Positions 1 to 36,882 of a stretch of DNA of 36,882 nucleotides are shown here, piece by piece. The notes beneath the pieces were generated by a model, which made no database searches, was not told the DNA's origin, and was given only the letters and a program-made list of their open reading frames with translations. How positions within the stretch are numbered: position 1 is the stretch's first letter; every line of letters starts with the position of its first letter. The stretch spans positions 1-36,882 of the forward strand of contig WFTO01000222.1 of the NCBI GenBank assembly GCA_015485435.1, written 5' to 3'. This DNA comes from Anaerolineae bacterium (lineage in GTDB: Bacteria; Chloroflexota; Anaerolineae; J102). Made by a program: the position numbers and the translations under genes.

Positions 1-1
1 C

Positions 2-1435
2 TCCGGCAGCCTCAGCAACCGGCCCGGCCTCTCCCGCCTGCTGCGGGATGCGGACGCGGGCCTGTTCGACGTGGTCATCGTGCACAAAGTGGATCGCTTC
101 TTCCGCGATCTGGCCGGTTTCCTCAACGCCCTGCGCCAGCTCAATGACGCGGGCGTGGCCTTCCTCTCGGTGCGGGAGAATATCGACTTCACCTCGGCCT
201 GGGGCAAGCTGGCCCTGGTCATCCTGGCCACCATCGCCGAGATCTTCTTGGACATCCTCAAGGAGGAGACCCAGAAGGGCAAGCGCCAGCGGGTGCGCAA
301 GGGCCTGTGGAACGGCTCCGTCCCCACCGGCTACTGCCAGGGTCTCTGCGCCAATTGCACCGATCCCAACGGCCCCGGCTACTGCCCCTATGTGGGCCGG
401 GAGAATGTGGGCGACGGTCAGAACCTGGTGCTGCATCCCATCGACAGCGTGGCCATCGCCAAGATGTTCGAGTGGTACGCCACGGGCGAGTATTCCGATG
501 CGGACATCGCGGACGCGTTTAATCACTACCAGTATGAGCTGCCCGACGGCGGCACGGTGACCTTCCGCACCCGCGGCCGCGGGCATGGCAGCAAGTATCC
601 GCCTGGCCCCTACGGCAAGGACACGGTGCGCAGCATTTTGCAGCGCAAGTTCTACACCGGCGTCGTCACCTACAAGGGCGAGGAGATGCCGGGCAATCAC
701 CCGGCCATCATCGACCTGGAACTCTTCGACAAGGTGCAGGCGATGCGCAAGCTGCGGGGGAACAATCCTCGCCGCCGCAAGAACGGCAGCAAGCCCACCC
801 GCGTCTTCCCCCTCACCGGCATCCTGCGCTGCGACGAATGCGGGGGGCGCATGCGGGGCCAGGCCGGCAGCAACGGCGCCCGCTACTACGCCTGCGTCAA
901 CCGCCTGCAGAAGAAGACCGCCTGCACCCAGCCTATGGTGCCTGCTGATGATATCGAGGCCCAGGTCGCGAATCTGATCCTCTCCATGCCCCAGGGCGAG
1001 GGCTGGCGGGAGGATGTGCTGGCCCACGCCTTCCCCGATGAGGACCTGCTGGCCACGGAAGAGCGGGCCGCAGCCCTCAAGGCCCGCTACGACCGCCTGG
1101 TGGAGCTGTATGTCTCCGGCAAGATCGACCGCGAGCAATTCGACCGCGAGGAAACCGACTATCGCCGGGAGATGGCGCTGTTGACAGCAGGCAAAAAGCG
1201 TGATATGTTGGAGATGGTTCAGCTTGTCCTGGACTTCCCCGACTTGTGGGACAACGCTGACGATTTACAAAAGAAAAAACTGTTGCAGCGTTTCTTTGCA
1301 ACAGTTCATGTCAAGGGCAAAAAAATCGAGGGCGTTCAGCCTGTGAAAAGCTTCTACGCCCTCTTTGAGTATTGCTGCTACGGGAGCGACGGGAATCGAA
1401 CCCGCGATCTCCGGCTTGACAGGCCGGCGTGTTAA
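2..1435 (+). CDS. Large serine recombinase (site-specific integrase), 5' end outside window
   Basis: The frame is open from base 2, so the N-terminal part carrying the catalytic serine lies left of the window; the GTG at 71 in the ORF track is internal. The visible part starts in the end of the resolvase domain (NRPGLSRLL, then VDRFFRDL). It continues through a recombinase DNA-binding domain (GLWNGSVPTGY to about residue 240 of the track ORF), a zinc ribbon (CDECGGRM ... YYACVNR ... C) and a charged helical stretch typical of large serine integrases. It catalyses strand exchange between att sites by a phosphoserine mechanism (family knowledge). Two oddities are visible: an inserted Cys-rich segment (CQGLCANC ... 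GYC) in the DNA-binding domain, and a C-terminus (GNRTRDLRLDRPAC) that is antisense translation of a tRNA-Asp gene, the stop codon lying inside that tRNA. The first ~1180 bases are clearly more GC-rich than the tail and downstream DNA, consistent with an acquired element. Confidence 0.93.
   Translation, partial: SGSLSNRPGLSRLLRDADAGLFDVVIVHKVDRFFRDLAGFLNALRQLNDAGVAFLSVRENIDFTSAWGKLALVILATIAEIFLDILKEETQKGKRQRVRKGLWNGSVPTGYCQGLCANCTDPNGPGYCPYVGRENVGDGQNLVLHPIDSVAIAKMFEWYATGEYSDADIADAFNHYQYELPDGGTVTFRTRGRGHGSKYPPGPYGKDTVRSILQRKFYTGVVTYKGEEMPGNHPAIIDLELFDKVQAMRKLRGNNPRRRKNGSKPTRVFPLTGILRCDECGGRMRGQAGSNGARYYACVNRLQKKTACTQPMVPADDIEAQVANLILSMPQGEGWREDVLAHAFPDEDLLATEERAAALKARYDRLVELYVSGKIDREQFDREETDYRREMALLTAGKKRDMLEMVQLVLDFPDLWDNADDLQKKKLLQRFFATVHVKGKKIEGVQPVKSFYALFEYCCYGSDGNRTRDLRLDRPAC
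1319..1363 (-). terminator. Intrinsic terminator of tRNA-Asp, embedded in the recombinase coding sequence
   Basis: On the minus strand a perfect 8-bp stem (GAGGGCGT / ACGCCCTC, arms 1356-1363 and 1328-1335) is followed by a run of seven T (the A run at 1319-1325 on the plus strand). It begins 18 bases past the 3' end of the tRNA-Asp gene. On the plus strand the hairpin is not followed by a T run, so it acts in one direction only. The same bases encode the last ~40 residues of the recombinase. Confidence 0.8.
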
Positions 1436-1453
1436 CCGCTACACTACGCCCCC
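1381..1453 (-). tRNA. tRNA-Asp (anticodon GTC)
   Basis: The reverse complement folds into a complete cloverleaf: acceptor GGGGGCG with CGCTCCC (one G-U pair), D-stem GTGT/ACAC, anticodon stem CCGGC/GCCGG around loop CTGTCAA with anticodon GTC, variable AGATC, and T-stem GCGGG/CCCGT around TTCGATT. The discriminator base is G, as expected for tRNA-Asp. The CCA end is not encoded (TAG follows). The serine recombinase gene runs into the 3' half from the opposite strand, so this tRNA is the likely attachment site of the element to the left. Confidence 0.96.
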
Positions 1454-1476
1454 TTGCATCTTCAGTTGCAGAGGGC

Positions 1477-1505
1477 ATTCTAGCTGATTTACTCAAGTTT
1501 GTCAA
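1477..1505 (-). promoter_or_regulatory. Sigma-70 promoter of tRNA-Asp
   Basis: On the minus strand, -35 TTGACA (1500-1505) and -10 TAGAAT (1477-1482) are separated by exactly 17 bases. The expected start lies near 1470, giving a leader of roughly 17 nt before the mature tRNA 5' end at 1453. Confidence 0.8.
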
Positions 1506-2000
1506 GTCTGGAACGGGGTCTTTTTTGAATCATGAAGACAAAAAATGGAAGGGCATTGGGAGACTACAGTTGTCAAAAACCTAAAAAGAAAATGTTTACG
1601 AACTGATCATTCAAGGACTTTATGCAATGCAAAAACGCCCTCGGGACTTGACGAGCGATTGCCAAACGGGGGGTGATGCAAAGTCGCCTTGCGGTGTCTT
1701 GACGACAGCTAGGAAATGTTTGCCTAATTGAAGGCGTCAGTCTTGCAAGTAATGGATATCCACAATATGAAAATAGCATTGGGGTTGGACGAAAATCATG
1801 GTGCTTCATCAAAACTACAGAAAGGATCCTGCATCGAAAACCTTCCGGGGAGACTATCCGCCGGCCCGTTACCAATGAAAGATGCCACGGAAAAATGCTC
1901 TCATCCATTGGACCAGGAACCAGGTTCTTTTTCCCCCAAGCTACATCCTGATGGCAATGAAAGGCCTTTTTTCAGCCGTTATCCTCTCAAAAAGGAGCTT
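1506..2000. other. Gene-poor stretch between tRNA-Asp and the DUF981 gene
   Basis: Open frames here (1573-1908 minus, 1728-2009 plus, 1882-2082 plus) translate to low-complexity or unfamiliar protein, have no ribosome binding site in place and overlap each other. I see no recognisable gene, tRNA or strong terminator. A short palindrome AAAGGCCTTT at about 1960 is the only local symmetry noted. It may be decayed DNA beside the integration site, but nothing identifies a source. Confidence 0.5.
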
Positions 2001-2062
2001 CTGTCATAGAACTCACATTCTTCATCATTTTGTCATCATTTTGACACAGTTCAGACATATTC
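2001..2062 (+). promoter_or_regulatory. Candidate operator: 11-bp-phased direct repeats upstream of the DUF981 gene
   Basis: TCATCATTTTG occurs twice in tandem (2022-2032 and 2033-2043). Weaker units fall in the same 11-bp phase on both sides: CTGTCAT at 2001, CTCACAT at 2012, CACAGTT at 2045, CATATTC at 2056. Seven-base direct repeats every 11 bp with AT-rich spacers are the layout of PhoB/OmpR-family response-regulator sites; the first unit matches the classical Pho-box half site. A weak -10 (TAGAGT) lies near 2075 without a proper -35, which would fit an activated promoter. The regulator is not identified. Confidence 0.4.
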
Positions 2063-2145
2063 GTGTGGTTAGTGTAGAGTAAAGGTTTCCTGATCGTAAC
2101 GGTTTTGGCAGAGTCCATCTATCTTGACCACTTAGGAGGTGTGTC

Positions 2146-2697
2146 ATGATCAACTATTTGACCCTTATCATGATTGATTTGATCGCAGGATATACGCTTC
2201 TAACCTATTTCTTGGCCATTGGTTTAGATGTTGAACGCGGGAAAGGATTGGCCGCAGCTTTCGGTGGCGTGGGTTTGCTGAATCTTGTGCTGGGCCTTGG
2301 CATCACTCTGACCTGGCCCCTGCCTGGAAGCTACAACATCTTGTTTGGCGAAGCCACAGCGATGTTTGGAATAGTCTTCCTGGCTGCAGGTATTGCCATC
2401 GCCCGAGAATGGGACCTTTATCCCATCACACTGATTGCCTCCATCTTTGGGATTTATGTACTCATCGCAGGATGGGGAATATTCAGTTTGAACATGACGC
2501 GTACACCTCTCATGACGACGGTGCTGTATCTTCTTGTTGGGATTACCGCACTGCTGGCTCCCCTGGGCTGGAAAAAACGTGAAAGTGGCGGGTTGCTCAA
2601 GGCGGGTATGGCACTGACCATTATCACGGCCTTGCTTTGGTTCGTAACCTTTGCTGGCAGTTTGCTCGGACATCTGCAGGCCAATCTCCCTTCTTGA
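2146..2697 (+). CDS. DUF981-family integral membrane protein
   Basis: A 183-residue protein, almost wholly hydrophobic, with about six predicted membrane segments (roughly residues 4-26, 34-56, 66-86, 92-115, 122-142, 152-175). The central stretch TWPLPGSYNILFGE is the conserved core I associate with the DUF981 family of predicted membrane proteins; its function is not established. The start is well supported by TTAGGAGGTGTGTC immediately before ATG. It stands alone: upstream are phased direct repeats that may bind a response regulator, downstream is a clear terminator. Possible involvement in a phosphate- or stress-type response is inference from the repeats only. Confidence 0.85.
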   Translation: MINYLTLIMIDLIAGYTLLTYFLAIGLDVERGKGLAAAFGGVGLLNLVLGLGITLTWPLPGSYNILFGEATAMFGIVFLAAGIAIAREWDLYPITLIASIFGIYVLIAGWGIFSLNMTRTPLMTTVLYLLVGITALLAPLGWKKRESGGLLKAGMALTIITALLWFVTFAGSLLGHLQANLPS

Positions 2698-2719
2698 TCA
2701 CATCTTTTCTTAACATCAA

Positions 2720-2760
2720 GAGAGCCTCCACAGTCGGGGCTCTCCTTTCATGTTTCTGTT
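2720..2760 (+). terminator. Rho-independent terminator after the DUF981 gene
   Basis: A 9-bp stem (GAGAGCCTC / GGGGCTCTC, one T-G pair) around the loop CACAGTC occupies 2720-2744 and is followed by a T-rich tail (CTTTCATGTTTCTGTT). It starts 22 bases after the stop codon. Confidence 0.75.
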
Positions 2761-3642
2761 CCGGTCTTGCATCATGCACTTCGTTGACACGCCGCGATCA
2801 AAAATGGCGCTTTCTCATGGTCTGGCAAAATCCTTTATCGCCGGCACCATCACGACGGCGATTTTTTAATCATCGCCGTTATCCCCGGGGTTGGATAAAT
2901 CATCACCGAGATTATTTTTCAGCAATTGCGCACATCTGCAATGCGTTTTTTCGAAGGAGCATCGAGAACGCACCGCGGGTTCTTGGATTCGCGACGGTAT
3001 TTGCGGTGCGGTCAGTAAAATCATTCAGTGGGCAATTTACAGCGGAACCGACATGGTGGTTATGAATCCGAAAGATTTCAATTGACTGCAATTCCACAAG
3101 CTAGAACACGCTGCAATACGCCTGACTTTATATCGATAGCCGCGCCAAAAGCACCATGTTTCAACATCGTTGGCAGACCAAAGAGGTCGATTTTCATGAT
3201 GAACTTTCTCGCGGCGCCATGTCGCGGAATGGTTGGACAGCGTCATTAGTGAACACACGTTCTGCGAGGATAGAACTTACAGTTGCAATGGCTTTCCTCT
3301 GCTACATGCAGGGATTAATGTCTCCGCGCCGGTGTATCTTTCCGAAGCCTACGCCATATCTGCCCAGAAGTGTTGGTCATGCCGAACCCTGGGGGATTGT
3401 CCCCGCGGGTTCCCAATTATTCCCTGGCCTCTGTCTCAATATCCGAGCCAATCGCGTCGCCAGCCACATGGACTTTAGCAAGAACATCAAGTTTGACATT
3501 TTCCCAAAAACGCTGGACAGCTTTTATGAGCTGACCGTCAAAGGAAGGGAATATGCATTGGCTTGGTGACAAGACGACGAAGGGACCATCCCGGTGTTGA
3601 TGGATGCGGATGGGAACGGTCCAAAAGGCCATGTAGAGAGAG
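2761..3642. other. About 0.9 kb without a convincing gene
   Basis: Several short overlapping frames exist on both strands (2637-3065, 2891-3085, 3028-3249, 3156-3569 plus; 3037-3258, 3417-3632 minus), but none has a recognisable domain, a ribosome binding site and plausible composition together. No RNase P, SRP RNA, tmRNA or tRNA signature was seen. The only clear structure is a set of three related arms at 2837-2879. It may be decayed coding DNA; I cannot name a parent gene. Confidence 0.5.
2837..2879. repeat. Three-armed inverted repeat (ATCGCCG / CGGCGAT / ATCGCCG)
   Basis: ATCGCCG at 2837-2843 can pair with CGGCGAT at 2856-2862, and that same arm pairs perfectly over 8 bp (ACGGCGAT / ATCGCCGT) with 2872-2879 across the loop TTTTTAATC. 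The two hairpins are mutually exclusive because they share the middle arm. There is no T run right after either hairpin on the plus strand. Confidence 0.5.
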
Positions 3643-4521
3643 CTAGGATGACGAGGCCGCTCGCGCCTGCATGGCCCAAAAGAGGCAAATTGAGCCCGCG
3701 ACAGCAGCGTTCAGGGAATTGATATGCCCGCGCATAGGAAGCTGCACCAGCCAATCGCACGATTCGGCCACGAGGCGAGAAAGACCAAAACCTTCGGATC
3801 CTACCACCACAGCCAGAGGACCACTTAGATCGACTTCTGTGAGCGCAACGGCATCCTCCCGCGCCTCAAGCCCCACCACCCATAATCCTGCCTCTTTTAA
3901 CCTTCGAATTCCCTGAACGAGATTGCCTACAATAGCCACTTCAAGGTGTTCAACCGCGCCAGCAGAGGCGTTGACCACCGCTGGTGTAATGTGAGCGGCG
4001 CGATGTTTGGGCAAAAGGACCCCGTGCACGCCAAATGCCTCCGCCGCTCGGAACAAGGATCCCAGATTTTGTGGGTCTTGGATGCGGTCTAACAGAAGGA
4101 GAAAGGGAGCTTCTTGCTTTGTGGCCGCTTGGGCTAGCATGACTGACGGGTCGCTATAAGGATAGGGCCCCGCACTTAACACAACTCCTTGATGATTGGC
4201 GCCGTGCAACCACCCGTCCAGCGCGCGTCGGTCAACCTGGCGGGTTGGAAGTCCGTGCCGTTGGCTCAGATGGCGGATGTCACGGATGATCTCATTTTCT
4301 TTGACGCCCTTGGCCAGATACAGCCCAAACAGCTTACGTCGCCCCGCGCGTAACGCCTCTCGTACGCTATTTCGACCATAGAGGAGTTCGCCGTGCGGAC
4401 GTGGGATGGAGGTAGAGGGAGATATCCGAGTTTTCTTCTTGGGCATACGTTTTGCCAGGGGGCGGGGAGTCGGATTGAACCTCACCCAGGGGTCAGCGTT
4501 TCCATGACCAAGTGGTGCCAT
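3643..4521 (-). CDS. rlmB: 23S rRNA 2'-O-ribose methyltransferase, RlmB/TrmH (SpoU) family
   Basis: A SPOUT-fold RNA methyltransferase that would place a 2'-O-methyl group on a guanosine of 23S rRNA using SAM. The N-terminal substrate-binding domain begins at GRNSVREAL. The three SpoU motifs follow: [23 protein letters not shown] (asparagine and arginine of the active site), [12 protein letters not shown], and [16 protein letters not shown] at the C-terminus. The first ~25 residues (up to MPKKK) are an extension not typical of E. coli RlmB. I place the start at ATG 4521, preceded by GGAAGA, overlapping the end of cysS by 29 bases; GTG 4524 or ATG 4446 are alternatives. It is the last gene of the yacL-like/cysS/rlmB operon, and pairing of cysS with rlmB is common in bacteria. 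Confidence 0.93.
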
Positions 4522-5896
4522 CACGAGTGTCTTCCAGGATGACGCCCAATTCGGCCAATCGATCCCGAATCATGTCTGCCAACTCCCACTGTCGGGCCTT
4601 ACGCAACGCGCTTCGCACCTCCACCAGCAGATCGATGAACGGCGCGGCGTCGGACTGTTGAGCTTCTTTTGGCTGTAGTCGCAGCCCCAACACCCCCGTA
4701 AGCTCTTTGAGGGTGGCTTGTGCTTGGGCGAAGGGTTCGCCGCCCACGCCTGCATCTCTGGCCGTGTTGATTGCTTTTACCAAATCGAAGATATGTCCGA
4801 GTGCAGCGGCTGTGTTGAAATCGTCGTCCATGGCCTCCTCAAAGCGCTTTTTGGCCAGTCGAGCCGCCTCAAGAAGCGCTTCTGCCTCTGGTCCTTCGGT
4901 CAATTGGCCATGGGATGGGCGTAATGCACTTAGCAGTCGCTGCAAGGCCTTCTCGGCTTGGGGGACAACCTGCTCATCATAGACGAGCGGCTTTCGGTAA
5001 TGGGAGCCCATCACCAAAAGGCGAAAGACGTCTGCATCATGTTGGGCCAGAAACTCGTCGATGGTGACCATGTTGCCCAAAGATTTGGACATCTTTTCAC
5101 CGCTGAGCTGAACCATGCCATTGTGCAGCCAATATTTGGCCAATGGTGCATCATTGCAGCTTTCACTTTGGGCGATCTCATTTTCATGATGGGGAAAGAT
5201 CAGATCATTGCCCCCTCCATGGATATCGATGGTAGGGCCCAGGTGTTTACGCACCATGGCCGAGCATTCGATATGCCAGCCTGGTCGCCCCAATCCCCAG
5301 GGGCTCTCCCAGGCAGGCTCATCAGGGGTTTTTTGTGCTTTCCACAGGGCAAAGTCCAAAGGATCCTCTTTTAATTCCTCGGCGAATTTTTCCCGTTCAC
5401 CGCGCAGACTTTCATCAAGTTTGCGACGACTGAGTTTGCCATAGTCCTTATCGCGTCGCACGCGGAAGAACACATTGCCGTTGACCTCATACGCATACCC
5501 TTTGGCGATGAGCTCTTGAATCATGGCAATGATTTCATCGATGGTGCCAGAGACGCGCGGCATGACGGTGGGGCGCTTGACGTTGAGCGCATCCATCTGT
5601 TGCAGGAATTTTTCAATATAACGGCCGGCAAGTTCAAAGGGGTCCTGGCCCGTCTCTCTGGCCTTGTTGATGATTTTATCATCCACATCGGTAAAGTTCA
5701 TGACGTGGATGACCTTATACCCTTTATATTCTAGATAGCGACGGATCACATCGAAGACGATGGCGGACATGGCATGACCGATGTGGGCGTCGGCGTATAC
5801 CGTGGGGCCGCACACGTACATGCGGACAACACCGGGTTCGATGGGTTCAAAAAGTTCTTTTTTTCTTGTGAGGGTATTGTAAACTTTGAGGGGCAT
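4493..5896 (-). CDS. cysS: Cysteine--tRNA ligase
   Basis: Class I aminoacyl-tRNA synthetase that charges tRNA-Cys with cysteine in the cytosol. At 467 residues it has the usual family length. Signature elements are present: the zinc-ligand cysteine in YVCGPTVY (C29), the HIGH motif (AHIGHAMS, 38-41), FTDVDDKI, a second zinc cysteine in WHIECSAM, the HHENE zinc-ligand region, and KMSKS ([10 protein letters not shown]). The C-terminal DALR-type helical domain and a short anticodon-binding tail follow. It lies 73 bases downstream of the PIN/TRAM gene and overlaps rlmB, so it is probably co-transcribed with both. Confidence 0.98.
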
Positions 5897-5969
5897 GGTT
5901 CAGTTTCTGTACCGGTTGAGTTTCAGCGGAGTTGCATCGTTTGGGGTCTCAAGCGCTGGATGGATGAGG

Positions 5970-7082
5970 TCACGTTGCGGAGGGATCGTGTTGGGCCGAA
6001 TGGTTAGCGGGCGTGGCGAAGATCATCCTGCCAGCACTGGTCTGAAGCGCCTTTGTCACTTCCAGGTCCACCTCTTGTCCGATGAGAGAACGGCCATGCT
6101 CCACCACGACCATGGTCCCATCTTCCAGATAACCCACACCCTGTTCGGGCTCCTTACCTTCCTGAATAATGCGCAGACGGAGTTGCTCACCAGGCAGGTA
6201 GATGGCTTTGACGGCGTTGGCCAGGTCATTGAGATTGAGTACATTGACGCCCTGCAATGCCGCCACCCGGTTGAGGTTGTAGTCATTGGTGACGATGCCG
6301 ATGTTATGTTTGCGCGCGAGCACCATTAATTTGTCATCCACTTCGCGCACATCCGGCACATCCATATCCACAATGACCAGCTTTGGATGCTCCAATTGTT
6401 GCAAATCGTCAAGCACCTGCAGGCCTCGCCGCCCTCGCGCCCGCCGAAGTGCGTCCGAGGAATCGGCAATGTATTGCAATTCCGAAAGCACAAATCGCGG
6501 GACCAACAACGGACCTGGTAGAAAGCCCGTGCGGGCGACGTCAAGGATGCGACCATCGATGATGACGCTGGTGTCGAGCAAAAGAGGGTAAGGGCCTTGC
6601 GCCAATGGTCCTGGTTTTTCTTGAACCACGGCGCGGAAGCGACCGATCTCCTCTCCACGAAAAGTTTTGAGGATGCGAACCAGATCATCCCGCCGCAAAA
6701 TCAAAATGATCGCGCCCAAATAACCAAAGATGATGCTTGCGATGAATGGTAGGATCGGCCCGAAGGGTGGAGGCAATTTCGCCAAAGGGATGGCCACCAA
6801 TGCGGCCACAATCAGCCCCAGAAGCAATCCGATGCTGCCAGCAATCACCTCTTCGATGGGAATTTGGCGAACCACCCGGATGGCGTATTTGGCTGGGCGA
6901 GTGGTAATCCAGGGGGCGATAATCCATCCAACAATAGCCCCAACCAGCGTCAATGGTATGACATATTTCAAAGATTCCAGATCCTGTAACGGATTGGGGG
7001 TGTCGGTCACAATGGCTCCGATTTCCCAACCGATGATAGCAAAAACAATGAGTCCTAAAATTCGAAAAATCCGATCAAACAC
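5970..7082 (-). CDS. YacL-like membrane protein with PIN and TRAM domains
   Basis: A 370-residue protein with four N-terminal membrane segments (about residues 5-27, 37-60, 78-105, 107-128), a PIN-type nuclease domain and a C-terminal TRAM RNA-binding domain (about 300-355). PIN acidic residues are visible in [34 protein letters not shown] and VTNDYNLNR, so the metal-dependent RNase site looks intact. The TRAM part carries [14 protein letters not shown]. This is the architecture of Bacillus YacL, whose cellular substrate is not settled. The start is GTG at 7082, with GGAGGA nine bases before it. It is the first gene of the operon with cysS and rlmB, which fits a link to RNA metabolism. Confidence 0.92.
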
Positions 7083-7184
7083 AAGAATAAGTCCTCCTAT
7101 TTGATTGTCAATGAGCCTTTGCCAGTAGCCAGCTCAGAATAAATTGAAAGAATAAATCCAAAAATAAAGGAATCTGTCTTCTAA

Positions 7185-7214
7185 ATCATAGCACAGGGAG
7201 GAAGGATCTGACAA
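7185..7214 (-). promoter_or_regulatory. Extended -10 sigma-70 promoter of the yacL-like/cysS/rlmB operon
   Basis: On the minus strand, -35 TTGTCA (7209-7214) and -10 TATGAT (7185-7190) are spaced by 18 bases, with an extended -10 TGC directly before the -10. The leader to GTG 7082 is about 95 nt. Confidence 0.65.
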
Positions 7215-7469
7215 CGTGCGTAAGCCACTTTCCTATTTTTCATGGCGGGTTTCAATTGCTTGTGCGAAGCAGTGATTTTCCATATCTCGTCGAGGCCACG
7301 TCAGCCATAGCATTACGAGGCCTGTGAGAGCTCGAAAAGCTGAGAACGACGAACCGCTATCAATGAACTTGTCGCTTCGGTGAACGTGGGGGCATCATCG
7401 TCTTACGCGAATGCATCATGTGGCGCATGCGGTTAAAACGTTCAGATGGCGCATCCTGGGCGAGCGGTT
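7215..7469. other. Intergenic region between divergent promoters
   Basis: No gene, RNA or strong repeat recognised between the minus-strand operon promoter and the plus-strand promoter of the DUF3467 gene. Two similar words, TGGCGCATGC and TGGCGCATCC, occur near 7422 and 7448 but do not form a clear operator. Confidence 0.5.
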
Positions 7470-7498
7470 TTGACAAGGGCCCCGTATAAGGGCACAAT
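7470..7498 (+). promoter_or_regulatory. Candidate sigma-70 promoter of the DUF3467 gene
   Basis: -35 TTGACA (7470-7475), 17-base spacer, -10 CACAAT (7493-7498, four of six consensus bases). It lies about 60 bases upstream of ATG 7561. Confidence 0.5.
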
Positions 7499-7560
7499 CG
7501 TCTTATTGGTGTGATGGTTTCCCATGTCGTCGTATCATCCTATCTCAACGAGGAGCAATT

Positions 7561-7875
7561 ATGTCCGACGCGCCAAAATCAAAGCAATTAAAGATCGAAG
7601 CCCCCAAGGATCTCAAGCCAATCTACAGTAATTTTGCGATCATCCATCACAATTATAATGAGATCGTCATTGATTTCGCTCATGTGATGCCCAATATGCC
7701 GCACGCGCAGGTGCAAACGCGAATTGTGCTTACGCCTTATCATGCGAAATTGCTGTTACAAGCCTTGATGCACAATTTGCAAAATTACGAAAAACGCTTT
7801 GGCGAGGTAAAAATGCAAGGAGCAGGGCTGCCGAAACGTCCACCGACGGGATTTGATCCCAATCAGGTGCATTGA
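7561..7875 (+). CDS. DUF3467 family protein
   Basis: A 104-residue soluble protein. Its core (YSNFAIIHHNYNEIVIDFA ... TRIVLTPYHAKLLLQAL, then NLQNYEKRFG) matches the small DUF3467 family, found in many bacteria without an assigned biochemical role. The ribosome binding site GAGGAG sits seven bases before the ATG. The N-terminus is lysine- and proline-rich and probably flexible. It appears to be a single-gene unit with its own promoter; the convergent aminotransferase gene ends 27 bases downstream. Confidence 0.85.
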   Translation: MSDAPKSKQLKIEAPKDLKPIYSNFAIIHHNYNEIVIDFAHVMPNMPHAQVQTRIVLTPYHAKLLLQALMHNLQNYEKRFGEVKMQGAGLPKRPPTGFDPNQVH

Positions 7876-7902
7876 AACGACAAACCTCGTCGACTCGGGC
7901 GC

Positions 7903-8724
7903 TTACATGCCCAGCTCTTGCGCCTCCCAATCCCGATAAGCTTTCATGAGTTGCCGGGTAATGGGGCCAGGTGGACCGATCTCGATCGCATCCACTTGAC
8001 GGATGGGAAGCACCCCACGTCGGGTGGACGTGAGAAAGGCTTCTTCCCACTGGGGGATGTCCGATTCGGGCAATGGGCGACGCTCAATAGGAAGATTGGC
8101 CTCTTTCGCCAGCGCCATGACTCGCCTCATGACGGTACCCTCGAGGACAGCACCCAAGGGCGGAGCCGCCAAAACACCATTTTGCACAATAAACACATTG
8201 CAATTGGAACCCTCAGTCACATAACCAAAACGGTCCACCAGCAGGGCGTCGTGCACCCCTGCAGCGCGGGCGGCTTTGCGAGCCAGGCCAGGCACCAATG
8301 TATTGAAGGATTTGATCATCGGCATGGCGCGTTCGCCATGATAGATGATAACCGGAACGCCTCGGACATAGTCCTCTGGTGAGGGGGCCACGTAGGACAT
8401 TTCGTAAAAGTACACATCCGCATACGCATTTCCCAAGTCCAGTGCTAGCGCCCGCACAAGTCCGTCAGGACGATTCGCCTCAACAATTCGATACGCCCAG
8501 GCTGTGAGTTCCTCTAAATCAGGCGCAAGACGCAGTTGGGCGCCTTCAGCTGATTGCAGCAACCGTTCCAGATGATCGCGCAGCGCCACGTATCGCCCGT
8601 TCTTGACGAGAATGGTTTCGTAGACGCCCAAAGCCCCAACAAGCGAAGGTGTGAACACAGGAAAACAGGCTTGCTCTTTGGGAATGAATTGACCATTATG
8701 CAGGATGTGCTCGTAAATGTTCAT
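7903..8724 (-). CDS. PLP-dependent class IV aminotransferase (IlvE / D-amino acid aminotransferase-like)
   Basis: Fold-type IV PLP enzyme of about 273 residues. The catalytic lysine lies in the KSFNTL motif and the phosphate/substrate-binding loop in VTEGSNCNVFIV; the late stretch EEAFLTSTRRGVLPI is also typical. The family covers branched-chain aminotransferases, D-amino acid aminotransferases and aminodeoxychorismate lyases, and the sequence alone does not decide between them. I start it at ATG 8724 (MNIYEHILHNGQF), preceded by GAGG; the track ORF adds 23 residues upstream with no ribosome site and unlike the family. It is divergent from the methyltransferase gene, sharing an intergenic region of about 130 bases. 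Confidence 0.9.
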   Translation of the reverse strand: MNIYEHILHNGQFIPKEQACFPVFTPSLVGALGVYETILVKNGRYVALRDHLERLLQSAEGAQLRLAPDLEELTAWAYRIVEANRPDGLVRALALDLGNAYADVYFYEMSYVAPSPEDYVRGVPVIIYHGERAMPMIKSFNTLVPGLARKAARAAGVHDALLVDRFGYVTEGSNCNVFIVQNGVLAAPPLGAVLEGTVMRRVMALAKEANLPIERRPLPESDIPQWEEAFLTSTRRGVLPIRQVDAIEIGPPGPITRQLMKAYRDWEAQELGM

Positions 8725-8786
8725 AAAAACCTCAAATGGAATGAATGACATCTTTGTTGCCGTGCATGTCGTGCATGGTGCCAAAA

Positions 8787-8815
8787 TTGCCAACCAGCTT
8801 CGCCATTATTATACT
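8787..8815 (+). promoter_or_regulatory. Sigma-70 promoter of the methyltransferase / MOCOS-like pair
   Basis: -35 TTGCCA (8787-8792), 17-base spacer, -10 TATACT (8810-8815). Just upstream, GTGCATG occurs twice nine bases apart (about 8762-8777), a possible operator in the divergent intergenic region. Confidence 0.6.
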
Positions 8816-8857
8816 GCTACCCAATCCAAAACCCTTAATTCACAATAAAAAGAGATT

Positions 8858-9730
8858 ATGACGACCACATTCGCCGGAACGGGCGCTGCACAGCGCCCCA
8901 TTTGGGAAAAGTACCTCACCGATTACAACGAAGGCCTGGGCCTGGTCTACGAACGTTTTGTCCTCAATGATTTTCTTGAGAAGTTGCGACGGGATTTTGA
9001 CCTGAAACGGGTGCTCGAAGCTCCAATTTATGGTATGGCGGGCGTGACTGGCATCAACAGCGTCATGCTGGCTCGGCAGGGCGTCCACGTGACCATGGTC
9101 GACGATATCTCGGACCGCGCCGAGGCGGTGAAACGGATCTGGCGCGAGCTGAATTTGGAGCCTGACCTGCATTTGATATCACCGGACAGCTGGGGCAAGC
9201 TCCCTTTTCAGGATGATACATTCGATCTGACCTGGAATTGGGCGGCATTATGGTATCTGCCAGATCCGGCCGCGTTGTTGCACGAACTGGTGCGCACCAG
9301 CCGCAAGCTCGTTTTTGTGGCGATGCCAAACAATTTACAGGTTGGCTATTGGATGCGAAAGTACGTCCTTGATAAGGATTTCTTTCACACCGTGGATGAG
9401 CGTTGGGTGGACATCGATCGTATCCGATGGCATCTGCGAAATGAAGGAGTAGAGATCATTGATAGCGGGGTTTTGGACGTGCCCCCCTGGCCCGACACGG
9501 TCATGCCAGCCAATGAAGTGCTGAAACGTTTGGGCATTCGCAGCGAGAAATTGGAGGAGCAATTCACCGGAGATAGCTGGGAATGGAATACGATGGCCTA
9601 TTATTTGGGAGAACAACCCGATCTTTACGACCGCGTCATAAAATATGCCTGGTTAGATCAAGTCGCTCTGCCATGGCAGATCAAATCGGTCTGGGCGCAC
9701 CATCGTTGGCTATTAGGTCGAGTTGACTGA
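8858..9730 (+). CDS. SAM-dependent methyltransferase-like protein (class I fold)
   Basis: A 290-residue protein whose middle looks like a class I methyltransferase. It has a motif I region (VLEAPIYGMAGVTGINS), an acidic end of strand 2 (VTMVDDISDRAE), a motif near PFQDDTFDLTWNWAALWYLPDP resembling the usual post-II/IV stretch, then VRTSRKLVFVAMPN. Motif I is unusual: the canonical GxGxG is replaced by YGMAGVTG, so binding of SAM is likely but not certain. The C-terminal ~120 residues are rich in tryptophan and tyrosine. The gene is followed at once by a MOCOS-like aminotransferase, with overlap or a 31-base gap depending on the start, so the two products probably act together. Substrate unknown. 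Confidence 0.75.
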   Translation: MTTTFAGTGAAQRPIWEKYLTDYNEGLGLVYERFVLNDFLEKLRRDFDLKRVLEAPIYGMAGVTGINSVMLARQGVHVTMVDDISDRAEAVKRIWRELNLEPDLHLISPDSWGKLPFQDDTFDLTWNWAALWYLPDPAALLHELVRTSRKLVFVAMPNNLQVGYWMRKYVLDKDFFHTVDERWVDIDRIRWHLRNEGVEIIDSGVLDVPPWPDTVMPANEVLKRLGIRSEKLEEQFTGDSWEWNTMAYYLGEQPDLYDRVIKYAWLDQVALPWQIKSVWAHHRWLLGRVD

Positions 9731-9761
9731 CCCTCTGCAATCCCTTTCTCCCAGTGTGATC

Positions 9762-11207
9762 ATGAACAAGCCAACCACAACATACACATTTGCTGATTTT
9801 CGCGCTCGATATCCAGACTGCGATGGCTTTCAGGTTCTGAATGAGCTGCGCCAACAGGAATATCGGCGCCTGGATCAACAAGGCCATGTCTATTTGGACT
9901 ATACAGGGGGCGGACTGTATCCCGATAAATTGGTTCGCGAACATAGTGAATTCTTGCGAAAAACGGTGTTAGGGAACCCTCATTCACAAAATCCCACTTC
10001 TCTGGCGTCGACCCACCTGATGCAACAGGCGCGTCAGGATGTGCTGCGTTATTTTCGAGCCGATCCACAGGACTATACGGTAATTTTTACAGCCAACGCC
10101 AGCGCCGCCCTGAAGCTTGTAGGCGAGAGTTATCCCTTCCAACCAGGCAGTCATTTTTGTCTTTTGGCCGATAATCACAACTCGGTTCAAGGCATCCGGG
10201 AGTTCGCGCGGCATAAAGGCACTCGGATCACCTATGTGCCGTTGGATCCGCACCGTCTTTGTTGTCCCGACCTACGTCCCTATTTGGAACATTGGGATGC
10301 AGACAAGCCCAACTTGTTTGCCATGCCAGCTCAGTCAAACTTCTCTGGTGTCCAACACCCCTTGACGGCCATCGAACTGGCTCATGAGCTCGGGTATGAT
10401 GTCATTTTAGATGCGGCGGCGTTTGTACCAACGAACCGTTTGGATTTGAGGGTGATCAAGCCCGATTTTGTGCCTATTTCATTTTACAAAATGTTTGGTT
10501 ATCCAACGGGCGTGGGCGCATTGATTGCCCGACGGAGTGCGCTCGCCAAGTTGGTGCGGCCCTGGTTCGGCGGCGGCACAGTGCAATTGGTTTCCACACG
10601 CGCGGATTTACACATCCTGGCCGATGACTACGAAGCCTTTGAAGATGGCACGCCCAATTATCTTCTTCTTCCCGCCATCAGCATGGGGTTGCGCTTGATG
10701 GAATCGTTGGATGCGGATCGTATCCATCGATGGGTTATGGCGCTCACAGGCTATCTGTTAGAAGAGATGCAAGCGTTAAAGCACGACAACGGCGCTCCAT
10801 TGGTTCGAATTTATGGTCCCACAGACACCTCCGCCCGCGGTGGAAGCATCGCCTTTAACCTCATGGATCCCCGAGGTGAATTTTTTCCTTACCAATTGGT
10901 GGAAAAAGAAGCCAATACCCGGAACATCTCCATTCGAGCAGGATGTTTTTGCAATCCGGGCGCGGGTGAATTCAGTTTGGATATCTCAGCCGAGGATGTG
11001 CGGCGTTGCGTGAAGGCAGCGACTGTGGATGGGCAATTTGATGTCAATCGCTATCATGAATGTCTTGGAAGCAAACCGAGCGGCGCGGTGCGCGCTTCCT
11101 TAGGCATGGTGACCAACTTTGAAGATATCGCTTATTTCCTCAACTTTCTTGCCACTTATCTCAATCGCTTCGCGCCCAACATCGCGGCAAAAGCCCCAAC
11201 GTGTTGA
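9762..11207 (+). CDS. Class V aminotransferase, molybdenum cofactor sulfurase / cysteine desulfurase-like
   Basis: PLP enzyme of about 481 residues that resembles the N-terminal sulfurase domain of MOCOS proteins, which move sulfur from cysteine. Visible features are VYLDYTGGGLYP near the N-terminus, the FTANASAALKLVGESYPF stretch, the PLP-aspartate strand DVILDAAAFVPTN, the Schiff-base lysine in SFYKMFGYPTGVGAL, and the mobile cysteine in RAGCFCNPGAGE. In human MOCOS the last motif ends in GAC; here the second position is glycine. There is no C-terminal MOSC domain. I use ATG 9762, which gives a family-like N-terminus; the track TTG at 9723 would overlap the upstream gene by 8 bases. It could instead be a specialised cysteine desulfurase or lyase; the methyltransferase partner does not decide this. 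Confidence 0.85.
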   Translation: MNKPTTTYTFADFRARYPDCDGFQVLNELRQQEYRRLDQQGHVYLDYTGGGLYPDKLVREHSEFLRKTVLGNPHSQNPTSLASTHLMQQARQDVLRYFRADPQDYTVIFTANASAALKLVGESYPFQPGSHFCLLADNHNSVQGIREFARHKGTRITYVPLDPHRLCCPDLRPYLEHWDADKPNLFAMPAQSNFSGVQHPLTAIELAHELGYDVILDAAAFVPTNRLDLRVIKPDFVPISFYKMFGYPTGVGALIARRSALAKLVRPWFGGGTVQLVSTRADLHILADDYEAFEDGTPNYLLLPAISMGLRLMESLDADRIHRWVMALTGYLLEEMQALKHDNGAPLVRIYGPTDTSARGGSIAFNLMDPRGEFFPYQLVEKEANTRNISIRAGCFCNPGAGEFSLDISAEDVRRCVKAATVDGQFDVNRYHECLGSKPSGAVRASLGMVTNFEDIAYFLNFLATYLNRFAPNIAAKAPTC

Positions 11208-11295
11208 TGGTAAAATAAGAGAGTGCGATGACTCAAAGGCCTGAGGTGGATCACCATTGGATCTGACATCAAGCCAGAACGCACCTACGCCTTGG

Positions 11296-12633
11296 TCAAT
11301 CCTGGACGCGTTCTTCTAACGAAGCCAGTGAATATTCCAGCTGCGCCAGAGCGTCGCGAAGGTTTTCGGTAGGGCGTGCAGGGGAGTATTGAGGCGAGCG
11401 CTGTTTGCGTCGAAAGCGTAGACGCCGTTCTCCCTTCTCCAACGTTTTGCGGACCACGTCGATATCGAAGTTGGCTTTGCGCATTGCATCCAACTCCTCC
11501 GCCACAAGGCGGCGCGTAATGGGGATGCCATGGCGGGCGAGGATGGCCTTCAACTCGCGATATTGGTTTTCCAGATCCAGGGTCACCGATCGGTATCCGT
11601 GTTGTGCGATGGTGACGCGAGCGGAATAGCGCATGATGTTGTAAAAAGCCATTTCGAAATCGGTGGGGCGAGGTTCGATCAGGATAATATCGATATCGGG
11701 ATAACGACGACGCAGTTGTTTAATGTGATACGCCAAGCCACTACGCATGGAAATCCGCATGAATTGAGAGAGAACCGCCTGTGCCCCCTTTTCGCTGATG
11801 AACTGACCATCTTCTCCGAGCAAAGGGATAGATTTCTTTTGGCTATTGTCAATAGGCACCAGGGGATTAATGCAAACAATCAATCGGGCACCGGCTTCGA
11901 TGGCGATGTCGAGACTGGCGTTGCCACGTACTGCACCATCCACAAATTCCTGATCGCCAATCCGCACAGGACGATACAGCAACGGAACGGCACTGGAGGC
12001 GGCGATGGCTTTGCTGATGGGGACATGTTCCCAACCTGGCGCGCCGAACACAACGCGTTTTCCAGTGTCCAGATCCGTAGCGATCACATAAAGTTCGCGC
12101 TCCACATCGCGAAAATCATCACTGAGCCCATACTCCTTCCATAACCCCTGGACAAACTGTTCCAGCACGCGATTATCGTAGAGGCCAGAAGGTAGTGCTT
12201 CGGTTAATGACCAAAGGACATCAAACAAATTCATATCATTTCGATGTCGCAGATAATGCGAGAGGGCGTTTTTGATGGTTTTGGGGAAGCGAACGCCTTT
12301 GCGTATAAATTCATGGGTGTTCAGGGCAAAAAGATGACGGGGTAAAATGCGCGACGCCCCTGGTTCGGCGCCATCAAGAGCGCGCATCATCTCCGATGGC
12401 GTGATGCCTCGGGCCAGCATGCTACCGACAAGCGCCCCGGCGCTGGTCCCCACGATGATGTCAAAATCGTTGACCGTACGGTCTAAAAGCATGGCGTCGA
12501 TGGCTCGCAAGGCGCCCACTTCGTAAACCGCGCCCGTTAACCCCCCACCAGCCAGCACAATCGCTGTCTTCGATGGTTCGGTATGGGGTAAATTTTCGAT
12601 GAATTCTGGTTGATATCCAGTAATGATGGACAT
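11296..12633 (-). CDS. Patatin-like phospholipase / acyl hydrolase
   Basis: A 445-residue protein with a patatin domain in its N-terminal half. It has an oxyanion glycine loop AGGGLTGAVYEVGA (28-41), the nucleophile motif GTSAG with Ser64, and the catalytic aspartate in VDGAVRGN (Asp232), so the Ser-Asp dyad is intact. The C-terminal ~195 residues hold an extra helical region and a strongly basic, arginine-rich segment (about 400-425). Patatin enzymes cleave acyl ester bonds of lipids, and some act on storage polymers. It starts 16 bases after the end of the PHA-regulator-like gene on the same strand, so it is probably co-transcribed and may act on granule lipid or polymer (inference). No strong ribosome site is visible before ATG 12633. 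Confidence 0.92.
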   Translation of the reverse strand: MSIITGYQPEFIENLPHTEPSKTAIVLAGGGLTGAVYEVGALRAIDAMLLDRTVNDFDIIVGTSAGALVGSMLARGITPSEMMRALDGAEPGASRILPRHLFALNTHEFIRKGVRFPKTIKNALSHYLRHRNDMNLFDVLWSLTEALPSGLYDNRVLEQFVQGLWKEYGLSDDFRDVERELYVIATDLDTGKRVVFGAPGWEHVPISKAIAASSAVPLLYRPVRIGDQEFVDGAVRGNASLDIAIEAGARLIVCINPLVPIDNSQKKSIPLLGEDGQFISEKGAQAVLSQFMRISMRSGLAYHIKQLRRRYPDIDIILIEPRPTDFEMAFYNIMRYSARVTIAQHGYRSVTLDLENQYRELKAILARHGIPITRRLVAEELDAMRKANFDIDVVRKTLEKGERRLRFRRKQRSPQYSPARPTENLRDALAQLEYSLASLEERVQD

Positions 12634-12649
12634 GATATCCAGGACTTTG

Positions 12650-13273
12650 TCAAGAGGAGGATGCTGTGCCCGAATTCGCCTGGGAGCTGGAATCGTCGTG
12701 ATGGTTTGGGGGCGAATCCCTCCCCTCAGTCACTTCGAGGAGTTTGTCAACGCTGGCCATCAGCTTTTCAACCTGGCTTTCCAAGGTTTTGATATCTTCA
12801 TGTGTGGGAACGTTGAGCTTATTCAAGGCGGCATCTAGCTTGATGTCGGGCAAGAGCCCTTTGGCCGTTGCGGCTGCACCTCCGTAAAGTTCCTTGCGCA
12901 GACGATCCGCTTCTTCTTGTGCAAGTTCACCTTTAGCAACCAACGCTTCAATGCGATGATCGATTTCCTCTTCTAGAAGATGCAAAACGTTGATGGAAGA
13001 CGAAACAGACTTTTTGAGGTAGTCGATGGGCGCGCTTCCGGTTCGAATTAAGGCGGTGAGGATTGACTTGGGCAAAAAGCCCGAACGTTTTTTCTCCCGT
13101 TCAAAAATAATTTGCGACAGGGTGATGCTGGTAAGATCCTCACCCGATTCATGATCAATCACCTGGATATCTTCACCCTGTTGAATCATCATGGCGATAT
13201 CATCTAGCGTGACATACCGTTTGCTGGCCAGATCGTATAATTTTCGGTTGGGATAGCGTTTAATGGTTCGCAT
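12650..13273 (-). CDS. PHA accumulation regulator-like DNA-binding protein with phasin-like coiled-coil tail
   Basis: A 207-residue protein. The N-terminus (IKRYPNRKLYDLASKRYVTLDDIA ... IDHESGEDLTSITLSQII) is the DNA-binding domain of PhaR-type polyhydroxyalkanoate accumulation regulators (about residues 3-62). The rest resembles granule-associated phasins: a helical middle with VAKGELAQEEADRLRKEL (about 115-135) and NVPTHEDIKTLESQVEKL (about 158-175), ending in a Ser/Asn-rich tail. The start is ATG 13273, with AAAGGA ten bases upstream. The longer track ORF (ATG 13312) is excluded because that codon overlaps the -10 of the promoter. In known systems PhaR represses phasin genes and binds granules; having both parts in one chain is the notable point. 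It is followed by the patatin gene. Confidence 0.88.
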   Translation of the reverse strand: MRTIKRYPNRKLYDLASKRYVTLDDIAMMIQQGEDIQVIDHESGEDLTSITLSQIIFEREKKRSGFLPKSILTALIRTGSAPIDYLKKSVSSSINVLHLLEEEIDHRIEALVAKGELAQEEADRLRKELYGGAAATAKGLLPDIKLDAALNKLNVPTHEDIKTLESQVEKLMASVDKLLEVTEGRDSPPNHHDDSSSQANSGTASSS

Positions 13274-13310
13274 ATGGCCCGGGTCCTTTCGTTGCAGGGA
13301 GGTTTTTCTC

Positions 13311-13355
13311 ATTATAGGCAGGCATGCCGCGTTGTGTCAACTCTATCGATGTCAA
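13311..13355 (-). promoter_or_regulatory. Consensus sigma-70 promoter with duplicated TTGACA upstream of the PhaR-like gene
   Basis: On the minus strand, -35 TTGACA (13335-13340) and -10 TATAAT (13311-13316) are perfect, spaced by 18 bases. A second TTGACA lies 15 bases further upstream (13350-13355); it may be part of an operator or an alternative -35. The expected transcript starts near 13304, about 30 nt before ATG 13273. Confidence 0.8.
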
Positions 13356-13787
13356 GAAGGGAAAAACAAAGCATTGCCAATGCAACAAATAGTAACACCC
13401 GACCGGCGCACAAGTTCCTCTGACAACATTGCCTCGACACAAAAAATGATCGTACGCTCGCGCCAAACAGGGGCATAAGGGACTTCATTTATCCGCCCGC
13501 CATGGATATGCGTCGCCACTCAGTTTGCGGCATTCGGAACAAGGAACACTGGGGGCAGCATGTTCTCGTAATCATCTATGCGTCCAGTCTGCCCTTTCTC
13601 AAATAACCCTTTTCCTCGATAGACCTATTTGTGACCGTGCCCCCGTCATTGTCACTGCAAAGTCACTATAACCCCATTCCGCGACTAACGTCTGCACCCG
13701 TTCTAAGAATCTGGACACGATGGATTTTCATTCGCATCGGCCTGGACAAGCCCGCCATTGAAATGTTCTAAAAATTGAATGAATAGC
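13356..13787. other. Gene-free spacer upstream of the PhaR-like gene
   Basis: About 430 bases with no frame that has a ribosome site and protein-like composition. I recognise no RNA gene. The spacer separates the 5' end of the PhaR-like operon from the 3' end of the respiratory operon. Confidence 0.5.
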
Positions 13788-13867
13788 ACGCTGATGACGC
13801 AGAGTAGAAAGGGAAAATAAGAAAAAATCTGCGAAAACACAGTCCGTTGCATCTACGTCATCAGCGT
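13788..13867. repeat. 80-base element bounded by a perfect 12-bp inverted repeat
   Basis: ACGCTGATGACG (13788-13799) and CGTCATCAGCGT (13856-13867) are perfect reverse complements separated by 56 bases. The interior contains the terminator-like hairpin at 13822-13842. No target-site duplication is visible at the edges (AGC versus TCC), which argues against a recent MITE insertion. Confidence 0.6.
13822..13842 (-). terminator. Probable terminator of the respiratory (ttr-like/torD) operon
   Basis: On the minus strand, the stem CTGTG / CGCAG (one T-G pair) with a TTTT loop is followed by ATTTTTTCTTATTTT. It lies about 145 bases past the torD-like stop codon. The stem is short (5 bp), but the T tract is strong. 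Confidence 0.5.
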
Positions 13868-13986
13868 TCCCATGGTCATCGGTATCGACGCATCACGCCT
13901 CAGTCGGACCCACGTCCCACCACTGAATCCACGTTCTTACTGCCACGAGATGATCCTTGCGCCATGATTGTCCGTTGCAACGCTCA

Positions 13987-14586
13987 TCAATCCTCCGTCA
14001 ATAAGCCCAACACCAGAGAGCGGGTGAGTGTTCCCAACAGACGATAGTGGGAGGTGCTGGCATTTTCGGCGAGCTGACGACCAAAATCGGGCAGCCAACG
14101 AGCGAGATGATTGCGGATGAAATACTGCAAAGCACTCTCAACAGCGGGATCTGGGACGTTGGCATTGGTGCGCAGCAACGCGCTCAGACAGGCCAGCTCC
14201 ACACCTGCATGATCCGGCGCATCCAAATGCAGCCAGTGTTCATCCATATGCAAAGTGGCAGGATCGAAACTCACAGACGCGTAAAAGGCGGCCACCTGAT
14301 GGGTGATGGGGCCCCATAGACGGCGGGTGCGCTGAGCCGATTCGTAAGGAGGTAGATAGCGCCCCGAAACAGGCACGAAAAAAAGCGCGTCGTAATCCGC
14401 CCTCAAGTCGGGCAAAGGGTCCGCCTCGTTTGAGAAATCATCAGTGAGGCCCAGCCCCTCATGCAACACTCCGATGGCCTCCGTGAAAGCGATCGTCAGT
14501 CTGCCATTGGGGCGATGAAGATACATGGCAGCCAGCATATCCGCGGCCCGAGCGTAAAAACGTTGTTCGTGTTGATTCATAGTCAT
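13987..14586 (-). CDS. TorD/DmsD-family chaperone for a molybdoenzyme
   Basis: A small all-helical cytoplasmic protein of about 199 residues. The conserved stretch DYDALFFVPVSGRYLPPYES (about 63-82) and the following histidine-rich MDEHWLHLDAPDHAGVELACL are typical of the TorD/NarJ family. These chaperones help insert the Mo-bis-MGD cofactor and hold back TAT export until the enzyme is mature. Its gene lies directly after the molybdopterin catalytic subunit, its expected client. The start is probably ATG 14586 or 14580 (MNQHEQ); the track start at 14622 falls inside a large hairpin and gives a poor N-terminus. No clear Shine-Dalgarno is visible, so its translation may depend on the intercistronic structure. 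Confidence 0.88.
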   Translation of the reverse strand: MTMNQHEQRFYARAADMLAAMYLHRPNGRLTIAFTEAIGVLHEGLGLTDDFSNEADPLPDLRADYDALFFVPVSGRYLPPYESAQRTRRLWGPITHQVAAFYASVSFDPATLHMDEHWLHLDAPDHAGVELACLSALLRTNANVPDPAVESALQYFIRNHLARWLPDFGRQLAENASTSHYRLLGTLTRSLVLGLLTED

Positions 14587-14599
14587 GAGAACCATCGAG

Positions 14600-14648
14600 G
14601 CCAGGCCGCCAGACTCTGCCAACCAGCAGAGTCGCGAGGCGGCCTGGC
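14600..14648 (-). repeat. Large intercistronic hairpin between the catalytic subunit and the TorD-like gene
   Basis: The lower stem is a perfect 11-bp repeat (GCCAGGCCGCC / GGCGGCCTGGC). After a small asymmetric internal loop (A / GCGA), a second perfect 8-bp stem (GACTCTGC / GCAGAGTC) closes a 6-base loop. It starts nine bases after the ttrA-like stop codon and ends 13 bases before the torD-like ATG. No T run follows on the minus strand, so a role in mRNA stability or in lowering chaperone synthesis is more likely than full termination. Confidence 0.85.
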
Positions 14649-14657
14649 GTAAAGGGA

Positions 14658-17600
14658 TCAGATTTTTTCGACTTTGACGGGGATTGCCTGTCGAGCATTG
14701 GAGCCGACCACAAAGTCAGCCAGGGTGGAAAATCCTTTCCGCGAGGGATCGGCAATGCCCAGGAGGTTGCTGGCGACGCCTTTGCCTCGCAAACCGCTGG
14801 CGTGCCACACTTTGTTCTCAATGGTCTCATCTCGGGCTCCCAGTCCCCAGTGACCATAGCCATGTTCAATGCCCACAGTACCGGGCCGAATGCCTTTGCG
14901 CACCGAAATCACACCTTCGACGCTGCCGCCAGGACTGGTGACCCGCACCCGATCGCCGCTACGCAAACCAAGCTTGATCGCATCACTTTGATGCATGACG
15001 ATGGCATTGCTGGGTTGTAATGCGGAAAGTCGTGGCGCACCTATGGACGGCGGAGACATCAATTGCGATTTTGTGGAGACCATTTTGAAGGGCCATTCCG
15101 AAGGAGGATACACTTCATCGATGGGGGTCTCATCAGCGAAAACAGGCTCTCGCCAGGTGGGAACGCCGACGAAGCGTTTACCGTTCATGCTGTTACGAGT
15201 CGTGCCCAATTTCTCATTGTAAATTTGTAGGGGTTTGCCGTAGCGATGAGTGAGCCAGTCACCTTGATACGCGTACTTTTCATCCTCAAAACGACCGCCA
15301 CGAGCCAGCACGTAAGCAACCTTGCGCTGTTCTTCCGGCTTGAGCACTGAAGTGATCTTGTCCCATATGCGCTCCACCCCCGTGAGCTGAAGTTCTTCAT
15401 CTGAAATATCGGGGACGGGTTCTTTGTCGAAGGCGGTATTGGCCGTAATACGCAGGAACCAATCTTCGGGATGGTTGAGTGGATGCAGGTTGCCATCCGC
15501 ATCAGGGATGGCGTCATCACCGAATCCAGGTAGCCCCATCTTCCTGGCTAGGGCGATGAGAAAGCTTTCCATACAAATGGGATCGCCATCAGGGGTTTTG
15601 GCCAGCGGGGGTTCCACCACGGGCCAGCGCACTGAATTCACCTTGGTGAGATACGCGGCCCAAGGATGCGCGTTGCCCCAGGTTTCGTAGAGCACCGTGT
15701 CAGGGACAATGTAATCGGCATAGGCGCTGGTCTCGTTGATGAAGGGATCGATGGCAATGATTAGGGGAATGATTTTGGGGTCAGCCATGGCTTTTTTGGC
15801 GCTCTCAAACAGGCCCGATTGCCCATAGAAGGGATTCGTGTTCCAAAAGATCATGGCTTTGATGGGATAAGGGTAGCCGCTGAGCGCGCCGTTGAGATAT
15901 TCGGGCTGGATAGCCATAGAGAATGGATACCAGGGCGCTTGTGCGGGATAAGGGTTTTGTCCTGCATCCTTTTTTCTCTTGAACTCGGTTGTTTTCTCAT
16001 AAGGAAAGCCACGACGACTGATGCGCACACCTTTGGGTTTGACTTTGCCCTCGAATTTGACCAGATTGTAGCGCGGTTTGGGCCCAAGATCTGCATAATG
16101 TCCGCCTCCAGCGCTGGTTCCACCCTTCCAGTTGAGATTACCGACCAGAGCATTGAGCATAACGATGGCGTAGGCGGTGTAAAATCCGGTGCTGTGCATG
16201 GTGCCCCCGTGGCAGTCAGCCACTGCTTTGCGACCATGGCTGGTGAATTCGTCGGCCAATTCCTCGATGGTTTCTACGGGGATGCCGCATCCGGCGCTGT
16301 ATTCTTCCAACGTACGGGAAAAGGCTTCTTCTTTTAACAGCTGCAGGCTGGTTTTCACAGCGACGTTTTCGCCGTTGATCGCCACAACGCCATCGTAAAA
16401 GAGGAGGGCAGGACCTGTGGCGTTGGCGTGGGCGACAGGCTGTCCGCTAGCTTCGTCAATAACCACAAAAGTGTCATTTTCCCCCTCTTCGGCCAGCCCC
16501 ACCTGTGATCCGCGCAAGAATTTTCCGAAATCCGGTCGATCCTCGTCCACGATGACCAGATGGGTGGCATTGGACCAGCTAGGCTCACCCGCAGCTTTGG
16601 CAGCATCTGCGTTGGGTTGGGCCAGGAAATGCGCATTATACCGTTCGTTCTCCAATATCCAACGGATCATACCCATGGCCAGAGCTGCATCGGTGCCTGG
16701 CTTCACCGGCACCCAGCGGCTGCGCGCCCCTGCAGCAATACTATCAGCATTGGTCAACACCGGATCCACCACTACATAGGTGAGCTTGCCGTCGCTTCGT
16801 CCCTCGGCCACCATCTTGCCCGAACGTTTGAAGGGGTTGCCGGCGTTGGCGGGCGCCGTGCCGATGGTGAGCAAAAATTCGGTGTTCTTGAAATCGGGTT
16901 TGAGATGAGGATACTTCTTCCAATCATCCAGCAATGCGGCATAGCCCGCTCGCATGGAAAGACCGCAATTGCCACGATGCCCCGTGAAATTGATGCTGCC
17001 AAAAGAAAGCACAGAGAAGCGTTTGGCCAATCCCAATCGTCCTTCCTTGAAACCAGCGATGAAGGCGAGTTGATTGGCTTTAGGGCCCAACTCCGGCGCT
17101 TCAGGGTCGATAGGGGTCTCCAGGTCGCGAATGGCGCGTAAACCATCCACATGGCCTTCGCCAAACAGATCGCCACCTTCGACCACCTCTTCCAGCAGCT
17201 GCTCGAAGGAGATAGGTTGCCATTGGCCGCTGCCGCGTGGTCCCACTCGTTTGAGCGGTGTCAGCACCCGATAGGGATCATAGAGTTTGTCCAATACGGC
17301 GTTGCCCCGCCCACATGCGGTGGAACGATGCTTCATGCCCTTATCCTGGTAGGCGCTAAGCATCAGGTAACTTTCTTTGATGGGGGTCTGGTAATCTAAG
17401 AAGGGGTCAGCGGAGAGGATATGATAGGGATTGCCGCTGACGCGCAACACTTTACCTGTCTGTTTGTCCACTCGTACGCGCACACCGCACAGCGTCGTGC
17501 AACCAACGCACACCGTATTGGCCAGATATTGATCTGGGTTGGGAGTCACCTTGCCCGTCTGTCGGTCTACGGTGAATTCCGGCTTGGGCGCATTTCCCGC

Positions 17601-17738
17601 CAGGGGGTCCAGAGGGTGAGCGCCAGCCCACCAGCCCTTACTGATGCCCTTAAGCGTGCTGGCATAGCCTGCACCAAACACTGTGAGCGCACCAGCAGCG
17701 CCCAACGCTTTGAAGAAATCACGTCGATTAAGAGTCAT
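14658..17738 (-). CDS. ttrA: Molybdopterin oxidoreductase catalytic subunit, TtrA-like (tetrathionate reductase type)
   Basis: A 1026-residue member of the DMSO-reductase family, exported folded by the TAT pathway (signal NRRDFFKALGAAGALTVFGAG). An Fe-S site is formed by C77, C80, C84 and a distant C142 (STACGRGNA); this long gap to the fourth cysteine is typical of TtrA and its relatives. The stretch PLKRVGPRGSGQW, then GGDLFGEGHVDGLRAI, is as in TtrA. RGNCGLSMRAGY probably contains the Mo-ligand region, and the C-terminal molybdopterin-binding domain starts near residue 900. The likely reaction is reduction of tetrathionate to thiosulfate outside the membrane; related enzymes reduce selenate or arsenate, so the substrate is not certain. 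The start ATG overlaps the ttrC-like stop (ATGA), with GGAGG in place. Neighbours TtrB, TtrC, a TorD chaperone and a sensor module support the call. Confidence 0.88.
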   Translation of the reverse strand: MTLNRRDFFKALGAAGALTVFGAGYASTLKGISKGWWAGAHPLDPLAGNAPKPEFTVDRQTGKVTPNPDQYLANTVCVGCTTLCGVRVRVDKQTGKVLRVSGNPYHILSADPFLDYQTPIKESYLMLSAYQDKGMKHRSTACGRGNAVLDKLYDPYRVLTPLKRVGPRGSGQWQPISFEQLLEEVVEGGDLFGEGHVDGLRAIRDLETPIDPEAPELGPKANQLAFIAGFKEGRLGLAKRFSVLSFGSINFTGHRGNCGLSMRAGYAALLDDWKKYPHLKPDFKNTEFLLTIGTAPANAGNPFKRSGKMVAEGRSDGKLTYVVVDPVLTNADSIAAGARSRWVPVKPGTDAALAMGMIRWILENERYNAHFLAQPNADAAKAAGEPSWSNATHLVIVDEDRPDFGKFLRGSQVGLAEEGENDTFVVIDEASGQPVAHANATGPALLFYDGVVAINGENVAVKTSLQLLKEEAFSRTLEEYSAGCGIPVETIEELADEFTSHGRKAVADCHGGTMHSTGFYTAYAIVMLNALVGNLNWKGGTSAGGGHYADLGPKPRYNLVKFEGKVKPKGVRISRRGFPYEKTTEFKRKKDAGQNPYPAQAPWYPFSMAIQPEYLNGALSGYPYPIKAMIFWNTNPFYGQSGLFESAKKAMADPKIIPLIIAIDPFINETSAYADYIVPDTVLYETWGNAHPWAAYLTKVNSVRWPVVEPPLAKTPDGDPICMESFLIALARKMGLPGFGDDAIPDADGNLHPLNHPEDWFLRITANTAFDKEPVPDISDEELQLTGVERIWDKITSVLKPEEQRKVAYVLARGGRFEDEKYAYQGDWLTHRYGKPLQIYNEKLGTTRNSMNGKRFVGVPTWREPVFADETPIDEVYPPSEWPFKMVSTKSQLMSPPSIGAPRLSALQPSNAIVMHQSDAIKLGLRSGDRVRVTSPGGSVEGVISVRKGIRPGTVGIEHGYGHWGLGARDETIENKVWHASGLRGKGVASNLLGIADPSRKGFSTLADFVVGSNARQAIPVKVEKI

Positions 17739-18952
17739 TGTACGCCTCCTTTGGGCAAAACAACAACTTGATCTTGAGCATCGAAAGCATCGTTTACAAC
17801 GTCATCTTCCGGTTCAGCCGCATCATAGTTGCGCCACGGCAAGAACCAGGTAAAAAGAATAAAAAGGAAAAGCCAGAACGCCCAGTTAGAAATCACCTGC
17901 ATTACCCCTTTGCTACCCCAAAATTCGGGGTGATATTGGTAAAACCCGGCTGTGGTCTTGGGAATCTCCTGACCCCCAATAACCGTGTCCCACCGAAACA
18001 ACCACACACCAGCGATGGTGACCAGCGCCGAAAGTATGAGGAGGGGACGGATGCGACGCAAGCGAGGAATGAGCATCACAAGGGCAGGGATCATCAGGGA
18101 AAGCACAATCTCAATAAGCACAGTCTCCGTGAAGCGCTCCCTAAACATGAAGCGGATGACCTCCAGATAGGAGCCATAGGAATAAAAGAAACCAATGCTA
18201 TACCAAAAGAGACGGATGGTAAGGTCGGTGATGATAGTCCAGCCCAACAATACGGCTAAGCGGTCGATGAGAGTCCAGTTAATGCGACCCTTCTCATTCC
18301 GCACCATAAGCCAGGTCAAAACCAACATAAAAGCGATACCGCTGACCATAGCCGATACCAGAAAGATAAGGGGCATAAGCGGAGTGTGCCACAAAGGCCG
18401 GGCCCGCACCACGCCCAGTATGTAGCCAGTGTAGCCATGCACCGCGATGGCGAAGGGAATGCCGATGGCTCCCAAAATGTAACTCCATTTGTGATCCCGT
18501 TTTTCGGTTTCGGATGTCACCTCATGAGAGCCCAGGGCCAGGAACGCATAGAATTTTTGTTTGCTGCCAGAAGCTTGCTGGGCTTTGCGGGCAAAACCGG
18601 CCCGAAATGCGTAGACGCCTTCCAGTGCGATAAGCAATGGATATGTCGTCAATAAAAAGACACCCCAACTCATAGGCGATGTGACATGGGTGTGATAAAA
18701 CAGGGAATAAAAACGCCCCTGCTGCTCCAAATCAGCGATCAGATTCAATGGAGCGGCTATCAGCACCGTAAAGGCCACGATGAGTGAGAGTTTGGCAATA
18801 GGACGATAGTGCTCATCGCCGAAGACATAGGTGAGGGCAGAAATGAGAAATGCGGCCGCACTCAGACCCGTAAAAAAGAAGTATTGGGGAATGGCTAAGC
18901 TCCAATCAACGCCATGGAGTGCGTTGATGATTTCAATAATGTACGGATTCAT
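17735..18952 (-). CDS. ttrC: NrfD/PsrC-family membrane anchor and quinol oxidase subunit, TtrC-like
   Basis: A 405-residue polytopic membrane protein of the NrfD family with about nine or ten hydrophobic segments, starting at WSLAIPQYFFFTGLSAAAFLISAL and including HGYTGYILGVVRARPLWHTPLMPLIFLVSA. In this family the protein oxidises quinol in the membrane and passes electrons to the Fe-S subunit. It is longer than Salmonella TtrC (about 340 residues); the extra length includes a soluble loop (about 120-155) and an acidic C-terminal tail (AAEPEDDVVNDAFDAQDQ). The start ATG overlaps the TtrB-like stop (ATGA), and AAAGGAG precedes it. Both overlaps suggest translational coupling across the B-C-A subunits. 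Confidence 0.88.
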   Translation of the reverse strand: MNPYIIEIINALHGVDWSLAIPQYFFFTGLSAAAFLISALTYVFGDEHYRPIAKLSLIVAFTVLIAAPLNLIADLEQQGRFYSLFYHTHVTSPMSWGVFLLTTYPLLIALEGVYAFRAGFARKAQQASGSKQKFYAFLALGSHEVTSETEKRDHKWSYILGAIGIPFAIAVHGYTGYILGVVRARPLWHTPLMPLIFLVSAMVSGIAFMLVLTWLMVRNEKGRINWTLIDRLAVLLGWTIITDLTIRLFWYSIGFFYSYGSYLEVIRFMFRERFTETVLIEIVLSLMIPALVMLIPRLRRIRPLLILSALVTIAGVWLFRWDTVIGGQEIPKTTAGFYQYHPEFWGSKGVMQVISNWAFWLFLFILFTWFLPWRNYDAAEPEDDVVNDAFDAQDQVVVLPKGGVQ

Positions 18953-19698
18953 GGTTGCGCCAGCTCCTTTTTCAGCTCTTCTTCGGTCCAGGGAACGGGT
19001 TCGCCGTTGACCTTGGCCTGAAGATAATCACTCAGACCGATGTAAAAAACCCGAGGATCGGTGCCCATTTCTGGTTTAAGCACCTGTGTGGCATGTTCTT
19101 TCAACAGTTGATTGATCTCGCTATTGGGATCGTTAAGATCGCCAAAAATGCGAGCTCCACCCACACAGGTCTCCACACAGGCGGGCAGCAAACCCGCCTC
19201 AGTGCGATGCACGCAGAATGTGCATTTGTCTGCCGTGTGGGTTTCAGGGTTGATGTAACGAGCATCGTATGGGCAGGCCTGCACACAATAAGCGCACCCG
19301 ATACAAACTTCGTTGTCCACCACCACTATGCCATCGCCACGTTTGTATGTGGCCTGCGTGGGACACACCTCCACGCAGGGGGGATTTTCGCAATGGTTGC
19401 ATAGGCGGGGCAGGGTGGCGCGACGGGCCGTATCGCCAAAATCGATCTCGTAGGTGGAAACGATTGTGCGATGGTAGCCCAGGGGCACATCATTTTCCAT
19501 GGAGCAAGCGACGCTGCACGCTTGGCAACCGATACACTTGCGCAGATCGATCAGCATGCCCCAACGGTGGCTGCTTTCACTGGGTTCATCAGGGTTGGCC
19601 GCCATCGCCTCCTGTTTTGGAACCATGACGGCCGTTGTCGCGGCAACAGCAGCCCCGCCTACCATGAATTTAAGAAATTCGCGGCGGTCTGTCTTCAT
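18949..19698 (-). CDS. ttrB: Four-cluster ferredoxin-type electron transfer subunit, TtrB-like
   Basis: A 249-residue protein with a twin-arginine signal (TDRREFLKFMVGGAAVAA). Sixteen cysteines lie in four groups expected to bind four [4Fe-4S] clusters: CIGCQACSVAC, CNHCENPPCVEVC, CIGCAYCVQAC and CTFCVHR with ACVETC. It would relay electrons from the membrane quinol subunit to the molybdenum site on the outer face of the membrane. It is the first structural gene of the B-C-A set, with AGGAGG five bases before ATG. A palindrome and a TACAAT -10 lie in the 125-base gap behind the regulator gene, so it probably has its own regulated promoter. Confidence 0.9.
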   Translation of the reverse strand: MKTDRREFLKFMVGGAAVAATTAVMVPKQEAMAANPDEPSESSHRWGMLIDLRKCIGCQACSVACSMENDVPLGYHRTIVSTYEIDFGDTARRATLPRLCNHCENPPCVEVCPTQATYKRGDGIVVVDNEVCIGCAYCVQACPYDARYINPETHTADKCTFCVHRTEAGLLPACVETCVGGARIFGDLNDPNSEINQLLKEHATQVLKPEMGTDPRVFYIGLSDYLQAKVNGEPVPWTEEELKKELAQP

Positions 19699-19743
19699 AC
19701 AACTCCTCCTGAAAAGATGGAAACAAGAACTATTGCTCCACCT

Positions 19744-19793
19744 ATTGTAAGATTTCCCACTATCAGAACTCTAAATATTCCCCCTCAAGTTCT
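19744..19793 (-). promoter_or_regulatory. Candidate activated promoter and operator in front of the ttrB-like gene
   Basis: AGAACT (19765-19770) and AGTTCT (19788-19793) form an inverted repeat with a 17-base AT-rich spacer. Read on the minus strand, TTTAGA also recurs with 21-base spacing. The -10-like TACAAT (19744-19749) has no -35 hexamer at the right distance; the palindrome edge covers that place. This is the layout expected for an activator-dependent promoter, and the OmpR-type regulator encoded just upstream is the natural candidate (inference). Confidence 0.45.
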
Positions 19794-19823
19794 AAAAATT
19801 TTCTATAAAATTCAGATTGTTGG

Positions 19824-20516
19824 CTATTCGCAACGCAAGCTGTATCCCACGCCCGGATAAGTGACGATCTCTGCATCCTTGGCGTGAGCCAACTTTTGCC
19901 GTAGTCGACCAATATAAATATGCAAATATTGATTGTTGCCCCGATACTCATCCCCCCACACACCAGCGAGCAGATAATCGTAGGTGAGCACCCGGTTCTT
20001 ATGGCGTAGCAACAACGTCAGCAGGTTGAATTCGGTGGGGGTTAGGCGGATTTCTTCATGTCCAATCCAACCCTGATGTGAGGCGACATCCACCGTCACG
20101 TCGCCCGCGCGCAACGGCACATCGGGCGGGGATGCGGTCGCACTCGACGCCCGGCGCAAGACGGCGCGCACGCGGGCCAGCAGCTCCTGCAGCCCGAATG
20201 GTTTGGTCAAATAGTCATCTACGCCGCTATCTAGCAATTCGACTTTTTTGGCTTCATCGCTCAGTGCGCTGAGAACGATGATGGGGGTGTGGCTCGATCG
20301 CCGCACAGCAGCCACAACCTGGGCGCCATCCACTTTGGGCATCATCAGATCAAGGATAATCAAATCAGGCGTTTCAGAGGCCAGCATATCCAGAGCGGCC
20401 TGACCGTCGCGAGCAATGAGCACGTCGTATCCCCGCGCTTTGAGGTTGACTGACACGAATTTAATGACGCTGGGATCGTCATCAACAAGGAGGATGCGGG
20501 TTTTGGCGGCTGTCAT
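19824..20516 (-). CDS. OmpR/PhoB-family response regulator
   Basis: A 230-residue two-component regulator. The receiver domain shows the acidic pocket VDDD (11-14), the phospho-acceptor Asp56 in LIILDLMMP and the lysine in LTKPFG. A winged-helix DNA-binding domain follows (about 130-228), with LTPTEFNLLTLLLRHKNRVLT and IYIGRLRQKL. The track ORF begins 54 residues earlier, inside the kinase gene; the family start MTAAKTRILLVDDD at 20516 fits better, although no strong ribosome site is seen. It lies 49 bases after the kinase gene and 125 bases before the ttrB-like gene, pointing to control of that operon. Salmonella TtrR is of another family (NarL/FixJ-like), so the regulator here was recruited independently. 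Confidence 0.93.
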   Translation of the reverse strand: MTAAKTRILLVDDDPSVIKFVSVNLKARGYDVLIARDGQAALDMLASETPDLIILDLMMPKVDGAQVVAAVRRSSHTPIIVLSALSDEAKKVELLDSGVDDYLTKPFGLQELLARVRAVLRRASSATASPPDVPLRAGDVTVDVASHQGWIGHEEIRLTPTEFNLLTLLLRHKNRVLTYDYLLAGVWGDEYRGNNQYLHIYIGRLRQKLAHAKDAEIVTYPGVGYSLRCE

Positions 20517-20565
20517 ACAGACGTTTTTGAAAGAAATGGATGGAAGGATGGCAACGTGATGCGTT

Positions 20566-22380
20566 TCAATGGATGCAAGGCAGTGTAAAATGAATGGTCG
20601 AACCTTCCCCAATCTGACTTTCGGCCCAAATGCGGCCGCCATGCGCTTGAACCAGCCCCTTACAAATGGCCAGCCCAAGCCCTGTTCCCGAGGTTTCGGG
20701 ATGATCGCCGCGATAGAAACGTTCGAAGAGATGAGGCAGCGCCTCAGGGGGAATGCCTGGGCCTTTGTCGTGAATATCGACCTGAATCATGTCATCCACT
20801 TTGTGAGCCGTGATGGTGATGGGGGCGCCTTCGGGCGTGTATTTGGTGATATTCTCGATGAGATTGCGCAGGATGTCAATGATCCGCTCTCGATCGCCGT
20901 CGATGGGAGGGAGATCATCAGGGATATCGACGTGCACCGGGCGTTCTCCTAACAAAGGTTGCATGCGTTCCAATGTCACCGAGACGAGGTGATGCAGGCT
21001 ACACGGGCCCCGTTGCAGGCGAAGGGTGCCCGCCTCCAGTTGCGCCATATCAAGCAACTGGTTCACCAGATCGCGTAGCTTATCCGCCTCTTCCACAATG
21101 GTCCGCAGAAAATCTTGTTGGGTGTCCTTGTCCCACGTCACATCTTCCAAAAGCAACGTTTCGGCAAATCCCTTGATGGAGGTGAGGGGTGTGCGCAATT
21201 CGTGGGAAACGGTCGCCAAAAATGCACTTTTCAACCGGTCCGCTTCCTGAGCTTGCTCCAGAGCGACCTGCAACTTTTCCGTACGCACCGCGACGAGGCC
21301 TTCCAATCCGCTGGCATACTGTTGCAACTCGGCAACCATTTGGTTGAATGCTCGGGCCAATTGGCCGATCTCATCCTGACGCTGAATGGCGCTCCGTCGA
21401 GAGAGATCGCCCTGGCCCACTGCGATGGCATCTTCGGAGAGTAGCGTGATGGGATGGGTGACGCTACGGGCGATGAACCATCCCGGAATGGCGCTGGCAG
21501 TCATGGCCAACATCACCCCCAAAAGCAGCCAGTAGAAAAGTGTGCGCACCGGCGCCAGGGCCTCGGACGCCGGCTGCTCCACCACCACCCACCATCCCAA
21601 TGCAGGAATGGCCTGGGCATTGCCCATCACGGGACGGTTCCAGGCGTCTCGATAGCGCGAGGGTAAGGGGGCGCCAGAGCGCAATGCCTGCATGAGAGGA
21701 GCCTCATCGATCCGCGTTTCGGCCAGTACAAGACTGTAATCGGGGTGGGCGAGTAGACGCCCAGAGGCATCAATAATATACATGACGCCCCCTTTTCCCA
21801 CCCGAAACGCGGTGACTTGATCCCACAATCCCCGCAGGCTTATGACGGCCATGAAATAGTGCTTAGGGCGTTGGCCGTATGGATCGCGACATGGCACGAA
21901 CACCGTCAGCAGTGGGGCGCCATTGGCAGAAAGTTGGACGGGCCCCCAGCTTACATCGCCATTCTTCGCTTTTAAAAACGCTTCATTGCCCGACAGATTC
22001 CGTAAATCCTCAGACGTAATAAGACGAATGCGAGAGACCCGGTTCATCTCCCGACCAGTTGCATCTAACAGGCTGATTTCTTGCGCCAAGGGGGCTTGAT
22101 GTATCAGGTGGCGTAAAATGCGATCTCGTTCAGCAGGCGAAACGCGACTCCAATCGGTGATTTCTGCGGAAGCCTGCAACAAAGAGACCACGTGCGTCAG
22201 CCTGGTTTCAATAAGAAGGGCCGCTCGTTTGGTCATTTCGCGCTGTGCAGCGCTGGCCGCCTGAACTTGCTGGGTGTAAAGGGTGTACAGGGAAAAACCG
22301 GCCAGCGCCAACATGGGCAGCAACGCGGCTAAGGCAGCCTGCACGATCATCCGAGTCTCTAGCCGTCGCCAGCGACTCAC
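20566..22380 (-). CDS. Membrane sensor histidine kinase with Cache-type extracytoplasmic domain
   Basis: A 604-residue kinase. It has a first membrane helix (about 12-36), a large outside domain (about 38-280) with double-Cache features (WGPVQLSANGAPLLTVFVP, VMYIIDASGRLLAHPD, LGWWVVVEQP), a second helix (about 281-304) and a HAMP domain (to about 356). HisKA follows with His393 in VSHELRTPLTSIKGF, then the ATPase domain with NLIENITKYTPEG, DKGPGIPPE, FERFYRG and TGTGLGLAICKG. It starts with GTG, overlapping the stop of the binding-protein gene (GTGA). It would phosphorylate the regulator encoded next. The signal may come from a Cache ligand, from the lipoprotein partner, or both. Confidence 0.93.
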   Translation of the reverse strand: MSRWRRLETRMIVQAALAALLPMLALAGFSLYTLYTQQVQAASAAQREMTKRAALLIETRLTHVVSLLQASAEITDWSRVSPAERDRILRHLIHQAPLAQEISLLDATGREMNRVSRIRLITSEDLRNLSGNEAFLKAKNGDVSWGPVQLSANGAPLLTVFVPCRDPYGQRPKHYFMAVISLRGLWDQVTAFRVGKGGVMYIIDASGRLLAHPDYSLVLAETRIDEAPLMQALRSGAPLPSRYRDAWNRPVMGNAQAIPALGWWVVVEQPASEALAPVRTLFYWLLLGVMLAMTASAIPGWFIARSVTHPITLLSEDAIAVGQGDLSRRSAIQRQDEIGQLARAFNQMVAELQQYASGLEGLVAVRTEKLQVALEQAQEADRLKSAFLATVSHELRTPLTSIKGFAETLLLEDVTWDKDTQQDFLRTIVEEADKLRDLVNQLLDMAQLEAGTLRLQRGPCSLHHLVSVTLERMQPLLGERPVHVDIPDDLPPIDGDRERIIDILRNLIENITKYTPEGAPITITAHKVDDMIQVDIHDKGPGIPPEALPHLFERFYRGDHPETSGTGLGLAICKGLVQAHGGRIWAESQIGEGSTIHFTLPCIH

Positions 22381-23381
22381 GGCGTCTCCTCCGGGAAGAA
22401 CTGGTCCCCCAGTCGCACTGTATCCTCATCGAGATGAAGTCCCATCTCGCGGGCGGTTTGCATATTGATGCTAAATTCGGGTGTGTCAGGAAATTCCACG
22501 GGGATATCTCCCGCCGGAACGCCACTGAGCGCTTTGTCAACCAAACGCGCAGCCTGATACCCCATGCTTTGGAAAGAGGCGCCATACGCGGCCAGTCCTC
22601 CTGCGGCTACAATGTCTTGATTGAGGCCCATAATGGGAATACGCGCTCGTGATGCAGCGGGCAGCAGTACGGTGGGCAAGGCGTTCTCTAGAGTGTAGCA
22701 AGGAGTGACGAGGATGGCGTCGGCCATGCCCGGTTGTAGTGCATTGGCAAAGCGTTCCAGCGATGCCTCACCATCCACGGGCTGAGGGATCAGGGTGAGA
22801 TTTAGTCGTGTGGCTGCCCATTGCGCTTCCCTCAATGCAGCCAGGCTTGGCGTGATATTGGGACTGTACAACACCAACACGCGTTGCGTTGCAGGCAACA
22901 ACAAGGTCAAAAATTCCAACCGCTTGCTGGTGATCTCGATGTAGCCATTGTCAACGCCGGTCATGTTGTGACCTGGATGCTGGAAACTTTCCACTACACC
23001 CCAGTCTACGGTCGCGGCCACGCCGATGAATACGATGGGTGGGCCATCATTCGTTGCCAGCTTTTTGGCTGTTTGCGTCTCCACCCCACCGAGTGTAACG
23101 AGGACATCGGGATGCTGCATTAGAGCCTGTTGCGTTAGATCGGGTAAGCGGTCCCCTTGATTTTCGGCGTTGAATATCGTCACAATCAGATTTTCGCCTG
23201 GTCGGTACCCGCGATCGGCCAGTCCCTTTTCCAAACTCTCCGCCTTAACCAATCGCGATTGCCCTGAAGCGATCACAGCAAGATGGTAAACGGCGGAGGA
23301 TGACGTGGCGGATTGGGTGCATCCAGAGAAAAGGAATGTCGCCAACGTGACAAGCGCAACAAGAAAATAGCGAAATGTCAT
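22377..23381 (-). CDS. Periplasmic/extracytoplasmic binding lipoprotein, ABC_sub_bind family
   Basis: A 334-residue lipoprotein (signal peptide ending in lipobox LFSGC). The mature part resembles the ABC_sub_bind (TrpX/PF04392-like) periplasmic binding fold: LAVIASGQSRLVKAESLEKGL, DVLVTLGGVETQTAKKL, PPIVFIGVAATVDWGVV, NMTGVDNGYIEITSKRLEFL, PIMGLNQDIVAAGGLAAYG. No ABC permease or ATPase gene is next to it; instead it is fused by overlap (GTGA) to a histidine kinase gene. That suggests a sensory role, presenting a ligand to the kinase, much as TtrS of Salmonella carries a binding-protein domain. It is the first gene of the minus-strand respiratory locus. The ligand is unknown; tetrathionate or another electron acceptor is an inference. 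Confidence 0.88.
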   Translation of the reverse strand: MTFRYFLVALVTLATFLFSGCTQSATSSSAVYHLAVIASGQSRLVKAESLEKGLADRGYRPGENLIVTIFNAENQGDRLPDLTQQALMQHPDVLVTLGGVETQTAKKLATNDGPPIVFIGVAATVDWGVVESFQHPGHNMTGVDNGYIEITSKRLEFLTLLLPATQRVLVLYSPNITPSLAALREAQWAATRLNLTLIPQPVDGEASLERFANALQPGMADAILVTPCYTLENALPTVLLPAASRARIPIMGLNQDIVAAGGLAAYGASFQSMGYQAARLVDKALSGVPAGDIPVEFPDTPEFSINMQTAREMGLHLDEDTVRLGDQFFPEETP

Positions 23382-23915
23382 GAAACGAAAGCATCCATTC
23401 AGATGAGAAGGATGATGATTTATTTTAGCGCATATAGCACACCAAGACTATTTTTCCATGATCAAAACCAAATGGATAGCAGCGCGCAGGGGACGCAGAG
23501 GGCATTACGCCCAACATTCCACAGTCAGAAACATTCCGGGATGCGAGGACCTCAGCGAATTTCAGACATACCGCCTGCTGCGATGCGATCCACGTTTTTG
23601 ATGGCAGAAATTCTGAAAATCCTTCGCAGCAAGGCATGATGCCTGAAAAAACCGTGATATCTCCTCGGCAATATCTCAACGGAGCGAAGTGCAGAGGGCG
23701 ATGTGCAACAGGGAAGTAATGGACGTTGCTGATGACGTATATGGCGCTGCAGCTGACAGCGTATGGGCTAGTCTGGTTGATTGCAGAGCACAGAAGCGCC
23801 CATTGAGGATCATGGGACATTTGTACCAGTTGCGAGGGGTGATTTGTCTTAGAAAAAATAAGCCCCATTACTCACGACAGCGCATCATCACGCTGCTAAG
23901 ATGAACCTATGGGGA
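23382..23915. other. Divergent intergenic region between the respiratory locus and the ABC importer operon
   Basis: About 530 bases. The minus ORF 23425-23868 and the plus ORFs here do not look like protein and lack ribosome sites. AACATTCC occurs twice with 17-base spacing (about 23511 and 23528). I see no clear promoter for the binding-protein gene on the minus strand and no RNA gene. Confidence 0.45.
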
Positions 23916-23943
23916 TTGACGTCGCATGGACGCTGTCTATGTT
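23916..23943 (+). promoter_or_regulatory. Candidate promoter of the ABC importer operon
   Basis: -35 TTGACG (23916-23921), 16-base spacer, -10 TATGTT (23938-23943). It lies about 60 bases upstream of ATG 24003. This stretch is inside the upstream extension of the track ORF (23901), which favours the later start codon. Confidence 0.4.
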
Positions 23944-24002
23944 CGCGGCAATCCTCCCAATCGCCATTTTTTCAAATGCTTTACCCTACGAGGAGGTTGA
24001 TG

Positions 24003-25709
24003 ATGAACACATGGACGCGTCAGCGTTTTGTTTTGCTTGGAATTATCGCCCTGGCAGTTGTGATGTTGGCCGCTTGCGGAGGATCATCGACGCCAGCACC
24101 AGCCGAGCCCACCCAAGCGCCGCCACAAGCAACGAAGGCAGAAGCGCCGGCAGCTACACAGGTTCCAACAGAGGCCTCTGCGGCAAAGAGCCCTGTCGCG
24201 TTGCGGGTGACGTTCGCCTGGCCAACCTACATCGATCCCGCGGTGGGCAACGACTTTTCCAGCTCTGCGGCTCTGGTCAACCTATATGACTCATTGGTCT
24301 TTCCTGCCAAAGATGGCGGCGTCATTCCCTGGCTGGCGGAATCCTGGGACACCTCGGAGGATGGCCTGACCTGGACATTTAAATTGCGGCAAGGCGTGAA
24401 GTTTCATGATGGAAGTGAACTGACCGCGAGCGATGTCGTCTATAGCATGAAGCGATTGCAAACGATCGGCGAAGGCTATGCCTATATGTTCGAAAACGTC
24501 GCCGATGTGTCCGCCCCCGATGACCAGACCGTAGTCTTTACCCTGTCGAAACCTAGTGGTCTGTTCCTCTTGAGTCTGGTGCGACTTTACGTCTTAAATG
24601 AGGACCTTGTCAAAGCCAATACCGCTAAGAAGGGTTCATATGGTGAAAATGGCGATTACGGCAAAGATTGGTTGTTGACTCATGACGCCGGTTCAGGTCC
24701 TTACATGGTCAAAGAATTCCCTCTTGAAGAATATTTGCTTATGGAAAAGAACGATGATTGGTGGGGAGATTTCGTAGAGAATGCGCCAGATGAAGTGCGG
24801 TTTATCGCCGCCACCGAGACCGCAACCGTGCGCACCTTAATGGCCGACCGTCGTCTGGAGATCAGCGATCAATGGCAGACCGTGCAGGCATTGAAATCGT
24901 TGGATGCCATTGACGGCATTTCTGTGGCTGCCATCCCTACGATGACGGAATTTTATTTCATGATTAATACCAAAATCCCCCCCACAGATGATGTCCACTG
25001 CCGTCGCGCCATGTCCTACGCCTTCGATTACGCCACCGCTGTGAGCCTGGAATGGGAGGGCACGAAACAGTCTCAAGGCCCAGTCCCCGCCACCCTGGCC
25101 GGCCACAATCCTGATGTGTTCGTCTTCCCCCATGATGTGGACAAGGCAAAAGAGGAATTGGCCCAGTGCAAATATGCCGACGAGCTCGACCAATATCCGG
25201 TGGAAATTCACTGGATCTCCGAAGTGCCCGATGAAGAAAAGTTTGCCTTGCTTTTCCAGTCGAACATGGCGGATATTGGCATGCCGGTCAAAGTCGTTTC
25301 CACGCCCTGGCTGAGCGTGGTGGAGAACATGAGCAAACTGGAAACCAGCCCCCACATTGTGACCATTTACGTGGGCGCAGATCTGCCCGACGCCGGAGTG
25401 ATGCTGAATCAGCGATACAGCTCCGCCACCGCCGATCAATGGCTCCAGAACGAATGGCTGCTGGACAAGGACTTCGACGCCCGGATCGCGGACGCCCTCG
25501 CCACCGTGGATCAGAACGAACGATACGCCAAATATTACGAATTGCAGGATTACATCGTAGATCTGGCCCCTTCCCTGTTCGTCTATGACCAGGTGGAAAA
25601 GCACGCGGTGCAGGATTACGTGGATTGGCCTGCAATGAAAGGAGAAATGAGCCCGATGCAGGGGTATTACTTCTTTGCTCCGCAAATTGGTGTGAACCCA
25701 ACGCAGTAA
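24003..25709 (+). CDS. Solute-binding lipoprotein of an oligopeptide/dipeptide-type ABC importer (SBP_bac_5)
   Basis: A 568-residue lipoprotein. Its signal peptide ends in LAAC (Cys25), followed by a long Pro/Ala/Thr-rich linker. The family 5 binding fold is shown by WLAESWDTSEDGLTWTFKLRQGVKFHDGS, ELTASDVVYSMKR and HCRRAMSYAFDY. Family members bind peptides, but also nickel, glutathione or opines. I use ATG 24003, with AGGAGG at a good distance; the track start at 23901 would place 34 non-signal residues in front of the signal peptide. It is followed by two permease and two ATPase genes and then by cyclic-amide catabolism genes, so the ligand may be the substrate of HyuAB or a proline-containing peptide (inference). 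Confidence 0.93.
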   Translation: MNTWTRQRFVLLGIIALAVVMLAACGGSSTPAPAEPTQAPPQATKAEAPAATQVPTEASAAKSPVALRVTFAWPTYIDPAVGNDFSSSAALVNLYDSLVFPAKDGGVIPWLAESWDTSEDGLTWTFKLRQGVKFHDGSELTASDVVYSMKRLQTIGEGYAYMFENVADVSAPDDQTVVFTLSKPSGLFLLSLVRLYVLNEDLVKANTAKKGSYGENGDYGKDWLLTHDAGSGPYMVKEFPLEEYLLMEKNDDWWGDFVENAPDEVRFIAATETATVRTLMADRRLEISDQWQTVQALKSLDAIDGISVAAIPTMTEFYFMINTKIPPTDDVHCRRAMSYAFDYATAVSLEWEGTKQSQGPVPATLAGHNPDVFVFPHDVDKAKEELAQCKYADELDQYPVEIHWISEVPDEEKFALLFQSNMADIGMPVKVVSTPWLSVVENMSKLETSPHIVTIYVGADLPDAGVMLNQRYSSATADQWLQNEWLLDKDFDARIADALATVDQNERYAKYYELQDYIVDLAPSLFVYDQVEKHAVQDYVDWPAMKGEMSPMQGYYFFAPQIGVNPTQ

Positions 25710-25734
25710 GGGAAGGCTCCCTCATTTCAAGCAT

Positions 25735-25788
25735 CTGGTGCATCGCATCCTGTGCGGTCCTCACCCCTACATGGGTGCGATGCACCAG
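25735..25788 (+). repeat. Long intercistronic hairpin between binding-protein and permease genes
   Basis: CTGGTGCATCGCA (25735-25747) and TGCGATGCACCAG (25776-25788) are a perfect 13-bp inverted repeat, and the stem can extend inward (TCC/GGG, then TGT/ACA past a bulge). No T run follows. In importer operons such a hairpin often protects the binding-protein message and lowers expression of the membrane parts. Confidence 0.8.
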
Positions 25789-25820
25789 CCAGATTCAGAT
25801 CGTCTTACGGGACTTTCTTT

Positions 25821-26849
25821 ATGAAACTTCTGCCTTTTATCGGCAAACGGGCTTTTCATGCCATTTTCGTATTGCTCGGCCTGTCGATCGTCATCTTCGT
25901 GATCGCACGGGTGATGCCTGGCGATCCCGCTCGGGTTGCTGTGGGAGCTCACGCACCCGATTGGGTCGTGCAGGATATCCGGGAGCAGATGCACCTTGAT
26001 GAACCATTGGTCGTGCAGTATTTCTACTGGCTGCGAGATGCGTTGCATGGCGATTTCGGCGTTTCCCTGGTGACGCGACGAGATGTTGCCCAAGATATTA
26101 TCGAATTTTTCCCAGCCTCCTTGGAGCTCGCACTCTTTGCCCTGCTGATATCCGCCGGGTTGGGCATCACCTTAGGCACGCTCTCGGCCTGGCACAAAGA
26201 CAAATTCGTCGATAATCTCGTGCGGGTGCTTTCCTACATGGGAGTGGTCACGCCTTCCTTTGTCTTCGCCATCCTGTTTCTGCTGCTTTTCGGTTATCTG
26301 CTGCACTGGTTTCCAACCCTGGGGCGTTTGAGTGAAGATGTGGCCCGACCTCCCACCGTAACCGGTTTTATGACGGTGGATTCTCTGTTAGCGGGCGATA
26401 TGGTCGCCTTTTGGGATGCGTTGAAGCATTTGGTGTTGCCTGCCTTGGCCCTGGCCATGGGTTCCATGGCTCAGGAGGCGCGCATCACCCGCGCCAGCAT
26501 GTCGGAAAATCTGAACAAGGATTACATCGCGGCCAGCCGGGCCTTCGGCATTCCAGAACGGTATGTTATGGGACGATTTCTACTCAAGCCATCGCTGATC
26601 CCCACCATTTCCATCATCGGTCTGGATTTTGCCGCCAACTTCAGCAACGCGTTTTTGGTGGAACTCATTTTCGTGTGGCCCGGGCTTTCTCGTTACGGCA
26701 TGAACGCGATCCTTCGCAAGGATTTGAACGCCATTTCCGCGGTCATCCTGGTGTTGGGCGTCGTGTTCATTATCGTGAACATCATCGTCGATATCACCGT
26801 CGCCAAACTCGATCCTCGCATTGGTTTACGCTCCGCCCGAAGTGAATAA
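25821..26849 (+). CDS. ABC importer permease, DppB/OppB family
   Basis: A 342-residue inner-membrane protein with about six membrane segments. The N-terminus (RAFHAIFVLLGLSIVIFVIARVMPGDPAR) and the short outside segment with DLHLDEP-like MHLDEPLVVQYFYWL are standard for DppB. The cytoplasmic coupling loop is seen as EARITRASMSENLNKDYIAASRAFGIPE. It starts at ATG 25821 (MKLLPFIGKRAFH); the ORF track begins 23 residues earlier in the intercistronic hairpin region. It pairs with the DppC-type permease encoded 26 bases downstream. Confidence 0.93.
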   Translation: MKLLPFIGKRAFHAIFVLLGLSIVIFVIARVMPGDPARVAVGAHAPDWVVQDIREQMHLDEPLVVQYFYWLRDALHGDFGVSLVTRRDVAQDIIEFFPASLELALFALLISAGLGITLGTLSAWHKDKFVDNLVRVLSYMGVVTPSFVFAILFLLLFGYLLHWFPTLGRLSEDVARPPTVTGFMTVDSLLAGDMVAFWDALKHLVLPALALAMGSMAQEARITRASMSENLNKDYIAASRAFGIPERYVMGRFLLKPSLIPTISIIGLDFAANFSNAFLVELIFVWPGLSRYGMNAILRKDLNAISAVILVLGVVFIIVNIIVDITVAKLDPRIGLRSARSE

Positions 26850-26875
26850 CGCTTCATCCCGATACAACTAGGCTC

Positions 26876-27802
26876 ATGACCCAACAGACGAACCTCTCGT
26901 TTTCTGGTTTGAACGCCCAACAAATCAAACAGCTCGAACGTGAAAGTCGCCGCGAGCATTGGGGACGGGCGTGGTACAAATTTTCCCGGAACTCCCTTTC
27001 CATCGTGGGTGCGGTCACCATTTTGATCATTGTGTTTCTGGCTATTTTCGCCCCCTATGTCACGCCTTATCCCGATCATGCCACCAAACCCTTCACCGAC
27101 TTCGCCAACGCCAGCCAGCCGCCAAGCCTGGAACATCTCTTTGGCACCGACGAGATCGGTCGGGACATTTTCAGCCGCACCATTTTCGGATTTCGGTTCT
27201 CCCTCAGCATGGGCGTCATCGTCCTCTCGCTGGTGGTGCCGGTGGGCGTGCTGCTGGGACTGATTGCCGGTTACTACCAGGGAACGCGCATCGACAGCAT
27301 CATCATGCGCACCACCGATATTTTCCTTTCGGTGCCCTCCCTGATTCTTGCCCTGGCCATTGCTTCGGTGCTGGAGCCCAATCTCTCTCACTCGATGATC
27401 GCCATTTCGTTGATGTGGTGGCCCTGGTACACGCGCCTTGTCTATGGCCAGACCACCGCGCTGCGCAACGAATTTTTCGTCAGCTCCGCAGAGGTCACAG
27501 GCGCCAGTACGGCTCATATTCTTTTCCGCGAGATCCTGCCTAACATCCTTTCGTCCATCTTTACCAAGATGAGCCTGGACATGGGATGGGTGATCATCAT
27601 CGGCGCATCGTTGAGCTTTGTGGGCCTGGGCGTGCAGCCTCCCAAGCCAGGCCTGGGCACCATGGTGGCCAGCGGCGCCAAATACCTGCCCGATCAGTGG
27701 TGGATTTCCCTCTTCCCCGCTCTGGCTATCGTGGTCATCGTGCTGGGTTTCAACCTGTTGGGCGATGGTCTGCGCGACCTCTTCGCCGCGGAGGAAGTGT
27801 GA
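26876..27802 (+). CDS. ABC importer permease, DppC/OppC family
   Basis: A 308-residue inner-membrane protein. It has an N-terminal cytoplasmic stretch, the OppC_N region with a first membrane helix (SIVGAVTILIIVFLAIFAPYV), the family signature HLFGTDEIGRDIFSRTIFGFRFSLSMG, about five further membrane segments and the coupling loop AEVTGASTAHILFREILPNIL. It ends one base before the next ATG. A 386-codon open frame on the opposite strand (26693-27853) is a shadow of this gene and is not annotated. Confidence 0.93.
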   Translation: MTQQTNLSFSGLNAQQIKQLERESRREHWGRAWYKFSRNSLSIVGAVTILIIVFLAIFAPYVTPYPDHATKPFTDFANASQPPSLEHLFGTDEIGRDIFSRTIFGFRFSLSMGVIVLSLVVPVGVLLGLIAGYYQGTRIDSIIMRTTDIFLSVPSLILALAIASVLEPNLSHSMIAISLMWWPWYTRLVYGQTTALRNEFFVSSAEVTGASTAHILFREILPNILSSIFTKMSLDMGWVIIIGASLSFVGLGVQPPKPGLGTMVASGAKYLPDQWWISLFPALAIVVIVLGFNLLGDGLRDLFAAEEV

Positions 27803-27803
27803 C

Positions 27804-28832
27804 ATGACCAGACAACCATTGCTCGAGATCGAAAACCTGCGGGTGGGGTTCAAGGTCTATGGCGGTGAATTGCACGTGCTGGACGGCGTCGATTTCGTCG
27901 TGAACAAGGGCGAAAAGGTGGGACTTGTCGGAGAAACAGGTTGCGGCAAGACCACGACCATGAAAGCGATCTTGCGCATTCTGCCCCAACCACCTGGCTT
28001 CATCGAAAGCGGCGTCATTCGATTTCACGGTCGCGACTTAATGCAAGTCAAGGACCGAGAAATGAGACACATTCGGGGCCAAGGCATTTCGATGATCTTC
28101 CAGGACCCCACCGCCGCGCTCAATCCCGTCTTTACCATCGGCCAGCAGCTGGAGCCGGTCATCAAATACGCCTCACCCGAAAATCGACGCCTACCGCGCA
28201 AGGTCATCCGCCAAAAAGCCATTCAAGCCCTTCGAGACGTCTCCCTGGCCGATCCCGAACGCCTGCTCAAAGCCTATCCCGTTCAGCTCAGCGGGGGCAT
28301 GCGCCAGCGCGTGTGCATCGGCATGGCGCTGGCCACCAATCCAGAGCTGCTCATCGCTGATGAACCTGGCACCTCCCTCGACGTGACCATTCAGGATCAG
28401 GTGCTGCGGCTGCTGCATCAATTGGTGGAAGAGCGGGACAGCTCCGTCATCCTCATCACCCACACCCTGGGCATCGTCCGTCAGATGACCGATCGGCTGT
28501 ATGTGATGTATGCGGGCAATATGGTGGAAACCGCGCCCACGCGTCGCATCTTCACCAACCCCCTGCATCCCTACACCCAGGGCTTAATGGACGCGGTGCC
28601 CAAATTGACCGGAGGCGGCGTGGCCCACGGCATTCCCGGACGCATCCCCGACTACCTCCATCCTCCCACCGGATGCCGCTTCCATCCCCGTTGCCCCCAC
28701 GCCATGGACATCTGCCGTCAGAAGAAACCGTCGTTTTACACCGTCGAGGAGGCGCACCAGGTCGCCTGTTTTCTCTATGACACATCATCCGGGGCCGACT
28801 CCGCGCCCGCCCGCAAGGAGGCGCTGGCATGA
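27804..28832 (+). CDS. ABC importer ATPase, DppD/OppD family
   Basis: A 342-residue ATPase with Walker A GETGCGKTT, Q-loop MIFQDPTAALNP, signature LSGGMRQRV, Walker B LLIADEPGTSLD and the switch histidine in ILITHTLGIV. The C-terminal oligopeptide-transporter extension is present (HPYTQGLMDAVPKL and GCRFHPRCPHAMDIC). The Walker B neighbourhood reads DEPGTSLD where most relatives have DEPTTALD. I start at ATG 27804, with GGAGG upstream; the longer track frame is out-of-frame reading of the permease gene. Its stop overlaps the next start (ATGA). Confidence 0.94.
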   Translation: MTRQPLLEIENLRVGFKVYGGELHVLDGVDFVVNKGEKVGLVGETGCGKTTTMKAILRILPQPPGFIESGVIRFHGRDLMQVKDREMRHIRGQGISMIFQDPTAALNPVFTIGQQLEPVIKYASPENRRLPRKVIRQKAIQALRDVSLADPERLLKAYPVQLSGGMRQRVCIGMALATNPELLIADEPGTSLDVTIQDQVLRLLHQLVEERDSSVILITHTLGIVRQMTDRLYVMYAGNMVETAPTRRIFTNPLHPYTQGLMDAVPKLTGGGVAHGIPGRIPDYLHPPTGCRFHPRCPHAMDICRQKKPSFYTVEEAHQVACFLYDTSSGADSAPARKEALA

Positions 28833-29821
28833 CCGAGGATATTCTCACCATCACCGATCTGAAAAAGCACTTTGTCATTGGTCACAACGGCCTGATCCAC
28901 CGCACGCCCATAACGGTCAAGGCGGTGGATGGCGTCTCCCTGAGTCTACGGAAGGGAGAGACCTTTGGCCTGGTAGGCGAATCGGGCTCGGGCAAGAGCA
29001 CCGTCGCTTACATGACCGTGGGCATGTATCGCCCCACCTCGGGCACGATTCGATTTCGCGGTGAAGACCTGTTCGATGGCTCCAAGGAACGCTCGAAACG
29101 CCATAAAAAAGAGATTCAAATCGTCTTTCAGGACCCTGGTTCCTCTCTGAACCCGCGCCGCAGCATCAAAGACATCCTGGACCTGCCTTTGCGTATCCAT
29201 CAGCCGCAAAAGAATCGGTTGGAAGAGATCGTGCGTCTGCTCAGTCTGGTCGAGCTTCCTCCAGAATACATGTACAAGTACCCGCGGCAGTTGAGTGGCG
29301 GAGAGAAACAGATCGTCGCCATCGCTCGCGCCCTAGCTACGGACCCATCCATCATCGTCCTCGATGAACCCACTTCCGCGCTGGATGTCTCTATTCAGGG
29401 CAAGGTCATCAATCTGCTCATCCGCCTGCAACAGGAATTCGAGCTCTCCTTCCTGTTCATCACCCACGATCTCAGCCTGATGCGGAACGTCGCCTCGCGG
29501 GTGGCCATCATGTATCTAGGCAAGATCTGCGAGGTCGCGGACGCCGCAGAATTTTTCGAAAACCCGCTGCATCCCTACACCCAAATGCTGCTCTCCTCGA
29601 TTCCGGTCCTGACCGAGGAGGAGGAAGCCCTGAAACCGGTCAAGGTCGAATCCCGGGGCGAGATTCCCAGCCCTGTGAATGTGCCGCCAGGATGCAGCTT
29701 TCACTCCCGATGCCCCTATGCCGAAGCCATCTGCAAACAGGTCGATCCCGAGATGAAAGAAATTCGCCCCGGACATACGGTGCGGTGTCATCTCTTTGCA
29801 TCTGACAGGAGTCAAGCTTAG
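28829..29821 (+). CDS. ABC importer ATPase, DppF/OppF family
   Basis: A 330-residue ATPase that pairs with the DppD-like protein. It shows Walker [11 protein letters not shown]-loop [13 protein letters not shown], signature [15 protein letters not shown], Walker [15 protein letters not shown], switch histidine in FITHDLSL and the C-terminal extension [14 protein letters not shown] with [15 protein letters not shown]. The start ATG overlaps the stop of the preceding gene by four bases, and AAGGAGG is placed in the preceding coding sequence. It closes the five-gene importer set. Confidence 0.95.
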
Positions 29822-29906
29822 AGGTTTCGCAATCACCAAGGTCGGCGCAAGCGTTGTTTCATTATTTTGTAACGGTTTCATCCTCTTGCGAGTGTGGAGT
29901 TCCCAA

Positions 29907-30710
29907 ATGCAGCCCATCAAAGTCATGTTTTTAAATCCCGTTGGCAGCGATGCTTACGACGCTTTCATGGCGGATTGGATCAAGGCGTACAAATATCCAA
30001 ACACGGAAGCGCACGTGACCTCCTTTGATCCCGCGCGGATTGGCCCCATCACCAATCTGGAGTATCGAACTTACGAAGCCATGGTCACGCCCGAAATCGT
30101 CCGCGCCACCCACCAGGCCGCGCAAGAAGGCTTCGACGCTCTAGTCATCGGCTGTTTTTATGACACCGCGTTGCTTGATGCACGGGAGATATCGGGAGAG
30201 ATGGTGGTCGTAGCGCCTTGCCATGCCTCCATCGAGACCACCTTAACCCTGGCCAATACCTTCTCCATCATCGTGGGGCAATACAAGTGGGTCCATCAAA
30301 TGCACAATACTGTGCGACATTATGGCTTTGCGGACAAACTCATGTCTTTCCGGCATGTGGATATGAACGTGGTTGAATTTCAACAGGACCATGAACGGAC
30401 TCGAAACCGCTTAGTGGCGGCTGGTCGAAAGGCGGTGGAAGAAGACCATGCCGAGGCACTCATTTTGGGATGCACCCTTGAAACTGGGTTTTACAAAGAA
30501 CTGCAGGCCGAGCTTGGCGTTCCCGTCATCGATCCATCGATTGCCGCATTCAAGGCGGCTGAACACGCTGCACAATTGAAACATTTGTGTGATTGGCGGC
30601 CTAGTCGCATGTGGAGTTGTGAAGCGCCTCCCGAATGGGAACTGGCAGAATTCGCCCTGTTTCGTCAGCCCTACCAGTTTGGCAACAGAATCGTGGTTCC
30701 ACGGACATGA
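29907..30710 (+). CDS. Asp/Glu/hydantoin racemase family protein
   Basis: A 267-residue cytosolic protein of the aspartate/glutamate-hydantoin racemase superfamily. Members use two cysteines as acid and base; both are seen, Cys83 in VIGCFYDTALLD and Cys189 in LILGCTLETGFY. The N-terminus MQPIKVMFLNPVGSDAYDAF is like hydantoin racemases. The start at ATG 29907 (GGAG upstream) removes 37 non-family residues of the track ORF. It is placed just before hyuA- and hyuB-like genes, which suggests racemisation of the cyclic substrate before ring opening, as in hydantoin pathways. Maleate isomerase-like activity is an alternative within the same superfamily. Confidence 0.85.
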   Translation: MQPIKVMFLNPVGSDAYDAFMADWIKAYKYPNTEAHVTSFDPARIGPITNLEYRTYEAMVTPEIVRATHQAAQEGFDALVIGCFYDTALLDAREISGEMVVVAPCHASIETTLTLANTFSIIVGQYKWVHQMHNTVRHYGFADKLMSFRHVDMNVVEFQQDHERTRNRLVAAGRKAVEEDHAEALILGCTLETGFYKELQAELGVPVIDPSIAAFKAAEHAAQLKHLCDWRPSRMWSCEAPPEWELAEFALFRQPYQFGNRIVVPRT

Positions 30711-30779
30711 AAACCCATTGCATCACCGATAACGCATTCAATCATTCTTATCATCGCAACCTTCTCAGGAGTAAGCCCC

Positions 30780-32849
30780 ATGATACGAGTAGCCACTGAT
30801 ATCGGTGGAACGTTCACCGATCTGGTCTGCGTGCATGCAGACGGTACTGTGAGCACGGCCAAAAGCCATACGACACCCCAGCAGTTTGAACAGGGCGTGA
30901 TGGATGTCATCAAAGGGGCCGGACTCACTCCCAGCGAATTCATCTCCTTCGTGCATGGCACGACCATTGTGATCAATGCCATCACCGAACGCAAGGGCTC
31001 CAAAACCGCACTTATTACCAGCGAAGGCTTTCGTGATGTGCTGGAAATTGGGCGGGGAAATCGGCCCGATTACTTCAACCTCGAATATCAAAAACCCAAA
31101 CCTTTTGTCACCCGCTTTCTGCGCCGCGAGGTGCCGGGGAGGATCAATTACAAGGGAGAAGAGACAAAAGCGCTCGATCTATCGGACCTGCCCGCGATCC
31201 TCGATGATTTTCGCGCCGAAGGGGTAGAAGCCATTGCTGTATGTCTCATCAACTCCTACGCCAATTCGGCGCATGAAGAAGCCACTGTCCAGCGTATTCG
31301 TGAGCTTTGGCCCGAGGTCGCCGTGGTCGGCTCATATCAAATCACGCGGGAGTGGCGGGAGTATGAACGCACCAGCACGGCGGTGTTGTCTGCTTACGTG
31401 CAACCCATCGCCCATCGCTATCTCGACAATCTTACAGGACGACTGCGCGAAGAGGGCATGACTTGCACGCCTTACATCATGCAATCAAACTGTGGCGTCG
31501 ATACGGTGCACAATGCCCGGCAGATTCCCATTACCATGATCGAATCGGGGCCTGCCAGCGGCGTGTGGGGCGCCGCGATTTTGGGGCGTTTGATCGGAGA
31601 ATCGGAGGTCATCGCCCTGGACATCGGCGGCACCACCGCCAAATGCGGCCTGATCACCGGCGGCGAGGTGACATTAAACACCAACTACATGGTAGAACAA
31701 ACCGAGGTTTTCGCCGGGTATCCGGTGATGGTTCCAGTTGTCGATCTGGTGGAGATCGGCCAGGGGGGCGGCTCTATCGCCTGGATCGATGAGTTTAATC
31801 GACTCCATGTCGGCCCACAGAGCGCCGGCGCGGACCCGGGACCGGTATCCTATGGTATCGGCGGCACCGAGGCCACGACCACCGACGCAAATCTGGCGTT
31901 GGGACGCATCAATCCCAATTATTTCTGCGGGGGAACCATTGTCGCCGATATGGATGGTGTTAACAAGGCCCTGGACAAACTGGCTAGGCAACTGCACATC
32001 AGCCGCCAGGAGACGGCCCGCGGCATCATTCGCCTGGCAAACAACAACATGGTCAACGCCATCAAGCTGATCTCCGTCAATCGCGGCCATGATCCCCGAG
32101 ATTTTACTCTCATCGCTTTCGGCGGCGGGGGCGGCATGCACGCCTGTACTCTGGCCAAAGAGCTGGGCATCAAGAAAGTCGTCATTCCACACCTCTCCGG
32201 CGTTTTCTCCGCCTGGGGCATGTTGTTGAGCGACCTGCGACGCGATTATCTGCAGACGCAGATCGTGGAGTTTAACTCCCCCGAGGCCGCACAACAGATG
32301 AGTGATGTGTTTGCCGCCCTGGAGGAGCAAGCCTATGCGGAATTCGAAGCCGAGGGCATCGACCGTTCGCGAGTGAGCTTCATGCGCTACGGACGCTTCC
32401 GTTATCAGAATCAGGAACATTCTACGGAGATCGACCTCCCTAATGGCCCGATTACCCCAGACATGATGGATGCTATCTCCGAGCATTTCCACGTGAATTA
32501 CGAACGGGAATACACCTATCGTCTAGACGCCCCCATCGAGCTGGTCACTTATCACCTCATTGCTATCGCCGAAGTGGATAAACTCAAACCACAACCATTG
32601 CCTCCCACCAACGCCCGGTTGGAGGACGCCATCAAAGGCCAACGGCAGGTCGATTTCCTGGAGGAAGGCGTGCATGACGCCACCATTTATGATGGCGCGG
32701 CGCTCTACCCTGGCATGCAATTTGAGGGACCGGCCGTCGTCGAAGAGGCCGAAACCACCATTGTCATCCCGCCAGCGATGTCGTGCGAGATCGACGAATA
32801 TGGCAACTATCAGATTTTGACTGCGCCCCAAGGAGGAAGCAATGCCTAA
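30780..32849 (+). CDS. hyuA: Hydantoinase/oxoprolinase family subunit A (ATP-dependent cyclic amide hydrolase)
   Basis: A 689-residue protein with two ATP-binding segments of the actin/hexokinase type: DIGGTFTDLVCV at the N-terminus and ALDIGGTTAKCGLI near residue 280. Also typical are FVHGTTIVINAITERKG, ESGPASGVWGA, GQGGGSIAWID and FGGGGGMHACTLAKELGI. With subunit B it would open a cyclic amide (N-methylhydantoin, 5-oxoproline, a lactam) with ATP hydrolysis; acetone carboxylases are more distant relatives. AGGAG precedes the ATG. The end overlaps the hyuB start by eight bases, so the two subunits are coupled. The substrate cannot be read from the sequence. Confidence 0.93.
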   Translation: MIRVATDIGGTFTDLVCVHADGTVSTAKSHTTPQQFEQGVMDVIKGAGLTPSEFISFVHGTTIVINAITERKGSKTALITSEGFRDVLEIGRGNRPDYFNLEYQKPKPFVTRFLRREVPGRINYKGEETKALDLSDLPAILDDFRAEGVEAIAVCLINSYANSAHEEATVQRIRELWPEVAVVGSYQITREWREYERTSTAVLSAYVQPIAHRYLDNLTGRLREEGMTCTPYIMQSNCGVDTVHNARQIPITMIESGPASGVWGAAILGRLIGESEVIALDIGGTTAKCGLITGGEVTLNTNYMVEQTEVFAGYPVMVPVVDLVEIGQGGGSIAWIDEFNRLHVGPQSAGADPGPVSYGIGGTEATTTDANLALGRINPNYFCGGTIVADMDGVNKALDKLARQLHISRQETARGIIRLANNNMVNAIKLISVNRGHDPRDFTLIAFGGGGGMHACTLAKELGIKKVVIPHLSGVFSAWGMLLSDLRRDYLQTQIVEFNSPEAAQQMSDVFAALEEQAYAEFEAEGIDRSRVSFMRYGRFRYQNQEHSTEIDLPNGPITPDMMDAISEHFHVNYEREYTYRLDAPIELVTYHLIAIAEVDKLKPQPLPPTNARLEDAIKGQRQVDFLEEGVHDATIYDGAALYPGMQFEGPAVVEEAETTIVIPPAMSCEIDEYGNYQILTAPQGGSNA

Positions 32850-34512
32850 ACATTACGATCCCATTACCATCGAAATCATCCAGAATTCGGTGCAGGCCGC
32901 AGCCGATGAGATGTTTGCGGCGCTGAGAAGAACCGCCATGAGCGCCATCATCTACGAAGTGCTGGACATGGGCACCGGCATCACCGATCGCAACGGCGAG
33001 ATCGCAGGCTCAGGAGCGGGCATTCCTGCGTTTGTGGGCGTGCTGGATAAAACCGTCAAACGCATTCTGGCCAAATTCGATCAACCCGGCGATATCGAGC
33101 CCGGGGACGTCTTCATCACCAACGACCCGTACAACGGCGGCGTCACCCATCTGAACGACATGGTGTTGACCATGCCCGTGTTCGCCGATGGGCAGCTCAT
33201 CGCCTGGACCGCGAATATCGCTCACTGGAATGATGTGGGCGGCATGGTGCCGGGCAGCATGTCCACCGAAGCCACCGAGATCTTTCAGGAGGGCATGATT
33301 TACCCAGGCGTAAAACTGATCTCGCGCGGGGAGCCCATCCGCTCGGTATTTGACATCCTGACCGCCAATTGTCGCATGCCCGATTATCTCATCGGCGATC
33401 TATGGGCGGGCATCGCCTCGGTGCGGGTGGGCGAGCGCCGCATCTTGGAGATCGCCAACAAATATGGAGTGGATGTTTTCCTTCACGCCCTCGATGAGTA
33501 CATGGATTATGGCGAACAGGTCATTTTGAACGCGCTGAAGAAGCTGCCCAACGGCGTTTATTCGCTGGAAGAGGCGCAGGATGACGGGCAGATTTGGAAG
33601 GTGACGGTGGAGATCACCGATAACGAGTTTATCGTCGATCTACGCGACAACCCTGATCAAAATCCTGGCCCCTTCAATATGAGCGCGGATGACGCCATCA
33701 TCGCCTGTCAGATTGCGCTGAAGAACGTGACAGTGCCCGACCGCATCGCCAATGGCGGCACCTTCCGGCCATTGAAGGTGAAATTGCGACATGGCAGCAT
33801 CTTCAATCCCAAATACCCCGCGGCCATGGGCATTTATTACGAGCTCAGCATCCGCCTGCACGATCTCATCATCCGCTGCCTGGCCGAAAACATGCCCGAT
33901 CAGCTTCCTGCGGGTGGATTCGCCTCCATTTGCGGCACGTTGTTCGGTGGTATCCATCCCGACACAGGGCGGCCCTATGCGGTGATCGAACCTGAATTGG
34001 GCGGATGGGGCGGCTCTCCGCGCGGAGATGGCATGCCCGGCCAGTTCTCCGCCTTCCACGGCGAAACGTACAACTGCCCCGCGGAGGTGGCCGAGGCGCG
34101 GTATGGCGTTACCGTGGACTACCTCAGCTTCCACGATGAGGATGGCGGCGCGGGGCTGCACCGTGGCGGCAAAGGCGTCCGTATCGACTATCGCATTCGC
34201 TCCGACAACGCATGGCTTACGGTGGCGTACACCCGAGACAAGGTGCCGCCATGGCCCCTGAAGGGCGGGCAGCCCGGGTCTAGTAACCACGTCATCATCC
34301 GGCGCGCCGATGGCACCCAGGAGCGCCATGCGGTGGTCAGCGGCCTTACGCTGAATAAGGATGACGTGATTCAGATTATGACCGCCACCGGCGCGGGATG
34401 GGGCGATCCCATGGAGCGTGACCTGGAGCTGGTCAAAGAAGACCTCAAGAACGGATACATCACATTAGAGCAGGCCAACAAATATTATGGCCTGGATAAA
34501 CGATCCGCATAG
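32842..34512 (+). CDS. hyuB: Hydantoinase/oxoprolinase family subunit B
   Basis: A 556-residue partner of HyuA. Family features are ITIEIIQNSVQAAADEMFAALRRTAMS at the N-terminus, DVFITNDPYNGGVTHLNDM (about 92-110), WTANIAHWNDVGGMVPGSM, RMPDYLIGDLWAG, and a C-terminal GGAGLHRGGKGVRIDY with WGDPMERD. These residues form the metal and amide-binding subunit in the N-methylhydantoinase and caprolactamase complexes (family knowledge). GGAGG lies inside the end of hyuA seven bases before ATG. It is followed by a hairpin and the M24 peptidase gene. Confidence 0.94.
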   Translation: MPKHYDPITIEIIQNSVQAAADEMFAALRRTAMSAIIYEVLDMGTGITDRNGEIAGSGAGIPAFVGVLDKTVKRILAKFDQPGDIEPGDVFITNDPYNGGVTHLNDMVLTMPVFADGQLIAWTANIAHWNDVGGMVPGSMSTEATEIFQEGMIYPGVKLISRGEPIRSVFDILTANCRMPDYLIGDLWAGIASVRVGERRILEIANKYGVDVFLHALDEYMDYGEQVILNALKKLPNGVYSLEEAQDDGQIWKVTVEITDNEFIVDLRDNPDQNPGPFNMSADDAIIACQIALKNVTVPDRIANGGTFRPLKVKLRHGSIFNPKYPAAMGIYYELSIRLHDLIIRCLAENMPDQLPAGGFASICGTLFGGIHPDTGRPYAVIEPELGGWGGSPRGDGMPGQFSAFHGETYNCPAEVAEARYGVTVDYLSFHDEDGGAGLHRGGKGVRIDYRIRSDNAWLTVAYTRDKVPPWPLKGGQPGSSNHVIIRRADGTQERHAVVSGLTLNKDDVIQIMTATGAGWGDPMERDLELVKEDLKNGYITLEQANKYYGLDKRSA

Positions 34513-34528
34513 CGCGTCTACACCAACC

Positions 34529-34573
34529 GACAGGAATCCGTCGAGCTGAGTTGGCACTTGGCGGCTTCCTGTC
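34529..34573 (+). repeat. Intercistronic inverted repeat between hyuB and the M24 peptidase gene
   Basis: GACAGGAA (34529-34536) and TTCCTGTC (34566-34573) are perfect 8-bp arms; after one mismatch the stem can go on with CCG/CGG. It ends 13 bases before ATG 34587. There is no T run, so this is not a standard terminator; it may tune translation of the peptidase. The alternative TTG start at 34551 would lie in its loop. Confidence 0.55.
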
Positions 34574-34586
34574 ACGGCAACATAAC

Positions 34587-35672
34587 ATGAACGAGCGCAT
34601 CACGCAATTACAACAATCTTTGATCGCCCACAACGTCGATCTGGTGGCCATCGGCCCGACGAACAACATGCGTTATCTTGCCGGGTATGCCCCTCATCCC
34701 GATGAGCGTTTGTGCCTTTTGCTCATCTCGCCCGAGAGGGTTCAGGTGGTGGTGCCGGCATTGAACGCCGAGGACTGGATGATGCATACCGGCATTCCGC
34801 CCATCATCTGGGAGGATAGCGCCGGGCCCGATAAGGCGTTGGCCGCAGCGTTGGCCCAGATACCTGCGCTCCGGCGTCTGGCTTTCGATGGCGCCACAAG
34901 GGCGGATTTCCTCATGACGTTGCTCACGGCGGCCAGGCCCGATGCCGTGCAATCCGCGGACGCCCTGTTGACCCCGTTACGCGCCCGGAAGTCCAGTGAG
35001 GAGATCGAGGCGTTGCAGCGGGCGGCAGCCCAGGCGGATCGGGCCATGCAAGCCGCGATGGCAGCCTGCAAGCCGGGCGTCACCGAGGCTGAAGTGGCCT
35101 GGGAGGCGGAGACCGCTTTTCGTCGGGATGGCGCGGAATCGGTTGAGTTTACGTTGATCGCGTCGGGGCCGAACGGCGCTTTTCCGCATCACCACAGCGG
35201 CAACCGTGCGCTGCAAGTGGGCGACGCCATCATCATCGACATCGGCGCCTCGCTGAACGGCTACAAATCGGACATCACCCGGATGGTCTTCCTGGGGAAG
35301 CCTTCGACAGAGTTCCTGGCTGCTTACAACGCGGTGTTGGAAGCGAATCGGGCAGGAAGAGCCGCGGTGCGCCCGGGCATTCCCGCCCAGGAGATCGATC
35401 GCGCTGCGCGGGGCGTGCTGCATGCCGCGGGCCTTGGCGACTACTTCGTTCACCGCACCGGCCACGGCATCGGACTCGATGTCCATGAGCCCCCGTGGAT
35501 GATGGAGGGCAACGACATGCTTTTGGAGCCGGGCATGACGTTCAGCGTAGAGCCGGGAGTGTATCTGCCTGGCCGTTTTGGGGTACGCATTGAGGATATT
35601 GTGGCCGTCACCGAGACGGGCGTGCGCATCCTTACAGGTTTCGAACATGCGTTGGTCGTCAAGGATTTCTGA
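34587..35672 (+). CDS. M24 family metallopeptidase (Xaa-Pro aminopeptidase / prolidase-like)
   Basis: A 361-residue enzyme with a creatinase-type N-terminal domain (about 1-130) and a pita-bread catalytic domain. All five metal ligands are visible: the two aspartates of DIGASLNGYKSD, the histidine of HRTGHGIGLDVHEPP, and the glutamates of FSVEPGVYLP and VRIEDIVAVT. Because creatinase lacks this metal site, a peptidase or related amidase is more likely than creatine hydrolysis. It would release amino acids N-terminal to proline, in the cytosol. The start is ATG 34587 (MNERITQLQQ) after a hairpin; no strong ribosome site is visible. Its place after HyuAB and before a proline dehydrogenase fits breakdown of a proline-containing product. 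Confidence 0.92.
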   Translation: MNERITQLQQSLIAHNVDLVAIGPTNNMRYLAGYAPHPDERLCLLLISPERVQVVVPALNAEDWMMHTGIPPIIWEDSAGPDKALAAALAQIPALRRLAFDGATRADFLMTLLTAARPDAVQSADALLTPLRARKSSEEIEALQRAAAQADRAMQAAMAACKPGVTEAEVAWEAETAFRRDGAESVEFTLIASGPNGAFPHHHSGNRALQVGDAIIIDIGASLNGYKSDITRMVFLGKPSTEFLAAYNAVLEANRAGRAAVRPGIPAQEIDRAARGVLHAAGLGDYFVHRTGHGIGLDVHEPPWMMEGNDMLLEPGMTFSVEPGVYLPGRFGVRIEDIVAVTETGVRILTGFEHALVVKDF

Positions 35673-35696
35673 TGATTCACCCAAGGAGATGTTGAC

Positions 35697-36020
35697 ATGA
35701 TCAAACTAACCGTTCTCTACAACCTACCTCCAGGCGCGGACCACGATGAATTCATTCGCTGGCGCACCACCGAACATCAGCAGGAAAACATGGCCATTCC
35801 CGGCGTGATCAAAAGTGATTTTTATATCATCCGCGAAGCCTGGCAACAGGAGACGTTGCCCTATCGATACATGACCGAAGCCTATTTCCCCGATATGGAG
35901 ACCTTCCGCAAAGCGTTTTTCGATCCCGAATACCAAAAGGATCTGGCCGTGGCCCTGCAGCGCATTGCTGACCCCTTGTTCCTTATCTCCGAAGAAGTCA
36001 TCAGCGAAGAAGCCAAGTAA
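35697..36020 (+). CDS. EthD-type small protein (dimeric alpha-beta barrel fold)
   Basis: A 107-residue protein that resembles EthD-domain ferredoxin-fold proteins: MIKLTVLYNLPPGADHDEFIRWRTTEHQ at the start, a middle YRYMTEAYFPDMETFRKAFFDPEYQKDL, and an acidic tail. Family members occur in many catabolic clusters, and their role is rarely known. AAGGAGA lies eight bases before ATG. It follows the M24 gene by 24 bases and precedes the proline dehydrogenase by 25 bases, so it is very probably in the same operon. A small isomerase or lactone- or imide-related enzyme role is possible but unproven. Confidence 0.8.
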   Translation: MIKLTVLYNLPPGADHDEFIRWRTTEHQQENMAIPGVIKSDFYIIREAWQQETLPYRYMTEAYFPDMETFRKAFFDPEYQKDLAVALQRIADPLFLISEEVISEEAK

Positions 36021-36045
36021 GCCGCCTATCGGGAGAGACATACCC

Positions 36046-36882
36046 ATGCTGCGACGGTCTATGTTGGCGTTATCCCATAGCGCCACGCTCCAACGGTTGA
36101 GTCGTGACTTTCCACCGGCGCGTCGGATGGCGCGCCGTTTTGTGGCAGGAGAACGACGCGAGGACGCGCTTCGCGTCATCCGGCGGTTGAACGATGCAGG
36201 AGTACATGTCACATTGGACTATCTGGGCGAACATGTCACCGAGGCGAAGGTGGCGCGATCATGCGTCGACGAATATCTGGCAGTGTTGGAAGATATCACC
36301 AGGGCGGAGCTGCAAAGTGGTGTGTCGTTGAAACTTTCAGCCATGGGTTTGCACATCGACGCGGCGTTTTGTTATGAAAATGTGTATCGTATCGTAAAGG
36401 CCGCGCAATCCCACCGTCGCTTTGTTCGCATCGACATGGAGGAGGCCGCCCATATCGACGTCACGCTGGACATTTATCGCCGCCTGCGAAACTCATTTGA
36501 CAATGTGGGCGTCGTACTGCAAGCATATCTTTACCGCACCAAAGAGGACTTGCAGTCACTCCTGAACGAGGGCATCGCGGATGTGCGTTTGGTCAAGGGG
36601 GCTTACGATGAGTCCGAGGATGTGGCTTGGCAGCGGCGAGAGGATATTCAGCGATCATTGATCGAACTTTCGCAGATGATGTTAACTCCTGCTGCCCTGG
36701 CCCAGGGCGGGCGTCTGGCCCTAGGCTCACACGATGACGCGGTTTACAATGAGGTCATCGCCTTCGCCGAATCACAGCACATCGCCCCCGATCGATGGGA
36801 GATACAGTTCTTGTATGGCATTCGCAGAGATGAACTCTGGCGTTTGGTTCGGGCAGGGCATCGGATGCGGGTGTATGTGCCC
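36046..36882 (+). CDS. Proline dehydrogenase, 3' end outside window
   Basis: Not in the ORF track because no stop codon occurs before the window ends; the frame is open for 279 codons from ATG 36046, with GGGAGA ten bases upstream. Features of the FAD-dependent proline dehydrogenase barrel are VSLKLSAMGLHID, VRIDMEEAAHIDVTLDIYRRL, VGVVLQAYLYRTKEDL, VRLVKGAYDESEDVAW, LALGSHDDAVYNEVIAFAE, and IQFLYGIRRDELW near the end. It oxidises proline to pyrroline-5-carboxylate and passes electrons to the quinone pool. It is a stand-alone (PutB-like) enzyme as far as seen; a PutA-type fusion cannot be excluded because the end is missing. Its position suggests that proline, or a proline analogue, is an end product of the upstream cassette. 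Confidence 0.92.
   Translation, partial: MLRRSMLALSHSATLQRLSRDFPPARRMARRFVAGERREDALRVIRRLNDAGVHVTLDYLGEHVTEAKVARSCVDEYLAVLEDITRAELQSGVSLKLSAMGLHIDAAFCYENVYRIVKAAQSHRRFVRIDMEEAAHIDVTLDIYRRLRNSFDNVGVVLQAYLYRTKEDLQSLLNEGIADVRLVKGAYDESEDVAWQRREDIQRSLIELSQMMLTPAALAQGGRLALGSHDDAVYNEVIAFAESQHIAPDRWEIQFLYGIRRDELWRLVRAGHRMRVYVP

Follow-up and report, generated by a model that had tools for sequence, protein, structure and literature searches.

A strong predicted RNA hairpin lies between a ttrA-like gene and a torD-like chaperone gene in an Anaerolineae bacterium

Introduction

The intercistronic stem-loop of the puf operon reportedly has a role that was shown by experiment. At the ends of upstream genes in E. 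coli operons, structures without a U tract stop 3'-5' exonucleases and stabilize that part of the operon, malE-malF being the classical protective hairpin, to which transcriptome-wide work has added more (PMC5927463). At galE-galT, termination depends on Rho, and a hairpin then fixes the 3' end (PMC9239205). Structure placed directly past a stop codon correlates negatively with translational coupling (PMC12548453). TorD/NarJ-family genes found in ttr operons have been named ttrD (PMC4464133).

Here we describe the ttrA-torD junction of an Anaerolineae bacterium, contained in a 36,882-nt stretch of DNA (the window) from a 3.45-Mb draft genome (G000). A very strong RNA hairpin between the ttrA-like gene and the chaperone gene is confirmed as a predicted structure. 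With moderate confidence, we read it as a lineage-specific, U-less intercistronic hairpin close to a stop codon, which would shield the ttrBCA mRNA and uncouple translation of the chaperone; a role in setting the ratio of enzyme to chaperone is plausible.

Results

Four genes on the minus strand form an operon-like run, from ttrB through ttrC and ttrA to a TorD/NarJ-family chaperone. The ttrB-like iron-sulfur subunit (18949-19698) is joined by an ATGA overlap to the ttrC-like NrfD-family membrane subunit (17735-18952), which is joined in the same way to the ttrA-like catalytic subunit (14658-17738; 1026 aa, with a twin-arginine signal). From end to end, the ttrA product fits model NF011567 for TtrA at 1179 bits, falling short of the curated cut-off of 1750 bits, and "TtrA-like" is therefore the right label. 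The torD/ttrD-like chaperone (13987-14580; 197 aa, starting at ATG 14580) matches PF02613 with an E value of 3e-17. The nearest named records with an orthologue are Anaerolineae metagenome assemblies.

Between the TGA stop of ttrA (14660-14658) and the chaperone ATG (14580-14578) lies a minus-strand spacer of 77 nt (14581-14657), bounded by the stop position and an orthologue-based start. The hairpin (14600-14648, minus strand) takes up 49 of these nucleotides, its base standing 9 nt past the stop and 19 nt ahead of ATG 14580. As read in the transcript, the 5' arm of the outer stem (14638-14648, GCCAGGCCGCC on the minus strand) forms 11 perfect base pairs with the 3' arm (14600-14610, GGCGGCCTGGC). 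The inner stem adds 8 perfect base pairs between its 3' arm and its 5' arm (14612-14619 and 14626-14633; GACTCTGC/GCAGAGTC), lengthened to 9 in the predicted fold by a U-G pair and closed by the 6-nt loop CAACCA (14620-14625). An asymmetric internal loop, A versus GCGA (1 versus 4 nt), separates the two stems. The 8 nt that follow the outer stem (CCTCGATG) hold 2 T, and no T run. Folding of the 77-nt spacer yields -41.4 kcal/mol, where shuffles give -26.2 +/- 3.1 (z -4.9), with a single dinucleotide shuffle in 5000 as stable as the native spacer; a 131-nt segment around the hairpin gives a folding z of -4.0. Both perfect stems of the two-tier structure described in the earlier note thus hold letter by letter, as does the missing T run, and the profile matches agree with the TtrA-like enzyme and TorD/NarJ-family chaperone named there.

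Orthologous junctions were available from three relatives, a fourth (G001) yielding none as its sequence ends inside ttrA. In G006 (TtrA 86% identical) the two genes are 10 nt apart, and in G034 (81%) they share an ATGA overlap; neither junction has a hairpin. The G008 junction (TtrA 82% identical over the C-terminal end) has a 128-nt spacer with an unrelated hairpin of CGCAAAG units, which belongs to a dispersed palindromic repeat (L021:200-330). The window hairpin is thus absent from all three. Lack of stem conservation had been named in the earlier note as one half of what would refute its proposed role for the hairpin, and the stems are kept in none of the three junctions. Among more distant ttrA homologues, most have no TorD gene adjoining ttrA; where the pair exists, the nominal torD start falls -56 to +24 nt from the ttrA stop, always close or overlapping. 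The tight or overlapping junctions of relatives make it most likely that the ancestral junction was tight, with long structured spacers most likely arising independently in two or more species of the genus. The hairpin, not being conserved, would then have been added in one lineage to a junction that was ancestrally tight. Its absence from all three orthologous junctions also means that the operon works without it, and that selection on the hairpin cannot be shown.

The CGCAAAG family has dozens of matches each in G008 and G001, including one on the ttrA-bearing G001 contig (C618:4847-4926), and shorter ones in G006; the window's own genome has none. That genome carries another palindrome family of short iterated units (GTCAAACGTCATGCGTCA; L136, L150, L176, L181, L184 and L188). 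Downstream of torD, a long inverted repeat spans 13770-13885, and one end of it (37 nt) recurs at five other sites in the genome; the region just past torD holds a dispersed-repeat fragment with 6 matches genome-wide. The window hairpin itself has no second copy in its own genome, where no 10-mers apart from GC-rich words are over-represented, and in 30 relatives there is no other copy, just short, weak matches. Identification as a REP or other dispersed palindromic repeat was rejected for want of a second copy in the genome. No Rfam family scores above its gathering score, the sole match, to mir-345, being due to chance (22.4 bits, where the gathering score is 65).

These comparisons bear on the reading that the palindrome arose or landed in the spacer without being selected for any role, a low requirement for torD making it tolerable. 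The spacer is evidently labile, given the unrelated dispersed-family palindrome at the G008 junction; a repeat fragment also sits just past torD in the window, and the nearest orthologues have no hairpin. Against this, the absence of further copies from the genome and the 30 relatives leaves no recognizable mobile repeat, and both stems are perfect where drift would erode them, unless the palindrome is young. We judge this reading to be on the unlikely side, though a serious contender.

How the chaperone is started matters for any reading of the spacer. Aligned from the first methionine, the torD N-termini are MNQHEQRFYAR (window), MKQESSLTLAR (G006), MNVEQSLARSR (G008) and MNSEEISVWAQ (G034), and the torD start is therefore ATG 14580. 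A longer start at TTG 14622 was ruled out by these N-termini. The earlier note was right that the longer start is wrong; its proof, drawn from the hairpin itself, does not stand, the orthologues deciding the matter. Its remark that torD has no evident ribosome site holds: the best anti-Shine-Dalgarno duplex upstream of ATG 14580 is -1.6 kcal/mol, against strong duplexes of -7.8 to -10.4 kcal/mol for ttrB, ttrC and ttrA. No good Shine-Dalgarno sequence precedes torD in any of the four orthologues, window included (-1.4 to -3.6 kcal/mol). With the weak site common to all four, low chaperone translation would be older than the hairpin and independent of it. Since ttrB, ttrC and ttrA have strong sites and ATGA overlaps, and torD has neither, torD mRNA should be sparsely translated.

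Weak sites in four of four orthologues, two of them closely spaced, make torD appear dependent on coupling. This would suit a hairpin acting as a folded bridge, keeping the ttrA stop near the torD start and letting ribosomes that finish ttrA re-initiate on its far side, and the short flanks on either side of the hairpin base fit such a geometry. Structure past a stop codon, however, reduces coupling (PMC12548453), the 128-nt spacer of G008 has a different structure, and the literature consulted offered no precedent. We consider re-initiation across the hairpin highly improbable.

Transcription termination is another route by which a hairpin could act here. All nine genomes from the window's genus, which are 72-100% complete, lack the Rho RNA-binding domain PF07497, and 11 of 11 genomes from other genera of the family have it. 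The TIGR00767 model agrees on Rho absence for the five genus members that it covers; across the class, 171 of 199 genomes exceed its cut-off. In the sister G016 (locus L247:15482-17365), the gene immediately downstream of rho is phosphoribosyltransferase-like, as judged by eye from the protein sequence; ahead of its G000 counterpart (L136, 77% identical; locus L136:1-720), rho is missing, and the noncoding stretch there carries a palindromic repeat. This looks like loss of Rho at the level of the genus and, as Rho was not found, Rho-dependent polarity at the ttrA-torD junction is unlikely. A canonical intrinsic (Rho-independent) terminator was rejected, there being no U run past the stem and no entry for it in the terminator scan.

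A U-less terminator or attenuator, past which some RNA polymerases but not all would continue into torD, is a looser proposal. In a genus without Rho, termination must be intrinsic or take another route, and the hairpin energy is extreme. Hairpins with T-rich tails do occur in the source genome, however (for example, L187 1992 and L179 2204), and the one described here has no T run, is not listed by the terminator scan and, with its internal loop and CCTCGATG tail, is unlike canonical terminators. Partial termination at the hairpin is accordingly improbable. A broader idea, that strong U-less hairpins past stops partly took over the ending or trimming of operon transcripts in the Rho-less genus, with the window hairpin the strongest, receives the least credence from us.

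The hairpin was also set against gene ends at large, called by the longest-ORF rule, so that some in the sample will be wrong. Of 955 gene ends sampled in four related genomes (G000, G007, G012 and G016), none has a stronger hairpin, and no other reaches -35 kcal/mol or below by a 52-nt measure. Within a 464-kb sample of the source genome that includes the window, hairpins of -28 kcal/mol or lower within about 100 nt past stops number 13 of 353, against 2 of 353 matched coding controls. Seven of the 13 lie between co-directional genes, several of them with no T-rich tail (for instance, L144 5164, L144 2323, L137 1038 and L156 3303). The window hairpin thus stands at the far end of a class rather than alone. 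An excess over coding controls is also present in G016, slight in G012 and missing from G007. Because G007 has no Rho and G016 has it, the idea that Rho loss raised the density of gene-end hairpins receives no consistent support.

Three further features of the window were recorded. A second strong intercistronic inverted repeat (25735-25788, 13 bp perfect) separates the gene for a peptide-binding protein (stop 25709) from that for an ABC permease, a malE-malF-type position. A perfect match to a sigma-70-type promoter (TTGACA, 18 nt, TATAAT; 13340-13311) stands just upstream of a PHA-regulator-like gene. As the match overlaps the first ATG of that ORF (13312), the gene probably starts at an internal ATG near 13273, which is preceded by GAAAGGAC. 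The third is a tRNA-Asp gene (1381-1453, minus strand) into which the 3' end of a serine-recombinase-like ORF (71-1435) runs, an arrangement that suggests an element integrated at the tRNA gene.

Discussion

A shield for the ttrBCA mRNA combined with uncoupled chaperone translation is the reading of the hairpin that we favour. An endonuclease would cut the poorly translated torD part of the operon mRNA, and 3'-5' exonucleases would then stall at the hairpin, letting ttrBCA mRNA outlive torD mRNA. At the same time, the 77 structured nucleotides between stop and start would abolish the stop-start coupling that orthologues keep. Decay barrier and lost coupling together would leave less chaperone relative to enzyme. 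The place of the hairpin 9 nt past the ttrA stop and its lack of a U tract match the protective structures of E. coli operons (PMC5927463), and the excess of strong hairpins past stops in the source genome also speaks for this reading; its absence from the orthologous junctions and the uneven excess among relatives speak against it. The genome encodes a suitable 3'-5' exonuclease, PNPase (990 bits, G000:C351); with PNPase present and Rho not found, a decay barrier is likelier than a Rho route of the galE-galT type. Given that structure past a stop lowers coupling, breaking the ancestral tight junction should further cut chaperone output.

Taken alone, this is a further example of an intercistronic hairpin, set in the respiratory operon of an uncultured branch of its phylum. 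Its close relatives turn it into a natural comparison, in which one gene pair either overlaps, stands 10 nt apart, or is split by a repeat-derived palindrome or by a unique hairpin. From such a set of junctions, the effect of a spacer hairpin on the ratio of enzyme to chaperone could be measured. The apparent genus-wide loss of Rho is of wider interest than the hairpin.

Among known systems, the gene arrangement recalls TtrD of Archaeoglobus fulgidus and the Firmicutes TorD-ttr clade (cited in PMC4464133), where a NarJ/TorD-family gene likewise adjoins ttrABC; the present sequence differs in coming from Anaerolineae and in that the tetrathionate substrate of its enzyme is putative. The E-hairpin of galE (PMC9239205) blocks 3'-5' digestion at a cistron junction, as ours would, although the 3' end there comes from Rho-dependent termination and the window's genus has no detectable Rho. 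With the puf stem-loop (Chen 1988, cited in PMC5927463) the likeness is a large hairpin right past the upstream gene and a proposed setting of subunit ratios through mRNA decay, whereas the role here is putative and the hairpin is missing from sister species. The malE-malF element (Newbury 1987, in PMC5927463) is a repeated REP, and the hairpin described here is single-copy, with an effect that we infer; the two share their place between co-directional genes, the lack of a U tract and an upstream product that is needed in excess of the downstream one.
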